Source of the DNA: Streptomyces sp. PCS3-D2
GTDB lineage: Bacteria; Actinomycetota; Actinomycetes; Streptomycetales; Streptomycetaceae
Reading direction: 5' to 3'
DNA length: 64,000 nt
NCBI RefSeq assembly: GCF_000612545.2
Contig: NZ_CP097800.1
Coordinates: 6,168,501 to 6,232,500, forward strand
A program made the position numbers and the translations under genes. The notes beneath the pieces were generated by a model. It worked only from the letters and a program-made list of their open reading frames with translations, had not been told where the DNA came from and did no database searches. Below, one piece after another: positions 1-64,000 of this stretch (position 1 is its first letter; every line of letters starts with the position of its first letter).

Positions 1-278
1 TCCTCCACGTCGGGGCCCGTCGCGGTCTCGACGGCGACGCGGTGGGCTTTGTACGAGGGGATCAGCTCCACCCGCCAGTGCGGCCGCCAGTCCGCGTCCA
101 TGCACGCCACCAGGTCGTCCGGCTGGTGGTCCTGGACCAGCCGGGCGATGAAGTCGAGGAGCCCGCGCACGGCGTTGACCGGGGTGCCGTCGGGGGCCTT
201 CACGGAGTCCGGTACGCCGAAGTAGGCGCGGTAGTAGAGGGAGGCGGTGTCCAGGAGCATCAGGCGTCGTGTCGTCAC
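1..278 (-). CDS. 5'-3' exonuclease, C-terminal part cut off
   Basis: This is the N-terminal part of a 5'-3' exonuclease of the FEN / DNA polymerase I N-domain family; the rest lies off the left edge. Translated from the minus strand it opens with VTTRRLMLLDTASLYYRAYF, whose first Asp (residue 10) is the expected metal ligand. About residue 70 onward there is the PSYKAHR motif typical of this family's helical-arch entry. The GTG at 278 and the ATG at 260 are both possible starts; GTG gives the longer product. It is a stand-alone exonuclease rather than a full PolA only if no polymerase domain follows, which cannot be seen here. Confidence 0.8.
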   Translation of the reverse strand, partial: MTTRRLMLLDTASLYYRAYFGVPDSVKAPDGTPVNAVRGLLDFIARLVQDHQPDDLVACMDADWRPHWRVELIPSYKAHRVAVETATGPDVE

Positions 279-491
279 GGGAACGATGATGCCGCAAGCG
301 GCTTCGCCGCCGTCCCGGCCGCAGGGGCGGCGGCCGGGACGCTCCGGCGGGCTCCCGGCCCACCCCGAGGCGCCACGCACGGTGAGCGGACGAGTACGAG
401 AAGGTCCGTGCGGGCGAAACCGGAGCCGGTTGCTGCGTAAGGTGCTTACAGCACACCGATGTGCGACGGACATGGGGAGGGCAGCCCCGAC

Positions 492-1133
492 ATGAACGAC
501 AGGGACGGCACGGACGGCCCGAGCGGCACGCTGGACGACAGGGACGACAAGAGCAAGGACAAGGACGGCAAGGAACCGCTGCGGGTGGGTGTGGCCGTGC
601 GCAAGCGCCGCCGCGCGCTCCACCTCACGCTGGCCGCCGTGTCGGCGCGAAGCGGCCTGTCGGTGCCCTTCCTGAGTCAGATAGAGAACGAGCGCGCCCG
701 GCCCAGCATGCGGTCCCTGGAGCGTGTCGCCGACGCGCTGGAGACCACGGCCGTGGAGCTGCTCGCCGCCTCCGACACCGCGCGCACCGTGGACCTCGTA
801 CGGGCCGGGGACGAGTCCGGGCTCACCCCGGTCCCGGGGGTACGGCCCCTCGTACGCGGGCATCACCAGCTGCACGCCATGGAGTTCACCGGGGACCAGG
901 ACGCCGGGCGCGAGTACCAGCACCGCAACGACGAGCTGATGTACGTGGTCGAGGGTGCTTGCCAGGTGGAGGCCGAAGGGCGGGCGTACCGGCTGGAGAG
1001 CGGGGACGCGTTGTTCCTGTCCGGCGGTGTGCGCCACCGCTGGCGGGCCGTCACCGAGGACACCCGGATCCTGGTCGTCGCCGTGGGGGAGCACATCCAC
1101 GCGACGTCCGAGCCCCCGTCTCCCGGCCGGTGA
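492..1133 (+). CDS. XRE-family transcriptional regulator with C-terminal cupin
   Basis: A 213-residue regulator. Residues 1-30 are a charged, Asp/Lys-rich tail. About 32-92 form an XRE-type helix-turn-helix (VAVRKRRRALHLTLAAVS, then SGLSVPFLSQIENERARPSM, the usual recognition-helix pattern). About 130-205 form a cupin_2 barrel, presumably sensing a small ligand. An upstream in-frame ATG at 459 exists, but the GGGAGGGCAG sequence at 475-484 favours ATG 492. The stop overlaps the GTG start of the metal-receptor gene, so the two are co-translated. The ligand is unknown. Confidence 0.85.
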   Translation: MNDRDGTDGPSGTLDDRDDKSKDKDGKEPLRVGVAVRKRRRALHLTLAAVSARSGLSVPFLSQIENERARPSMRSLERVADALETTAVELLAASDTARTVDLVRAGDESGLTPVPGVRPLVRGHHQLHAMEFTGDQDAGREYQHRNDELMYVVEGACQVEAEGRAYRLESGDALFLSGGVRHRWRAVTEDTRILVVAVGEHIHATSEPPSPGR

Positions 1134-1861
1134 GCCCCGGCGTGCGGCGGATCGTGTCGCTGGTGCCGTCGCTGAGCGAGGCGGTGGCCGTGAGCGCGCC
1201 CGGGCGGCTCGTCGGGGTCACCGACTGGTGCACGCACCCCGGCGGCCTCGGGACGGTGGAGCGGATCGGGGGGACGAAGAACCCCGATGTGCGCAGGATC
1301 GCGGAGCTCCGCCCGGACCTGGTGATCGCCAACGAGGAGGAGAACCGGGCACCGGACCTCGCCGCGCTGAGGGCCGCCGGCGTGGAGGTGCTCGTCACCG
1401 AGATCCGCGACCTCCCCCAGGCGCTGCGGGAGTTGGACCGGGTGCTGGTGGGCGCGCTGGGACTGCCGAGACCGGCGTGGCTGGCGGACGCGGAGGCGGC
1501 GTGGGCCCGCGTGGAACCGGTGGGAGAGCTCACGGCCTTCGTACCGGTGTGGCGGCGGCCGTGGATGGTGCTCGGCCGGGACACCTTCGCGGGCGACCTG
1601 CTGGCACGGCTCGGGGTGCGCAACGTCTACGCCGGGCACGCGGAGCGGTACCCGAAGATCCCGGTGGAGGAGCTGGCCGCGGCCGGCTGCGATCTGGTGG
1701 TGCTGCCGGACGAGCCGTACCGCTTCACGGCCGCGGACGGCCCGGAGGCCTTCCCCGGCCTCCCGGCGGCCCTGGTCGACGGCAGGCACCTGACCTGGTA
1801 CGGGCCCTCGCTGGCCGACGCGCCGACGGTACTGGCCGCCGCGCTGGCCGCCGCGCGCTGA
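1130..1861 (+). CDS. Helical backbone metal receptor (BtuF-like) protein, no signal peptide
   Basis: A 243-residue protein of the class III solute-binding fold (BtuF/FhuD type). It starts RIVSLVPSLSEAV, the characteristic first strand-helix of these receptors, and contains a GGTKNPDVRRIAELRPDLVI segment typical of cobalamin- or metal-chelate-binding proteins. There is no signal peptide or lipobox, so it looks cytoplasmic, and no transporter genes flank it. The GTG start overlaps the stop of the XRE/cupin regulator by four bases (GTGA), which indicates translational coupling. The long in-frame open stretch back to 461 overlaps the regulator and is not coding. Possible ligands include corrinoids or metal chelates; none is shown. 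Confidence 0.75.
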   Translation: MSPGVRRIVSLVPSLSEAVAVSAPGRLVGVTDWCTHPGGLGTVERIGGTKNPDVRRIAELRPDLVIANEEENRAPDLAALRAAGVEVLVTEIRDLPQALRELDRVLVGALGLPRPAWLADAEAAWARVEPVGELTAFVPVWRRPWMVLGRDTFAGDLLARLGVRNVYAGHAERYPKIPVEELAAAGCDLVVLPDEPYRFTAADGPEAFPGLPAALVDGRHLTWYGPSLADAPTVLAAALAAAR

Positions 1862-2276
1862 GCGGTTCGGCTCGCTCTTCGGTTCCTCTCGGAGTGGCCG
1901 GTTGCCGGGGCGGGACGGTGCCGGTGCGGTGGTGCCACGGCGGAGTGCCTCCCCGGCTCGGCGAGTGACGGCGATCTCGGCCAGGACGGGACCGCGCCCG
2001 GATCCGCCTGTCCCGTTATGTTTTCTGCGGTTCCGCAATGGGGCCGCTGGCCTCCGGGCCCGGCATGACTGTTGCCCCCTGTCGAAGGCATGACCTGGGG
2101 GGTGGTGTCACCGGGTCCGGGGGTGTTCGTCGGAGACGCTGATCAGAGGTCCGGCCACCGTCCGGTCCGGCGCAATGCTGGACAGTTCGCGGGCGGCAGG
2201 TCTGCATAACGTGGATGCGCGAGCACGACACCCGAGCCGAGGCCGGCACCGTCAACACCCCCTGGGAAGGGGCACG
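1862..2276 (+). other. Gene-free stretch: host spacer plus left end of the IS110 element
   Basis: No convincing gene is present on either strand. About 1862-2080 looks like host spacer with no clear terminator; it contains a locally A/T-richer patch near 2015-2040. From about 2085 the sequence is probably the non-coding left end of the insertion sequence, with short hairpin-forming pieces (GGTG/CACC near 2102-2113, CCCC/GGGG near 2258-2273) leading to the recombinase ribosome-binding site. Confidence 0.5.
2095..2276 (+). ncRNA. Candidate bridge RNA region of the IS110 element
   Basis: For IS110-group elements such as IS621, the non-coding left end encodes a bridge RNA whose two loops pair with target and donor DNA and guide the recombinase. 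Here the region between the presumed left end and the recombinase ATG is the right size and position. It contains repeated GTCCGG words (around 2152-2170) and short complementary arms. This is inferred from family knowledge and position; no loop-to-junction pairing has been demonstrated and strand and ends are approximate. Confidence 0.35.
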
Positions 2277-3494
2277 ATGTTCGAGATCGAAGACGTGGGC
2301 GTGTTCCTGGGCCTGGACGTCGGCAAGAGCAGCCATCACGGTCATGGGCTCACCCCGGGCGGGAAGAAGGTCTTCGACAAGCAGCTGCCCAACAGCGAGC
2401 CCAAGCTGCGGGCCGTCTTCGACAAGCTGACCGCGAAGTTCGGCACCGTGCTGGTGATCGTGGACCAGCCCGCCTCCATCGGCGCCCTGCCACTGACCGT
2501 CGCCCGCGACGCGGGCTGCCAGGTCGCCTACCTGCCCGGACTGGCGATGCGCCGGATCGCCGACCTCTACCCGGGCGAGGCCAAGACCGACGCCAAGGAC
2601 GCCGCCGTCATCGCGGACGCCGCCCGGACGATGCCGCACACCCTGCGCTCGCTGGAGCTGACCGACCAGATCACCGCCGAGCTGACCGTGCTCGTCGGCT
2701 TCGACCAGGACCTGGCCGCCGAGGCCACCCGCACCTCCAACCGGATACGGGGCCTGCTCACCCAGTTCCACCCCAGCCTGGAACGCGTCCTGGGCCCGCG
2801 CCTGGACCACCAGGCCGTGACCTGGCTGCTGGAGCGCTACGGATCCCCAGCCGCCCTGCGCAAGGCCGGACGCCGCAGACTCGTCGAGCTGATCCGCCCG
2901 AAGGCCCCGCGCATGGCCACCAGGCTGATCGACGACGTCTTCAACGCGCTCGACGAGCAGACCGTCGTCGTTCCCGGGACCGGCACCCTCGACATCGTCA
3001 TCCCCTCCCTGGCCGCCTCGCTGGCCGCTGTCCACACCCAGCGCCGGGCGATGGAAGCCCAGATCAACGCCCTGCTGGAGGCTCACCCTCTTTCCCCGGT
3101 CCTGACGTCGATGCCCGGCGTCGGCGTCAGGACCGCCGCCGTCCTGCTGGTCACCGTCGGCGACGGCACCAGCTTCCCCACCGCCGCCCACCTCGCCTCC
3201 TACGCCGGCCTCGCCCCCACCACGAAGCAGTCCGGGACCTCGATCCATGGCGAACACGCACCCCGAGGCGGAAACCGGCAGCTCAAACGGGCGATGTTTC
3301 TCTCCGCCTTCGCCTGCATGAACGCCGACCCGGCCTCCCGCGCCTACTACGACAAGCAACGAGCACGCGGCAAAACCCACACCCAGGCCCTCCTCCGCCT
3401 CGCCCGCCAACGCATCAGCGTCCTGTTCGCCATGCTCCGCGACGGCACCTTCTACGAATCCCGGACACCGACGGACGTCGAGCTCGCCGCTTAG
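2277..3494 (+). CDS. IS110-family RNA-guided recombinase (transposase)
   Basis: A 405-residue recombinase of full family length. The N-terminal RuvC-like DEDD domain shows LGLDVGKSSHH with Asp14, then VIVDQP near residue 62 and KTDAKDAAVIAD near 97-108. The C-terminal Tnp (IS116/IS110/IS902) domain shows SMPGVGVRTAAVLL near 280 and YAGLAPTTKQSGTS further on, containing the serine expected to form the covalent DNA link. ATG 2277 follows GGGAAGGGGC; the in-frame codons back to 2175 belong to the non-coding left end. No frameshift is seen, so the element may be active. Very similar proteins are widespread in Streptomyces, in my recollection. Confidence 0.93.
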   Translation: MFEIEDVGVFLGLDVGKSSHHGHGLTPGGKKVFDKQLPNSEPKLRAVFDKLTAKFGTVLVIVDQPASIGALPLTVARDAGCQVAYLPGLAMRRIADLYPGEAKTDAKDAAVIADAARTMPHTLRSLELTDQITAELTVLVGFDQDLAAEATRTSNRIRGLLTQFHPSLERVLGPRLDHQAVTWLLERYGSPAALRKAGRRRLVELIRPKAPRMATRLIDDVFNALDEQTVVVPGTGTLDIVIPSLAASLAAVHTQRRAMEAQINALLEAHPLSPVLTSMPGVGVRTAAVLLVTVGDGTSFPTAAHLASYAGLAPTTKQSGTSIHGEHAPRGGNRQLKRAMFLSAFACMNADPASRAYYDKQRARGKTHTQALLRLARQRISVLFAMLRDGTFYESRTPTDVELAA

Positions 3495-3529
3495 CCTCAG
3501 CGAGCCCGAACCACCCGAAACCCGACACA

Positions 3530-3558
3530 GGTGCCTTGACGAAAGACATAGAGGCACC
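3530..3558. repeat. Inverted repeat at the right end of the IS110 element
   Basis: GGTGCCT (3530-3536) and AGGCACC (3552-3558) are perfect inverted arms around a 15-base loop that contains the TGACGAAAGACATAG motif similar to the left end. It may be a right-end structure or the insertion target. Confidence 0.55.
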
Positions 3559-3572
3559 CCCCCGCAAGGGGG
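3559..3572 (-). terminator. Short hairpin just beyond the TDT transporter stop
   Basis: CCCCC-GCAA-GGGGG forms a five-pair stem with a tetraloop three bases beyond the minus-strand stop codon. It could terminate the transporter transcript, but it has no U-tract and is short. Confidence 0.4.
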
Positions 3573-3575
3573 CGG

Positions 3576-4694
3576 TCAGCCGGCGAGCAGCCGGCCCGTG
3601 AACAGGCCCCGGAGGGTGTGGGCGGCGGCGAGGAGCCAGGCCGTCAGCAGGGCGAGGAAGAGTGCCGCGGCCAGCCAGCCGAGGGCGGTGAGCCCGGTGT
3701 GGCGGGCCAGGCCGGCGGCGCCGGTGACACAGGTGCCCACGGGGAAGGTCAGCGCCCACCAGGTCATCGCGAAGCCCATGCCGCCCCGGGCCGCCCGCAC
3801 CAGCATGCACCCGGCGAGTGCCAGCCAGAGCAGGGCGAATCCCATCACGGGCACCCCGTAGACGACCGCGAAGCCGGCGAGGGCGTCGGCGTAGGGGGCG
3901 CCGACGGCCCCGGGGGCCATGTCGGCGAGCTGGTTCACGGCGGTGGTGGACTGTCCGAGCGGACCGAGGACCAGGAACAGGGTGGGGGTGAGGGCCAGGG
4001 GGAGGGGACCGCCCACGACCAGCCGGCCGAAGATGAGGGGGAGCACGAGCAGGGTGGCGAGCAGGCTGGTGCCGAACATGGCGTAGCAGGCGAGCAGCAT
4101 GGCCTCGCGGGGCTGGCCGGCGGGCAGGTGGGGGATCAGCAGCGGGCCGAGGGCGGCCGAGACCATGGGGGCGACGAGGGGGAGCAGCCACACCGGGCTC
4201 GCCTGCCCCGGTTCGACCTTGTGGCGCACCACCATCAGGTAGGGCACGGCCACAGCCGCGACCAGGCCGATCGCCGTGCCCGCGGTGAACAGCACGGTGT
4301 CCGCGGCCACGGCGGCGCCGGTTCCGACGAGGTCCCTGCCGACGATGAGGGTGCCGCCGCCGACGGCCAGCAGCGCCATGGACAGGCAGCCGTAGAAGGG
4401 GGCCACGGCGGGGTCGAGCAGGTGGGCGCGGGCCTGGTCGCGGTGGTGCAGCCAGTGCCCGGCACGGGCGACCAGCAGGACGGCGAGGGCGGCCGCGGAG
4501 AGTGCCCAGACGAGCTGGCAGGCCACGCGCTGGCCGGGCAGCTGGTACGGGAGGGTCGCACCGGCGTTGGCGACCATCGCGGTGCCCATGACGGAGGCGT
4601 ACCAGTTGGGGCCGAGGTGGCGCAGCGCAGGTGCCTTGTGGGCGGCGGGCGCGGGCTCGGTGAGGGGGCGGGGTCGCACGAGGGTGGTGGCCAT
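3576..4694 (-). CDS. TDT / SLAC1-TehA family membrane transporter
   Basis: A 372-residue integral membrane protein with about ten hydrophobic segments, matching the tellurite-resistance/dicarboxylate transporter family (SLAC1, TehA, Mae1). It has the family-like opening LGPNWYASVMGTAMVANAG after a short polar N-terminus, and a late MGFAMTWWALTFPVG segment. Members are anion, sulfite or dicarboxylate channels; the substrate here is not evident. It is divergent from the LysR regulator, with 70 bases between starts, so that regulator is the likely controller. The IS110 element lies immediately beyond its 3' end. Confidence 0.85.
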   Translation of the reverse strand: MATTLVRPRPLTEPAPAAHKAPALRHLGPNWYASVMGTAMVANAGATLPYQLPGQRVACQLVWALSAAALAVLLVARAGHWLHHRDQARAHLLDPAVAPFYGCLSMALLAVGGGTLIVGRDLVGTGAAVAADTVLFTAGTAIGLVAAVAVPYLMVVRHKVEPGQASPVWLLPLVAPMVSAALGPLLIPHLPAGQPREAMLLACYAMFGTSLLATLLVLPLIFGRLVVGGPLPLALTPTLFLVLGPLGQSTTAVNQLADMAPGAVGAPYADALAGFAVVYGVPVMGFALLWLALAGCMLVRAARGGMGFAMTWWALTFPVGTCVTGAAGLARHTGLTALGWLAAALFLALLTAWLLAAAHTLRGLFTGRLLAG

Positions 4695-4742
4695 GGGTCC
4701 AGCGTCACGCCGGGGCGGGACGCGCGGCAGGGATCACCTCTC

Positions 4743-4767
4743 TATAAGGCCATAAACTGATGTTATG
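4743..4767 (+). promoter_or_regulatory. Promoter/operator between TDT transporter and LysR gene
   Basis: TATAAG (4743-4748) and CATAAA (4751-4756) are candidate -10 boxes close to the ATG at 4765, so the LysR transcript may be leaderless or nearly so. CATAA-7-TTATG (4751-4755 / 4763-4767) is a perfect dyad fitting the T-N11-A LysR box and running into the start codon, which would allow autoregulation. Confidence 0.5.
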
Positions 4768-5733
4768 GGTGAGGAGAACACGATTCCGCTGGCACACCGC
4801 GTACCGGACCTGGGTGCACTGGAGCTGCTGCTCGCGGTGGCCCGGATGGGCAGCCTGAGCGGCGCGGCCCGGCGGCTGGGCATCACCCAGCCCGCGGCGA
4901 GCAGCCGGATCCGGGCAATGGAGACCCGGCTGGGCGTCGCCCTGGTGGACCGCTCCCCGCGTGGCTCGACGCTGACGGCCGAAGGCGCGCTGGTCACGGA
5001 CTGGGCCCGGCGGGTGGTGGAGGCGGCCGAGGCCTTCGACGCGGGCGCACAGGCGCTGCGGGGGCGGCGGGACTCGCGGCTGCGGGTGGCGGCCAGCATG
5101 ACGATCGCGGAGTACCTGTTGCCCGGGTGGTTGATCGCGCTGCGCGGTCAGCGTCCGGACACGGCGGTGTCACTGCACGCGGGCAACTCGGCGCTGGTCG
5201 TGCAGCGGGTCCTCGCGCACGAGGCCGACCTCGGCTTCGTGGAGGGGCTGACGGTGCCCGAGGGCCTGGACTCGGCGGTGATCGCGCAGGACCGGCTGGT
5301 CGTGGCGGTGGCGTCGGCGCACCCGTGGGCGCGGCGCGCGCGGGGCGTGGAGGCGGCGGAACTCGCCGCGACGCCGCTGATCCTGCGGGAGCGGGGATCG
5401 GGGACGCGGCAGGTGCTGGACGCGGCGCTCGCCGGGCACGGCGGGCTGGCCGCGCCGCTGCTGGAGCTGGCGTCGACGACGGCGGTGAAGGCGGCCGCGC
5501 TGGGCGGCGCCGGGCCGTGCGTGCTGTCGGAGCTCGCCGTGGTGGACGAGCTGGCGGCGCGCAGGCTGGTGGCGGTGCCGGTGACGGGCGCCGGGCTGGG
5601 CCGGGCCCTGCGGGCGGTGTGGCCCGCGGGCGCTCGCCCGGCGGGCCCGGCCCGGGACCTGCTGTCCCTGACCCGGGGCACCGCCCAGGGGCCGGGCCGG
5701 CGGACGGACCCCCGGGCATCGGACGGACCCTAG
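4765..5733 (+). CDS. LysR-family transcriptional regulator
   Basis: A 322-residue regulator. Residues about 17-75 form the LysR winged helix (MGSLSGAARRLGITQPAASS), followed by a linker helix and a periplasmic-binding-like effector domain (about 98-295). It lies head-to-head with the TDT transporter gene and probably controls it; LysR proteins typically sense a substrate of the divergent gene. The last ten or so residues (RRTDPRASDGP) are encoded by a 19-bp tandem repeat that also supplies the stop codon, so the tail is probably variable between strains. Confidence 0.88.
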   Translation: MGEENTIPLAHRVPDLGALELLLAVARMGSLSGAARRLGITQPAASSRIRAMETRLGVALVDRSPRGSTLTAEGALVTDWARRVVEAAEAFDAGAQALRGRRDSRLRVAASMTIAEYLLPGWLIALRGQRPDTAVSLHAGNSALVVQRVLAHEADLGFVEGLTVPEGLDSAVIAQDRLVVAVASAHPWARRARGVEAAELAATPLILRERGSGTRQVLDAALAGHGGLAAPLLELASTTAVKAAALGGAGPCVLSELAVVDELAARRLVAVPVTGAGLGRALRAVWPAGARPAGPARDLLSLTRGTAQGPGRRTDPRASDGP

Positions 5734-5766
5734 GGCAGCGGACGGACCCTAGGGCAGCGGGCGGAC
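5701..5766. repeat. 19-bp tandem repeat joining two convergent genes
   Basis: Copies begin at 5701, 5720, 5739 and (degenerate, partial) 5758. Copies two and three are identical (CGGACGGACCCTAGGGCAG). The palindrome CCCTAGGG in copy two gives the LysR stop (TAG 5731-5733), and the same palindrome in copy three gives the thioesterase stop on the other strand (5749-5751). Confidence 0.85.
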
Positions 5767-6546
5767 CGTGAGGATCTGTTCGGCGTGGCCGACCGGGCCG
5801 TCGAGATCGTGCAGGACGCTGCTGGTGAGCCCCTGACCCGACGGGCCGAAGGTGACGGTGGTGTCCAGGCCGGTCCATGGGCCGCGCGGCTGTCGGTGCA
5901 GGTGGATCGTCAGGTCGAGGTTCGGGAACATCCACGCGGTGGGGTCCTGCTGGGCCGCGACGCCGTTCGCGGTGTCCACCAGGGCGACGTACGAGGCGAG
6001 GGCGCTGCTGGGCTCGCCCGCGACCAGGGTGAGCGGCGAGGACACCCAGGCCGCCGTGCGGCCGCGGCGGGAGGGCGGCGTCCGGCGGACCTCGATGGAG
6101 GAGACGAAGCCGCCGTCCCATTCCTCGTCCATGGCCCAGACGTCGAGTTCCCCGGGAGCGGGGAGGGGCTCGTGCGGGCTGTCGGCCACCGAGGAGGAGT
6201 CCAGGGTCGCCAGCAGCCAGGCGCGGGCGCGGACCACCGGCCGGCCGCCGATGGCCACGGTCGCCTCCAGCAGCTCGATGGTGCGGCCCGGGCGCAGGGT
6301 CTCGACGGTGATCTCGCACTCGTCGAGGGCGATACGGCCGAGGATGTCGTAGCTGATCCGCGCGAGTGCCGACGGTGCGGGCCGCCCCGCCAGGTGTCCG
6401 TCGATCGCGTGCACCACGAGGCCGGTGAGCGGGCTGAAGTGCTGCTCGCCGGTGTTCCACGCACCGCCCGCGTGGGCGGTGGGCTTGTAGCGGTGGCCGC
6501 CCGTCCGCTCGTAGTAGCTCTCGGGCAGGGCGTCGCCGGTGGTCAC
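5749..6546 (-). CDS. Thioesterase-family (double hotdog) protein
   Basis: A 265-residue protein resembling the acyl-CoA thioesterase-like 4HBT_3 family, with two hotdog-type halves. Visible pieces are GGAWNTGEQHFSPLTGLVVH near the N-terminus, RISYDILGRIALDECEITVE (a hotdog central strand-helix) and a C-terminal GQGLTSSVLHDLDGPVGHAE resembling the active-site end of TesB-like enzymes. It probably hydrolyses acyl-CoA thioesters; the substrate is unknown. The open frame extends to 6630, but GAGGAG at about 6555-6560 places the start at GTG 6546. It is convergent with the LysR gene. Confidence 0.75.
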   Translation of the reverse strand: MTTGDALPESYYERTGGHRYKPTAHAGGAWNTGEQHFSPLTGLVVHAIDGHLAGRPAPSALARISYDILGRIALDECEITVETLRPGRTIELLEATVAIGGRPVVRARAWLLATLDSSSVADSPHEPLPAPGELDVWAMDEEWDGGFVSSIEVRRTPPSRRGRTAAWVSSPLTLVAGEPSSALASYVALVDTANGVAAQQDPTAWMFPNLDLTIHLHRQPRGPWTGLDTTVTFGPSGQGLTSSVLHDLDGPVGHAEQILTVRPLP

Positions 6547-6754
6547 GGGTCTGTCTCCTCGGGCGGGTGGGAACGAGCAGAGATCGGTGTATCGATCACG
6601 CATCGTAGGAGGCGGCGTCCCGTCCGTCACCGTGATCTGTCGGACAGCAGGGCGGCGGCCGCGCCGTGTGACTCCGTCCCCCTCCCTCCAGCGTGCACAC
6701 GTGCGGATCCCTGGGCCAAGCGGGCTCGGGGGCGGCGCCGTCCGGGCGGACCTC

Positions 6755-6793
6755 GGCCGCCCCGCCCCGCGCGCTTGCGGGGGCGGGGCGGCC
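6755..6793 (-). terminator. Hairpin terminator after the amidotransferase gene
   Basis: GGCCGCCCCGCCCC (6755-6768) pairs perfectly with GGGGCGGGGCGGCC (6780-6793) around an 11-base loop, 16 bases past the minus-strand stop at 6809. It has no U-tract, as usual in this genome. Confidence 0.75.
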
Positions 6794-6808
6794 GTCGCCG
6801 TACGCCGG

Positions 6809-7516
6809 TCAGGCCACCGGAACCCCGCGGTGCGCCGCGGCCGCCTCGATCAGCGAGGACATCACCCGCGTGTCCTTGTCACGCTCCGGGTGCCACTGCA
6901 CGCCCAGCGCCCAGCGCGCCGGGTCGGGCAGCTCGATCGCCTCCACCGTCCCGTCGAGCGCGTGCGCCGAGACGACCAGGCCGCGCCCCAGGCGCTCGAC
7001 CGCCTGATGGTGGTAGGTCGGTACCTGCGCCTCCTCCGGGACCAGCTCGGCGTACCGGGTGCCCGGGACGGGGCGCACCGGGTGCCAGGAGGTGACGTCC
7101 GGGGTGTCGACGTGGCCGTCGATGTGCTGGACCAGCGTGCCGCCCAGGGCCACGTTCAGCGCCTGCATCCCCCGGCAGATGCCGAGCACCGGCACGTCCG
7201 CCTCCAGCGCCGCGTTGATCAGGGCCAGCTCCCAGTGGTCGCGGACCGTCGCGGGCGGGCCCGTACGGGGGTCGCGTGCGGCGCCGTAGTGGACCGGGTC
7301 CAGGTCCGGGCCGCCCGCGACCACGAGGCCGTCCACCCGGCTCAACACCTCCGCCGCCGCACCGGGTTCGTCCGGGGGCAGCAGTACGGCCGCGCCGCCC
7401 GCCGCCTGGACGAGTGCGTAGTACCCGGCCGGTACGAGGGACGTAGGCAGGTCCCACACCCCGTAGCGGGTGGATTCCTCGACGTAGGTGGTGATGCCGA
7501 TGAGCGGCCTGGGCAC
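6809..7516 (-). CDS. Gamma-glutamyl hydrolase, class I amidotransferase-like (PuuD type)
   Basis: A 235-residue peptidase C26 / class I glutamine amidotransferase domain. The nucleophile elbow GICRGMQ puts the catalytic Cys at residue 114, and WHPE gives His209 and Glu211. PuuD-type enzymes release glutamate from gamma-glutamyl amides. In this cluster the likely substrate is the oxidised product of gamma-glutamylethanolamide (gamma-glutamylglycine), as proposed for the S. coelicolor GlnA4 pathway; that is inferred from neighbours. It lies 60 bases downstream of the permease on the same strand, probably in one transcript, and is followed by a strong hairpin. Confidence 0.87.
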   Translation of the reverse strand: MPRPLIGITTYVEESTRYGVWDLPTSLVPAGYYALVQAAGGAAVLLPPDEPGAAAEVLSRVDGLVVAGGPDLDPVHYGAARDPRTGPPATVRDHWELALINAALEADVPVLGICRGMQALNVALGGTLVQHIDGHVDTPDVTSWHPVRPVPGTRYAELVPEEAQVPTYHHQAVERLGRGLVVSAHALDGTVEAIELPDPARWALGVQWHPERDKDTRVMSSLIEAAAAHRGVPVA

Positions 7517-7547
7517 GTTCTCTACCTCCGTGAACGGGACGGCGGAC

Positions 7548-7575
7548 GACAGGACAGGACGGGACAGGACAGGAT
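7548..7575. repeat. Degenerate GGACA pentanucleotide repeat
   Basis: Five near-copies of AGGAC/GGGAC lie between the permease stop and the amidotransferase start. It is a simple-sequence spacer that could vary in length; no function is apparent. Confidence 0.6.
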
Positions 7576-7576
7576 C

Positions 7577-9055
7577 TCAGTCGCGGGCCAGCTCCGCCTC
7601 GGCTTCCGCGAGGGCCGCGAACTCCTCCTCGGGGGCCGAGGCCACCAGGTGGTGGCGGCTGTGGAAGGCGAAGTAGGCCAGGGCGACGGCGTACACGGCC
7701 AGGGCGATGAAGGCCGCGTCCTTGTCCACCAGGAAGGTCGCGACCAGGGCCGACAGGGCGAGCGCGAAGGCCACCGAGGAGGTCAGGATGCCGCCCGGGG
7801 TGCGGTACGGACGCGCCAGCTGCGGCTCCCGGCGGCGCAGCACGATGTGCGAGAGCGCCATCAGGGCGTAGGAGATGGTCGCGCCGAAGACCGCGATGTT
7901 GAGCATGCGGGCGCCGTTGCCGGTGGCCGCGGCCAGGGCGAAGCCGATCGCGCCGGGGATGACCAGGCCGAGGTACGGGGCCTTGCGCTTGGAGGTCAGG
8001 GACAGGAAGCGGGGCAGGTAGCCGGCCCGGGAGAGGGCGAAGAGCTGGCGCGATCCCGCGTAGATCAGCGAGAAGAAGGAGGCCACCAGGCCCGCCAGAC
8101 CCGCGTAGTTCACGAAACGGCTCAGCGCGGTCGGGCCGCCGTCCCCTTCCAGGGCGACCACCAGTGGATTGCCGGCCGTCTTGACGGCGTCTGCGCCCTG
8201 CGCGCCGGTCGCCGCGAAGAAGGTGATCAGGGCCAGCAGGGCGAGGATGCCCATGGAGATGGACAGCGCCTTCGGCATGGAGCGGACCGGGTCCTTCGCC
8301 TCCTCGGCCGCCAGCGGTACGCCTTCCACGCCGAGGAAGAACCACATGCCGAAGGGGAAGGCGGCCCAGATGCCGAGCACGCCCAGCGGCAGCCAGGAGT
8401 TCGAGCCGAAGGCGGTCGGGTCGACCGGGATGTCGTTGAGGCCGTCCGCGCTGAACTCCGTGAAGGCGCCGACCGCGAAGATCAGCAGTGCGGCGACGGC
8501 GACGGCGGTCACGACGAGGCTGAAGCGGAGCGCCTCGCCGACGCCCCACAGGTGCACGCCGATGAAGATCACGAAGCAGCCGAGGTAGACGGGCCAGCTG
8601 GAGGTGAGGCCGAAGAGGCCGAGGGACTCCACGTAGTCGCCGATGAAGATGACGATCGCCGCGGGGGCCAGGATGTATTCGATGAGGATGGCGGTGCCGG
8701 TCAGGAAGCCGCCCCAGGGGCCCAGCGCGCGGCGGGCGAAGCCGTAGCCGCCGCCCGCCGTCGGCAGGATCGTCGACAGCTCGGCGAGGGAGAAGACCAG
8801 ACAGGCGTACATGGCGCCCATCAGGACGGTGGCGATGGCGAGACCGCCGAAGCCGCCCTTGTCGAGCCCGACGTTCCAGCCGGAGAAGTCCCCGGAGACG
8901 ACGTAGGCGACGCCGAGGCCGGTCAGGAGCAGCCACCCGGCACTGCCGCGGCGCAGCGTGCGGCGCTCCAGGTAGTCGTCCGGGCCGTCGCCGCCGGCGG
9001 GTGACGTGGTGGGTGCGGGTACGGCTGCCAGCCGTGCCTCGGTGTCGTCGGCCAT
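7577..9055 (-). CDS. APC-family permease, ethanolamine-permease-like
   Basis: A 492-residue amino acid-polyamine-organocation transporter with about twelve membrane segments after a polar N-terminus of some 35 residues. The start of the membrane core (LLLTGLGVAYVVSGDFSGWN) and the SLAELSTILPTAGGGYGFAR helix closely resemble ethanolamine permeases of the Eat type. Its position beside a GlnA4-like synthetase and a gamma-glutamyl hydrolase supports import of ethanolamine or a related amine. A 29-bp element shared with the regulator promoter lies directly upstream. Ethanolamine specificity is inferred; a general amino acid permease is the alternative. Confidence 0.82.
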   Translation of the reverse strand: MADDTEARLAAVPAPTTSPAGGDGPDDYLERRTLRRGSAGWLLLTGLGVAYVVSGDFSGWNVGLDKGGFGGLAIATVLMGAMYACLVFSLAELSTILPTAGGGYGFARRALGPWGGFLTGTAILIEYILAPAAIVIFIGDYVESLGLFGLTSSWPVYLGCFVIFIGVHLWGVGEALRFSLVVTAVAVAALLIFAVGAFTEFSADGLNDIPVDPTAFGSNSWLPLGVLGIWAAFPFGMWFFLGVEGVPLAAEEAKDPVRSMPKALSISMGILALLALITFFAATGAQGADAVKTAGNPLVVALEGDGGPTALSRFVNYAGLAGLVASFFSLIYAGSRQLFALSRAGYLPRFLSLTSKRKAPYLGLVIPGAIGFALAAATGNGARMLNIAVFGATISYALMALSHIVLRRREPQLARPYRTPGGILTSSVAFALALSALVATFLVDKDAAFIALAVYAVALAYFAFHSRHHLVASAPEEEFAALAEAEAELARD

Positions 9056-9074
9056 CGTGCGCTCCTGCCTCAGG

Positions 9075-9103
9075 GCAATGGTTGTGGGGCGTACCTTTGT
9101 CCT
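9075..9103 (-). promoter_or_regulatory. Candidate GntR operator upstream of the permease
   Basis: This 29-base element aligns without gaps to 9959-9987, with about 20 identical positions. Read on the minus strand it contains AAGGTA-9-AACCATTGC, a partial dyad of AAGGT and ACCATT. It sits just before the permease ribosome-binding site in the same orientation as the copy ahead of the regulator gene. Confidence 0.6.
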
Positions 9104-9190
9104 AGTGGAGCGGAGCGCGCAAGACCTCTGCGTAAAACAGAAGTTACGAAAGCCTCTCGGGCGCCCCGCGATCCCCGCCCCCCGGCCGGC

Positions 9191-9937
9191 TCAGGCGAGG
9201 AAGCCGCGCAGCAGTGCGGCCGTGCCGCAGCAGTGCTCGCGCATGGTCTCGCGGGCCCGAGCCGCATCCCCCTCCAACACCGACTCCACCAGCGCGCTGT
9301 GCTGCTGCTGGGAGTGCTCCAGGTTGCGTACCAGCAGCGGGATGCAGTCGAGCAGGTCGTTGACCGTGGCGCGGACGGCCGCGTACTGGGCCGTCAGGGT
9401 GGCCGACCCGGCGAGCTCGCACAGGGCGAGGTGGAAGAGCGTGTCTTGCCTGCGGTAGTCCGCCAGCGGGGCGTCGTGGGTGGCGTCCAGGGCCGCGAGC
9501 AGCCGTTCGGTGCCCTCTTCGGTCAGCCCCTGGGAGGCGCACAGCCCGGCCGCCCCCACCTCCAGGACCTCGCGGAAGCGCAGCACGTCCTCGATGTCCA
9601 CGCCCGCCACCCGCCTGCGCAGCTCCTCCTCCGTGCCGCCGGCCGGGGTGTCGGGACGGGGCAGCACGAACGTTCCGCCGTACCGGCCGCGCCGCGCCTC
9701 CACCAGGCCCTGGTCCTGAAGTACCTTCAGGACCTCGCGCAGGGTGACCCGGCTGATCCCCATCCGCTCGGCCAGCTCGCGCTCGGGCGGCAGCCTTTCG
9801 CCGCCGGGCACCAGGCCCAGGCGGACCACCTGGAGGATCTGCTGCAGCGCCTCCTCGAAGCCGTTGCCCGCCCGCACCTGGCGCAGCACCGGGTTCAGGC
9901 GCCGGGCGGCGTCGCCCTCGCTCGCCGTATCGGTCAT
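9191..9937 (-). CDS. FadR-subfamily GntR transcriptional regulator
   Basis: A 248-residue regulator. A GntR winged helix spans about residues 35-85 (PPERELAERMGISRVTLREV then LQDQGLVEARRGRYGGTFVL), followed by an all-helical FCD effector domain (EDVLRFREVLEVGAAGLC, LADYRRQDTLFHLALCELAG). GGGAGGG just upstream favours ATG 9937 over the open frame to 9958. It sits between the minus-strand permease operon and the divergent glnA4 operon, and related elements lie in both control regions, so it is the probable local regulator of amine use. FCD domains often bind a metal and a carboxylate effector; the effector here is unknown. Confidence 0.88.
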   Translation of the reverse strand: MTDTASEGDAARRLNPVLRQVRAGNGFEEALQQILQVVRLGLVPGGERLPPERELAERMGISRVTLREVLKVLQDQGLVEARRGRYGGTFVLPRPDTPAGGTEEELRRRVAGVDIEDVLRFREVLEVGAAGLCASQGLTEEGTERLLAALDATHDAPLADYRRQDTLFHLALCELAGSATLTAQYAAVRATVNDLLDCIPLLVRNLEHSQQQHSALVESVLEGDAARARETMREHCCGTAALLRGFLA

Positions 9938-9958
9938 CTCGGTCCCTCCCCTTCCCAA

Positions 9959-9987
9959 GCAATGGTTCTATTCAATACCTTAGGCCT
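9959..9987. promoter_or_regulatory. Candidate GntR operator between regulator and glnA4-like gene
   Basis: This is the second copy of the 29-base element (see 9075-9103), with conserved ends GCAATGGTT and TACCTT and a less conserved centre. It lies in the 77-base gap between the divergent regulator and glutamine-synthetase-like genes, and overlaps any possible -10 box for either, so binding there could silence both. Confidence 0.6.
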
Positions 9988-10014
9988 CCTCGGCTCACCG
10001 AAGGAGAGATTCCC

Positions 10015-11385
10015 GTGGTAGACCGCAAGCCGCCGCTCGCGCCCGAGGAGCTCCGTGCCCTCGTCGCCAGCGGTGAGATCGACACAGTGGTCCTGGCCTT
10101 CCCCGACATGCAGGGGCGGCTCCAGGGCAAGCGGTTCGCCGCACAGTTCTTCCTGGACGAGGTCCTCGCGCACGGCACCGAGGGCTGCAACTACCTGCTG
10201 GCCGTCGACACCGACATGAACACCGTCGACGGCTACGAGATGTCCTCCTGGGAGCGGGGCTACGGCGACTTCGCCATGCATCCCGACCCCGCCACCCTGC
10301 GCCGCATCCCCTGGAACCCCGGCAGCGCCTTCATCCTGGCCGACCTCGCCTGGAACGACGGCACCCCCGTCGTGGCCGCCCCCCGCCAGATCCTGCGCCG
10401 CCAGCTGGAACGCCTCGCCGAGCATGGATACACCGCGATGGTCGGCACCGAGCTGGAGTTCATGGTCTTCCAGGACACCTACGAGCAGGCCTGGAACGCC
10501 AACTACCGCGGCCTGACCCCCGCCAACCAGTACAACATCGACTACTCGGTCCTCGGGACCGGCCGTGTCGAACCCCTGCTGCGCCGGATCCGCAACGAGA
10601 TGCAGGCCGCCGGTCTGACCGTCGAGTCGGCCAAGGGCGAGTGCAACCTCGGCCAGCACGAGATCGCCTTCCGCTACGACGAGGCGCTCACCACCTGCGA
10701 CCAGCACTCCGTCTACAAGACCGGCGCCAAGGAGATCGCCGCACAGGAAGGCGTCGCGCTCACCTTCATGGCCAAGTACGACGAGCGCGAGGGCAACTCC
10801 TGTCATATCCACCTCTCCCTCACCGACGCCGACGGACGCAACGCGATGGCCGGAGAGGGCCACGAGGCACACGGTATGTCACCGGTGATGCGCCACTTCC
10901 TGGCCGGCCAGCTTGCCGCGCTGCGCGACTTCTCCCTTCTCTACGCCCCGAACATCAACTCGTACAAGCGTTTCCGGCCCGGATCCTTCGCGCCGACCGC
11001 CGTCGCCTGGGGCCTCGACAACCGCACCTGCGCCCTGCGCGTCGTCGGCCACGGCCGCTCCATGCGCTTCGAGAACCGCCTCCCCGGCGGCGACGTCAAC
11101 CCCTACCTCGCCGTCGCCGGCCTGGTCGCGGCCGGCCTCTACGGCATCGAGAACCGCCTGGAACTGCCCCCGATCTGCACCGGCAACGCCTACACCGGCG
11201 ACTACGCCCACGTCCCCGCGACCCTGCGCGAGGCCGCCGAACTCTGGGAGAACAGCGAGATCGCCAAGGCCGCGTTCGGCCCCGAGGTCGTCGCCCACTA
11301 CCGGAACATGGCCCGCGTGGAACTCGACGCCTACGACTCCGCGGTGACCGACTGGGAGCTGCGCCGCTCCTTCGAACGCCTGTAG
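10015..11385 (+). CDS. glnA4: Glutamine synthetase-like enzyme, probable gamma-glutamylethanolamide synthetase
   Basis: A 456-residue GS-fold ligase that joins glutamate to an amine using ATP. Visible features are FPDMQGRLQGKR (beta-grasp N-domain), GTELEFMVFQD (catalytic glutamates), NLGQHEIAFRYDEAL, HIHLSL (ammonia/amine-site region), and NRTCALRVVGHGRSMRFENR near the glutamate site. It has no recognisable adenylylation-site tyrosine loop. Cluster context (ethanolamine-type permease, gamma-glutamyl hydrolase, aldehyde and alcohol dehydrogenases) matches the GlnA4 locus of S. coelicolor, where the enzyme forms gamma-glutamylethanolamide. The start is GTG 10015 after AAGGAGAG. It heads an operon with the following two genes. 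Confidence 0.83.
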   Translation: MVDRKPPLAPEELRALVASGEIDTVVLAFPDMQGRLQGKRFAAQFFLDEVLAHGTEGCNYLLAVDTDMNTVDGYEMSSWERGYGDFAMHPDPATLRRIPWNPGSAFILADLAWNDGTPVVAAPRQILRRQLERLAEHGYTAMVGTELEFMVFQDTYEQAWNANYRGLTPANQYNIDYSVLGTGRVEPLLRRIRNEMQAAGLTVESAKGECNLGQHEIAFRYDEALTTCDQHSVYKTGAKEIAAQEGVALTFMAKYDEREGNSCHIHLSLTDADGRNAMAGEGHEAHGMSPVMRHFLAGQLAALRDFSLLYAPNINSYKRFRPGSFAPTAVAWGLDNRTCALRVVGHGRSMRFENRLPGGDVNPYLAVAGLVAAGLYGIENRLELPPICTGNAYTGDYAHVPATLREAAELWENSEIAKAAFGPEVVAHYRNMARVELDAYDSAVTDWELRRSFERL

Positions 11386-11422
11386 TCATCCACGCCACCG
11401 AACCGAAACTGTGAGGCACCAC

Positions 11423-12802
11423 GTGTCCGATGCGCTGGCCCCCTTCGATCTGAGAGTGCTCAATCCGGCCACCGAGGAACTCGTCGCCGTCGTCCCGGCC
11501 GCCACACGGGACGACGTCGACGCCGCCGTCGCCCGGGCCGCCGCGGCCCAGCGCGCCTGGGCGGCGGCCGCCCCCGCCGACCGGGCCCGCCTGCTGCGCC
11601 GCTTCGCCGCGGTCGTCGACGCACACGTCGAGGAACTGGCGCAGCTGGAGGTCCGCGAAGCCGGCCACACAATCGGCAACGCCCGCTGGGAAGCCGGCAA
11701 CGTACGCGACCTCCTCGACTTCGCCGCCGGGGGCGTGGAACGGCTCTCCGGCCGCCAGATCCCCGTCGCCGGCGGCATCGACGTCACCTTCCTCGAACCC
11801 CTCGGCGTCATCGGCGTGATCGCCCCGTGGAACTTCCCCCTGCCGATCGCCGCCTGGGGCCTGGCCCCGGCCCTCGCCGCAGGCAACGCCGTCATCCTCA
11901 AGCCCGCCGAGACCACCCCCCTGACCGCGCTGCGCCTCGCCGAACTCGCCCTTGAGGCCGGGATCCCCGAACACCTCTTCCAGGTGCTCCCCGGCCGCGG
12001 CGACACCGCGGGCGACGCCCTCGTCGAACACCCCGGCGTCGCGAAGATCGTCTTCACCGGCTCCACCCGGGTCGGCAAGCAGATCATGGCCAAGTGCGCC
12101 GAACGGGTGAAGCGCGTCACCCTCGAACTCGGCGGCAAGAGCCCCAACATCGTCTTCGCCGACGCCGACCTGGAGGCCGCCGCGGCCGCCGCCCCCATGT
12201 CCTTCCTCGACAACACCGGCCAGGACTGCTGCGCCCGCACCCGCATCCTCGTCCAGCGCTCCGCGTACGACCGCTTCCTCGACCTCGTCGCCCCCCGCAT
12301 CGCGGACGTCGCCGTCGGCGACCCGCTCGACGAGAAGACGCAGATGGGCCCGCTGATCTCCCGGTCCCAGCTGGACCGAGTCCGGTCCTTCGTCACCGAC
12401 GACCTCACCGCGGTCCGCGGCACCGCCCCCGAAGGCCCCGGCTTCTGGTACCCGCCGACCCTCGTCACCGACGTCGACCCCGCCGCGCCCGTCGCCGTCG
12501 AGGAGGTCTTCGGGCCCGTCGCCGTCGTCCTGCCCTTCGAGGACGAGGAGGACGCCGTACGCCTGGCCAACGCCACCGCATACGGCCTCTCCGGCTCCCT
12601 GTGGACCCGGGACATCGGCCGCGCGCTGCGCGTCTCGCGGGCCGTCGCCGCCGGCAACCTGTCCGTCAACTCCCACAGCAGCGTCCGCTACTGGACCCCC
12701 TTCGGCGGCTACAAGCAGTCCGGGCTCGGCCGTGAGCTCGGACCCGACGCCCTCACCGCTTTCACCGAGACCAAGAACGTCTTCATCAGCACGGAGGCCT
12801 GA
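11423..12802 (+). CDS. NAD(P)-dependent aldehyde dehydrogenase
   Basis: A 459-residue aldehyde dehydrogenase covering the whole family fold. It shows the cofactor-binding segment VIAPWNFPLPIAAW, general base Glu235 in LELGGKSPN, and catalytic Cys269 in GQDCCART. GTG 11423 is chosen because GAGG lies six bases before it; the in-frame GTG at 11411 has no such site. It lies 37 bases after the glnA4-like gene. In the proposed ethanolamine route it would oxidise gamma-glutamylacetaldehyde to gamma-glutamylglycine, which is inferred from context. Confidence 0.9.
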   Translation: MSDALAPFDLRVLNPATEELVAVVPAATRDDVDAAVARAAAAQRAWAAAAPADRARLLRRFAAVVDAHVEELAQLEVREAGHTIGNARWEAGNVRDLLDFAAGGVERLSGRQIPVAGGIDVTFLEPLGVIGVIAPWNFPLPIAAWGLAPALAAGNAVILKPAETTPLTALRLAELALEAGIPEHLFQVLPGRGDTAGDALVEHPGVAKIVFTGSTRVGKQIMAKCAERVKRVTLELGGKSPNIVFADADLEAAAAAAPMSFLDNTGQDCCARTRILVQRSAYDRFLDLVAPRIADVAVGDPLDEKTQMGPLISRSQLDRVRSFVTDDLTAVRGTAPEGPGFWYPPTLVTDVDPAAPVAVEEVFGPVAVVLPFEDEEDAVRLANATAYGLSGSLWTRDIGRALRVSRAVAAGNLSVNSHSSVRYWTPFGGYKQSGLGRELGPDALTAFTETKNVFISTEA

Positions 12803-12806
12803 CCCC

Positions 12807-13598
12807 ATGTCCGTAGAGCCCAACGCGATCATCTGCCGCCGCCTCGTCGGCCGCACCGCCGTCATCACGGGAGCCGGCAGCGGCATCGGCCTCGCCACCG
12901 CCCGCCGACTGGCCTCCGAAGGCGCCAACGTCGTCTGCGCGGACATCGACGAGACGGCCGGCAAGGCCGCCGCCGAGGAGGTCGGAGGCCTCTTCGTGAA
13001 GGTCGACGTCACCGACAAGGAAGACGTCGAGGCCCTCTTCAAGACCGCCTTCGACACCTACGGCTCCGTCGACATCGCCTTCAACAACGCGGGCATCTCG
13101 CCCCCGGACGACGACTCCATCCTCACCACCGAGCTCGACGCCTGGCGCCGCGTCCAGGACGTCAACCTCACCTCCGTCTACCTCTGCTGCAAGGCCGCCC
13201 TGCCCTACATGCAGCGCCAGGGCCGCGGCTCCATCATCAACACCGCCTCCTTCGTCGCCATCATGGGCGCCGCCACCTCCCAGATCTCCTACACGGCCTC
13301 CAAGGGCGGCGTCCTCGCCATGTCGCGCGAGCTCGGCGTCCAGTTCGCCCGCGAGGGCATCCGCGTCAACGCCCTGTGCCCGGGGCCCGTCAACACCCCG
13401 CTGCTCCAGGAACTGTTCGCCAAGGACCCCGAGCGCGCCGCCCGCCGCCTCGTGCACATCCCGCTGGGCCGGTTCGCCGAGCCCACCGAGATCGCCGCCG
13501 CCGTCGCCTTCCTCGCCAGCGACGACTCCTCCTTCATCAACGCCACCGACTTCCTCGTCGACGGTGGCATCTCGGGCGCGTACGTCACGCCCCTCTAG
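12807..13598 (+). CDS. Short-chain dehydrogenase/reductase
   Basis: A 263-residue classical SDR. The dinucleotide motif TGAGSGIG is at residues 21-28, the NNAG motif near 94-97, and the catalytic set Ser148, Tyr162 and Lys166 (SYTASKGG). It follows the aldehyde dehydrogenase by four bases with GGAGG ahead of ATG 12807, and a perfect hairpin closes the operon. In context it could oxidise the hydroxyl of gamma-glutamylethanolamide to the aldehyde, though many SDRs of this type are annotated as 3-oxoacyl-ACP reductases. Confidence 0.88.
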   Translation: MSVEPNAIICRRLVGRTAVITGAGSGIGLATARRLASEGANVVCADIDETAGKAAAEEVGGLFVKVDVTDKEDVEALFKTAFDTYGSVDIAFNNAGISPPDDDSILTTELDAWRRVQDVNLTSVYLCCKAALPYMQRQGRGSIINTASFVAIMGAATSQISYTASKGGVLAMSRELGVQFAREGIRVNALCPGPVNTPLLQELFAKDPERAARRLVHIPLGRFAEPTEIAAAVAFLASDDSSFINATDFLVDGGISGAYVTPL

Positions 13599-13620
13599 AG
13601 CTCACCCACCACCACCCACC

Positions 13621-13654
13621 CGACAGCCGGGCGTCGCACGACGCCCGGCTGTCG
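13621..13654 (+). terminator. Perfect hairpin terminator of the glnA4-like operon
   Basis: CGACAGCCGGGCGTCG (13621-13636) and its exact complement (13639-13654) make a 16-pair stem, 22 bases after the dehydrogenase stop. Confidence 0.85.
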
Positions 13655-13698
13655 TGCTCCACCGCCCGTGACGCCTTCACCGCCAGGAGCGATCACCC

Positions 13699-15012
13699 GT
13701 GTCCCCACGCACCACCACCCAGCGCCTCCAGGCGCTCGCCGCCGCCGCGGTCACCGTGGCGGCCCTCGCCGCCGCCGGCCCCACCGCCGCGGCCGCAGGC
13801 CCCCTTGCGCACTGCGCCACCCCGCGGCTGACGACCGGCTGGTACGGCGACAACCAGGCGCGCCTCCAGCAGCTCATCGACCGCTACGGCCGCTGCGGCC
13901 CCCACCGCCCCACCCGCGCCAGGCCCGTCGCCGTCTTCGACTGGGACAACACCGTCGTCAAGAACGACGTCGGCGACGCCACCATGTTCTGGCTGCTCCG
14001 CAACGGCAAGGTCCGCCAGCCCGCCCGCGGGGACTGGACCACCACCAGCCGCTTCCTGACCCCTGCCGCCGCCGGGGCCCTCGCCGACGCCTGCGCAGCC
14101 CTCGCCCGCCCGGGCACCCCGCTGCCCACCGGGACCCCCGCGGGAGCCGGCTGCGCGGACGAGATCAGGGCGGTCTACGGCACCGCCGCGACCCGCACCG
14201 GAGCCACCGCCTTCACCGGCTGGGACCGCCGCACGATGGAACCCGGGTACGCCTGGCTGCCCCAGCTGATGCAGGGCTGGACCGCCCACGAGATCCGCGG
14301 CTTCGCCGCCGCCGCCCGCACCGAGAACCTCGACGCGCCCGTCGGCGCCACCCAGCAGGTCGGCACCGGCAGCGCCACCGGGTGGGTGCGCTACTACGAC
14401 CAGCAGAAGGACCTGATCAAGAGCCTCGGCAAGGCCGGCTTCGACGTCTGGATCAGCTCGGCCTCCCCCCAGCCGGTCGTCGAGGTCTGGGCCGCGGCCG
14501 TCGGCATCGGCGCCGACCGCGTCATCGGCATCCGCAACACCACGACCCGCGGCGGGGCGTACACCGCCCACCTCCAGGGATGCGGCTCCGTCGCGGACGG
14601 AGCCGACACGATGATCACGTACATCGACGGCAAGCGCTGCTGGATCAACAAGGAGGTCTTCGGAGTGCGCGGCCCCGCCGCCGGGACGGTCCAGCCGCCC
14701 GCCCGCCGCCCGGTGTTCGCGGCGGGAGACTCCGACACCGACATCACGTTCCTGCGGGACGCGACCGTCCTGCGGCTCGCGGTGAACCGGAACAAGACCG
14801 AGCTCATGTGCCGGGCCTACGACAACAGCGACGGCAAGTGGATCGTCAACCCGATGTTCATCGAGCCGAAGAAGCAGAGGACCAGCCCCTACCCCTGCTC
14901 CACCACCGGCTACATCGACCACGACGGCACCGCCGGCCCGGTCCGCCGCGACGACACGAGCGTCATTCCGGATCAGGCGGACACCGTGTTCCAGGCCGTC
15001 ACAGAAAGGTGA
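13699..15012 (+). CDS. Secreted HAD-superfamily phosphatase
   Basis: A 437-residue exported hydrolase. Residues 1-34 form a Sec signal peptide (short basic start, then an Ala-rich hydrophobic core ending at AAAAG). The HAD motif I is VFDWDNT, with nucleophile Asp81 and acid Asp83. Motif II is probably ISSASPQ, and motif IV is FAAGDSDTDITFL near residue 345. It resembles the phosphoserine-phosphatase-like secreted HAD proteins of actinomycetes and probably cleaves extracellular phosphomonoesters; the substrate is unknown. The start is GTG 13699. Its last 14 bases overlap the 3' end of the convergent PLP enzyme gene. Confidence 0.83.
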   Translation: MSPRTTTQRLQALAAAAVTVAALAAAGPTAAAAGPLAHCATPRLTTGWYGDNQARLQQLIDRYGRCGPHRPTRARPVAVFDWDNTVVKNDVGDATMFWLLRNGKVRQPARGDWTTTSRFLTPAAAGALADACAALARPGTPLPTGTPAGAGCADEIRAVYGTAATRTGATAFTGWDRRTMEPGYAWLPQLMQGWTAHEIRGFAAAARTENLDAPVGATQQVGTGSATGWVRYYDQQKDLIKSLGKAGFDVWISSASPQPVVEVWAAAVGIGADRVIGIRNTTTRGGAYTAHLQGCGSVADGADTMITYIDGKRCWINKEVFGVRGPAAGTVQPPARRPVFAAGDSDTDITFLRDATVLRLAVNRNKTELMCRAYDNSDGKWIVNPMFIEPKKQRTSPYPCSTTGYIDHDGTAGPVRRDDTSVIPDQADTVFQAVTER

Positions 15013-16201
15013 GGCCCTCGCCCCGATAGGTCGGCACACTGCCCGAGACCCGGTCGCCCTCCACGAGGTGCAGGGTGTCGAACCGCTCGCACAGTTCGCC
15101 GGCCTTCGCATGGCGGAACCAGACCCGGTCGCCGATCAGCAGGTCGTCGGCCGGGCTCCCCAGCAGCGGCGTCTGCACCTCGCCCGCGCCCTCCTGCGGG
15201 TCGTAGCGCAGCCCCTGCGGCAGGTACGGGACCGGCAGCCGGTCCGGGCCGGGCGCCCCGGACGCCGGGTAGCCGCCGCCGAGCACCGTGACCACCCCCA
15301 CCCCGGGCCGGCGTACCACCGGCTGGGCGAAGAGGGCGGCCGGTCGGCCGCTGAACGAGGTGTAGTTGTCGAAGAGCCGCGGCACGTACAGCCCCGACCC
15401 AGCGGCGATCTCGGTCACCGCCTCCTCGGCCGCGGTCTGCTGCACGCTGCCCGTGCCGCCGCCGTTGACGAACTCCAGGTCCGGTACGACGGCCCGTACG
15501 GCCGCCACCACCGCGGCCCGGCGCGCCGCCAACTCCCTGCGGGCCGCGCCCTGCATCAGCCGGATCGCCCGAGACCGCAGGGGGCGCCCCGCCAGAGCGT
15601 CCCCGACCCCGGCGACATGGCCCTCGTACGCCATCAGCCCCACCACCCGGAACCCGGGGCGCGCGACGACTGCCCGGGCCAGCGCCGCCAGTTCCGCCGG
15701 TTCGCGCAGCGGCGACCGGCGCGCGCCCACCCGGATCCGGCCGCCCATCAGGTGCAGGGCGGTGTCCAGTTCCAGGCACACCCGGATCTCCTCGGCACCG
15801 CCGTCACGGGCCGCGTCGACCAGGTCCAGCTGCGCGGGGTCGTCCACCATCACGGTGACGGCCGCGGCCAGCTTGGCGTCGCCGGCCAGCTCGCCGAAAC
15901 CGGCCCGGTCCGCGGAGGGGTAGGCGAGGAGCACGTCCTCGAACCCGGAACGGGCCAGCCAGAGCGACTCGGCGAGGGTGTACGACATGATCCCGGCGAA
16001 CCCGGGGCGGGCCAGCACCCGTTCGAGCAAAGCACGGCACCGGACCGACTTGCTGGCGACCCGGACCGGCTTGCCGCCGGCCCGGCGCACGAGATCGTCT
16101 GCATTGGCGTCGAAGGCCTCGACATCCACGATGGCCAGCGGCGCGTCCAGGTGCGCGGTCGCCCGGTCGTACCGGGCGCGGTCGGCGGCGGGGGAGTTCA
16201 T
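14999..16201 (-). CDS. PLP-dependent D-threonine aldolase-like / amino acid deaminase-aldolase
   Basis: A 400-residue fold-type III PLP enzyme. The alanine-racemase-like N-terminal barrel shows VRVASKSVRC with the probable PLP lysine Lys51, LEFVNGGGTGSVQQTA binding the cofactor phosphate near residue 235, and a C-terminal D-serine-dehydratase-like domain (VWFRHAKAGELCERFDTLHL) with the His/Cys pair that holds a metal in that family. It likely acts on beta-hydroxy D-amino acids. The frame stays open upstream to 17221, but ATG 16201 begins the recognisable domain. The 3' end overlaps the HAD phosphatase gene by 14 bases. Confidence 0.82.
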   Translation of the reverse strand: MNSPAADRARYDRATAHLDAPLAIVDVEAFDANADDLVRRAGGKPVRVASKSVRCRALLERVLARPGFAGIMSYTLAESLWLARSGFEDVLLAYPSADRAGFGELAGDAKLAAAVTVMVDDPAQLDLVDAARDGGAEEIRVCLELDTALHLMGGRIRVGARRSPLREPAELAALARAVVARPGFRVVGLMAYEGHVAGVGDALAGRPLRSRAIRLMQGAARRELAARRAAVVAAVRAVVPDLEFVNGGGTGSVQQTAAEEAVTEIAAGSGLYVPRLFDNYTSFSGRPAALFAQPVVRRPGVGVVTVLGGGYPASGAPGPDRLPVPYLPQGLRYDPQEGAGEVQTPLLGSPADDLLIGDRVWFRHAKAGELCERFDTLHLVEGDRVSGSVPTYRGEGLTFL

Positions 16202-16507
16202 GGGCGGCAGCTTGCCAGAGGTCTCTACCGGTGGGTAGGGCCCCGGGCCAACCCCCGGGGCTCCGCCCGGACCCCGTGCCTCGAACACCGGCGAGGCTGG
16301 AGGGGGCGAAGCCGAGGGGCAGCGTGGCCGGGGGAGAGGCGGCGCGGCAGTGGTGAGGGGGGATCTGCCGGGCCGGGGTCGGGACCGGTCGGGGCGTCGG
16401 CCGGGACGTAGAACGTGGCCCGACGGGACCGCTCCGCCGGGTGGGTGTCCGCGAACCCCGTAGAGTACGGGCAGGCAGCCGTACGGAACGGGGGGCGGAG
16501 CCGCCGG

Positions 16508-17311
16508 ATGACCACGACGACACCGCGGACCACGATCCCGGGCGAGCCCGACCCCTGGTCCCCGCCGCCCCGGCCCGCCCACATCCCGCCGCGCCGCCAC
16601 CCCGGCCGCGTCGTGGCCGCCACCCTCTGCCTCGTCCTCGGCGGCGGCCTCGTCGGCGGAGCCGCCCTCACCACCTGGGCCGAACACCGCGCCGCGAACC
16701 GCCCCCTGCCCGCCGACGCCGCCTACCGCAAGGCCGGCTCGCTGTGGCGCGCGGCCCCCGTGGACAGCCTCTTTCCGCCCGTCCTCGCCGGCCCCTCGGC
16801 CGGCCCCGGCGGCGCCGACCGCACCTGGACCCGCGTCGCGCTCGCCCCCGACGCCGACTGCCCCGCCGCCCTGCCCGCCGACTGGCTGGCCGCGGTGGCC
16901 GAGACCGGCTGCACCCGCGTGCTCCGCGCCACCTACACCGACGCCACCCGCAGCGCCCTGATCGCCGTCGGCATGGTCTTCACCCCCGCCGACGGGCCCA
17001 CGATGAGCTCCCTCCGGGGCCGACTCACCGCCCCGCCCGCCTACGGGTTCGCCGACGACCAGCGCGCCGCCTGGGCCGCCTCCGTACGCACCGAGGCCCC
17101 CGTCGTCGTCTATGCCGTCTCCGCCTTCGCCGACGGCCGCCCCCAGGAGGCCCCGCGCCCGGCCGGGGACCTCGTCGCGAAGGGCGCCACGGGCGCCGCC
17201 GCCCAGGCGGGCCTCGGCCACGAGGCCACGGCGGTCGCCGACCGGATCGGGGACGGTCTGGCGGCCCTCGCCGCACCGCCCGTCACCCCAGCCCCGAAGG
17301 CCGCACGATGA
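16508..17311 (+). CDS. Single-pass membrane protein of unknown function
   Basis: A 267-residue protein with a Pro-rich cytoplasmic N-terminus (residues 1-34), one membrane segment (about 35-56, VVAATLCLVLGGGLVGGAAL) and an extracytoplasmic domain of some 210 residues containing two cysteines (CPAALPADW and ETGCTRVL) that could form a disulphide. No family is recognised with confidence. Its stop overlaps the start of the subtilisin gene by four bases (ATGA), so the two proteins are probably made together and may work together at the cell surface. ATG 16508 follows GGGGGCGGAG; the in-frame ATG at 16415 lacks such support. Confidence 0.75.
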   Translation: MTTTTPRTTIPGEPDPWSPPPRPAHIPPRRHPGRVVAATLCLVLGGGLVGGAALTTWAEHRAANRPLPADAAYRKAGSLWRAAPVDSLFPPVLAGPSAGPGGADRTWTRVALAPDADCPAALPADWLAAVAETGCTRVLRATYTDATRSALIAVGMVFTPADGPTMSSLRGRLTAPPAYGFADDQRAAWAASVRTEAPVVVYAVSAFADGRPQEAPRPAGDLVAKGATGAAAQAGLGHEATAVADRIGDGLAALAAPPVTPAPKAAR

Positions 17312-18522
17312 CCCTCGCCGGAGCCTCCGCCCGCGCCCTCCTCCGTGGTGCGGCCGTGCTCGCCGCCGCCGCTCTCCTGGCCACCGCCACCGCCGCCCCG
17401 GCCGCTGCCGACACCATCCGCGACCGCCAGTGGGGGCTCCTGGCCCTGCGCGCCGAGGAGGCCTGGGGCACCACCCGCGGGGACGGCGTGACCGTCGCCG
17501 TCCTCGACACCGGCGTCGACGAGTCCCACCCGGACCTGTCCGGCCAGGTCCTCGCCGGCACCGACCTCATCGGCATGGGCGCCGGCCCCGGCGACCGGGC
17601 CTGGGCCCGCCACGGGACCGCCATGGCGAGCATCATCGCCGGGCACGGGCACGGTCCGAGCCGCAGCCAGGGAGTCCTCGGCGTCGCGCCGCAGGCGCGG
17701 ATCCTGCCCGTACGGGTGATCCTCGAAGAGAGCGACCCGGGCCGGGCCACGGCACGCGAGAGCAAGGGCGGCGCCCTGGCCGAAGGCATCCGCTGGGCCG
17801 CGGACCACGGGGCCGACGTGATCAACCTGTCCCTCGGCGACGACAGCGACTCCGCCCACCACGAGGCGGGCGAGGACGAGGCGGTCCAGTACGCGCTCGC
17901 CAAGGGGGTGGTCGTCGTGGCCTCCGCAGGCAACGGCGGCGAGTCGGGCGACCGCGTCTCCTACCCGGCCGCCTACCCGGGGGTCATCGCCGTGACCGCG
18001 GTCGACCGCCGCGGCCGGAAGGCGAAATTCTCCACGCGCAATTGGTATGCCACCGTGAGCGCCCCCGGAGTCGACGTCGTCATCGCCGACCCGGACCGCT
18101 CCTACTACGAGGGCTGGGGCACCAGCGCCGCCGCCGCCTTCGTCTCCGGAGCGGCGGCCCTGGTCAGGGCCGCGCACCCCGATCTGTCCCCCGCCCAGAT
18201 CAAGAAGCTGCTGGAGGACACCGCCTCCGACTCCCCGGCCGGTGGTCGCGACGACGCCCGCGGCCACGGAATGGTCGATCCCGCAGCCGCCCTCCAGGTC
18301 GCGGACGAGATGCGGCCCGAGGCTGCGGTACCCGCCCCGGCCCCGGCCGCCGCCCGGTACTTCGGCCCGGGCCCCGAGCCGGTCCGCCCGCCGGAGCGCG
18401 GCGCCCGGCTCGGCGCTCCGGCCGCCGCGGCCGCCGGAGCGGTGCTGCTCGTGCTGGCCGCCGTACTGGCCCGGCGCCCGCGACGTGGTCCCCGGGGCGG
18501 CGGCGCGGACCCGGCACAGTAG
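17308..18522 (+). CDS. Membrane-anchored S8 subtilisin-like protease (mycosin-like)
   Basis: A 404-residue serine protease. A signal peptide (1-34) leads into a subtilisin domain with Asp67 (VLDTGVD), His102 (RHGTAMASIIAG), oxyanion Asn209 (ASAGNGG) and Ser273 (GTSAAAAFVSG). A Pro/Ala linker and a C-terminal membrane helix followed by RRPRRG anchor it with the catalytic domain outside. The layout equals that of mycosins, the proteases tied to type VII secretion, but no ESX genes are nearby. The active-site motif has Ala where subtilisins usually have Met/Pro (GTSMAAP), an uncommon variant. It is coupled to the preceding membrane protein gene. Confidence 0.88.
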   Translation: MTLAGASARALLRGAAVLAAAALLATATAAPAAADTIRDRQWGLLALRAEEAWGTTRGDGVTVAVLDTGVDESHPDLSGQVLAGTDLIGMGAGPGDRAWARHGTAMASIIAGHGHGPSRSQGVLGVAPQARILPVRVILEESDPGRATARESKGGALAEGIRWAADHGADVINLSLGDDSDSAHHEAGEDEAVQYALAKGVVVVASAGNGGESGDRVSYPAAYPGVIAVTAVDRRGRKAKFSTRNWYATVSAPGVDVVIADPDRSYYEGWGTSAAAAFVSGAAALVRAAHPDLSPAQIKKLLEDTASDSPAGGRDDARGHGMVDPAAALQVADEMRPEAAVPAPAPAAARYFGPGPEPVRPPERGARLGAPAAAAAGAVLLVLAAVLARRPRRGPRGGGADPAQ

Positions 18523-18534
18523 GGTCGGGTAACT

Positions 18535-19284
18535 GTGGCGAACATGGCGAACAAGAACATTCCCGACCCGGGCTTCTCCGACGACGACGGCTCCGCCGAC
18601 CCCGAGCTGACCGCGGCCCTCGCCGCATGGGCCGAGGACCGCACGCAGGAGCCGCGCGTCCTGGCGGCACTGAAGGGCGCCCGCCTGCTGGTCCCGGTGG
18701 TGGCCGTCCTCGGCGAGGTGGAGACCGACCCGGAGACCGGACTCAAGCGGGAGAAGACCAGCGACATGGCCGTCCCGACCCTGCGGGCGGGGGACCGGCG
18801 GGCCCTGCCGGCCTTCACCTCGATCGCCTCGCTCGCGCTCTGGGACCCGGCCGCCCGGCCGGTGGCCGTCCCGCTGCACCAGGCTCTGGCGGCCGCCGCG
18901 CACGAGAAGGCCGACACCGTCGTGCTGGACCTGGCCGGCCCGGTCGCCTACCAGCTGACCGGGCCTGCGCTGCTCGCGCTCGCCGAGGGCCGCACGGACA
19001 CCGACCCACTGGCCGACCCCGCCGTGCGGGAGGCCGTACGGGCCGCCGTGTCCGCCGAGCCGGCCGTGCGATGCGCCCACCTCGGCCCGGGCGGCGCCGA
19101 CGCTGACGGAACCCTGGCGATCGTGCTGGCCGCCGACGCCCAGGCCCCCGCCGCGGCCCGCCGCGTAGCCGAGGCCCTGGCGGCGGACACCACCCTGCGG
19201 GCCCGCTTGGTGCGCGGCCTCGACCTGGCGCTGCTGCCGCCGGACGCTCCGGTCCCGCCCGGCGAGCCCCTCTACACCCGCTGA
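18535..19284 (+). CDS. SseB-family protein
   Basis: A 249-residue soluble protein resembling SseB, the N-terminal part reading ELTAALAAWAEDRTQEPRVL then ALKGARLLVPVVAVLGEVET, with FTSIASLALWDPAARPVAVP further on; a second, weaker copy follows. SseB proteins lack a settled enzymatic role. Either GTG 18535 or ATG 18544 could be the start; they differ by three residues. A perfect bidirectional hairpin follows. Confidence 0.8.
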   Translation: MANMANKNIPDPGFSDDDGSADPELTAALAAWAEDRTQEPRVLAALKGARLLVPVVAVLGEVETDPETGLKREKTSDMAVPTLRAGDRRALPAFTSIASLALWDPAARPVAVPLHQALAAAAHEKADTVVLDLAGPVAYQLTGPALLALAEGRTDTDPLADPAVREAVRAAVSAEPAVRCAHLGPGGADADGTLAIVLAADAQAPAAARRVAEALAADTTLRARLVRGLDLALLPPDAPVPPGEPLYTR

Positions 19285-19289
19285 ACGAC

Positions 19290-19331
19290 GCGGGAGGGGC
19301 GGGCCGTGTCGTCACGGCCCGCCCCTCCCGC
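19290..19331. terminator. Bidirectional hairpin terminator between convergent genes
   Basis: GCGGGAGGGGCGGGCCGTG (19290-19308) pairs perfectly with 19313-19331 around TCGT, a 19-pair stem between the SseB and DUF1844 stops. Confidence 0.85.
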
Positions 19332-19349
19332 GTGGTGCTCGTCCCCGGA

Positions 19350-19727
19350 TCAGCCGAAGACGGGACCGGTGAACTTCTCGCCCGGGCCCTGGCCCGGCTC
19401 GTCCGGGACGACCGAGGCCTCGCGGAAGGCCAGCTGGAGCGACTTCAGACCGTCGCGCAGCGGGGCGGCGTGGAAGGAGCTGATCTCGGTGGCGCTCGCG
19501 GTGACGAGTCCGGCCAGGGCTGTGATCAGCTTGCGGGCCTCGTCGAGGTCCTTGTGCTCGGAGTCCGGCTTGTCCAGGCCCAGGTTGACCGCCGCGGCGC
19601 TCAGCAGGTGCACGGCCACCGTCGTGATCACCTCGACGGCGGGCACGTCCGCGATGTCGCGGGTCATGGCGTCGTAGTCGGGGGCGCCGTCGGCAGCGGG
19701 GTCGGTGGAGGGTGTCGCGTCAGTCAT
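19350..19727 (-). CDS. DUF1844 domain protein
   Basis: A 125-residue protein of the DUF1844 family, with ADVPAVEVITTVAVHLLSAA and LGLDKPDSEHKDLDEARKLI, both typical. No biochemical role is established; in actinobacteria the gene is commonly found beside infC, as here, where it is divergent from that operon. ATG 19727 is chosen over the three-codon longer frame because a GTGGGG stretch lies just before it. Confidence 0.85.
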   Translation of the reverse strand: MTDATPSTDPAADGAPDYDAMTRDIADVPAVEVITTVAVHLLSAAAVNLGLDKPDSEHKDLDEARKLITALAGLVTASATEISSFHAAPLRDGLKSLQLAFREASVVPDEPGQGPGEKFTGPVFG

Positions 19728-19767
19728 GAGCCCCACGATATGCCGTGCGGCGGGCTTGCAACGCGGG

Positions 19768-19776
19768 TGCTAGTAT
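19768..19776 (+). promoter_or_regulatory. Candidate extended -10 promoter of infC-rpmI-rplT
   Basis: TGC-TAGTAT forms an extended -10 element (TGn then TAGTAT 19771-19776). No good -35 box is visible at 17 bases upstream, which is compatible with an extended -10. Transcription would begin near 19783, leaving a leader of about 290 bases before infC. Confidence 0.5.
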
Positions 19777-19782
19777 GTACAT

Positions 19783-20075
19783 CGACCGGCCGGATGCCAT
19801 GGTGTCCGGCCCACAAGTGGAGGCTCCGTTCTCCCACCTGACCGCCTTCCGGGGCGGCGGGTCACCGGTCAGGCGGCATCCATCGTTCCGTACGGACGAT
19901 GGAAAGCCGCCCGAGTCTGCGCCCCGCGTGCTGCATGCGGCGGTGCTCCGGTCGTTTTGGAGCCCCTGCCTGTGCCCGGCGGGGCTTTTTCATTCTCCCG
20001 CTGTGGTCGGTCTGACGGAAATACACGTCAGCGGCTGTCTGCCAGGCAGTCGTGTGGTGCTACCGAGGAGGATCC
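19783..20075 (+). ncRNA. Structured infC leader RNA with internal intrinsic terminator
   Basis: The leader holds successive hairpins: GGCCGGA / TCCGGCC (19788-19811), CCTGACCG / CGGTCAGG (about 19838-19874), and CCATCGT / ACGATGG (about 19879-19901). It then has a true intrinsic terminator, AGCCCC-13-GGGGCT followed by five T (19961-19990). infC begins about 86 bases later. This is a transcription-attenuation arrangement; in other bacteria this operon is feedback-controlled by L20 or by attenuation. The sensing element here is not identified. No ORF longer than the window noise explains the region. Confidence 0.6.
19961..19990 (+). terminator. Intrinsic terminator (attenuator) in the infC leader
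   Basis: The stem AGCCCC / GGGGCT is extended by GCC / GGC past one bulged base and followed by TTTTT and a T-rich stretch. It is one of the few U-tract terminators in the window, and it lies inside a transcript rather than at its end. Confidence 0.7.
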
Positions 20076-20765
20076 ATCAGCACCGAGCCCCGCATCAACG
20101 ACCGGATTCGCGTTCCCGAGGTACGACTCGTCGGTCCCAGCGGCGAGCAGGTCGGCATCGTGCCGCTTGCCAAGGCGCTTGAGCTGGCACAGGAGTACGA
20201 CCTCGACCTGGTCGAGGTCGCGGCGTCCGCACGCCCGCCGGTCTGCAAGCTCATGGACTACGGCAAGTTCAAGTACGAGTCGGCCATGAAGGCCCGTGAG
20301 GCGCGCAAGAACCAGGCGCACACGGTCATCAAGGAAATGAAGCTCCGGCCGAAGATCGACCCGCACGACTACGACACCAAGAAGGGTCACGTCGTTCGGT
20401 TCCTCAAGCAGGGCGACAAGGTCAAGATCACGATCATGTTCCGTGGTCGCGAGCAGTCCCGGCCGGAACTCGGCTACCGACTGCTGCAGCGTCTCGCTTC
20501 GGACGTCGAGGAGCTCGGCTTCATCGAGTCGAACCCGAAGCAGGACGGGCGAAACATGATCATGGTCCTCGGTCCGCACAAGAAGAAGACCGAGGCCATG
20601 GCCGAAGCCCGCGAGGCGCAGGCCGCACGCAAGGCCGAGCGCCAGGGCGCCGCCGCCGCCGACGAAGCGACTCCCTCCCAGGAGGCCGCCCCGGTCGAGG
20701 CGACGGACGCCAAGGATGCCAAGGTCACCGAGGCCGACGCCGGTGAGGCGAACGCCGAGGCCTGA
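20076..20765 (+). CDS. infC: Translation initiation factor IF-3, starting at ATC
   Basis: A 229-residue IF-3. It binds the 30S subunit and proofreads the start codon and initiator tRNA. The N-domain ([20 protein letters not shown]), Lys-rich linker ([16 protein letters not shown]) and C-domain ([31 protein letters not shown]) are intact. About 45 extra acidic, Ala-rich C-terminal residues follow, usual for Streptomyces. The conserved protein begins [10 protein letters not shown], the ATC codon at 20076 lies four bases after GAGGAGGA (20065-20072), and the only upstream in-frame alternative (GTG 20052) would bury that site inside the gene. An AUC/AUU start is a known autoregulatory trait of infC. 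Confidence 0.93.
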
Positions 20766-20803
20766 TTCCGAGGCACCTGTCTCGAATCACCTACACACCA
20801 TGA

Positions 20804-20844
20804 CGCTCCCCCGAGCCGGTCCGGTGCGGACCGGCGAGGGAGCG
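20804..20844 (+). promoter_or_regulatory. Long hairpin in the infC-rpmI spacer
   Basis: CGCTCCC (20804-20810) pairs with GGGAGCG (20838-20844), and CCGGTCCG with CGGACCGG inside, with a small loop. It may adjust relative expression of rpmI/rplT, act as a processing site, or bind L20; it lacks a U-tract. Confidence 0.5.
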
Positions 20845-20869
20845 CCACCGACGAGGAGATAACGGCGCC

Positions 20870-21064
20870 ATGCCGAAGAACAAGACGCACAGCGGTACCA
20901 AGAAGCGTTTCAAGGTCACCGGCTCCGGCAAGGTGCTCCGCGAGCGCGCCGGCAAGCGCCACCTGCTCGAGCACAAGTCGTCCCGCCTGACCCGTCGCCT
21001 CACCGGCAACGCGGAGATGGCTCCCGGCGACGCCGCGAAGATCAAGAAGCTTCTCGGCATCTGA
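20870..21064 (+). CDS. rpmI: Ribosomal protein bL35
   Basis: A 64-residue bL35 of the large ribosomal subunit, full length, with the conserved [20 protein letters not shown] start and [16 protein letters not shown] core. It lies between infC and rplT in the usual order. GAGGAG sits some ten bases ahead of ATG. The spacers on both sides hold hairpins sharing CGCTCCC / GGGAGCG arms. Confidence 0.97.
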
Positions 21065-21069
21065 CACCT

Positions 21070-21091
21070 CCGCTCCCCCTGCCGGGAGCGG
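21070..21091 (+). promoter_or_regulatory. Hairpin in the rpmI-rplT spacer
   Basis: CCGCTCCC (21070-21077) and GGGAGCGG (21084-21091) form an eight-pair stem just after the rpmI stop. It repeats the arm sequence of the hairpin at 20804-20844. Confidence 0.45.
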
Positions 21092-21170
21092 AAGCATGTC
21101 GAGACCGGGACCCCATCGAATTTCCGGGTCGTGTGAAGACACCCACGGCCCCGCTACAAGGAGTTAAAAA

Positions 21171-21557
21171 GTGGCACGCGTCAAGCGGGCAGTAAACGCC
21201 CACAAGAAGCGCCGGGCGATCCTCGAGGCGGCCTCCGGCTACCGCGGTCAGCGTTCGCGCCTGTACCGCAAGGCCAAGGAGCAGGTCACCCACTCGCTGG
21301 TCTACAACTTCAACGACCGCAAGAAGCGCAAGGGCGACTTCCGTCAGCTGTGGATCCAGCGCATCAACGCCGCTGCCCGCCAGAACGGCATGACGTACAA
21401 CCGCCTCATCCAGGGTCTGAAGGCCGCCAACATCGAGGTGGACCGCAAGATCCTCGCGGAGCTGGCCGTCAACGACGCCAACGCGTTCGCCGCCCTCGTC
21501 GAGGTCGCGCAGAAGGCGCTCCCGGCCGACGTCAACGCCCCCAAGGCCGCTGCCTAA
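21171..21557 (+). CDS. rplT: Ribosomal protein bL20
   Basis: A 128-residue bL20, an early 23S rRNA-binding assembly protein, full length ([20 protein letters not shown], then [20 protein letters not shown]). In several bacteria it also represses its own operon by binding mRNA structures that mimic its rRNA site. The start is GTG 21171 with AAGGAG at 21155-21160. Two stacked hairpins follow. Confidence 0.97.
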
Positions 21558-21591
21558 GGGCTAGCCGGCCCGCGATCACGCGGCCGGCCCC

Positions 21592-21625
21592 CACGGACCC
21601 GCAGGCATTCGCCTGCGGGTCCGTG
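21592..21625 (+). terminator. Terminator of the infC-rpmI-rplT operon
   Basis: CACGGACCCGCAGGC (21592-21606) and its exact complement (21611-21625) form a 15-pair stem with loop ATTC, then TGCTTT. An additional imperfect G/C hairpin precedes it at about 21564-21589. Confidence 0.85.
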
Positions 21626-21702
21626 TGCTTTCGCCCCGCACCACGTCCGCCCGCCGGCCGCGCCCGCGCGCGCTCCGGAACCCCGAGAGAGAACCGCAGA
21701 CC

Positions 21703-22563
21703 ATGGCTACCCCCGCCGAGCTGATCTCCCCCCGATCCCCGCGGGTGGCCGCCGCCAGGCGACTGGCGCGGCGCAACTTCCGCACCAAGGAGCGCCGGTT
21801 CATCGCCGAGGGCCCGCAGGCGGTCCGCGAGGCCGTCGAGCACCGCGGTCCCACGGGCGCCCCGACCCTGATCGAGCTGTTCGCCACCGTCGAGGCCGCC
21901 GAGCGCCATCCCGAGATCATCGGCGCGGCCCTGGACGCGGGGGCCCGTGTGCACCACGCCTCCGACGAGGTGCTCGCCGAGGTCTCCCAGACCGTCACCC
22001 CCCAGGGGATCGTGGGCGTCTGCCACTTCCTCGACTCGCCCTTCGAGGAGATCCTCAAGGCCGGGCCCAAACTCGTTGCCGTCCTCGCGCACGTGCGCGA
22101 CCCCGGCAACGCGGGTACGGTGCTGCGCTGCGCGGACGCCGCCGGGGCCGACGCGGTGGTGCTGACCGACGCCTCCGTGGACCTCTACAACCCCAAGTCC
22201 GTACGGGCCTCCGTGGGCTCCCTCTTCCACCTGCCGGTCGCCGTCGGTGTCCCGGTGGAGCAGGCCGTCGCGGGGTTGCGCGCCGCCGGCGTACGGATCC
22301 TCGCAGCCGACGGGGCCGGCGAGGACGACCTCGACGCCGAACTGGACGCCGGCACCATGGGCGGCCCCTCCGCCTGGGTGTTCGGCAACGAGGCCTGGGG
22401 CCTTCCGGAGGAGACCCGGGCGCTCGCGGACGCCGTCGTACGGGTCCCGATCCACGGGAAGGCGGAGAGTCTGAACCTGGCGACGGCCGCCGCCGTGTGT
22501 CTCTACGCGTCCGCGCGTGCACAGCGGGCGCCCGGAGGGTGCCGCTCCGTGACCCCCAGCTAG
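21703..22563 (+). CDS. TrmH/SpoU-family RNA methyltransferase
   Basis: A 286-residue SPOUT-class 2'-O-ribose methyltransferase. An N-terminal substrate-binding domain (LARRNFRTKERRFIAEGPQA) precedes the knotted catalytic domain, with motif 1 VRDPGNAGTVLRCADAAG, motif 2 VFGNEAWGLPEE and motif 3 GKAESLNLATAAAV. It probably methylates 23S rRNA or tRNA; the target is unknown. The placement after rplT is common in actinobacteria. ATG 21703 starts the conserved domain; the extra in-frame codons back to 21625 lie in the terminator region. Confidence 0.87.
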   Translation: MATPAELISPRSPRVAAARRLARRNFRTKERRFIAEGPQAVREAVEHRGPTGAPTLIELFATVEAAERHPEIIGAALDAGARVHHASDEVLAEVSQTVTPQGIVGVCHFLDSPFEEILKAGPKLVAVLAHVRDPGNAGTVLRCADAAGADAVVLTDASVDLYNPKSVRASVGSLFHLPVAVGVPVEQAVAGLRAAGVRILAADGAGEDDLDAELDAGTMGGPSAWVFGNEAWGLPEETRALADAVVRVPIHGKAESLNLATAAAVCLYASARAQRAPGGCRSVTPS

Positions 22564-22619
22564 TAGTGTGGCGGCCCGGGGGGCCCACTGCGCTACTCGG
22601 AGATGTGGGGTACGGGGAC

Positions 22620-23861
22620 ATGACCGTCGGTACGAACAGCTGGCCCGGAGCCGCGGACGCGGCCGAGGAGCCGTTCCTGGACGCCCTCGACCCTCCGGTC
22701 GCGGCCGCCGACGGGCTGTGCGGCGTACCGCCCCAGGCGGTGGACTCGGGCCGCGCCCGCGCCGCCCGGCCCGTGGTCCCCGCCGCGCGGGAGGCCGCCG
22801 AGGTCCCGGGCGCCGGACTCGGCTTCGAGGTGGACCCGGACCACCTGCCCGACGGGCTCGTCGTCGCCGACGACACCGGCCGGGTGGTCTGCTTCAACGC
22901 GGCCGCCGCGCGGATCACCGCTCTGGCGCCGCAGGAGGCGCTCGGCGCCCCCATCGACCGGGCCCTCCCGCTGGAAGACCTCGAAGGGCGCCGCTGGTGG
23001 GCGCTGACGGACCCGTACGGAGGCCTCGCCACCCGCCGCGGCCAGCCCGAGCGGAACCTGCTGCTTCCCGGCGGCCGGGAGGTGCTCGTCTCGGCCAGCT
23101 ACATCCGCACCCACCCCACCGGCCCGGTCCGCCGGCTCGTCGTCACCCTGCGCGGCACCGAGGCCCGCCGCCGCACCGAACGCAGCCACGCCGAGCTGAT
23201 CGCGACGGTGGCCCACGAGCTGCGCTCCCCGCTGACCTCCGTCAAGGGGTTCACCGCGACCCTGCTCGCCAAGTGGGAGCGGTTCACCGACGACCAGAAG
23301 CGGCTGATGCTGGAGACCGTCGACGCCGACGCCAACCGGGTCACCCGACTCATCGCCGAGCTCCTCGACATCTCGCGCATCGACTCCGGCCGCCTGGAGG
23401 TGCGCCGCCAGCCGGTCGACATCGCCACCGCGGTGGGCCGCCACGTACAGGCGCTCACCGCGAACGGCCAGGCGCCCGAGCGCTTCCTCGTCAGCATCAG
23501 CCGTCCGCTCCCCGACCTATGGGCCGATCCGGACAAGATCGACCAGATCCTCGGCAACCTCCTCGAAAATGCGGTGCGCCACGGCGAGGGAACGGTCACC
23601 ATCGGGGTGTCGCCGCATGAGAAGGGAACCGCCGTCACCGTGTCCGACGAAGGCCCCGGGATTCCCGAGGAGTCGATGGCCCGCGTCTTCACCCGCTTCT
23701 GGCGGGGGAGCAAGCGCGGAGGCACCGGCCTGGGCCTCTACATCGTCAAGGGCATCGTCGAGGCGCACGGCGGCACCATCACGGTCGGCCGCGGCCCCGG
23801 CGGCGGCGCCGAGTTCCGATTTATCCTGCCCGTGAGCGCCCCGGCCTACCTCACGCAGTAG
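22620..23861 (+). CDS. Soluble PAS-domain sensor histidine kinase
   Basis: A 413-residue histidine kinase. A PAS domain spans about residues 75-180 (LPDGLVVADDTGRVVCFNAA). The HisKA helix carries phospho-acceptor His199 in VAHELRSPLTSVKGF. The ATPase domain has the N box NLLENAVRHG, G1 DEGPGIP, the F box and G2 GGTGLGLYIVKG. No hydrophobic segment is visible, so it is predicted cytoplasmic. No response-regulator gene is adjacent, making it an orphan kinase. ATG 22620 follows GGGGTACGGGGA and begins the recognisable protein; the open frame to 22497 overlaps the methyltransferase gene. Confidence 0.88.
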   Translation: MTVGTNSWPGAADAAEEPFLDALDPPVAAADGLCGVPPQAVDSGRARAARPVVPAAREAAEVPGAGLGFEVDPDHLPDGLVVADDTGRVVCFNAAAARITALAPQEALGAPIDRALPLEDLEGRRWWALTDPYGGLATRRGQPERNLLLPGGREVLVSASYIRTHPTGPVRRLVVTLRGTEARRRTERSHAELIATVAHELRSPLTSVKGFTATLLAKWERFTDDQKRLMLETVDADANRVTRLIAELLDISRIDSGRLEVRRQPVDIATAVGRHVQALTANGQAPERFLVSISRPLPDLWADPDKIDQILGNLLENAVRHGEGTVTIGVSPHEKGTAVTVSDEGPGIPEESMARVFTRFWRGSKRGGTGLGLYIVKGIVEAHGGTITVGRGPGGGAEFRFILPVSAPAYLTQ

Positions 23862-23870
23862 TCCTGCTGA

Positions 23871-25141
<1,271 letters not shown>

Positions 25142-25142
<1 letters not shown>

Positions 25143-27670
25143 TGCGGGTCCCGCTTTCGTGGCTGCGGGAGTACGTCGACCTCCCCGCCGGTGCATCCGG
25201 TCGCGACGTCGCGGCCAAGCTCGTCGACGCCGGCCTGGAGGTCGAGACGGTCGAGCAGCTCGGCGCCGGGCTCAAGGGCCCCCTCGTCGTCGGCCAGGTG
25301 CTGACCATCGAGGAGCTCGAGGGCTTCCGCAAGCCGATCCGCTTCTGCACGGTCGACGTCGGCACCGCCAACGGCACCGGCGAGCCGCAGGAGATCGTCT
25401 GCGGCGCCCGGAACTTCTCCGTCGGTGACAAGGTCGTCGTGGTCCTGCCCGGTGCCGTCCTGCCCGGCGACTTCGCGATCGCCTCGCGCAAGACGTACGG
25501 CAAGACCTCGCACGGCATGATCTGCTCCGGCGACGAGCTCGGCATGGGCGACGACGGCACGCACGGCATCATCGTGCTGCCGCCGGAGCACGAGACCGGC
25601 ACCGACGCGATCGAGCTGCTCCAGCTCGTCGACGAGGTGCTGCACATCGACGTCACCCCGGACCGCGGCTACTGCATGTCCCTGCGCGGCATCGCCCGCG
25701 AGGTGGCGACCGCCTACGGCCTGCCGCTGCGTGACCCCGCGCTGCTCGACGTGCCCGGCCCGAACTCCTACGGCTACCCGGTCAGGATCGACGACCCGGC
25801 CGGCTGCGACCGCTTCACCGCCCGCACCGTCACCGGTCTCGACCCCGAGGCGCGCTCGCCGATCTGGCTCCAGCGCCGCCTTCAGAAGGCCGGCATGCGT
25901 CCGATCTCGCTCGCCGTCGACATCACCAACTACGTGATGCTCGAACTCGGCCAGCCGCTGCACGCCTACGACCGTTCGCGGATCGACGGCACCATCGGCG
26001 TCCGCCGCGCCGAGCAGGGCGAGAAGTTCACCACCCTCGACGGGGTCAAGCGCACGCTCGACGCCGAGGACCTGGTGATCACCGACAACAGCGGGCCGAT
26101 CGGCCTCGCCGGCGTCATGGGCGGCGCCAACACCGAGATCGCCGACTCCGTCACCGACCCGGAGACCGGCGCCGTCACCGGGACCACCGACGTGGTCATC
26201 GAGGCCGCGCACTTCGACTCCGTGTCGATCTCGCGCACCGCCCGCCGCATGAAGCTCTCCTCCGAGGCCTCCAAGCGCTTCGAGCGGGGCGTCGACCCGC
26301 AGGCGGCCGCCGCGGCCGCCCAGCGGACCGTCGACCTGCTCGTGCTCCTCGCCGGCGGCACCGCGGAGGCCGGGGTCACCGAGGTCGTCGCCCCGGGCGC
26401 GCCGCGCACCATCGCGATGGCCGCCGACCACCCGGACCGGGTCGCGGGCATGGAGTACGGCCGCGAGACCGTCGTGCGCCGCCTCCAGGAGATCGGCTGC
26501 GACGTCTACGGCCAGGACGAGCTCGTGGTCACGCTGCCCTCGTGGCGGCCCGACCTCGCCGCGCCCAACGACCTCGCCGAAGAGGTCATCCGGCTGGAGG
26601 GCTACGGGAACCTCCCGTCGACCCTGCCGCAGGTGCCCTCCGGCCGCGGTCTGACCGCCCGGCAGCAGCTGCACCGCCGGGTCGGCCGTGCGCTCGCCGG
26701 TGCAGGCTACGTCGAGGCGCTCAGCTACCCCTTCCTCGGCGAAGGCGTCTTCGACCAGCTCCAGCTGCCGGCGCACGACGCCGCCCGCCAGGTCGTCAAG
26801 CTGGTCAACCCGCTCTCCGACGAGGAGCCGGCGCTGCGCACCACGCTGCTGCCGGGTCTGCTCGGCGCGCTGCGCCGCAACGACAGCCGGGGCAGCCACG
26901 ACCTCGCGCTCTTCGAGACCGGTTCGGTCTTCCGGGCCGCCGCGCGGCCGGGTGCCGCCGTACGGCTGCCCGTCGACCGGCGTCCCACCGACGAGGAGAT
27001 CGCCACCCTGGACGCGGCGCTGCCCGCGCAGCCGCGGTACGCCGCGGTCGTGCTGGCCGGTGCGCGCGAGCAGGCCGGCTGGTGGGGCAAGGGCCGCCCG
27101 GCCGACTGGGCCGACGCGGTCCAGGCCGCCCGGGCACTGGCCGTCGAGGCCGGTACCGAGCTGGTCGTCCGCCAGGGCCAGTACGGCCCCTGGCACCCGG
27201 GCCGCTGCGCCGAGCTGGTCGTCACGGTCGACGGTGTGGAGCAGGTCATCGGCCACGCCGGCGAGCTGCACCCGCGGGTGGTCAAGGCCATGGGCCTGCC
27301 GGCCCGCACCAGCGCGATGGAGATCGACCTGGACCGTCTCGCGGCGGCCGGCGGCACGGCCGTCCAGGCGCCGCGGATCTCCTCCTTCCCGGTGGCGACC
27401 CAGGACGTCGCGCTGATCGTGGACGCCTCCGTCCCGGCGTCCTCCGTGGAGGCCGCGCTGCGCAAGGGAGCGGGCGAACTCCTGGAGTCGCTGCGTCTGT
27501 TCGACGTGTTCACCGGTGAGCAGGTCGGTGAGGGCAAGAAGTCCCTGGCCTACGCGCTGCGCTTCCGGGCGGGTGACCGGACGCTGACCGCCGAGGAGTC
27601 CACGGCCGCGCGCGACGCCGCGGTGGCGCTCGCCGGCGAGCGGACCGGGGCGGTGCTCCGGGGCGCGTAG
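25142..27670 (+). CDS. pheT: Phenylalanyl-tRNA synthetase beta subunit
   Basis: An 842-residue beta chain, full length. Domains in order are the tRNA-binding OB fold (about 40-150, [20 protein letters not shown]), B3/B4 editing module (about 210-410, [13 protein letters not shown] and [12 protein letters not shown]), B5 (about 415-490), the catalytic-like domain ([20 protein letters not shown] near 560), and the C-terminal ferredoxin-fold anticodon-binding domain ([19 protein letters not shown] to the end). TGATG couples it to pheS. A strong hairpin follows 33 bases after the stop. Confidence 0.96.
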
Positions 27671-27703
27671 CCGAACGGTCCCCGGACCCGATCAGTGCCT
27701 GAT

Positions 27704-27735
27704 GGGGGGCGTATCCGCAACCGGATGCGCCCCCC
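27704..27735 (+). terminator. pheST terminator hairpin
   Basis: GGGGGGCGTATCCG (27704-27717) pairs with CGGATGCGCCCCCC (27722-27735), with one G-U pair and loop CAAC. Confidence 0.85.
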
Positions 27736-27881
27736 GCGCCATGGCGGGTACGGGGAGCCGCTGCCTCACCTGTCGGGGTGAGGTCCCCACGGCCCATGCC
27801 GGGGGCAGCCGTCCGGTTGGTGCACCGGGGCGGCTCGCGGGCGGCGAGGCCCTGGCGGGCGCGCGATGCCCGGCGCCGGCC

Positions 27882-27918
27882 ACGCGTGCCGGGCCTGGTG
27901 GATGGGCCCGGCACGCGT
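27882..27918. terminator. Orphan perfect inverted repeat, terminator-like
   Basis: ACGCGTGCCGGGCC (27882-27895) and its exact complement (27905-27918) make a 14-pair stem with a nine-base loop, about 210 bases after pheT, whose own terminator lies upstream. It may end an unannotated transcript. Confidence 0.5.
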
Positions 27919-28153
27919 CCGGTCCGGTCCGCTGCCGGGGCCCGGCGACCAACCGGGCGCCGGCGGAACCGGAAGGCGCCGCCCGCCTGCCGTGGAGTGT
28001 CGGGCAGACAGCAGGACGGGCGGCGCGGTGACGGGTCGTCGCACTGTTCGAGGGGGAGCCGACGACCCGAGCTCCTCTTGGCGAGGGTTTTCAGTGAAGC
28101 GCCTGCGGGGGTCCGTGCGGCAGAGTGCGGATCGCATTTATGCGCGTACTCAC

Positions 28154-28188
28154 TTCACACCCCGTGTGAACCGCACACCCACTAGCCT
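28154..28188 (+). promoter_or_regulatory. Promoter with palindromic operator before the TPR regulator
   Basis: TTCACAC-CCC-GTGTGAA (28154-28170) is a perfect seven-base dyad placed where the -35 box should be, upstream of a -10-like TAGCCT (28183-28188). A repressor bound there would block the promoter. No regulator in the window is an obvious match. Confidence 0.55.
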
Positions 28189-28215
28189 GGTACCGACGAG
28201 CTCCGGGAGCGGCCC

Positions 28216-29556
28216 ATGCAGCCCAATGTCCTGCTCGACGCCCTCCTCGCCGAGGCGGGCATGTCCCACGCCGGGCTCGCCGCCCACGTGAACCAGGCGG
28301 GGCGTACCCGCGGGCTGGCCCTGCGCTACGAACACACCGCCGTGACACGGTGGTTGAAGGGGCAGCGTCCCCGCGGTCAGGTCCCCGACCTGATCTGCGA
28401 GGTGCTCGGAGGCCGTCTGCGGCGGCCCGTTGGGCTGGACGACATCGGACTCGGAGTGCCGGACCACCCCGGGGCCCTGCATGCCTCCCCGCTGAGCGGG
28501 TTCGTGGACCGGGCCGCTGCCCTGTGGCGTTCCGACGGCCAGGCCCGGCCCCAACTGCTCACCGCCGGGGCGGTCACCGGCACCCCGGCCGTCATCCCGG
28601 TCTGGGAGTGGGAGAACCCGCCGGAGGACGCCGACGTCTCGCGTGACGGGCCGAACCGGATCGGACCCGAGCACGTCGACGTCCTCAAGTCCGCCCGCGC
28701 CCATTACGAGCTGATGTACCGCCGGGCCGGCGGCGTGGCCACCCGAGATCGGATCGTCCGCTTCCTCGGCACCGAGACCGCGCCGATGCTGCGCGGGAGT
28801 TACCCCGACGACCTCGGCCGCCGACTGCACCGGGCCACCGGGTCCCTGGTGGCGGTGGCGGGCATCTGCGCGTACGACTCGGACGCGCACGGGCTCGCGC
28901 AGCGCTACTTCCACCAGGCGCTGCGCCTGGCCAAGGCGAGCGGCGACCGGGGACTCGGGGCGTACGTGATCGCCCTGATCGTCAACCAGTCCCTGCACCT
29001 GCGCGAGTACCGCCAGGCCGTCGCCTTCGCCGAGGCCGCACTGCGCGCCGCAGGCCGGCACATCACTCCGGCGCTCGCCGCCGACCTGCACGCCATGCAG
29101 GCCAAGGCGTTCGCCCAACTCGGCGACACCCAGGCCGCGCTGGCGTGCATCCGGGGCGCGGAGGCGGCCGCCGCGCGGATCCGCCCGGGCAGTGAGCCGG
29201 ACGAGACCGGCTACGTACAGCCGGGCCTCGTCAATGTGCAGGTCGCCGAGGCGCTGCTCAGTCTGGGCGATCTGGAGGCCGCGCGGGTCCACGCGGCCGC
29301 CGCCGTCGGTACCCCGGCCCACGACCGCGGCCGGGTGCACCGGCTGGCGATGCTCTGCGAGATCCAGCTCCGCCAGGGCGAGGCGGACCGGGCCGCGGCG
29401 GGCGCGGCCGAGATGGCCGAGAGGGCTCGCGGGATGGAGTCGCTGCGGCTGCGCGACCGGCTGCGAGCGGTTCGCGAGCAGCTGCTGACCAGCGGTTGTT
29501 CCGAGGCGCAGGAAACCGTGCGGCTCATCGACGGGGCCCTGCGCGTTCCGCTGTGA
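28216..29556 (+). CDS. TPR-containing regulator, NsdA-like
   Basis: A 446-residue protein. The N-terminus (1-60) resembles a helix-turn-helix-like domain (LAEAGMSHAGLAAHVNQAGR, then YEHTAVTRWLKGQRPRGQVP). The remainder is helical with tetratricopeptide-type repeats (LGAYVIALIVNQSLHLREYR, LAADLHAMQAKAFAQLGDTQ, VQVAEALLSLGDLEAARVHA). This layout matches the Streptomyces NsdA family, some members of which repress sporulation and antibiotic production; that role is not shown for this copy. The Nudix gene follows 53 bases downstream and is probably co-transcribed. Confidence 0.78.
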   Translation: MQPNVLLDALLAEAGMSHAGLAAHVNQAGRTRGLALRYEHTAVTRWLKGQRPRGQVPDLICEVLGGRLRRPVGLDDIGLGVPDHPGALHASPLSGFVDRAAALWRSDGQARPQLLTAGAVTGTPAVIPVWEWENPPEDADVSRDGPNRIGPEHVDVLKSARAHYELMYRRAGGVATRDRIVRFLGTETAPMLRGSYPDDLGRRLHRATGSLVAVAGICAYDSDAHGLAQRYFHQALRLAKASGDRGLGAYVIALIVNQSLHLREYRQAVAFAEAALRAAGRHITPALAADLHAMQAKAFAQLGDTQAALACIRGAEAAAARIRPGSEPDETGYVQPGLVNVQVAEALLSLGDLEAARVHAAAAVGTPAHDRGRVHRLAMLCEIQLRQGEADRAAAGAAEMAERARGMESLRLRDRLRAVREQLLTSGCSEAQETVRLIDGALRVPL

Positions 29557-29609
29557 CAGGGCAGCTGCTGCGATGTGTGCCACCTACTCGAACGGAAGGC
29601 GGCACAACC

Positions 29610-30143
29610 GTGCAGTGGACGAACCTGAGTGAGCAGACCGTGTACAAGAACCGCTGGTTCGACGTGAATCTCGCCGACGTGGAACTCCCCGACGGCCGGC
29701 ACCTCGACCACTTCGTGATCCGGCTGCGCCCGGTCGCCGTGGCCACGGCCGTCAACGAGGCCAACGAGGTGCTGCTGCTCTGGCGGCACCGCTTCATCAC
29801 CGACAGCTGGGGCTGGGAGCTGCCCGCCGGGGTGGTCGAGGACGGCGAGGACATCGCCGCCGCGGCGGCCCGGGAGATGGAGGAGGAGTCGGGCTGGCGG
29901 CCCGGCCCGCTCCACCACCTGATGACGGTCGAGCCGTCCAACGGGCTGACCGACGCCCGCCACCACCTGTACTGGGCGGACGGGGCCACCTACACCGGCC
30001 ACCCCGAGGACGACTTCGAGTCCTCACGCCGGGAGTGGGTCCCGCTGGGGCTCGTTCCCGACATGATCGCGGACGGGGAGATCCCGGCCGCCAACATGGC
30101 GGCCGGGCTGCTCCTGCTGTACCACCTGCGGCTCGGCCGGTAG
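29610..30143 (+). CDS. Nudix hydrolase
   Basis: A 177-residue Nudix enzyme. The signature runs GVVEDGEDIAAAAAREMEEE with the glutamates that bind the metal, preceded by WGWELPAG; the N-terminal VYKNRWFDVNLADVELPDGR is like ADP-ribose pyrophosphatase-type members. It probably cleaves a nucleoside diphosphate linked to another group. GTG 29610 is chosen after GGAAGG; the open frame back to 29496 overlaps the preceding gene. It is convergent with the dehydrogenase gene, with a gap of only 19 bases. Confidence 0.87.
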   Translation: MQWTNLSEQTVYKNRWFDVNLADVELPDGRHLDHFVIRLRPVAVATAVNEANEVLLLWRHRFITDSWGWELPAGVVEDGEDIAAAAAREMEEESGWRPGPLHHLMTVEPSNGLTDARHHLYWADGATYTGHPEDDFESSRREWVPLGLVPDMIADGEIPAANMAAGLLLLYHLRLGR

Positions 30144-30162
30144 GGCACCGCGACCCGGGCGG

Positions 30163-31035
30163 TCAGCCGTACGGGTAGAAGCCCGCACCCGTCTTGCGGC
30201 CCAGGCGGCCGGCGTCGACCATGCGCTGGAGCAGCGGGGGAGCGGCGTACAGCGGCTCCTTGTACTCGGCGTACATCGAGTCGGCGATCGAGGCGATGGT
30301 GTCCAGACCGATGAGGTCGGACAGCTTCAGCGGGCCCATCGGGTGGGCGCAGCCCAGCTCCATGCCGTTGTCGATGTCCTCGCGGCTCGCGATGCCCGAC
30401 TCGAACATCCGGATCGCGGACAGCAGGTAGGGGACGAGGAGCGCGTTGACCACGAAGCCGGAACGGTCCTGGGCGCGGACGGCGTGCTTGCCGAGCACGT
30501 CCCGCACCAGGGCCTCTGCCCGCTTGATCGTCTCCTCGCCCGTGGTCAGCGCCGGGATCAGCTCGACGAGCTTCTGGACGGGGGCCGGGTTGAAGAAGTG
30601 GATGCCGATCACCTGGTCGGGCCGGGAGGTCGCGACGGCCAGCTTGACCAGCGGGATCGAGGAGGTGTTGGAGGCGAGGATCGCGTCCGGGCGGGTGATC
30701 ACCTGGTCGAGGACCTGGAAGATCTCGGTCTTGACCTGTTCGTTCTCGACGACCGCCTCGATGACGAGGTCGCGGTCGGCGAACTCGCCGAGGTCGGTGG
30801 TGAAGGTGAGGCGGGCCAGGGTGGCGTCCCGCTCCTCTTCGGTGATCTTGCCACGCTCGGCGGCCTTGGTCAGGGAGTTCTGAAGCCGGGTACGGCCGAT
30901 CTCCAGGGCTTCGCCGGTGGTCTCGGCGACCTTGACCTCAAGGCCGCTTCGGGCACACACCTCGGCGATACCCGCGCCCATCTGGCCACAGCCCACTACG
31001 CCGACCCGTGTGATGTCGGAAGGGAGGTCAGTCAC
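30163..31035 (-). CDS. 3-hydroxybutyryl-CoA dehydrogenase
   Basis: A 290-residue 3-hydroxyacyl-CoA dehydrogenase. The Rossmann motif VGVVGCGQMGAGIAE lies at residues about 10-24. Catalytic regions are VIEAVVENEQVK, ASNTSSIPLVKLA and HFFNPAPVQKLVELI with the catalytic His, followed by the C-terminal helical dimerisation domain (DRSGFVVNALLVPYLLSAIR, ELGCAHPMGPLKLSDLIGLD). It oxidises (S)-3-hydroxybutyryl-CoA or works in reverse to provide butyryl-CoA precursors. GTG 31035 has GAAAGG six bases ahead, better than the in-frame ATG at 31056. Confidence 0.92.
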   Translation of the reverse strand: MTDLPSDITRVGVVGCGQMGAGIAEVCARSGLEVKVAETTGEALEIGRTRLQNSLTKAAERGKITEEERDATLARLTFTTDLGEFADRDLVIEAVVENEQVKTEIFQVLDQVITRPDAILASNTSSIPLVKLAVATSRPDQVIGIHFFNPAPVQKLVELIPALTTGEETIKRAEALVRDVLGKHAVRAQDRSGFVVNALLVPYLLSAIRMFESGIASREDIDNGMELGCAHPMGPLKLSDLIGLDTIASIADSMYAEYKEPLYAAPPLLQRMVDAGRLGRKTGAGFYPYG

Positions 31036-31195
31036 TTCGTGCCTTTCGCAGCTCATCCGTCGGCGGGTCCCCCGTGTGATTCCGGCGCCCGCCACGCCCC
31101 CCGACGTTACTCCCGACCTTGCGCGGCTCCGCGGGCCGGGGCGGGCATGCTGGGCGCACACCGCACACCGTCACTCAAAGAAACGGAGTCATCAC

Positions 31196-32437
31196 ATGGC
31201 GCACATCGGCCGACGGGCACTGCTGGCAGGGGCGGCGGGGGTGATCGCCGCCGCTTCGGGGGCACCGGCGTTCGCCGCGCCGCAGACCGCGGACCCGCAC
31301 TCCGGGCGGGGGGCCGGCACCCCCGAGTTCCGTGGGATGTGGATCGCGTCCGTCTCGAACGTGGACTGGCCCTCGCGCAGCGGGCTATCGGCCGCGACCC
31401 AGCGCAAGGAGCTGTCGGGCCTGCTCGACACCGCCGTCCGTCGCCGGCTCAACGCGGTAGTCCTCCAGGTCCGGCCGACCGCCGACGCGCTGTGGCCGTC
31501 CCCCTTCGAGCCCTGGTCGCAGTGGCTGACGGGCAAGCAGGGGGTCGATCCCGGCTGGGACCCCCTCGGCACGGCCGTCGCCGAGGCGCACGCTCGCGGT
31601 CTGGAACTGCACGCCTGGTTCAATCCGTACCGGGTGGCCAACCACGCCGACCTCGACCGGTTGGTGCCCGAGCACCCGGCGCGGCGGCGCGGCTGGACGG
31701 TCGAGTACGGCGGGAAGCTCTACTACAACCCCGGCGTGCCCGAGGTGCGGCGGTTCGTGCAGGAGGCCATGCTCGACGCGGTCACCCGCTACCCCCTGGA
31801 CGCCGTCCACTGGGACGACTACTTCTACCCCTATCCGGTGGCGGGCGAGTACTTCGACGACGACGACGCCTACGACGCGTACGGGGCCGCCTTCCGGTCG
31901 AGGGCGGCCTGGCGCCGCAACAACACCGACACCCTGGTCCGCGAGATGTCCCAGCGGCTGCGCGCCCTGCGCCCCGCGGTCAGGTTCGGCATCAGCCCCT
32001 TCGGGATCTGGCGCAACTCCGACCGCGACCCGGCCGGATCGAAGACCCGGGGCCTTGCGGCGTACGACGACCTCTACGCGGACACCCGCAGGTGGGTCAG
32101 GGAGGGCTGGATCGACTACGTCGTTCCGCAGGTCTACTGGCACATCGGTCACGCGGCGGCCGACTACGCGGCGCTCGTCCCCTGGTGGGCCCGGACCGTC
32201 GCGGGCACCAGGACCGAGCTGTACGTGGGCGAGGCGCTGTACCGCTGCGACGCCGCGAGCCCCACGCCGGCCTGGCGGGATCCGGCGGAGCTGTCGAGGC
32301 ACGTGCGTCTCGCCCGCGGATACCCGGAGGTCCGCGGCCACGTCTACTTCTCGGCGAAGCAGGTGGCCGCGGACCCCAACGGGGCGATGGCACGTGTGGT
32401 CGCCGACCATTACGGCTCGGCCGTGCCCCCGCGGTGA
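31196..32437 (+). CDS. Secreted family 10-type glycosyl hydrolase-like (GHL10) protein
   Basis: A 413-residue exported protein. The signal (residues 1-28) contains GRRALLAG, consistent with a twin-arginine peptide. The body is a TIM barrel of the glycosyl hydrolase-like 10 family: FRGMWIASVSNVDWPS, VVLQVRPTADALWPS, GLELHAWFNPYRVAN, LDAVHWDDYFYPYP, FGISPFGIW and WIDYVVPQVYWHIG. Members often act in cell-wall or exopolysaccharide turnover; the substrate is unknown. ATG 31196 follows CGGAG. It is divergent from the dehydrogenase gene. Confidence 0.85.
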   Translation: MAHIGRRALLAGAAGVIAAASGAPAFAAPQTADPHSGRGAGTPEFRGMWIASVSNVDWPSRSGLSAATQRKELSGLLDTAVRRRLNAVVLQVRPTADALWPSPFEPWSQWLTGKQGVDPGWDPLGTAVAEAHARGLELHAWFNPYRVANHADLDRLVPEHPARRRGWTVEYGGKLYYNPGVPEVRRFVQEAMLDAVTRYPLDAVHWDDYFYPYPVAGEYFDDDDAYDAYGAAFRSRAAWRRNNTDTLVREMSQRLRALRPAVRFGISPFGIWRNSDRDPAGSKTRGLAAYDDLYADTRRWVREGWIDYVVPQVYWHIGHAAADYAALVPWWARTVAGTRTELYVGEALYRCDAASPTPAWRDPAELSRHVRLARGYPEVRGHVYFSAKQVAADPNGAMARVVADHYGSAVPPR

Positions 32438-32439
32438 AT

Positions 32440-32637
32440 TCAGTGCCTGGGCTCTGCAGGGTGGCGGACCACGCAGTCGGGTCCGGGAGCCATCAGCGCT
32501 TCGTGTCCGTCCTGGAATCGGACCCGGTACGGGGGCGTCCCGTTCTCGCCGAGCACCTGGGTGATCTCGCCCACCTTGTCGGGTTGTCCGACGATCCTGC
32601 CGTGCTGCACCAGCTGGTCGCCCTCGGTAGCTCGCAT
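32440..32637 (-). CDS. DUF1918 small protein
   Basis: A 65-residue DUF1918 protein, with VGEITQVLGENGTPPYRVRF and an SH3-like beta pattern. Function is unknown; the family is widespread in actinobacteria. GAGGAGGTC lies directly before ATG 32637. It ends two bases from the convergent glycosyl hydrolase-like gene. Confidence 0.85.
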   Translation of the reverse strand: MRATEGDQLVQHGRIVGQPDKVGEITQVLGENGTPPYRVRFQDGHEALMAPGPDCVVRHPAEPRH

Positions 32638-32670
32638 GTCTGACCTCCTCGGTGGCGCTCCGATCCGGTG

Positions 32671-33600
32671 CTAGCAGTTTAGGTCGTTCTGCTGCTGTTT
32701 GACCCGTTGGGTCACCGCGATGCAGACGAGAACCGCGCAGGCCGCGGCCGGTGCGGCGGGAGCGAGCCGCTCCCCGAGGAGCGCCACGGACCAGACCAGG
32801 GTCAGCAGCGGTTGCGCGAGCTGGAGCTGGCTGGCCCGGGGTGCCCCGATCTCGGCCATGCCCCGGTACCAGACGTACAGGCCGAGGAAGGTGGAGCCGG
32901 CCGCGGCCCAGACCAGGCCGGCCAGCCCGTGGCCGGTGAGGTGCACCGGCTCGTACACGAGCCCGAGCACGGAGCCGGCCACGGTGAGCGGCAGGCACAG
33001 CACCAGTGCCCAGCCGATCACCTGCCAGCCCGGCAGGACACGGGCGAGCCGGCCGCCCTCGGTGTACCCCGCCGCGCACACCAGCAGCGCCGCGAAGAGG
33101 TAGCCGTCTCCGGCGGAGAGCGAGCCGCCGCTCTGCGCGAGCGTGAAGCCGAGCACCACCGCGGCCCCGGCCACGGCCGCGGCCCAGAAGGCGCGCGGGG
33201 GTCGGTGGCCCGTGCGCAGCGCGGACAGGGCTGCCGTGGTCAGCGGCAGGAGGCCGACCACGACGGCGGCGTGCGAGGTGGTGGAGCTCTGCAGCGCCAG
33301 GGTCGTCAGCAGCGGGAAGCCGACGACCACCCCGCCGGCGACGACGGCGAGGCCCGCCCAGTGCGCGCGGGCGGGCGGCGCCACCCGTCGGGCCAGCAGG
33401 AAGGCGCCCGCGATGGCGGCCGCCAGGACGGAGCGCAGGGCCACCAGCGACCACGGGCCGAAGCTCTCCAGGCCCCAGGCGGTGGCGGGGAAGGTCAGCG
33501 AGAAGGCGACCACGCCGAGCGCGGCGAGGACCGTGCCTCGCGCCAACGGATTCTTCACCGCTATCGCGGTCGGGAGAGTAGCGCTATTCTGTGCTGTCAT
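32671..33600 (-). CDS. EamA/DMT-family transporter
   Basis: A 309-residue membrane protein with ten predicted helices forming two five-helix EamA repeats (drug/metabolite transporter family, often amino-acid or metabolite exporters). It starts at ATG 33600, which overlaps the ATG of the divergent MocR regulator, so its promoter lies inside that gene; TACGCT on the minus strand ends five bases before the start, suggesting a leaderless transcript. MocR proteins often control a neighbouring transporter, so this is the likely target. Confidence 0.85.
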   Translation of the reverse strand: MTAQNSATLPTAIAVKNPLARGTVLAALGVVAFSLTFPATAWGLESFGPWSLVALRSVLAAAIAGAFLLARRVAPPARAHWAGLAVVAGGVVVGFPLLTTLALQSSTTSHAAVVVGLLPLTTAALSALRTGHRPPRAFWAAAVAGAAVVLGFTLAQSGGSLSAGDGYLFAALLVCAAGYTEGGRLARVLPGWQVIGWALVLCLPLTVAGSVLGLVYEPVHLTGHGLAGLVWAAAGSTFLGLYVWYRGMAEIGAPRASQLQLAQPLLTLVWSVALLGERLAPAAPAAACAVLVCIAVTQRVKQQQNDLNC

Positions 33601-33612
33601 GTATGAGCGTAG
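33585..33612. promoter_or_regulatory. Overlapping divergent leaderless promoters
   Basis: TATTCT (33585-33590) is a -10 box for the plus-strand gene starting at 33599, and the minus-strand TACGCT (complement of 33606-33611) is a -10 box for the gene starting at 33600. Each -10 lies within the other gene's first codons, and no ribosome-binding site is available to either start. Confidence 0.5.
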
Positions 33613-35047
33613 CAGTGTGGCAGAGCTGGCGGATTCTCTGCGGTCCGAGCTCAACCGCTACTCGGTGGGTGGAAAGCTGCCCTCCAGTCGGGCTTTGATC
33701 GAGCGCTACCGGGTCAGCCCCGTCACGGTCTCCCGGGCCCTGGCGCAGCTCGCTGCCGAGGGCCTCGTGGTCACCCGGCCGGGTGCCGGCGCCTTCCGCG
33801 CCGCCCCGCGGGCGGCGCTCCCCGCGGCCGGGGACACCTCCTGGCAGGAGGTCGCGCTCAGTGCCGAGGGGGCCGGTGACGTCGTCCCCCGCTCGGTGGA
33901 CGCCTCCGGGGTGCTGGCCTGTCTCGCCGCGCCGCCGCCGTCGGTGATCGCCCTCAACAGCGGCTACCTGCACGCCTCGATCCAGCCCGAACGGGCCATG
34001 GCCGCCGCGCTCGCCCGGGCCGGCCGGCGCCCGGGGGCCTGGGACCGGCCGCCCATGGAGGGGCTGCCCGAGCTCCGGGACTGGTTCGCCCGCGAGATCG
34101 GCGGGGCGGTCGGGGCCGCCGACGTCCTGGTGACCGCCGGCGGGCAGAGCGCGCTGACCACCGCCCTGCGGGCGCTGGCCCCGCCCGGTGCGCCGATCCT
34201 CGTGGAGTCGCCGACCTACCCCGGGCTGCTGGCCATCGCCCGGTCCTCCGGGTGCCGGCCGGTGCCCGTGCCGGTCGATGCCGAAGGGGTCCGGCCGGAA
34301 CTGCTGGCCGCCGCGTTCGAAGCGACCGGGGCGCGCGTGTTCGTCTGCCAGCCGCTCTTCCAGAACCCCACCGGCGCGGTGCTGGCGCCCGCGCGGCGGG
34401 CCGAGGTGCTGCGGATCGCGCGGGCCGCCGGGGCGTTCGTGGTCGAGGACGACTACGCCCGCGCCCTCGGGCACGACGACTCCGGGCCGCTGCCCGCGAC
34501 CCTGGCCGCCGAGGACCAGGACGGGGTGGTCGTGCACGTCAGGTCGCTGACCAAGGCCACCTCGCCCAGCCTGCGGGTCGGCGCGCTGGCCGCGCGGGGT
34601 CCGGTCGTGGACCGGCTGCGCGCCGTCCAGGTCGTCGACAGCTTCTTCGTGCCCCGGCCGCTCCAGGAGGCGGCCCTGGAGCTGGTCGGCGCACCCGCCT
34701 GGCCGCGCCACCTGCGCACGGTGGCCGCCGAACTGCGCCACCGGCGGGACGTGCTCGCCGGTGCGCTGCGGCGGGAGCTGCCCGGCTTGACCGTGGCCCA
34801 TCTGCCCTCGGGCGGCTACCAGCTGTGGGCCAGGATGGCCGGGGGCGGCGATGACGCGTCCTTCGCAGCCACGGCCCTGCGCGCCGGGGTCGCGGTGGCT
34901 CCTGGCCGCCCCTATTTCTGTGCCGAGCCGCCCGCCCCGTACGTGCGGCTGGGCTTCGCCGGGGTCTCCGGCCCGGGCGATCTGGTGGAGGCCGTCCAGC
35001 GGATGCGCGCGGGTCTGCGGGAGGAGGCGAGCGCTCCGGACGCTTGA
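33599..35047 (+). CDS. MocR-type regulator (GntR helix-turn-helix fused to aminotransferase)
   Basis: A 482-residue fusion. The N-terminal GntR winged helix (about 5-70, GGKLPSSRALIERYRVSPVT) leads by a linker to a fold-type I aminotransferase domain. The PLP lysine is Lys319 in RSLTKATSPSLRVG; FQNPTGAVL and VVEDDYAR are also family marks. Such regulators use PLP or an amino compound as effector. The start codon overlaps the divergent EamA gene start by two bases. GTG 33617 is an alternative start that would remove the overlap. It probably controls the transporter and itself. Confidence 0.88.
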   Translation: MYERSSVAELADSLRSELNRYSVGGKLPSSRALIERYRVSPVTVSRALAQLAAEGLVVTRPGAGAFRAAPRAALPAAGDTSWQEVALSAEGAGDVVPRSVDASGVLACLAAPPPSVIALNSGYLHASIQPERAMAAALARAGRRPGAWDRPPMEGLPELRDWFAREIGGAVGAADVLVTAGGQSALTTALRALAPPGAPILVESPTYPGLLAIARSSGCRPVPVPVDAEGVRPELLAAAFEATGARVFVCQPLFQNPTGAVLAPARRAEVLRIARAAGAFVVEDDYARALGHDDSGPLPATLAAEDQDGVVVHVRSLTKATSPSLRVGALAARGPVVDRLRAVQVVDSFFVPRPLQEAALELVGAPAWPRHLRTVAAELRHRRDVLAGALRRELPGLTVAHLPSGGYQLWARMAGGGDDASFAATALRAGVAVAPGRPYFCAEPPAPYVRLGFAGVSGPGDLVEAVQRMRAGLREEASAPDA

Positions 35048-35078
35048 CCCGCCGCCCCGCGCGGCCCACCATCGCCGC

Positions 35079-35654
35079 ATGCATGTTCGGGTTTCGCTGG
35101 TCGCCGCAGCCCGTAGTTCCCCGCTGCTCGCCGAGCGCTTCGACGACGACCGACCGCTGGACGGAGCCGGCTGGCGGGCGGTGGAGTCCGCCGCGCGCGG
35201 GCTCGTGCCCCTGGGTGCGGCCGAGCTGCGCTACTGCTCGCCGACCCCGCGCAGCCGGGCCACGGGCGAGGCCCTCGGGTACGCGCCGTTGGCCCAGCCG
35301 GCGCTGCGCGAGTGCGACATGGGCCGCTGGCGCGGGCTGACCCTCGCCGAGGTGACCGCCCGGGAGCCCGGGGCGGTGGACCAGTGGCTCGGCGACCCCT
35401 GGGCCGCCCCGCACGGAGGGGAGTCGCTGCTCGCCTTCATTGCCCGGATCGGCGGGTGGCTCGACACCCGGCCGGCGGACGACGGCGGCGCGATCGTGGC
35501 GGTGGCAGAGCCCTCCGTGGTCCGTGCCGCTCTCGTCTACGCCTTGAAGGCGCCCCCGCTGACCTACTGGAACGTGGACGTCCGGCCGCTGTCGACAGTG
35601 ACCCTCACGGGCTGCCCCGGCCAATGGCACCTGTGCCTGCAGGCCCCCGCGTGA
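35079..35654 (+). CDS. Histidine-phosphatase-family protein lacking the catalytic motif
   Basis: A 191-residue protein with the phosphoglycerate-mutase/histidine-phosphatase layout: YCSPTPRSRATGEALG corresponds to the SxxxRaxeTA segment, CDMGRWRGLT to the DfGxWeG segment, and GGESLLAFIARIGGWL to the GES loop. The nucleophile motif RHG is absent: the first strand reads VSLVAAARSSPL. The second catalytic His is also replaced (VAVAEPSVVRAAL instead of SHG). It is therefore probably a non-catalytic relative, perhaps a binding or regulatory protein. It begins 31 bases after the MocR gene and may share its transcript. Confidence 0.75.
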   Translation: MHVRVSLVAAARSSPLLAERFDDDRPLDGAGWRAVESAARGLVPLGAAELRYCSPTPRSRATGEALGYAPLAQPALRECDMGRWRGLTLAEVTAREPGAVDQWLGDPWAAPHGGESLLAFIARIGGWLDTRPADDGGAIVAVAEPSVVRAALVYALKAPPLTYWNVDVRPLSTVTLTGCPGQWHLCLQAPA

Positions 35655-35845
35655 CGGTCGTGTGACACCGGCCCGGCCCGGCCGGCTCCTGCGGCCCCGC
35701 CGGCGCCGCCGTGCGGGCGCCCGTCTCGTCGACGGGACCCGGCCGCGGCGCCGGCGGGGCCGCCGCGGTCCGGGCACCCGCCCCGTCCCCGGCATGATCG
35801 GCGCAATCGCCGCCGCGGCGCGGCCTTTCCTGCTAGACATCTTCC

Positions 35846-35875
35846 AGAGGGTGCCCTTCGCGCCCTTTCTTTCGG
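35846..35875 (+). terminator. Intrinsic terminator upstream of the argC promoter
   Basis: AGAGGGTGC (35846-35854) pairs with GCGCCCTTT (35860-35868) with two G-U pairs and loop CCTTC, followed by CTTTC. It would end the preceding transcript before the arginine promoter. Confidence 0.6.
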
Positions 35876-35903
35876 TGAGGGCCCTCCGCCGGGAGATCCA
35901 CCG

Positions 35904-38152
<2,249 letters not shown>

Positions 38153-38156
<4 letters not shown>

Positions 38157-39097
38157 GCGACGACAAGGCCGGCCAGCCCGGCACCTCCGGCGGCACCGCC
38201 CGCAAGCACACCGCCCTGCCCAAGGCGCAGATCCTCATCGAGGCCCTGCCCTGGCTCCGGCGCCACAACGGCAAGGTCGTCGTCATCAAGTTCGGCGGCA
38301 ACGCCATGGTCGACGAGGACCTCAAGGCCGCCTTCGCCCAGGACGTGGTCTTCCTGCACCAGGCCGGCCTCAAGCCGGTCGTGGTGCACGGCGGCGGCCC
38401 GCAGATCAACGCCCAGCTCGACAAGCAGGGCCTGGTCAGCGAGTTCAAGGCCGGACTGCGCGTGACGACCCCGGAGGCCATGGACGTCGTACGGATGGTC
38501 CTGGCCGGCCAGGTCCAGCGCGAGCTGGTCGGTCTGCTCAACCAGCACGGGCCGCTCGCCGTCGGCATGACCGGCGAGGACGCCCGCACCATCACCGCGA
38601 CCAAGCACAGCCCCCAGATCGACGGCGAGCTCATCGACATCGGCCGGGTCGGCGAGATCACCGCCGTCGACACCGGTGCCATCGAGGCGCTGCTGGCCGA
38701 CGGCCGCATCCCGGTCATCTCCTCCATCGCCGGGAGCGCCGACGACCATCACGTCTACAACGTCAACGCCGACACGGCGGCAGCGGCGCTCGCGGCCTCC
38801 CTCGGTGCCGAGACGCTGATGGTCCTCACTGACGTCGAGGGCCTCTACGCCGACTGGCCGAACAGCGACGAGGTCATCAGCCGGCTCACCGTCAGCGAGC
38901 TGGAGAAGCTGCTGCCCGAGCTGTCCAGCGGCATGGTGCCCAAGATGGAGGGCTGCCTGCACGCCGTGCGCGGCGGTGTCGGCACCGCCCGTGTCCTCGA
39001 CGGACGGGTTCCGCACTCGATCCTGCTGGAGATCTTCACGGACTCCGGCATCGGCACGATGGTCGTGCCCGACCAACATCCAGGGGGAGCAGCATGA
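38153..39097 (+). CDS. argB: Acetylglutamate kinase
   Basis: A 314-residue amino acid kinase for arginine step two. Motifs are [13 protein letters not shown] (ATP lysine), [13 protein letters not shown] (N-acetylglutamate site) and [20 protein letters not shown]. An N-terminal extension of about 30 residues includes an amphipathic helix ([18 protein letters not shown]) of the kind that lets arginine-inhibited NAG kinases form ring hexamers, so feedback inhibition by arginine is likely. It overlaps argJ and argD by ATGA on both sides. Confidence 0.96.
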
Positions 39098-40299
39098 CGA
39101 AGGGCACCGGCAACCAGGAGTACGGCGCCCGGTGGCAGGGCGCGCTGACCGACAACTACGGCACGCCCGCCGTCGCCCTCGTACGCGGCCGGGGCGCCCA
39201 GGTCTGGGACGCCGACGGCCGCCAGTACACCGACTTCGTCGGCGGGATCGCCGTCAACGCCCTCGGCCACGCCCACCCGGCGATCGTGGCGGCCGTGACC
39301 GAGCAGATCTCGACGCTCGGCCACGTCTCCAACCTCTTCGCCTCCGAGCCGGTCGTCGCGCTCGGCGAACGGCTGCTCCAGCTCTTCGGCCGCCCCGGCA
39401 AGGTCTTCTTCTGCAACTCCGGCGCCGAGACGATCGAGGCCGCCTTCAAGATCGGCCGGCTGACCGGGCGGACCCACATGGTCGCCACCGAGGGCGGCTT
39501 CCACGGCCGGACCATGGGCGCGCTCGCCCTCACCGGCCAGCCGAAGAAGCAGGAGCCCTTCGTGCCCCTGCCCGGCGACGTCACCCACGTCCCCTACGGC
39601 GACGCCGACGCCCTGCGGGCCGCCGTCACCGAGGAAACCGCGCTCGTCGTCATCGAGCCGATCCAGGGCGAGAACGGCGTCGTCGTGCCCCCGGCCGGAT
39701 ACCTGACGGCCGCCCGCGAGATCACCCGCGCCACCGGCACCCTGCTGGTCCTGGACGAGGTCCAGACCGGCATCGGCCGCTGCGGCCAGTGGTTCGAGCA
39801 CCAGGCCCACGAGGGCGTCGAGCCCGACATCGTCACCCTGGCGAAGGGGCTGGGCGGCGGCCTGCCGATCGGCGCCCTGGTCGCCTTCGGGGCCACCGCC
39901 GACCTGCTCCGGCCCGGGCAGCACGGCACCACCTTCGGCGGGAACCCGGTCGCCTGCGCGGCGGGCCTCGCCGTCATCGACACCATCGCCGCGCACGACC
40001 TGCTGGACGGGGTCAAGGCGCGGGGCGAGCAGCTGCGCGCGGGCATCGAGTCGGCGGAGCACCCGCTGGTGTCCCACGTCCGCGGCGCCGGACTGTTGCT
40101 GGGTATCGTGCTGACCGAGCCGATCGCAGCCGCGGTGCAGCAGGCGGCTCAGGACGCCGGCTTCCTGGTCAACGCGCCCGCCCCCGACGTCGTACGGCTC
40201 ATGCCCCCGTACGTGCTCACCGAGGCCGAGGCGGACGCGTTCGTCCGGGCGCTGCCCGGCATCCTTGACGCGAGCAGCGGGGACGGATCCGGAGAATGA
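39094..40299 (+). CDS. argD: Acetylornithine aminotransferase
   Basis: A 401-residue class III aminotransferase for arginine step four, converting the semialdehyde to N-acetylornithine with glutamate. The PLP site has Lys251 in [26 protein letters not shown] binds the pyridine ring, and [15 protein letters not shown] binds phosphate. It lies between argB (ATGA overlap) and argR (seven bases). Confidence 0.96.
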
Positions 40300-40306
40300 G
40301 ACGACG

Positions 40307-40843
40307 ATGAGCCAGGCGCAGGACAACGAGCACGGCGGGCAGGCCGTCCCGCAGACCCGCACGGCGCGCCACCGCCGGATCGTGGACATCCTCAACCGGC
40401 AGCCGGTCCGCTCCCAGAGCCAGCTGGCCAAGCTGCTCGCCGACGACGGCCTGAGCGTCACCCAGGCGACGCTCTCCCGCGACCTCGACGAGCTGGGCGC
40501 GGTGAAGATCCGCAACACGGGCGGGGAGCTCATCTACGCCGTGCCCAGTGAGGGCGGCTTCCGCACCCCGCAGGCCCCGCTCGGCGAATCCGCGAAGGAG
40601 GAGCGCATGCGGCGCCTCTCCGGGGAACTGCTGATCTCGGCGGAGGCCTCCGCGAACCTCGTCGTCCTGCGCACCCCGCCGGGTGCGGCGCAGTTCCTGG
40701 CCTCGGCCATCGACCAGGCCGAACTCCGCGAGATCCTCGGCACCATCGCCGGCGACGACACCCTGATGCTGATCAGCCGTGACCCGGTGGGCGGCCAGGC
40801 CCTCGCCGACCACCTCCTGCGGCTGGCGCAGAAAGAGGGCTGA
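40307..40843 (+). CDS. argR: Arginine repressor
   Basis: A 178-residue ArgR. The N-terminal winged helix (about 19-85) contains [20 protein letters not shown] and [12 protein letters not shown]. The C-terminal oligomerisation domain contains the arginine-binding [14 protein letters not shown]. It represses arg genes as a hexamer with arginine; likely sites are at 35904-35941 and 42245-42282. ATG 40307 is favoured over an in-frame upstream start by conservation of the first residues; GGAG lies 12 bases before it. Confidence 0.95.
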
Positions 40844-40878
40844 GCGGGACGTTCGGGCCGGGCCGGGACCGACGCCGC

Positions 40879-41580
40879 CTAGTAGCGGGTGACCGCGAGC
40901 GGCCCGTCCTGCGTGCCGATGGCGATGTGCGGACGCCGGTCCGGATCCGCCCAGCGCAGGATCGCCCGCATGTCCCGCTCGGGCACCGACACGCAACCGG
41001 CCGTCGCTCCCTTGCCGTTGACGTGCAGGAAGATCCCGGCGCCCCGGCCGCGCACCGGGCGGTCGTAGTTGAAGGCGATCAGCAGTGCGTGCGCGTACTG
41101 CTGCTCGTAGCCGACCAGGTGCTCGGCCTCGCCCGGCGCGCAGTCCGCCGCCAGCGGCTCCACCCACCGGTTGTACGCCGCCGAGGCGTTGTCCTGGCAC
41201 CACCAGGACTCCGCGGTCACCCGCCGGTAGCGGTACTCCGTCCCGGCCGGCGCACGCCGGATCCCGAAGGCGTAGGGGAGCTCGTACAGGCCGGTCGGGG
41301 TGGTGCCGGTGCCCTGGATCCGGGTCGCACCCTCGGCCAGGCCGCCCGCCCCGAACCGGGCGGGCGCGCTCCCGGCCGCGTACCAGCGCCCGGCTCGCCG
41401 GTCCCACCAGGTCAGGCGGCCGGTCGTGGAGCCGGGCGCGGGCGCGACAGCGGTGATCAGCTGGCTGCCCCCGCCGGTGTCGGCGAGACGGTCGGGCAGG
41501 GGCCCGGACGGAGCCCCGGATCCGTGCGGGAGCAGGGCGGTGACGAGCAGTGAGCCCGTGACGAGAGCAGTACGCAGCAC
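40879..41580 (-). CDS. Secreted L,D-transpeptidase (YkuD) family protein
   Basis: A 233-residue exported protein. A short hydrophobic signal (1-22) precedes a YkuD-type catalytic region with His186 and Cys196 in FLHVNGKGATAGCVSVP, which matches HxnxxxxxxGCvs. It probably crosslinks or modifies peptidoglycan by 3-3 bonds, or is a related hydrolase. An internal Cys pair (WWCQDN and AADCAPGE) may form a disulphide. It separates argR from argH, transcribed against both. Confidence 0.83.
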   Translation of the reverse strand: MLRTALVTGSLLVTALLPHGSGAPSGPLPDRLADTGGGSQLITAVAPAPGSTTGRLTWWDRRAGRWYAAGSAPARFGAGGLAEGATRIQGTGTTPTGLYELPYAFGIRRAPAGTEYRYRRVTAESWWCQDNASAAYNRWVEPLAADCAPGEAEHLVGYEQQYAHALLIAFNYDRPVRGRGAGIFLHVNGKGATAGCVSVPERDMRAILRWADPDRRPHIAIGTQDGPLAVTRY

Positions 41581-41583
41581 ATG

Positions 41584-42165
41584 TCAGACGGTACGGGCAG
41601 GAAGGGGCAGGGGCAGCCCCGGCAGGCCGTCGAGGCTCGTCCCGATGTGATCCTTCTTCTCGCAGTACTCGGCGAACTCCTCGTCCGTCTTGCGGGCGAG
41701 GAACTCCGAATGGAGGGTGCGCTCACCCTGGTACTCCATGAGGGGGACGGCGTACCCGCACACGTCGGCGATCCGGCGGGCGTGCACCAGGATGACCGCC
41801 CGTGCGCCGGGCCCGTCGGCCTCGCCGAACAGCTCGATCAGTTCGGGCCAGCGCGGGTCGTCGCGGAAGACGGCCTCGCCCTCGCCGTGGATGCGGACGA
41901 TGTTCGGGGGCCCGCTGAAAGCGCACCACATGAGGGTGATCCGGCCGTTCTCCCGGATGTGGGCGATGGTCTCGGCGCCACTGCCGCCGAAGTCCAGGTA
42001 GGCGAGCCGCTGTTCGTCGATGACGACGAGGGTGCCGGCGCGGCCCTTGGGGGACAGGTTGACGTGGCCGTCACCCGAGAGCGGGGCGGTCGCGGTGAAG
42101 AAGACGGGCTGTTCCTCGATGAAGGTGCGCAGCCTGCCGTCTATGCGTTCGTAGATCTTTCCCAT
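41584..42165 (-). CDS. Pyridoxamine 5'-phosphate oxidase-family flavin protein
   Basis: A 193-residue split-barrel flavin-binding protein. Marks are FFTATAPLSGDGHVNLSPKG, AYLDFGGSGAETIAHIRENG and a C-terminal CGYAVPLMEYQGER. This family includes FMN/F420 oxidoreductases and pyridoxamine oxidase relatives; the specific reaction is unknown. ATG 42165 starts the conserved domain; the frame is open further but runs into the argH control region. It is next to the L,D-transpeptidase gene (three bases). Confidence 0.82.
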   Translation of the reverse strand: MGKIYERIDGRLRTFIEEQPVFFTATAPLSGDGHVNLSPKGRAGTLVVIDEQRLAYLDFGGSGAETIAHIRENGRITLMWCAFSGPPNIVRIHGEGEAVFRDDPRWPELIELFGEADGPGARAVILVHARRIADVCGYAVPLMEYQGERTLHSEFLARKTDEEFAEYCEKKDHIGTSLDGLPGLPLPLPARTV

Positions 42166-42244
42166 GGGCCGATTATCCGCCCACGACTGCGGTGCGGGTC
42201 GCAGGATTTCGGCTGCCCTGCTCGCCGATGCGTGCGGGCGCGCC

Positions 42245-43951
<1,707 letters not shown>

Positions 43952-44035
43952 CCATCCCCACAGTCCCCGCCGCCCTGCGGCCCGCACGCCCGCCGACCCG
44001 GGTCCGGGCCTGTACGTCCGCACGCGGCGGAACCC

Positions 44036-44078
44036 CCGGAGGGGCGGCGGGAGCCCGGTGCTCCCGCCGCCCCTCCGG
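44036..44078. terminator. Bidirectional terminator between argH and HAD gene
   Basis: CCGGAGGGGCGGCGGGAGC (44036-44054) and its exact complement (44060-44078) form a 19-pair stem around a five-base loop. Confidence 0.85.
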
Positions 44079-44125
44079 CGCGTCCGCCACCGACCCGGTC
44101 CGCATCGGCCGCCCGGTGTTCCGCG

Positions 44126-44635
44126 TCACGCGGCCCAGTTCGCCAGGGCGTCGAAGTCCTCCCGCACCAGGCCGATCTGCTCGTCGACGCGCATCAGCAG
44201 GGTCCGCGCCGGGTGGTGGCGGTCGACCCACTCGCGGTCCATCGCCGTGATGTCGTCGTCGATCCAGGCGAAAGGCCGCTCGCCCGCATACTCCAGGATG
44301 TACTGGGTCTTCCAGAAGGTGCCGGCCGGCGCCCGGCCGTGCATCACCGGCCAGTCGACGAACGGAAGCCGGGGCAGGCCCAGAAGAGGGCCTATCCAGT
44401 CGTTGGCCTCGTCCTTCCAGGTGGTCGCCCAGACCAGCTCGTACGCTCTCGCGAGCGCGATCAGCTCCGGGCCGTGGCCGTGGTTCAGCCAGACCCGCAG
44501 CGGCTTCGCGCGTTCCTTCTCGGACCAGCCCGTCGGCCGCATCCGGTGGGTGGAGTACCCCGCGGGGCGGCGCTGGGCCCGGGCCGCGTAGGGGTTCAGG
44601 GGGCCGTCCACGTCGATCAGCAGCAGTGGCTTCAT
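44126..44635 (-). CDS. Small HAD-domain protein
   Basis: A 169-residue cytoplasmic HAD-like protein. Motif I is LLIDVDGPLNP with Asp8 and Asp10; VWATTWKDEAN is a probable motif II (Thr), and FAWIDDDITAMD supplies the motif IV aspartates. No cap domain is visible. It belongs to a family common in Streptomyces whose substrate is unknown. It is convergent with argH. Confidence 0.78.
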   Translation of the reverse strand: MKPLLLIDVDGPLNPYAARAQRRPAGYSTHRMRPTGWSEKERAKPLRVWLNHGHGPELIALARAYELVWATTWKDEANDWIGPLLGLPRLPFVDWPVMHGRAPAGTFWKTQYILEYAGERPFAWIDDDITAMDREWVDRHHPARTLLMRVDEQIGLVREDFDALANWAA

Positions 44636-44686
44636 CGCGGCAGGATTCCGTTCCGGATGCCCGCAGGCATTCCATTTTTCTCTGAG

Positions 44687-44724
44687 TGAGACGTTGGCGT
44701 CTCAATTGGGGTACACTTGTCTCA
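44687..44724 (+). promoter_or_regulatory. TetR operator and probable leaderless promoter
   Basis: TGAGAC-6-GTCTCA (44687-44704) is a perfect dyad. A third half-site GTCTCA (44719-44724) runs into the ATG of the TetR gene. A -10-like TACACT is at 44712-44717, so transcription would start at about the ATG. Confidence 0.65.
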
Positions 44725-45275
44725 TGGCCATGGATCGTGACCAGGTGCTCCGCGATGCGGCCGCCCTGCTCTCCCGCAAATCGACCGCCACGATGGACGA
44801 GGTCGCCCGCGCCGCCGGAATCGGGCGCGCCACCCTCCACCGGCACTTCGCCGGACGTGACGCCCTCGTACGCGCCCTCGAAGATCTCGGCATCCGGGAG
44901 TTCGAAGTGGCGTTCGACAACGCCCGCCTCGACGAGGGCACCGCGGTGGAGGCGCTCCGGCGCCTCGTCGCCGAGGCCGAGCCCAACGCCGAGCTGCTGG
45001 CCTTCCTCGTCACCGAGAACCAGCTGTTCGAGGGCGACGAGGTCAACGAGGGCTGGGCCCGGCTCGACGCCCGGGTCACCGCCCTGTTCCGGCGCGGCCA
45101 GGAAGAGGGCGACATCCGCATCGACCTGAGCCCCGCCTGGCTCACCGAGGCCCTCTACGGCCTCATCGGCAGCTGCGCCTGGGCCGTCATGGACGGCCGG
45201 GTCGCCGCGAAGGACTTCCAGTACATGATCACCGAGCTGCTGCTCGGTGGCGCCCGACGGAGTGTGGAGAAATGA
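44724..45275 (+). CDS. TetR-family transcriptional regulator
   Basis: A 183-residue repressor. The N-terminal helix-turn-helix (about 8-52) reads TMDEVARAAGIGRATLHRHF; the C-terminal helical domain binds an inducer. It is coupled to the MFS exporter by an ATGA overlap, so it most likely controls export of a toxic compound and itself through the palindrome at 44687-44704. ATG 44724 is preferred over 44694 because the latter would place codons in the operator. Confidence 0.88.
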   Translation: MAMDRDQVLRDAAALLSRKSTATMDEVARAAGIGRATLHRHFAGRDALVRALEDLGIREFEVAFDNARLDEGTAVEALRRLVAEAEPNAELLAFLVTENQLFEGDEVNEGWARLDARVTALFRRGQEEGDIRIDLSPAWLTEALYGLIGSCAWAVMDGRVAAKDFQYMITELLLGGARRSVEK

Positions 45276-46816
45276 GTCGTACCGAACAGCTGGCGCGTCG
45301 GACGGGGGTGGAGGAAAGGAGCCGCGGACGCTGGCTCGCGCTCTCCGTGCTCGTCCTGGCCGTGCTGCTCGTCGCGGTCGACGCCACGGTCCTCGGCCTG
45401 GCCACGCCCTCACTCAGCGAAGACCTCAAGCCCTCCGGCACCCAGCTGCTGTGGATCGGCGACATCTACTCCTTCGTCATCGCCGGACTCCTGGTGTCCA
45501 TGGGCTCCCTCGGGGACCGCATAGGCCGCAAGAAGCTGCTCCTCGCCGGCGCCACCGCCTTCGGCGCCGTCTCGGTCCTGAACGCCTACGCCACCAGTCC
45601 CGAGATGATGATCGTCGCCCGCGCCCTGCTCGGCGTGGCCGGTGCCACCCTGATGCCGTCCACCCTCGCGCTGATCCGCAACATCTTCACCGACCCGCGG
45701 GAGCGCAGTCTCGCCATCGGCATCTGGGGCGCCACCGCCTCGGCCGGAGCGGCCATCGGCCCGGTCGTCGGCGGAGCCCTCCTCCAGCACTTCTGGTGGG
45801 GCTCGGTCTTCCTCATCAACCTCCCCGTGATGATCGCCCTGGTCCTCGTCGGGATCAAGCTGCTTCCCGAGTCCCGGAACCCGGTCGCCGGCCCCTGGGA
45901 CCTGCTCAGCGTCGGCCTGTCCCTCGTCGGCGTCATCGGCGTGGTCTACGCCGTCAAGGAAGCCGCCACGCACGGCATGACCTGGGAGGTCGCGGTCGCC
46001 GCGATCCTCGGCGCCGGCGCCCTCTACGCTTTCGTCCGCCGCCAGTTCACCCTGCCGTCCCCGCTCCTCGACATGCGGCTCTTCCGGCACCGCGGCTTCT
46101 CCGGCGCCGTCCTCGCCGACCTGCTCACCGTCTTCGGCCTGTCCGGACTGGTCTTCTTCCTCTCCCAGTTCCTCCAGCTCGTCCAGGACCGCGGCCCGCT
46201 CGAGGCAGGCCTGGCCGAACTGCCCGCCGCCATCGGCGCGGTGGTCACCGGGCTGGTCGCGGGCCGGTACGCCCGCAGGTACTCGGTGCGCTCCGTGGTG
46301 ACCGGCGGCCTCGCCGCCATCGGCGCCGCACTGGCCGTCCTGACCATGATTCACAAGGAGAGCGGATACCCGCTGCTCGGCGCGGCCCTGCTCGTCGTCG
46401 GCCTCGGCGCCGGCTTCTCCTTCACCGTCACCGCCGACGTGATCCTCTCCAGCGTGCCCAAGGAGCAGGCCGGATCGGCCTCCGCCGTCTCCGAGACGGC
46501 GTACGAGCTGGGTGCCGCCCTCGGTATCGCCCTGCTCGGCTCCATCGTCACCGGCGTCTACCAGGGCTTCACCGCCCCGGCCTCCGTCAGCGGACCCGTC
46601 GCCGACGCCGCGCACGAGTCCCTCGGCGGGGCCGTCGAGGCTGCCGGGGCACTGGACCCGCAGACCGCCGCCCACATGGTCGGAGCCGCCCAGGACGCCT
46701 TTGTCGACGGCCTGAGGCTGGCCTCCGGAGCCGGCGCGGCCGTCCTGCTGGCCACCGCCGTGGCCGCCTGGTTCCTGCTCAGGGGCCAGCGGCTCCAGGA
46801 GAGCGTCGAGCACTGA
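45272..46816 (+). CDS. MFS drug exporter, DHA2 (14-helix) type
   Basis: A 514-residue major facilitator with about fourteen membrane segments, EmrB/QacA-like. Motif A is GSLGDRIGRKKLLLAG, and motif C in helix 5 is GATASAGAAIGPVVGGALLQ. It probably exports a drug or metabolite in exchange for protons. It overlaps the TetR gene start-to-stop and shares its promoter. Confidence 0.9.
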   Translation: MSRTEQLARRTGVEERSRGRWLALSVLVLAVLLVAVDATVLGLATPSLSEDLKPSGTQLLWIGDIYSFVIAGLLVSMGSLGDRIGRKKLLLAGATAFGAVSVLNAYATSPEMMIVARALLGVAGATLMPSTLALIRNIFTDPRERSLAIGIWGATASAGAAIGPVVGGALLQHFWWGSVFLINLPVMIALVLVGIKLLPESRNPVAGPWDLLSVGLSLVGVIGVVYAVKEAATHGMTWEVAVAAILGAGALYAFVRRQFTLPSPLLDMRLFRHRGFSGAVLADLLTVFGLSGLVFFLSQFLQLVQDRGPLEAGLAELPAAIGAVVTGLVAGRYARRYSVRSVVTGGLAAIGAALAVLTMIHKESGYPLLGAALLVVGLGAGFSFTVTADVILSSVPKEQAGSASAVSETAYELGAALGIALLGSIVTGVYQGFTAPASVSGPVADAAHESLGGAVEAAGALDPQTAAHMVGAAQDAFVDGLRLASGAGAAVLLATAVAAWFLLRGQRLQESVEH

Positions 46817-46863
46817 CCCGACGCCGCGTCAAGAGAGGGTGTCCCGGCCCTGGTTGACAGCCC

Positions 46864-48366
46864 ATGGAACCCCGGGACACCATCCCGGCGATGGAGATCG
46901 ACGATCTGACCCCGGCCGAGCGCCGCGTATGGGAGGCCTTCCCGCGCGGTGACGGCATCGACTTCCGGGAGCACCCCGAGGACAGCTCCGTCGACGGGGC
47001 CGGCTGGGGACCCGGTCGCACGCTGCGTGCCGAGGTGCTGCGCGCCCTCCTGCTCGGTGCCGCCCCCGCCGTCGACGGCCGGGTCGCCGGGCTCAAGATC
47101 AAGGGCGCGAGGATCGTCGGCAAGCTCGACCTGCGCTACGCGGTGATCGACCACCCGATCCGGATGCGCGACTGCTGGTTCGAACGCAAACCGCTCCTGT
47201 ACGGCGCCCAGCTGAAGGCCCTGGTCCTCGGCTACTCCACCCTGCCCGGCCTCACCGCGGCCACCCTGCGCGTCGACGTCGTCCTGCGGCTCTCCTGCTG
47301 CCGGATCAGCGGCCCCGTGCGGCTCCAGGGCGCCAAGGTATCCGGCGGCCTCTTTCTCCAGGGCGCGGTCGTCGGCCCCACGGCGGGCGAGGAGGCGGAC
47401 GAACCCCCGCTCCAGCTCAACCACGCGGAGATCGGCACCGACATCATCGCCAACGACCTGACCGTCCACGGACAGCTCCGCCTCAACGGAGCCGTCGTCG
47501 GCGGCCAGGTCAGCCTCGACGACGCGCGCCTGCTCGCCCCCGGTGGCATCGCCCTGCACGCCGAAACCCTCTCGGTCGGCACCAACCTGCACGCCGCGCG
47601 GGCCCGGACGCAGGGCCGCGTCAACCTCACCGGCTCGCGGATACCCGGCCGCCTCAACCTCGCCCGCGCCGTTCTGGAGAACCCGGGCGGCATCGCCCTG
47701 CGCGCCTCCAGCTGCACCGTCGGCGAGGTGTGGCTGCCGTCCTGCGAAGACGTACGGGGCAGCGTGAACCTCAGGCGATCCCAGTTCGACCTGCTGAACA
47801 TGCGGCCCGGCACCTGGCGCGACCCGCTGCGCCTGGACGGTCTGACGTACCGCACGCTGGGCCCGCACCTGCCCGCCGAGGAGCGGCTGGCCGCGCTGGA
47901 GACCGGCGAGGCAGGCTACCTCCCGTACCCGTACGAACAGCTGGCCGCGGCCTACCGCACCGCGGGTGACGAGGAGGCGGCCCGCACGGTCATGCTCGCC
48001 AAACTGCGCCGGCACCGCCGCACGCTGCCCCGGCACACGCGCCTGTGGGGACTCCTGCAGGACGCGACCGTGGGCTACGGCTTCCGGCCGCTGCGCGCGG
48101 CCGGCTGGCTGACGGCGCTGCTGCTCACCGGGGCGATCGCGTTCGCGCTGGAGCCCCCGCGCCCGCTCAAGCAGGGCGAGGCGCCGGACTTCAACGCCGT
48201 CTTCTACACCATCGACCTGATGATGCCGATCATCGGCTTCGGTCAGGAGGAGGCCTTCGCGCCGAGCGGCTGGTACCAGTGGCTGTCGTACGTGCTGATC
48301 GTGACCGGCTGGATCCTCGCCACCACGACGGCGGCGGGCGTCAGCCGGTCACTGAGGCGGCAGTGA
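46864..48366 (+). CDS. Beta-helix membrane protein (often annotated membrane-associated oxidoreductase)
   Basis: A 500-residue protein. Residues about 85-330 are built of short repeating strands (KIKGARIVGKLDLRYAVIDH, RLNGAVVGGQVSLDDARLLA, NLTGSRIPGRLNLARAVLEN) typical of a pentapeptide-like or parallel beta-helix. A helical segment follows, then two membrane helices (about 402-428 and 468-492) with a conserved IDLMMPIIGFG stretch between them. I see no nucleotide-binding or redox motif, so the oxidoreductase label is unsupported. It begins 47 bases after the exporter gene and could share its transcript. Confidence 0.7.
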   Translation: MEPRDTIPAMEIDDLTPAERRVWEAFPRGDGIDFREHPEDSSVDGAGWGPGRTLRAEVLRALLLGAAPAVDGRVAGLKIKGARIVGKLDLRYAVIDHPIRMRDCWFERKPLLYGAQLKALVLGYSTLPGLTAATLRVDVVLRLSCCRISGPVRLQGAKVSGGLFLQGAVVGPTAGEEADEPPLQLNHAEIGTDIIANDLTVHGQLRLNGAVVGGQVSLDDARLLAPGGIALHAETLSVGTNLHAARARTQGRVNLTGSRIPGRLNLARAVLENPGGIALRASSCTVGEVWLPSCEDVRGSVNLRRSQFDLLNMRPGTWRDPLRLDGLTYRTLGPHLPAEERLAALETGEAGYLPYPYEQLAAAYRTAGDEEAARTVMLAKLRRHRRTLPRHTRLWGLLQDATVGYGFRPLRAAGWLTALLLTGAIAFALEPPRPLKQGEAPDFNAVFYTIDLMMPIIGFGQEEAFAPSGWYQWLSYVLIVTGWILATTTAAGVSRSLRRQ

Positions 48367-48390
48367 GGGCCGCGGAGGACCTGGAGAGCG

Positions 48391-48420
48391 GCGGAGGCCG
48401 CGGAGGCCGCGGAGGCCGCG
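48391..48420. repeat. 9-bp tandem repeat between convergent genes
   Basis: Three copies of GCGGAGGCC plus a partial one, between the beta-helix gene stop and the acyltransferase stop. Confidence 0.75.
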
Positions 48421-48424
48421 AGCG

Positions 48425-49096
48425 TCAGGCGGCCTTCGCCTTGGTGGCGTACATGTCGACGTACTCCTGGCCGGAGAGCCGCATGACCTCGGCCATCACC
48501 GAGTCCGTCACCGCACGCAGCACGTACCGGTCGCGGTCCATGCCCTCGTAGCGGGAGAACTCCATCGGCTTGCCGAAGCGGACGGTCACCCGGCCCGGGC
48601 GTGGCATCCCGGCGCCGCCGGGCTGCAGCTTGTCCGTGCCGATCATCGCGAACGGCACCACGGGGGCGCCGGTCATCAGGGTGAGGCGGGCGATGCCGGT
48701 GCGGCCCCGGTAGAGCCGGCCGTCGGGGGAGCGGGTGCCCTCGGGGTAGATGCCGAAGATCTTGCCCTCTTCGAGGATCCTGCGGCCGGTCATCAGGGCC
48801 GCCACGCCGCCGTTGGCGCCGTCCCGGTCGACGGGGATCATCCCGGCGCCGGTGAAGAACCACGCCATGAGCCGGCCCTTGACGCCCTTGCCGGTCACGT
48901 ACTCGTCCTTGCCGATGAAGTGGACCGTGCGGTCGCACACCAGGGGCAGGATCATGGAGTCGATGAAGGTGAGGTGGTTGCCCGCCAGAATCACCGGTCC
49001 GGAGCCGGGGATGTTCTCGACGCCCTCCACGCGGGTGCGGAACATCGTGCGCATGACCGGTCCGACAGTGGCTTTGATGAGCTTCGTACGGAACAA
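48425..49096 (-). CDS. 1-acyl-sn-glycerol-3-phosphate acyltransferase family (PlsC)
   Basis: A 223-residue acyltransferase. Motif I is NHLTFID (His41, Asp46, the HX4D catalytic pair); motif III is YPEGTRSPDG, binding the glycerol phosphate; and VPFAMIGTDKL is motif IV-like. It acylates lysophosphatidic acid or a related lysolipid at the membrane. A long hairpin lies in its 5' region (49129-49153). Confidence 0.88.
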   Translation of the reverse strand: MFRTKLIKATVGPVMRTMFRTRVEGVENIPGSGPVILAGNHLTFIDSMILPLVCDRTVHFIGKDEYVTGKGVKGRLMAWFFTGAGMIPVDRDGANGGVAALMTGRRILEEGKIFGIYPEGTRSPDGRLYRGRTGIARLTLMTGAPVVPFAMIGTDKLQPGGAGMPRPGRVTVRFGKPMEFSRYEGMDRDRYVLRAVTDSVMAEVMRLSGQEYVDMYATKAKAA

Positions 49097-49128
49097 CGTG
49101 GGCCCTCCGGCATCGAAAAGAGGCTCGC

Positions 49129-49153
49129 GCCCCCACCGCTCGGCGGTGGGGGC
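49129..49153 (-). promoter_or_regulatory. Hairpin upstream of the acyltransferase gene
   Basis: GCCCCCACCGC (49129-49139) and GCGGTGGGGGC (49143-49153) form an 11-pair stem with loop TCG, 33 bases before the minus-strand start. It may be part of the leader or end an upstream transcript. Confidence 0.4.
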
Positions 49154-49379
49154 AGGTGAGGACGATACTCGCGGGTCAGCTCCGAGCGCACATCGGGTTC
49201 ACGTGTCGGATACGCATTGTTGACGCGTGTTTTCGCCATGTTCCCCGGATGTGCCTCCGAGACACCCCCTGCGGCCACCCCCTCTGTCTACCATCGGCAC
49301 GCCGATCGCGGGCCGCGGGATGCCGTGACGCCACAGGTCCCGGGACCGCCGGCCCCTTTCATGACGAGGAGTGGCACTC

Positions 49380-50549
49380 ATGACACAGGGTGGGGCAGCG
49401 CGGCGCACGGTCCTGGGGGCGGCGGTCCTGGCGGCGGGGGCGGGGATCACCCCTCTCGCGGCGGGACCGGCCTCCGCGTCCGCCGTGGGCGGCGGGCACG
49501 GCGCCCAGGGCTACCGGGGCCTGCCGTACCCGGCGGTCATCGGCCACCGCGGCGCCAGCGGCTACCGGCCCGAGCACACGCTCGGCTCCTACCAGCTGGC
49601 CCTCGACCTCGGGGCGGACATCGTGGAGCAGGACCTGGTCCCGACCCGCGACGGCCACCTGGTGTGCCGCCACGAGAACGAGATCGGCGGGACCACCGAC
49701 GTCGCAGACCACCCCGAGTTCGCCTCCCGGCGCACCACCAAGTCCGTCGACGGGGTTTCGGTCACCGGCTGGTTCACCGAGGACTTCACCCTCGCCGAGC
49801 TGAAGACCCTGCGCGCCAAGGAGCGCATCCCCGCCCTCCGCCAGCGCAACACGCTCTACGACGGCCAGTGGGCCGTCCCCACCTTCGAAGAGGTGCTCCG
49901 CTGGGCCGACCGCGAGGGCCGGCGGCGCGGCGAGCCGGTCTGGCTGCACGTCGAGACCAAGCACCCCAGCTATTTCCGTGGCCTGGGCCTCGGCCTGGAG
50001 GAGCCCCTCGCCCGACTGCTGCGTCGGTACGGGCGCGACGGCCGGAACGCCGCCGTCTTCCTCCAGTCCTTCGAGCCCTCCAGCATCCAGCGGCTGTCCC
50101 GGCTGGTCTCCGCACCCCGCGTGGTACTGCTCTCCGGTGCGGGTACCCGCCCCTGGGACTTCGAACGGGCGGGGGACCCGCGCACGGTCGCCGACCTGGT
50201 CAAGCCCGAGGGCCTCCGGTGGATCGCCGGGTTCGCCCAGGGCATCGGCCCCACCATGGACCTGATCCTCCCGCGCGACGCGGCCGGCCGCCTCGGCGCT
50301 CCGACCACCCTGGTCAGGGACGCCCACGCCCGGGGGCTGCTGCTGCACCCCTACACCGCGCGCAACGAGAACAGCTTCCTGCCGGCCGAGTACCGCAGGG
50401 GTACGGATCCGGCCGCCTACGGCGATGCCCTCGGGGTCTTCCGCACCTACTTCGAGCAGGGCATCGACGGCATTTTCACCGACAACCCGGACACCGGGCT
50501 GCTCGCTGCCGAGGCCTTCCGGCCGGGCCGGCGCCCCGTCAACGGCTGA
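49380..50549 (+). CDS. Secreted glycerophosphodiester phosphodiesterase
   Basis: A 389-residue exported GDPD. The signal (1-36) has an ARR twin-arginine-like start. The catalytic TIM barrel has IGHRGASGYRPEHT (His56, Arg57, Glu/His further on) and DIVEQDLVPTRDGHLVCRHE with the metal-binding acids and catalytic His; DGIFTDNPD closes the barrel. It releases glycerol-3-phosphate from deacylated lipids or wall teichoic polymers outside the cell. ATG 49380 follows GAGGAG; the in-frame GTG 49371 overlaps that site. Confidence 0.92.
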   Translation: MTQGGAARRTVLGAAVLAAGAGITPLAAGPASASAVGGGHGAQGYRGLPYPAVIGHRGASGYRPEHTLGSYQLALDLGADIVEQDLVPTRDGHLVCRHENEIGGTTDVADHPEFASRRTTKSVDGVSVTGWFTEDFTLAELKTLRAKERIPALRQRNTLYDGQWAVPTFEEVLRWADREGRRRGEPVWLHVETKHPSYFRGLGLGLEEPLARLLRRYGRDGRNAAVFLQSFEPSSIQRLSRLVSAPRVVLLSGAGTRPWDFERAGDPRTVADLVKPEGLRWIAGFAQGIGPTMDLILPRDAAGRLGAPTTLVRDAHARGLLLHPYTARNENSFLPAEYRRGTDPAAYGDALGVFRTYFEQGIDGIFTDNPDTGLLAAEAFRPGRRPVNG

Positions 50550-50622
50550 GCGCCGCTTCCCGAACGAGTGGGCCTCGCCCGGCAGGGAAACCGCCGGGCA
50601 GGTCCCGCTCGTCCCGCTCGGC

Positions 50623-51186
50623 ATGGACCTGCTGAAGGACCCCGACCTCGTGACCGGGCTGGGCCCGCTGCTCTCCGCGGAGGCTGCGGCCGAGGCCCCG
50701 GCCGCCGGAGTGGACGCGGCCGACCTCGAACAAGCCGTCTGGGTCAGGCTGCTGGAGAGCGGCCGCCGCGCGCCCGATCCCGAAGACCCCGCCGAACCGG
50801 CCCGCTGGCTGCGCCGGGCGGTACGGGCGGAGGCCAGGCTGGCCCGCCGCCGGGCCAGCCGCGAGATCCCCTACGGCCACCGCAGCCACTCCGCGGACGA
50901 CGGTCCGCAGCCCCGTGCCGCCAGTGGGAGCGCACCCGAAGACGCCCTGCTGCACGGCGAGGAGAACCGCGTCCTGCGGTCGGCCGTCGCCCGGTTGCCC
51001 GGACGCTGTCCCGAGCTGATGAGGGCACTTCTTTCGCCCAGGGACCTCACATACCGTGAAATCGCAGGAGAGTTGGGTATCTCACAAGGAAGTTTAGGGC
51101 CCGTGCGTTCCCGTTGCCTGGGATGTCTGCGCAGAATGCTCGCGGCAGAGGTTGCGGCTCCTGGCCTTCGGGGAAGGGAGCGGTAG
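50623..51186 (+). CDS. RNA polymerase sigma-70-family factor (ECF-like)
   Basis: A 187-residue protein. A region 2-like part (about 30-85, DLEQAVWVRLLESG then ARWLRRAVRAEARLARRR) and a region 4 helix-turn-helix (about 120-172, LTYREIAGELGISQGSLGPV) are separated by a Pro/Ser-rich linker. Region 2 is shorter and more divergent than in usual ECF factors, and no anti-sigma gene is adjacent. The open frame runs back to 50425, but ATG 50623 is the first plausible start after the GDPD gene. Confidence 0.72.
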   Translation: MDLLKDPDLVTGLGPLLSAEAAAEAPAAGVDAADLEQAVWVRLLESGRRAPDPEDPAEPARWLRRAVRAEARLARRRASREIPYGHRSHSADDGPQPRAASGSAPEDALLHGEENRVLRSAVARLPGRCPELMRALLSPRDLTYREIAGELGISQGSLGPVRSRCLGCLRRMLAAEVAAPGLRGRER

Positions 51187-51223
51187 ACCAACGGGCTACC
51201 AGGTGAGCTGGAGGCATGCGCAC

Positions 51224-51730
51224 ATGGGCATGAGCGTGACCATTTCGGCGGCGGTCGCCGAGGACGCCGAGCAGATCTTCAAACTGCAGTACCTGGCTTT
51301 CCAGCGCGAGGCAGAGCTGTACGGCAACTACCTCATCCAGCCGCTCACCCAGTCCCTGGACTCCCTGAAGGGGGAGCTCGCGAAGGACACCGTCCTCGTG
51401 GCCCGGCTCGGCGACGAGGTCGTCGGCACCGTGCGCGGCAGTGTGGACGAGGAGGGCACCGCGAAGATCGCCAAACTCTGCGTCCACCCGCGCCTGCAGG
51501 GCCACGGGCTCGGCGCGCGCCTGCTGCGCGCTGTGGAGGAGGCCCTCGCGAGCCCCGGCACCGCGACCCGCTTCCGCCTGCACACCGGTCACAAGAGCGA
51601 GTCCAACCTGCGCCTCTACCGCAAGGCCGGCTATGTGAAGGTCGGCGGGCGCACGGCGTCCGACGGCGTGCAGTTGGTGATCCTGGAGAAGGACGCCAAG
51701 GCCCCCACCGACTTCGCGGTCAGCGCCTGA
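51224..51730 (+). CDS. GNAT-family N-acetyltransferase
   Basis: A 168-residue acetyltransferase. The acetyl-CoA pyrophosphate loop is VHPRLQGHGLGARLLRAVEE (about residues 88-107), preceded by AKIAKLC and followed by LHTGHKSESNLRLYRKAGYV. The substrate is unknown. GGAGG nine bases ahead supports ATG 51224; ATG 51230 is possible. It lies 37 bases after the sigma factor gene. Confidence 0.83.
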   Translation: MGMSVTISAAVAEDAEQIFKLQYLAFQREAELYGNYLIQPLTQSLDSLKGELAKDTVLVARLGDEVVGTVRGSVDEEGTAKIAKLCVHPRLQGHGLGARLLRAVEEALASPGTATRFRLHTGHKSESNLRLYRKAGYVKVGGRTASDGVQLVILEKDAKAPTDFAVSA

Positions 51731-51737
51731 CCCGGCG

Positions 51738-52157
51738 TCAGCGCCTGCGCAGCCACAGCATCCCGGTGATCGGCAGGATCACCGGGATGAACAGATAGCC
51801 CATGCCGAACTGCGACCAGACGGTGGTGTCGGGGAAGGACTCCGGGCGCACCAGGGTCCAGGTGCCCACGGCCAGTACGCCCGCCAACTCCGCGGCGCAG
51901 CAGGCCAGTGCAGCCCGGCGCGCCGTCTCGCCGCCGCGCACGAGCGAGTAGGTGATGAAGGCGTACGCCAGCGCCGCCACCGCGGACAGCGAGTAGGCCA
52001 GCGGCGCCCGGTCGAACTCGGTGGAGATCTGGAAGGCCGACCGGGAGACCGCGCCCACCACCATCACCCCGTAGAGCCACACCAGCAGCAGCCCGGGTCC
52101 GGAGACCAGCCGCTTGCGCCCGGCGGGGGCGGCGGTCGTCGTGTCAGCGTCAGGCAC
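51738..52157 (-). CDS. Small integral membrane protein
   Basis: A 139-residue protein with four predicted membrane helices (for example LLLVWLYGVMVVGAV and YLFIPVILPITGMLW) and a positively charged C-terminus. No family is recognised. Its start overlaps the end of the upstream membrane gene by eight bases, so the two are co-translated and may form a complex. Confidence 0.72.
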   Translation of the reverse strand: MPDADTTTAAPAGRKRLVSGPGLLLVWLYGVMVVGAVSRSAFQISTEFDRAPLAYSLSAVAALAYAFITYSLVRGGETARRAALACCAAELAGVLAVGTWTLVRPESFPDTTVWSQFGMGYLFIPVILPITGMLWLRRR

Positions 52158-52518
52158 CGGCGGTTCCCCAGATGTCGTAGAGCCGTACTTCGAGGACGGC
52201 GAGGACGACCGCGCCCGCGGCCACCGTCACCGATCCCCACTTGGTCCGCTCGGTCAGGGAGAGCAGCCCGGCGGCCGGTACCGCGGCGAAGGCGCCGAGC
52301 AGGTAGGCCACGAAGATCACCGAGCCCTCGTCGGGCCTCTCGCCCCGGCCCAGCTGGACCAGGCCGATCACCAGCTGGGCCAGGACCAGTACGGTCACGA
52401 CGGCCATGCCGATGAAGTGCCAGTCCTTGGTCGGCTGGTCCCGCAGCGCGGCGAAACCGCACCAGGCGGCGAGGGCGAGTGCGGCCACGCCGATGGCGAC
52501 CGTCAGGGCGTCGAGCAT
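52150..52518 (-). CDS. Small integral membrane protein
   Basis: A 122-residue protein with four predicted membrane helices (LTVAIGVAALALAAWCGF, FIGMAVVTVLVLAQLVIGLV, VIFVAYLLGAFAAVPAAGLL, VTVAAGAVVLAVLEV). Resembles conserved actinobacterial membrane proteins of unknown role. It is the first gene of a two-gene minus-strand operon. Confidence 0.72.
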   Translation of the reverse strand: MLDALTVAIGVAALALAAWCGFAALRDQPTKDWHFIGMAVVTVLVLAQLVIGLVQLGRGERPDEGSVIFVAYLLGAFAAVPAAGLLSLTERTKWGSVTVAAGAVVLAVLEVRLYDIWGTAGA

Positions 52519-52761
52519 GCAGCGAGGGTATTACGGGCCGGAGAGCCCCGGGCGCGCGCCCCTTCTCCCGCGGCGGTCCCCACGTGGCCGCCGCTCCCGG
52601 GCGCCGTCCCCCGCGTCGTCGGCCGGACCGTGGTCTTGACCACAGAGGTGCCCGCCGCCCGACCCCGGCAGGTGGTCGGGGGGGCGGCCCGGGACGCCGT
52701 GTCGGCGCAGGTCGGCGGCATGATCGGCCGGGTGGGGCGGGTGGCTGCGTTCGGCCGATGG

Positions 52762-52800
52762 TGTCCGGTATGCGGCCGAAAAATGTCCGGTATCCGGACA
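52762..52800 (+). promoter_or_regulatory. Palindromic operator upstream of metNIQ
   Basis: TGTCCGG-TAT-CCGGACA (52784-52800) is a perfect dyad, and the half-site TGTCCGGTAT also occurs at 52762-52771, 22 bases earlier. A -35-like TTGATC (52804-52809) follows directly, so a bound repressor would block transcription. Confidence 0.6.
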
Positions 52801-52840
52801 GTTTTGATCGGTGAGGGGTCAGGTCTGCTTTACTGGGCCC

Positions 52841-52927
52841 ATGACCACGACGAGCAGCCGCACCCTTGCGACCGAGGCGACCATGACGCCCGGTGCTCGC
52901 TGTATGTGTCGAATGCGCGCCTTCTGA
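52841..52927 (+). CDS. Leader peptide of the methionine importer operon
   Basis: A 28-residue reading frame beginning MTTTSSRTLATEA and ending MTPGARCMCRMRAF then TGA, with three internal Met and two Cys codons clustered near its end. It lies downstream of a -35-like TTGATC and a T-rich -10 area ending about six bases before the ATG, so it is probably the first, leaderless cistron. Codon-specific stalling at Cys/Met codons is the usual logic of such attenuators. It is too short to be confident of alone; position and composition support it. Confidence 0.6.
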   Translation: MTTTSSRTLATEATMTPGARCMCRMRAF

Positions 52928-53130
52928 GGGCCCCTTCCTGAGCCTCGCGCCCCGAAGCGAGACCGGCAGCGCCAGTGCGTCCCCACCGGATGGACCACCC
53001 GGCCTGCTCATGCCCCGCGCACACGTCGACGCCATCGATTTCTGACGGTTCGTCCCGTATCGCGTCCCCAGATGTTTGCCCCGTGCCCGGCAGCCCGCTG
53101 CGCCGTGCACTCGACAGCGACGGAATTCCT

Positions 53131-54189
53131 GTGATCACCACATCGGGCCTCACGAAGGTCTACCAGTCCCGTGGCCGCGAGGTCACCGCCCTGGACGGCG
53201 TCGACCTCCACGTCCGCGAGGGCGAGGTATACGGAGTCATCGGCCAGAGCGGCGCGGGCAAGTCCTCCCTGATCCGCTGCGTGAACCTGCTGGAGCGCCC
53301 CACCACCGGCACCGTGCACGTCGACGGGGTCGACCTCACGGCGCTCGCCGGCCGCGGCCGACGGGCCGGCAAGGAACTCCGCGAGGCCCGCAGCCGCATC
53401 GGCATGGTCTTCCAGCACTTCAACCTGCTGTCCTCGCGCACCGTCCAGGCCAACATCGAGCTGCCCCTGGAGATCCTCGGCGTCTCCGGCCGCGAGCGCT
53501 CCCGCAAGGCCCTCGAACTCCTCGACCTGGTCGGCCTCGGCGATAAGGCCAAGGCCTACCCCGCCCAGCTCTCCGGCGGCCAGAAGCAGCGCGTCGGCAT
53601 CGCCCGCGCCCTGGCCGGCGACCCCAAGGTGCTGCTCTCCGACGAGGCCACCAGCGCCCTTGATCCCGAGACCACCCGCTCCGTCCTGAAGCTGCTGCGC
53701 GACCTCAACCAGCAGCTCGGCCTCACCGTACTGCTCATCACGCACGAGATGGACGTCGTCAAGACCGTCTGCGACTCGGCCGCGCTGATGAAGAAGGGCC
53801 GCATCGTCGAGTCCGGCACGGTCGCCGAGCTGCTCGCCACCCCCGGCTCCGAGCTCGCCGACGAGCTCTTCCCGGTCACCGGCACGGCCACCGGCCCCGA
53901 CCGCACGGTCGTGGACGTCACCTTCCACGGCGAGGCCGCCGCCCAGCCGGTCATCTCGCAGCTCTCGCGTACGTACAACATCGACATCTCGATCCTCGGC
54001 GCCGCGATGGACACCGTCGCCGGCCGGCTGATCGGCCGCATGCGCATCGAACTGCCCGGCCGCTACGAGGACAACGTCGTGCCCGTCGGCTTCCTGCGCG
54101 AGCAGGGCCTCCAGGTCGACGTCGTCGACGACATCGACATCGACATCGACAACGAACTGGCCGAACTGGTCAAGGACGGTGCCCAGTGA
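53131..54189 (+). CDS. metN: Methionine ABC transporter ATP-binding protein
   Basis: A 352-residue ATPase of the D/L-methionine importer. Walker A is GQSGAGKSS with Lys44, the signature is LSGGQKQR, and Walker B runs LLSDEATSALD. The C-terminal NIL domain (about 265-340, VDVTFHGEAAAQPVISQLSR) senses methionine and inhibits transport when the pool is high. GTG 53131 begins the ATPase; the upstream frame to 52975 is the leader region. A short acidic run (DIDIDIDNE) near the end is unusual. It overlaps metI by four bases. Confidence 0.94.
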   Translation: MITTSGLTKVYQSRGREVTALDGVDLHVREGEVYGVIGQSGAGKSSLIRCVNLLERPTTGTVHVDGVDLTALAGRGRRAGKELREARSRIGMVFQHFNLLSSRTVQANIELPLEILGVSGRERSRKALELLDLVGLGDKAKAYPAQLSGGQKQRVGIARALAGDPKVLLSDEATSALDPETTRSVLKLLRDLNQQLGLTVLLITHEMDVVKTVCDSAALMKKGRIVESGTVAELLATPGSELADELFPVTGTATGPDRTVVDVTFHGEAAAQPVISQLSRTYNIDISILGAAMDTVAGRLIGRMRIELPGRYEDNVVPVGFLREQGLQVDVVDDIDIDIDNELAELVKDGAQ

Positions 54190-54854
54190 CCTGGTCCGAG
54201 ATGCAGCCCCTGCTCACCCAGGGCACCTACGACACCCTCTACATGGTCCTGTGGTCCACCCTGGTCACCGTGGTCGGCGGACTGCCCATCGGCATCCTGC
54301 TCGTCCTGACCGACAAGGGCGGCCTGCTGCAGAACCAGCCGCTCAACAAGGTCCTCGGCGTGATCGTGAACATCGGCCGCTCGCTGCCGTTCATCATCCT
54401 GCTGATCTTCCTGATCCCGGTCACCACCGCCGTCGTCGGCACCTTCATCGGCCCCACCGCCATGATCGTCCCGCTCGCCGTCGGTGCGATCCCCTTCTTC
54501 GCCCGGCTCGTCGAGACCTCCGTCCGCGAGGTGGACCACGGCCTCGTCGAAGCCGTCGAGTCCATGGGCGGCGGCATCCCCACCCTGGTCGGCAAGGTGC
54601 TCCTGCCGCAGGCCCTGCCCTCCCTGGTCGCCGGCGTCACCACCACCGTCATCACCCTCGTCGGCTACTCCGCCATGGCGGGCGCCGTCGGCGGTGAAGG
54701 ACTCGGCTCCAAGGCCATCACGTACGGCTTCCAACGCTTCGAGACCGGCTTCATGGTCGCCACGGTCGTGGTCCTCGTCGCCCTCGTCACCGTGGTCCAG
54801 CTGATCGGCGACGGCGCCGTCCGCCTCCTGGCCCGCCGCGGCCGGACGGCCTGA
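54186..54854 (+). CDS. metI: Methionine ABC transporter permease
   Basis: A 222-residue permease with five membrane helices and the MetI-type loop EAVESMGGGIPTLVGKVLLPQALPSLVAG, which contacts MetN. The start is GTG 54186, overlapping the metN stop (GTGA). Confidence 0.93.
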   Translation: MTWSEMQPLLTQGTYDTLYMVLWSTLVTVVGGLPIGILLVLTDKGGLLQNQPLNKVLGVIVNIGRSLPFIILLIFLIPVTTAVVGTFIGPTAMIVPLAVGAIPFFARLVETSVREVDHGLVEAVESMGGGIPTLVGKVLLPQALPSLVAGVTTTVITLVGYSAMAGAVGGEGLGSKAITYGFQRFETGFMVATVVVLVALVTVVQLIGDGAVRLLARRGRTA

Positions 54855-54968
54855 CCGCCACACCACGGGCCGCGACCCCCACTGATTTCCCCACAGAGCC
54901 CGCACTTGTCGTGCTTGGGCCACCACCAGCAAGTCCTCGGTACTTGTTCAGCAAGAAAGGCACTCTTC

Positions 54969-55832
54969 GTGCGTAAGAACACCAAGCTCACCGCCCTCGC
55001 CGCCACCGCCACCGCGCTGACCCTCGGCCTCACCGCCTGCGGCAGCTCCTCGGACCCGTCCTCCGCCAAGGCCGACGGCGGCACGGCGGACGAGAGCAAG
55101 CCGCTTGTCATCGCGGCCTCCCCCAGCCCCCACGCCGACATCCTCGACTTCGTCAAGGACAAGCTCGCGGCGAAGGAAGGCCTCACGCTGGAGGTCAAGG
55201 AGTTCACCGACTACGTCCTGCCCAACACCGCCACCGAGCAGGGCCAGGTCGACGGCAACTACTTCCAGCACAAGCCGTACCTCGACGACTTCAACAAGAA
55301 GAACGGCACCCACGTCGTCCCCGTCGTGAACGTGCACCTGGAACCCCTCGGCCTCTACTCCAAGAAGGTCAAGGCGCTCTCCGACATCAAGGCCGGCCAG
55401 ACCATCGCCGTGCCCAACGACACCACCAACGAAGGGCGCGCGCTCCAGCTGCTGGCCGCGAACAACCTGATCACCCTCAAGGAGGGGGTCGGCACCAGCG
55501 CCAAGCTGTCCGACATCACCGACAAGAAGGGCCTGGAGTTCAAGGAGCTGGAGGCCGCCACGGTCCCGCGCGCCCTGGGCGACGTCGATGCCGCGGTCAT
55601 CAACGGCAACTACGCCCTCGAGGCCGACCTGGCGCCCGCCAAGGACGCACTCGTCCTGGAGAAGGCCGAGGGCAACCCGTACGCCAACTTCCTCGCGGTC
55701 AAGGACGGCAACCAGGGCGACCCGCGGATCCAGAAGCTCGCCAAGCTCCTGAACTCCGACGACGTCAAGAAGTTCATCGAGGAGAAGTACCAGGGCTCGG
55801 TCGTCCCGGCCTTCGGCACCCCCGCCTCCTGA
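54969..55832 (+). CDS. metQ: Methionine-binding lipoprotein
   Basis: A 287-residue NlpA-family binding protein. The signal ends in the lipobox LTACGSS, with lipidated Cys24. The body shows HADILDFVKDKLAAKEGLTL, NTATEQGQVDGNYFQHKPYL and VPNDTTNEGRALQLL, all MetQ marks. It captures methionine outside and delivers it to MetNI. It lies 114 bases after metI, in the same operon or with its own start. The start is GTG 54969. Confidence 0.94.
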   Translation: MRKNTKLTALAATATALTLGLTACGSSSDPSSAKADGGTADESKPLVIAASPSPHADILDFVKDKLAAKEGLTLEVKEFTDYVLPNTATEQGQVDGNYFQHKPYLDDFNKKNGTHVVPVVNVHLEPLGLYSKKVKALSDIKAGQTIAVPNDTTNEGRALQLLAANNLITLKEGVGTSAKLSDITDKKGLEFKELEAATVPRALGDVDAAVINGNYALEADLAPAKDALVLEKAEGNPYANFLAVKDGNQGDPRIQKLAKLLNSDDVKKFIEEKYQGSVVPAFGTPAS

Positions 55833-55872
55833 CCCCGCCGACCGCCCCGGTCGGGCCCGGACGGTCATGCAT

Positions 55873-55910
55873 CTCGGCCCCGCACGCCCCTGTCGGCGCG
55901 CGGGGCCGAG
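55873..55910 (+). terminator. Terminator hairpin after metNIQ
   Basis: CTCGGCCCCGC (55873-55883) and GCGGGGCCGAG (55900-55910) form an 11-pair stem 40 bases after the metQ stop. A direct repeat of CCGAGTCCTGCCCGCT follows it. Confidence 0.7.
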
Positions 55911-55998
55911 TCCTGCCCGCTGCCGGAGCCGAGTCCTGCCCGCTCCCGGGCAACCCGGCCCTGCACATACCCCGTTCGATGCTGCATGCTGTGGCCTA

Positions 55999-56065
55999 CG
56001 ACCGTGGATCAGGTCCCGCACCGACCGACGGGACCACACCACGGTCGCATCGCACCACGGTCGCA
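55999..56065 (+). promoter_or_regulatory. Repeated CCACGGTCG elements before the GNAT gene
   Basis: CGACCGTGG (55999-56007) and two inverted copies CCACGGTCG (56039-56047, 56055-56063), the latter within a 13-base direct repeat spaced 16 bases. Their clustering just before a gene start suggests protein binding. Confidence 0.4.
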
Positions 56066-56091
56066 CCACGTTCTCAGGCATGGAGCTGCGC

Positions 56092-56808
56092 ATGACTACC
56101 ACCTTCCCGGACGTCACCATCAGCACGGAACGGCTGGTGCTGCGCCCGTTCGAGGAGGAGGACGTCACCGCGCTCGCCGAGATGATGAACGACGAGAACA
56201 CCATCGCCTGGACCTCCGCGCCGCACCCCTACACCCGGGCCGACGCGCACGCGTGGGCCACCCGCGACTCCCACGCCGAACGCGCCGAGGGCGGCGGCAT
56301 CGTCTTCGCCGTCACCGAGTTCCTCACCCAGCGCCTCGTGGGCATCGTCCACCTCCGCAACACCAACTGGCGCACCCGCGCCACCGAGGTGGGGTACATC
56401 ACCGCGCCCTGGGCCCGTGGCGAGGGCTACGCCGGCGAGTCGGTCCTGGCCGTCGCACGATGGCTGTTCCGCGAGCAGGGGTTCGAGCGCCTCGAACTGC
56501 GCACCGCCGCCGACAACACCGCCTCCCAGCAGGTCGCCCAGAAGATCGGCTGCATCAGCGAGGGGGTCCTGCGCAACGCCTGGACCGTGCGCACGCAGAC
56601 GGCAGACGGCGGCTGGGTCGACACCCGCACCGACCTCATCGTGTGGAGCCTCCTGCCCGAGGACCTCGACGAGGACGACGACTTCGACGGGTACGACGGG
56701 TACGAGAGCTACGACACCTACGGCGGCCACGGCGCACACCCGGGCCACACGGTCCCCGGACAGCGGTCCGACGCGATCGGCCGGCCGGTCGGCGCCGACC
56801 GGAAGTGA
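56092..56808 (+). CDS. GNAT N-acetyltransferase, RimJ-like, with acidic Tyr/Gly tail
   Basis: A 238-residue enzyme. The RimJ/RimL-like core (TERLVLRPFEEEDVTALAEM, YITAPWARGEGYAGESVLAV, RLELRTAADNTASQQVAQKI) spans about residues 8-190. A C-terminal tail (about 192-238) is rich in Asp, Tyr, Gly and His and looks disordered. The substrate may be a protein N-terminus or a small amine. ATG 56092 has GGAG six bases ahead; ATG 56080 is weaker. Confidence 0.82.
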   Translation: MTTTFPDVTISTERLVLRPFEEEDVTALAEMMNDENTIAWTSAPHPYTRADAHAWATRDSHAERAEGGGIVFAVTEFLTQRLVGIVHLRNTNWRTRATEVGYITAPWARGEGYAGESVLAVARWLFREQGFERLELRTAADNTASQQVAQKIGCISEGVLRNAWTVRTQTADGGWVDTRTDLIVWSLLPEDLDEDDDFDGYDGYESYDTYGGHGAHPGHTVPGQRSDAIGRPVGADRK

Positions 56809-56869
56809 ACCGGTGACCGGGTAGTCTCACCGTGCCCGCCCCTCCCCCCACACCAGGAGACAGACGACG

Positions 56870-58072
56870 ATGGCCGACCGGGTCACGGTGATCGGCTGGG
56901 ACGGATCCCCCCTGACCTCGGCCGCCCGGTCCGCGCTGTCCGCCGCAACCCTCGTGGCCGGAGCCGCCCACCACCTCGCGCTCCCCGAAGTCCCGCCCAC
57001 CGCCGAGCGCATCCGCCTCGGCAGCCTGGGCCTGGCCGCCCGCCGCATCGCCGGCCACCGCGGCACCGCGGTGGTCCTCGCCGACGGTGACCCGGGCTTC
57101 TTCGGCGTCGTACGCACCCTGCGCGCCCCGGAGCACGGCCTGGAGGTCGAGGTCGTCCCCGCCGTCTCCTCCGTCGCGGCCGCCTTCGCCCGCGCCGGCA
57201 TGCCCTGGGACGACGCCCAGGTCGTTGTCGCCCACCCCCGCACCCTGCGGCGGGCCGTCAACGTCTGTCGCGCCCACCCCAAGGTGGCCGTCCTCACCTC
57301 GCCCGGTGCCGGGCCCGCCGAACTCGCCCTGCTCCTCGACGGAGTCCACCGCACCTTCGTCGTCTGCGAGGAACTCGGCACGGACCGCGAGCAGGTGAGC
57401 GTCCTGACCTCCGACAAGGCCGCCGACCACAGCTGGCGCGACCCCAACGTCGTCATCGTCATCGGCGGCGCGGTACAGGCATCGGCCGGTGACCCGGCGT
57501 GGCTCCTCGGCCAAGGCCCCGCCCACTCCGGCGAACGCGGCTGGGCCCGCCCACAGGCCGGCGCGGGGGAGGGGGAGTCGGCCCTGCTGCACGCGGCGCA
57601 ACTCGCCCGGCTCGGCCCGCGCACCGGCGACCTGGTCTGGGACATCGGCACCGGATCAGGCGGTGTGGCCGTGGACGCCGCCGCCCTCGGCGCCGCCGTC
57701 ATCGCCGTCGACGCCGACCCCGCAGCCCGCGAGCGGGTGACCGCCGCGGCCCGCAACCGCGGAGTGCAACTGCAGTTCGTCGCCGGGCGGGCACCGCACG
57801 TCCTGGAGAACCTGCCCGAACCCGACGTCGTCCGGGTCGGCGGCGGAGGCGCCGAGGTCGTCGCGGCCGTCGCCGACCGGCGCCCCGAACGGATCGTCAG
57901 CCACGCCTTCACCCGCGACGACGCGGAGGCCATCGGCCGGACCCTCGCCGAACACGGTTACGAGGTCGAGTGCGCCCTCCTCCAGGCCGTCGGCCTGGAC
58001 CCCCGCACGTGGGTCGAACAGGACCGTTCCGTGGTGTTCCTCCTGGCAGCCCAGCGCCCCGTGACCCGCTGA
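56870..58072 (+). CDS. cobL: Precorrin-6Y C5,15-methyltransferase (decarboxylating)
   Basis: A 400-residue bifunctional CobL for cobalamin synthesis. The N-terminal half is a CbiE-type tetrapyrrole methylase (VTVIGWDGSPLTSAARSALS, VLADGDPGFFGVVRTL). The C-terminal half is a CbiT-type Rossmann methyltransferase (GDLVWDIGTGSGGVAVDAAA) that also drives decarboxylation. It adds methyl groups at C5 and C15 of precorrin-6Y. It precedes the BluB-CobT gene on the same strand. Confidence 0.92.
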   Translation: MADRVTVIGWDGSPLTSAARSALSAATLVAGAAHHLALPEVPPTAERIRLGSLGLAARRIAGHRGTAVVLADGDPGFFGVVRTLRAPEHGLEVEVVPAVSSVAAAFARAGMPWDDAQVVVAHPRTLRRAVNVCRAHPKVAVLTSPGAGPAELALLLDGVHRTFVVCEELGTDREQVSVLTSDKAADHSWRDPNVVIVIGGAVQASAGDPAWLLGQGPAHSGERGWARPQAGAGEGESALLHAAQLARLGPRTGDLVWDIGTGSGGVAVDAAALGAAVIAVDADPAARERVTAAARNRGVQLQFVAGRAPHVLENLPEPDVVRVGGGGAEVVAAVADRRPERIVSHAFTRDDAEAIGRTLAEHGYEVECALLQAVGLDPRTWVEQDRSVVFLLAAQRPVTR

Positions 58073-58208
58073 GACGGGGGCCGGGGTAGGCTGGCCGATC
58101 GTCGTACCGCGCCGACGTTTCGGGCATCGCGCCACGGCTCGGACACGCGACGTGGCGCAGTCCACAGAGGACCGTGGTGGTTATGGCCGCCACGATCGCG
58201 AACGGGCG

Positions 58209-58230
58209 CGACAATGCTTACTGGTTGTCG
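58209..58230. repeat. Inverted repeat in the BluB-CobT upstream region
   Basis: CGACAA (58209-58214) and TTGTCG (58225-58230) around TGCTTACTGG, in an A/T-richer patch that may hold the promoter. No cobalamin riboswitch core (B12 box) is visible. Confidence 0.4.
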
Positions 58231-58347
58231 TGCAGGTGCGCGTGGGACGGACTCGTCGCACCCGCGACACCGCACGGCAGCTCCGCTCGGAGGCCTCGTG
58301 GGCGACCGGGTGATCGAAGAGGCAACACCGATGGGCGAGGGGTAAGC

Positions 58348-61300
58348 ATGACTGACACCGGCCAGGTCCCGGGCGAGGGTCTCCCGGACAACACGGGCAT
58401 GGTGGATCAGCAGGGCATCCCCGCGCCGGTCCAGATCCCGGCACCGATGCCCGGGTACGCCTTCCAGGACCTCATGGACAACCCGGCCGAGCCGGAAGAC
58501 GAGGAGCTGCTGCTCATGCCGAGCGGCCAGGGCTCCTGGAGCGACCCGCAGGTCGTCCCGCAGGCCCCGGCCTTCCCGGTGGATCCCCAGCTCGGCGAGC
58601 CGCCGATGTACACCGACGCGTCCTACGGCTCCGTGCCCGCCTACCCCGGTGCCCCGGCGGCGTACCCGGAACCGGTCGCGTACACCGAGTTCCCCCAGCC
58701 GGGCTTCCCCGACGGCTCCTACAGCGCCGGCGCCCACGAGACGGGCGGCCGGGATTCCGGTGCGCTCGACCTCGGCGGGCTCGTCGTCCCGCCGCCCGCG
58801 GCTCCGGAGGCCTCCGCGGCCTCCGTCCGGCGCCCGCTGCACATGGGCCCGCCGGTGCCCGACGCGACCGGCGGAGTCGTACGCTCCCTCGCGGACCGCG
58901 GGCCGGCCACCGCGCCCGCCCAGCCCGCCCCGCTCGCCTCCGCGGTCGCCGCCGCCGTGCCCGCCACCCCGCTCCACCAGGCCGGCCCCCCGACCGTCGG
59001 GCCCGAGTACCTGGACGTCCCGCGTGCGGAGGCCGCCCAGGAGCCGGCCCCGCAGCTCGGCGAGGTCCCGCCGCAGGCCGGGGCGCCGTGGACGGCGGAG
59101 CCGGTCCCCGCGCCGGCGCAGGCCGAGGCCGCCCGGGCCCCCGAGCCGGCCGAGGCCCCCGCGCCCGTACCGACCACCGTGGAGCCCGAGCCGGAGCCGA
59201 CGGCCGTGGCGGCACGGCCGTCGGCTCAGCCGGCGCAGCCCGAGGACGTTCCGGCCGAGGCGATCGCCGTGCCGGCGGAGCCTCCCGCGCCCGTGGCCGC
59301 GGCGGCTCCTGCAACCGCTCCCGAGGCGGTCGTGCCCGATCCGGTCGCCGTTCCGGCGGAGGCCGAGCCGGTTGCGTCCGTCGAGGCCGTCGTCGGCGGG
59401 CCGGTCCCGCCGGTGCCGGCCGAGGCCGTGGCTCCCGTGGCTCCCGAGCCGGTGGCCGCGGAGCCGTCGGTCGAGGCCGTCGCCGCCGCGGAGCCCGCCG
59501 AGCAGGTCGTGCCTGAGCAGGTCGTGCCTGAGCAGGTCGTGGCCGAGCAGGTCGTGGCCGAGGCGGTCGCCGCCGCGGAGCCCGCCGAGCAGGTTGTGCC
59601 CGATCCGGTCGCCGTTCCGGCGGAGGCCGAGCCGGTTGCGTCCGTCGAGGCCGTCGTCGTCGAGCCGGTCCCGCCGGTGCCGGCCGAGGCCGTGGCTCCC
59701 GTGGCTCCCGAGCCGGTGGCCGCGGAGCCGGTGGCCGAGGCCGTCGCCGCTACGGAGCCCGCCGAGCCCGTCGTGCCAGTCGTGTCCGAGCCCGTCGTGT
59801 CCGCGCCGGCCGAGGCCGTCGCCGCAGAGTCGGAACCCGGCGCCCTGCCCGGGACGCCCGTCACGGTCGAACCCGTCGCCGGTGACCCGGCCCCCGGCTA
59901 CGACGACGCCGAGCGCGAGGCCGTCCTGCGCGTCATGCGCGAGCGCCGTGACATCCGCAAGGGCTTCCGGACCGACCCGATCCCGCACGAGGTGCTGCTC
60001 CGCGTCCTGGAGGCGGCCCACACCGCGCCCAGCGTCGGCCACTCCCAGCCCTGGGACTTCGTCGTCATCCGCTCGGCCGAGACCCGCCGGACGATGCACG
60101 AGCTCGCCCAGCGCCAGCGCGAGGCGTATGCGAAGTCGCTGCCCAAGGGCCGGGCGAAGCAGTTCAAGGAACTCAAGATCGAGGCCATCCTCGACACCCC
60201 GGTGAACATCGTCGTCACCGCCGACCCCACCCGCGGCGGCCGCCACACCCTCGGCCGGCACACCCAGCCGCAGATGGCCCCGTACTCCTCGGCCCTCGCC
60301 GTCGAGAACCTCTGGCTCGCCGCGCGCGCCGAGGGCCTCGGCGTCGGCTGGGTCAGCTTCTTCGACGAGCGCGAGATGGTGCGCGAGCTCGGCCTGCCGG
60401 AGCACCTGGAGGTCGTCGCGTACCTGTGCGTCGGCTACGTCGACGAGTTCCCGGAGGAGCCCGAGCTGGCCCAGGCCGGCTGGTCGCAGCGGCGCCCGCT
60501 CTCCTGGGTGGTGCACGAGGAGACCTACGGCCGCCGCGCCCTGCCCGGAGAGGAGCCGCACGACCTCCTCTCCGAGACGGTCGCCAGCATCCGCCCGCTC
60601 GACGCCAAGGCGCTCGGCGAGGCATGGGAGCGGCAGAAGCGCATGACCAAGCCCGCCGGGGCCCTCGGCATGCTGGAGATCATCTCCGCTCAGCTCGCGG
60701 GTCTGTCCCGGGTCTGCCCGCCGCCGATCCCGGAGCCGGCGGCGGTCGCGATCTTCGCCGGGGACCATGGCGTCCACGCCCAGGGCGTGACCCCCTGGCC
60801 GCAGGAGGTCACCACCCAGATGGTGGCCAACTTCCTGGGCGGCGGAGCGGTCTGCAACGCCTTCGCCAACCAGGTCGGCGCCGAGGTCTGCGTGGTCGAC
60901 GTCGGTGTCGCCGGGGACCTCCCGGCCACCCCCGGCCTGCTGCCGCGCAAGGTCCGCCCCGGCACGGCAGACCTCTCCACCGGCCCCGCGATGACCCGCG
61001 AGGAGGCCGTCGCCGCCATCGAGGTGGGCATCGAGACGGCCCGCGACCTGGTCGCGGCCGGGAACAAGGCGCTCCTGACGGGCGAGATGGGCATCGCGAA
61101 CACCACCGTCTCCGCCGCCCTCATCTCGGTCTTCACGGGCGTCGACCCGTCCGAGGTCACCGGCCGCGGAACGGGCATCAACGACGAGACCCACGCCCGC
61201 AAGGTCGACGTCGTCCGCCGTGCCCTCGAACTCCACCAGCCGGATCCGGCGGACCCGATCGGCGTCCTCGCGGCGATCGGCGGCCTGGAGCACGCGGCCA

Positions 61301-61614
61301 TCGTCGGTCTCCTGCTGGGCGGCGCGTCCCTGCGCACACCGGTGCTCCTGGACGGCGTCAGCGCCGGCGCCGCCGCCCTGGTGGCCCGCGCCATCGCGCC
61401 CGAGTCCCTGTCCGCCTGCATCGCGGGCCACCGCAGCGCCGAGCCGGGCCACGTGGCGGCCCTGAACAAGCTGGGCCTGCGGCCGCTGGTCGACCTGGAC
61501 CTGCGCCTGGGCGAGGGCACGGGCGCCCTGCTGGCCCTCCCGCTGGTCCAGAGTGCGGCCCGCGCGATGCACGAGGTCGCCACCTTCGACTCGGCGGGCG
61601 TCACCGAGAAGTAG
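58348..61614 (+). CDS. BluB-CobT fusion with long disordered N-terminus
   Basis: A 1088-residue fusion for the lower ligand of cobalamin. Residues 1-515 are low-complexity, rich in Pro, Ala, Val and Glu, with internal repeats. About 516-740 is a BluB flavin nitroreductase-fold domain making 5,6-dimethylbenzimidazole from FMN (RRDIRKGFRTDPIPHEVLLR, HTAPSVGHSQPWDFVVI, AEGLGVGWVSFFDE). About 745-1088 is CobT, attaching it to ribose phosphate from nicotinate mononucleotide (KPAGALGMLEIISAQLAGLS, IFAGDHGVHAQGVTPWP, GEMGIANTTVSAAL, and C-terminal glutamates). ATG 58348 follows GAGGGGTAAGC. The frame is open 58 codons further upstream. The fusion should channel dimethylbenzimidazole between active sites. 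Confidence 0.88.
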   Translation: MTDTGQVPGEGLPDNTGMVDQQGIPAPVQIPAPMPGYAFQDLMDNPAEPEDEELLLMPSGQGSWSDPQVVPQAPAFPVDPQLGEPPMYTDASYGSVPAYPGAPAAYPEPVAYTEFPQPGFPDGSYSAGAHETGGRDSGALDLGGLVVPPPAAPEASAASVRRPLHMGPPVPDATGGVVRSLADRGPATAPAQPAPLASAVAAAVPATPLHQAGPPTVGPEYLDVPRAEAAQEPAPQLGEVPPQAGAPWTAEPVPAPAQAEAARAPEPAEAPAPVPTTVEPEPEPTAVAARPSAQPAQPEDVPAEAIAVPAEPPAPVAAAAPATAPEAVVPDPVAVPAEAEPVASVEAVVGGPVPPVPAEAVAPVAPEPVAAEPSVEAVAAAEPAEQVVPEQVVPEQVVAEQVVAEAVAAAEPAEQVVPDPVAVPAEAEPVASVEAVVVEPVPPVPAEAVAPVAPEPVAAEPVAEAVAATEPAEPVVPVVSEPVVSAPAEAVAAESEPGALPGTPVTVEPVAGDPAPGYDDAEREAVLRVMRERRDIRKGFRTDPIPHEVLLRVLEAAHTAPSVGHSQPWDFVVIRSAETRRTMHELAQRQREAYAKSLPKGRAKQFKELKIEAILDTPVNIVVTADPTRGGRHTLGRHTQPQMAPYSSALAVENLWLAARAEGLGVGWVSFFDEREMVRELGLPEHLEVVAYLCVGYVDEFPEEPELAQAGWSQRRPLSWVVHEETYGRRALPGEEPHDLLSETVASIRPLDAKALGEAWERQKRMTKPAGALGMLEIISAQLAGLSRVCPPPIPEPAAVAIFAGDHGVHAQGVTPWPQEVTTQMVANFLGGGAVCNAFANQVGAEVCVVDVGVAGDLPATPGLLPRKVRPGTADLSTGPAMTREEAVAAIEVGIETARDLVAAGNKALLTGEMGIANTTVSAALISVFTGVDPSEVTGRGTGINDETHARKVDVVRRALELHQPDPADPIGVLAAIGGLEHAAIVGLLLGGASLRTPVLLDGVSAGAAALVARAIAPESLSACIAGHRSAEPGHVAALNKLGLRPLVDLDLRLGEGTGALLALPLVQSAARAMHEVATFDSAGVTEK
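59332..59765 (+). repeat. 264-bp direct repeat and 15-bp tandem repeats inside the BluB-CobT gene
   Basis: About 170 near-identical bases recur with a 264-base (88-codon) period, at about 59332-59500 and 59596-59765, encoding VVPDPVAVPAEAEPVASVEA and PPVPAEAVAPVAPEPVAAEP twice. Between them, 59500-59559 has four tandem 15-base units (GAGCAGGTCGTGCCT type, EQVVP/EQVVA). Confidence 0.88.
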
Positions 61615-62006
61615 GGCCCGGGCCAGCCCCCGGAGCGGGCCTGTCCCACGGAGTGCCGTGAGGCGGCGCCCCTCCGGGATGCCCCGCGGGCCCCGGCCGG
61701 GCGGGCCCCGCCGGCACGGCGCCGGCCCGCACCCCGCGGAGACCACCGGAGCGGCGCCGCCCCGCCGCGAAGCCCTCGCGGCCCCGGCCGGACCGCCGCG
61801 CGCACGACCGGACCTTCCGGCGCCCGAGGCGCTGGGCCGGGGCGGAGCCCCGGGAGGGGCGCAGCCCCGTCCGCGCTGTGGGACGGCCCGCGCCGTATGG
61901 TGGACCCGCACCAGGAACCCGCACGTCAGTACCCCGCCAGTACCCTCGCCGCTCCAGAGCCGCAGCGGCACGACAGAACGACCGCCGCATCAGGAGCCGC
62001 ACCGCC
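61615..62006 (+). other. 392-base gene-free region between BluB-CobT and CysG/CobA
   Basis: It is very G/C-rich with no gene I can support. A -10-like TATGGT at 61896-61901 may be the promoter of the downstream methyltransferase gene. No riboswitch core is recognised. Confidence 0.45.
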
Positions 62007-63242
62007 ATGGCCGACACCCCCGCCTACCCCGTAGGACTCCGCCTCGCCGGCCGCCGCGTCGTCGTCATCGGCGGTGGCCAGGTCGCCCAGCGGCGACTCC
62101 CCGCGCTGGTCGCGGCCGGCGCCGACGTCCTGCTCGTCTCGCCCTCCGCCACCCCCTCGGTGGACGCGATGGCCGAGACCGGCGAGATCCGCTGGGAACG
62201 CCGCCGCTACCAGGACGGCGACCTCGCCGGGGCCTGGTACGCCCTGATCGCCACGCAGCACCGCGAGGTCAACGAGCGGGCCTCCGCCGAGGCCGAGCGT
62301 GAGCGCGTCTGGTGCGTGCGTGCCGACGACGCCGCGGCGGCCACCGCGTGGACCCCGGCCACCGGCCGCATCGAGGGCGTCACGGTCGCCGTGCTGACGG
62401 GCAACGATCCCCGCCGCTCCGCCGCCGTCCGCGACGCCGTGGTCGAGGGCCTCCGCGACGGCAGCCTCGCCGCCCCGGGACACCGCCACAAGTCCACCCC
62501 CGGCGTCGCCCTCGTCGGCGGCGGCCCCGGCGACCCCGACCTGATCACGGTGCGCGGCCGCCGCCTCCTCGCCGAGGCGGACGTGGTCATCGCCGACCGG
62601 CTCGGCCCCCGCGACCTGCTGGACGAGCTCCCCCCGCACGTCGAGGTCATCGACGCCGCGAAGATCCCGTACGGCCGGTACATGGCCCAGGAGGCCATCA
62701 ACAACGCGCTGATCGAGCACGCCAGGGCGGGCAAGGCCGTGGTCCGGCTCAAGGGCGGCGACCCGTACGTCTTCGGCCGCGGCATGGAGGAGCTCCAGGC
62801 CCTCGCCGAGGCCGGCATCGCCTGCACCGTGGTCCCCGGCATCTCCAGTTCCATCTCGGTCCCCAGCGCCGCCGGCATCCCGGTCACCCACCGCGGGGTC
62901 GCCCACGAGTTCACCGTGGTCAGCGGTCACGTCGGCCCCGACGACCCGCGTTCCCTCGTGGACTGGGCCTCCCTCGCCAAGCTCACCGGCACCCTCGTGA
63001 TCCTCATGGGCGTCGACAAGATCGGACTGATCGCCGAGGCGCTCGTGCGCCACGGCCGCCCCGCGGACACCCCGGTCGCGGTCGTCCAGGAGGGCACCAC
63101 GGCCACCCAGCGCCGCGTGGACGCCACCCTGGCCACGGTCGGTGCGACGGTCCGCGCCGAGGAGGTCCGCCCGCCCGCGGTCATCATCATCGGCGAGGTC
63201 GTCCGCGTCGGAACCCCGGACGTTCCCACCACCAGCGCCTGA
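62007..63242 (+). CDS. Siroheme/corrin enzyme: precorrin-2 dehydrogenase fused to uroporphyrinogen-III C-methyltransferase
   Basis: A 411-residue CysG/CobA-type fusion. Residues about 1-155 form the NAD-binding precorrin-2 dehydrogenase/ferrochelatase-like module (RVVVIGGGQVAQRRLPALVA). About 165-411 form the SAM-dependent methylase (VALVGGGPGDPDLITVRGRR, RYMAQEAINNALIEHARAGK, RLKGGDPYVFGRGMEE, VPGISSSISVPSAAGIPVTH). It makes precorrin-2 at the branch to siroheme and cobalamin. The N-module lacks the full central domain of E. coli CysG (411 against about 457 residues), so ferrochelatase activity is uncertain. ATG 62007 follows CAGGAG. Confidence 0.9.
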   Translation: MADTPAYPVGLRLAGRRVVVIGGGQVAQRRLPALVAAGADVLLVSPSATPSVDAMAETGEIRWERRRYQDGDLAGAWYALIATQHREVNERASAEAERERVWCVRADDAAAATAWTPATGRIEGVTVAVLTGNDPRRSAAVRDAVVEGLRDGSLAAPGHRHKSTPGVALVGGGPGDPDLITVRGRRLLAEADVVIADRLGPRDLLDELPPHVEVIDAAKIPYGRYMAQEAINNALIEHARAGKAVVRLKGGDPYVFGRGMEELQALAEAGIACTVVPGISSSISVPSAAGIPVTHRGVAHEFTVVSGHVGPDDPRSLVDWASLAKLTGTLVILMGVDKIGLIAEALVRHGRPADTPVAVVQEGTTATQRRVDATLATVGATVRAEEVRPPAVIIIGEVVRVGTPDVPTTSA

Positions 63243-63284
63243 CAGGCCGTTGGCACCGCACCCAGGACAAGGCAGTATCACCCT

Positions 63285-64000
63285 GTGGCTGATCTCATCA
63301 CCATCACCGACCCCGACGACCCCCGGCTGCGCGACTACACGGGCCTGACCGACGTCGAACTCCGGCGCAGGCGCGAGCCGGCGGAAGGCCTCTTCATCGC
63401 CGAGGGCGAGAAGGTCATCAGACGGGCCAAGGACGCCGGTTACGAGATGCGCTCGATGCTGCTGTCCGCCAAGTGGGTCGACGTCATGCGCGACGTCATC
63501 GACGAGATCCCGGCACCGGTCTACGCCGTCAGCCCCGATCTGGCCGAGCGCGTCACGGGCTACCACGTGCACCGCGGGGCCCTCGCCTCCATGCAGCGCA
63601 AGCCGCTGCCGGCGGCCGAGGAACTCCTCGCCACCACCCGCCGCGTGGTCGTCATGGAGGCGGTCAACGACCACACCAACATCGGGGCCATCTTCCGCAG
63701 CGCCGCCGCCCTCGGAATGGACGCGGTGCTGCTGTCCCCCGACTGCGCGGATCCGCTCTACCGGCGCTCGGTCAAGGTCTCCATGGGCGCGGTGTTCTCC
63801 GTCCCCTACGCCCGCCTGGAGGCCTGGCCCAAGAGCCTGGACTCGGTGCGCGAGGCCGGCTTCAAGCTGCTCGCGCTGACCCCGCACGAGAAGGCGACGC
63901 CCATCGACGTGGCCGCCCCGCAGTCCCTGGAGCGGGTCGCGCTGATGCTGGGCGCCGAGGGCGACGGCCTGTCCACGCGGGCGCTGGTCGCGGCCGACGA
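63285..64000 (+). CDS. TrmH-family RNA methyltransferase, cut by the window end
   Basis: The first 238 residues of a SPOUT-class RNA 2'-O-methyltransferase. Marks are EGLFIAEGEKVIRRAKDAGY (substrate domain), VVVMEAVNDHTNIGAIFRSA (motif 1, with VNDHTN in place of the usual RDPGN), SVKVSMGAVFSVPYARL and VALMLGAEGDGLS (motif 2). It starts at GTG 63285. No stop is reached before the edge. It is a second, diverged relative of the one at 21703-22563. Confidence 0.85.
   Translation, partial: MADLITITDPDDPRLRDYTGLTDVELRRRREPAEGLFIAEGEKVIRRAKDAGYEMRSMLLSAKWVDVMRDVIDEIPAPVYAVSPDLAERVTGYHVHRGALASMQRKPLPAAEELLATTRRVVVMEAVNDHTNIGAIFRSAAALGMDAVLLSPDCADPLYRRSVKVSMGAVFSVPYARLEAWPKSLDSVREAGFKLLALTPHEKATPIDVAAPQSLERVALMLGAEGDGLSTRALVAAD

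Follow-up and report, generated by a model that had tools for sequence, protein, structure and literature searches.

Results

The metNIQ Locus and Its Leader Reading Frame

The window, by which we mean the whole 64,000-nucleotide stretch of Streptomyces DNA that was analyzed, contains a metNIQ-type operon preceded by a short open reading frame, here called the leader. The features of the locus are collected in Table 1. The first gene of the operon, metN, starts with a GTG codon at 53131, leaving 203 nt between the leader and the gene. The start of the metQ-like gene was chosen by eye; the open reading frame list places it at 54906. All matches of the three products to the MetN, MetI, and MetQ models of NCBIfam fell under the curated cut-offs. 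For the metI product, for example, MetI was the top match, scoring 202 bits where the cut-off is 212. The label "methionine" is therefore based on family resemblance together with the published annotation as a methionine importer of SCO1557-1559 of S. coelicolor, the presumed counterparts of these genes (PMC4991794).

The leader runs from ATG to TGA in an open frame and encodes the peptide MTTTSSRTLATEATMTPGARCMCRMRAF, which ends in GARCMCRMRAF. An earlier note on this DNA had described a frame of 28 codons with two Cys and two Met codons close to the stop, and the sequence confirms this description: both pairs of codons lie within the last eight. As in an attenuator, the presumptive regulatory codons are found near the stop of the predicted leader frame and ahead of a cognate MetNIQ-like operon.

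Table 1. Features of the leader region and the metNIQ operon (window coordinates)
Feature	Position	Strand	Remarks
Palindrome TGTCCGGTATCCGGACA	52784..52800		Candidate operator 5' of the leader promoter
TTTACT	52829..52834	+	Candidate -10 hexamer; leaderless start would be at 52841
Leader ORF (metL-like)	52841..52927	+	28 codons plus stop
H1, 5' strand	52847..52855	+	Pairs with 52895-52903; A.C mismatch in the window (52850/52900)
Hairpin H2	52859..52870	+	CGCA-N4-TGCG
Hairpin H3	52871..52894	+	ACCG-A-GGCG-N7-CGCC-CGGT
H1, 3' strand	52895..52903	+	Codes for Ala-Arg-Cys (codons 19-21)
Met/Cys tail, MCRMRAF and stop	52904..52927	+	Outside the three-way junction
GGGCCC	52928..52933	+	Directly after the stop; possible partner of the downstream loop
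Hairpin H5	52944..52961	+	CTCGC-GCCCCGAA-GCGAG; conserved loop
Conserved block with GCACTCGACAGCGACGGAA	53101..53125	+	Just 5' of the metN start
metN	53131..54189	+	ABC ATPase with NIL domain; PF00005 (ABC_tran) 3.2e-34, PF09383 (NIL) 3.7e-19
metI	54186..54854	+	Permease; PF00528 (BPD_transp_1) 1.4e-18
metQ-like	54969..55832	+	NlpA lipoprotein; PF03180 (Lipoprotein_9) 2.8e-91

Conservation of the Leader in Streptomyces

A MetN match was found in 194 of 199 genomes of the genus. From the best 150 or so of these matches 100 metN-upstream regions were picked by the analyst, and because they were taken from the best-scoring MetN rows the set is biased toward closer relatives. The leader was present in all 101 regions (the window plus the 100) as judged by a peptide pattern, and a looser pattern likewise gave 101 of 101. 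Another 25 true leaders, all from Streptomyces and mostly divergent, came from a list of 37 genomes chosen by hand; MTGASSHHQAPETGTLSGARCPRRMCAR and MSTTHRSPAAAEVVPTPSARCCRCRMCDC are examples of strong divergence. The conservation upstream of metN in other Streptomyces for which the earlier note had proposed to look is thus present in all 101 regions and at 25 further loci, and the leader is not a chance reading frame.

Presence of the leader was also compared with that of MetN. In a set of 41 hand-picked genomes, 26 had a MetN match, and 25 of those 26 had a leader; none was detected in G007, a genome with a partial MetN. Eleven of the 15 genomes without MetN were scanned for the leader, the other four being misses of R1, an RNA model built from 74 distinct leaders. 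Of the 11, four gave no leader match at E ≤ 1, the best locus of another four proved on inspection to be no leader, and the remaining three had only uninspected matches, with E values of 0.32-0.85. At E ≤ 0.01, R1 matched 177 of the 197 genomes searched in the order, namely 176 of the 181 same-genus genomes and G339, from another genus (E 3.1e-4). The latter was rejected on inspection of its locus, which holds no leader, and the five same-genus genomes that were missed have no MetN match at E ≤ 1e-75. A class search of 296 genomes matched all 28 same-genus genomes listed; the 16 matches in other genera, which were uninspected (E ≤ 0.05, best 0.0026), are about the number expected by chance for 268 genomes. 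A pattern scan of named genomes returned at least 120 stretches, of which the 80 listed are all from Streptomyces. The leader adjoins metN at every locus checked, and searches of the own genome with the tail pattern, the H5 pattern, or the RNA model, whose next match had an E of 2.1, detected no second leader.

The Met/Cys Tail

In all 126 leaders an Arg-Met pair is followed by 2-3 codons and then the stop; in the window the corresponding CGA-ATG core lies at 52910-52915. The length of the leader differs from 87 nt in 29 of the 126, by 3 to 30 nt. Because the frame is read to its stop, lengths that are multiples of three arise partly by construction, and the independent evidence that the frame is preserved is the Arg-Met landmark, which stays in frame in the length variants. 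No frame is kept further downstream, where the remainders on division by three split 73, 26, and 21 for the distance from stop to H5 and 49, 39, and 32 for that from H5 to metN (120 regions each).

All 97 distinct leaders have one Met or more in the tail that follows codon 21, and 95 of them also have one Cys or more there. Codon 21 itself encodes Cys in 92 and Arg in 5, and the codon in third place ahead of the stop reads TGC or TGT in 70, CGC in 24 (including the window), and ATG in 3. Since the Cys codons drift to Arg whereas Arg-Met is universal, methionine is a better candidate than cysteine for the signal. Codon 21, moreover, is part of an RNA helix (below). Of the Met/Cys sensor with conserved terminal residues that the earlier note had envisaged, the frame-kept tail ahead of a methionine-type importer and its Arg-Met pair stand, whereas the part assigned to cysteine, which is not universal, is weakened.

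Start Region and Upstream DNA

The candidate -10 hexamer ends six bases 5' of the ATG, and conservation over 101 aligned regions is 90% or higher in every one of its columns. Its spacing from the ATG fits a leaderless start such as that published for the S. lividans homologue. A generic promoter scan of 52600-53200 gave no sigma-70 match.

Further upstream lies a palindrome. When the best site within the 110 nt upstream was taken from each of 126 regions, six or more of the seven arm positions matched in 69. The site starts 57-59 nt 5' of the ATG in 61 of those 69. The pattern TGTCCGNTANNCGGACA has two exact matches in the own genome, one of which is the palindrome upstream of the leader. The sole other exact match (L178:1501-1517) is situated ~70 bp before a gene for an amino acid permease of GABA-permease-like type. 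With one mismatch allowed there were 5 sites in the own genome, against 3 for the reversed control pattern. The palindrome may bind an additional regulator, perhaps one with a small regulon that includes the permease gene.

A Proposed Three-way RNA Junction within the Reading Frame

Codons 3-21 of the leader appear to overlap a conserved RNA three-way junction consisting of H1 (leader nt 7-15/55-63), H2 (19-22/27-30), and H3 (31-39/47-54, with A35 bulged). A first indication comes from third codon positions. At 58 loci (those of 67 with an 87-nt leader) the mean heterozygosity was 0.065 at nine conserved 4-fold sites of the leader and 0.313 at 152 comparable metN sites of the same loci, a roughly 5-fold difference, and none of 10,000 random draws of nine metN sites gave a value as low as that of the leader. 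The codons CTT, GGT, GCT, CGA, and TGT are retained in the leader, although they are uncommon in the four window genes from which codon usage was counted.

Covariation was assessed principally on alignment A2, which comprises the 81 distinct segments that remained of 87 once six carrying an extra codon had been set aside. In this alignment 94.8% of cells pair in the proposed junction. Cells with two-sided change numbered 26, a count that none of 500 shuffles reached (4.1 ± 1.9), and pairs with two-sided change numbered 7, compared with 3.1 ± 1.2 (1 of 500 as high); these counts are of sequences rather than of independent events. Structures slid along the alignment gave at most 17 two-sided cells, and the structure slid by -2 had 9 pairs with two-sided change but only 40.6% of its cells paired. 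Further pair types were not in excess (17, compared with 18.1 in shuffles). A codon alignment of 97 leaders gave 24 two-sided cells across 18 pairs against 2.9 ± 1.6, with 0 of 1000 shuffles as high. In A1, which contains the 74 distinct sequences among the 101 leaders from close relatives, the stems hardly vary and no covariation was found.

The covariation support is best for H3 and H2 and weaker for H1. Specifically, 98.5% of H3 cells are paired in A2, with changes from G-C to A-U in 7 and 2 of the 81 rows; in H2, C-G is replaced by U-A in 4 rows and A-U by C-G in 6. In H1, 92.2% of cells are paired and two-sided changes occur at 2 of its 9 pairs, the pair of nt 10 and 60 being unpaired in 21 of the 81 rows, including the window. 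Unaided RNAalifold returned H1-H3 on A1 and H3 only on A2, so that H1 and H2 depend on the proposed structure and the counts made on it. The leader is not unusually stable as a fold: 458 of 1000 synonymous recodings fold as low.

The most variable amino acids of the peptide map to the loops and the junction and the conserved ones to the stems, and the Cys codon of the conserved ARC (codon 21) sits within helix H1. Because third positions scarcely vary and compensatory changes exceed those in shuffles, the conservation of the peptide is in part conservation of RNA. The leader region had no match at gathering cut-offs to any Rfam family, SAM riboswitches and the Streptomyces-metH and -metK RNAs included, and relaxing the search to E ≤ 5 gave a single unrelated chance match (E 2.5). 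Elsewhere in the window, at 19781-19992, Rfam matches Scr1601 (RF02830), a Streptomyces RNA (E 1.9e-31).

A Conserved Element after the Stop Codon

Directly after the stop, 123 of 125 regions read GGGC or GGGT (L148 of the 126 was left out of these counts). The loop of H5, GCCCCGAA, is present in 121 of the 125, and loop plus GCG in 120. The stem pairs of H5, from inner to outer, are retained in 121, 115, 121, 116, and 109 of the 121, so the loop is better conserved than the stem. In the own genome the H5 pattern had one full match, H5 itself, and two with 2 mismatches.

If GGGC pairs with GCCC of the H5 loop, the three regions in which the fourth post-stop base is T would retain a G-U pair. 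The loop is missing in L097, L100, L109, and L167; the latter two are also the two regions that lack GGG, and both keep the leader. By hand arithmetic the chance of this joint loss is <0.001 assuming independence, an assumption that related genomes violate.

A long-range helix, H4, between TGTCGA..GTGCGC of the leader and GCGCACTCGACA before metN was noted from complementarity by eye and has been rejected for now. Changes in the leader (TGC/CGC, insertions) are not mirrored in the metN block, and leader-metN duplex energies are no better within a genome than across genomes.

Discussion

A Leader Probably Both Translated and Structured

Taken together, the comparison supports a genus-wide leader, putatively a cis-regulator of the methionine-type importer genes metNIQ, that is probably both translated and structured. 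The leader that the earlier note had read as a sensor peptide is indeed conserved; the RNA structure that overlaps it and the element after its stop had been missed. As a conserved leader whose coding sequence also appears to conceal a conserved folded RNA, it is probably a translation-linked control switch. Our preferred account, to which we give about an even chance, is of a translation-gated cis-regulator that senses methionine, perhaps also cysteine, and whose output is translational or Rho-dependent. We infer the sensing, stalling, and output as follows. Ribosomes would load at the 5' AUG of the leader and unwind the junction. A shortage of charged Met-tRNA, and perhaps of Cys-tRNA, would make them pause in the neighborhood of the CGA-AUG(-UGY) codons. 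Formation of the junction and of the GGGC/hairpin element after the stop would then depend on where the ribosome has paused or is terminating, with the outcome that metNIQ expression is raised under sulfur amino acid limitation.

No intrinsic terminator was seen after the leader in a scan of 52600-53200, in which the upstream palindrome alone scored, so control of metN translation or Rho-dependent termination is a more likely output than classical termination. Folding of 120 sequences under ribosome masks, with pseudoknots outside the model, predicted no switch between folds: H5 had means of 0.80 in the free state, 0.90 with the ribosome stalled at Met, and 0.89 with it at the stop, and H1-H3 stayed at or above 0.77 in all three. 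Pairing of the CGAG arms of H1 and H3 with CTCG of H5 was considered as a switch and found no support, the mean pairing between 5' arm and post-stop region being ≤0.09 in each state.

A more specific and more tentative form of the translation-gated account, which we consider doubtful, makes the 87-nt leaderless frame a dual-use element, at once the translated sensor and the three-way-junction RNA. The elongating ribosome would be what opens and closes the RNA, while translation termination would compete with a pseudoknot next to the stop, between GGGC and GCCC of the H5 loop, giving terminator-free, Met-responsive control of metNIQ.

Alternative Explanations

The alternative that survives best, though we consider it doubtful, is a classical ribosome-mediated transcription attenuator, in which starvation for Met or Cys stalls the ribosome, an antiterminator displaces the terminator, and metNIQ is transcribed. 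It is close to the published reading of metL and draws on that attribution (PMC8079986) as well as on the Met/Cys codons at the leader stop and the matching transporter downstream. However, the U-tract terminator that it needs is absent 3' of the leader within 52600-53200, the pseudoknot-free ribosome masks reveal no mutually exclusive fold, and only a single Met codon of the tail is universal.

The near-invariant third positions, the covariation in H2 and H3, and the near-invariant loop GCCCCGAA would also be explained if the leader were a structured RNA first, an element that binds a protein or ligand and whose codons, although translated, are not the sensor. Preservation of the reading frame in the length variants speaks against this, as does the lack of an Rfam match. 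With loops of variable sequence in H2 and H3, the junction moreover offers no obvious ligand pocket, and we regard the explanation as unlikely.

Arrest by the nascent peptide, with an ARC...RM(C/R)xx C terminus in the exit tunnel and a small-molecule effector stalling the ribosome at or near the stop, would account for an Arg-Met pair whose spacing from the stop is fixed to within one codon in 126 of 126 leaders. It is nevertheless improbable, given that 2 to 12 residues, variable in kind, separate residue 21 from Arg-Met and that the conservation of ARC is accounted for by helix H1. Finally, a conserved small protein working in trans would fit the genus-wide conservation of the peptide but is very improbable, since the variable residues are those of RNA loops and the conserved ones those of stems, third positions are conserved, and metN is adjacent at every locus checked.

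If the translation-gated account is true, sulfur amino acid import throughout Streptomyces would be under terminator-free control, and the leader would provide a compact model of leaderless translation and RNA folding combined within one short sequence. It also carries a caution: a leader peptide can look conserved when what is being kept is in fact an RNA. The Cys codon of ARC, for instance, has the appearance of a sensor codon but belongs to a helix. The conserved pieces of the leader offer exact targets for mutation.

Comparison with Known Systems

The leader belongs to the same family as metL (SLIV_29928) of S. lividans TK24, a leaderless leader peptide, MSTTSDRTPATEATTTPGARCMCRRMCAF, that occupies the same place upstream of metNIQ and was classed as an attenuator of that operon, its leaderless start being taken from RNA-seq (PMC8079986). 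Three of the leaders in our collection (L060, L070, and L079) encode a peptide identical to it. The same paper describes several hairpins 3' of metL and the want of a typical Rho-independent terminator. The central idea of the earlier note, put forward there as an extension of leader peptides to methionine import, was therefore already known, since PMC8079986 lists metL before metNIQ. Genus-wide conservation, the three-way junction, GGGCCC, and the H5 loop do not figure in the passages on metL in that paper, and we found no account of a structured RNA before Streptomyces metN in open-access full texts, supplementary files aside. As far as these searches show, the overlap with RNA, the post-stop element, and the universality of Arg-Met instead of Cys are new.

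RNA control of methionine genes in Streptomyces, of the kind that the leader may exert, is represented by the Streptomyces-metH and -metK RNAs and the SAM riboswitches named in PMC8079986, to none of which the metNIQ leader region has an Rfam match. The described motifs uORFC-8-2 (cysS) and uORFC-6-1 (PMC8632094) are also short reading frames over conserved RNA structure, and in one of them a stem contains Cys codons. Unlike the metNIQ leader, uORFC-8-2 has a U-run terminator at its end.

Leaders with Cys codons, which the earlier note supposed to precede other sulfur genes of Streptomyces, are described for Mycobacterium, Propionibacterium, and Bifidobacterium (PMC1262725, PMC9031893), and control of this kind is documented in the phylum by the leaderless, Cys-responsive short reading frames of mycobacteria (PMC9031893). 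The mycobacterial polycysteine frames (Canestrari et al. 2020, via PMC9031893 and PMC13236596) resemble the Streptomyces leader in being leaderless frames that carry codons for sulfur amino acids and precede a sulfur operon, and conserved terminator hairpins have also gone unseen before the mycobacterial cys operons (PMC1262725). The two differ in the arrangement of these codons. The Cys codons of the mycobacterial frames are contiguous, whereas those of the window, codons 21 and 23, have a Met between them, and the Streptomyces leaders combine separated Cys codons that drift to Arg with a universal Arg-Met pair and an RNA fold inside the reading frame.
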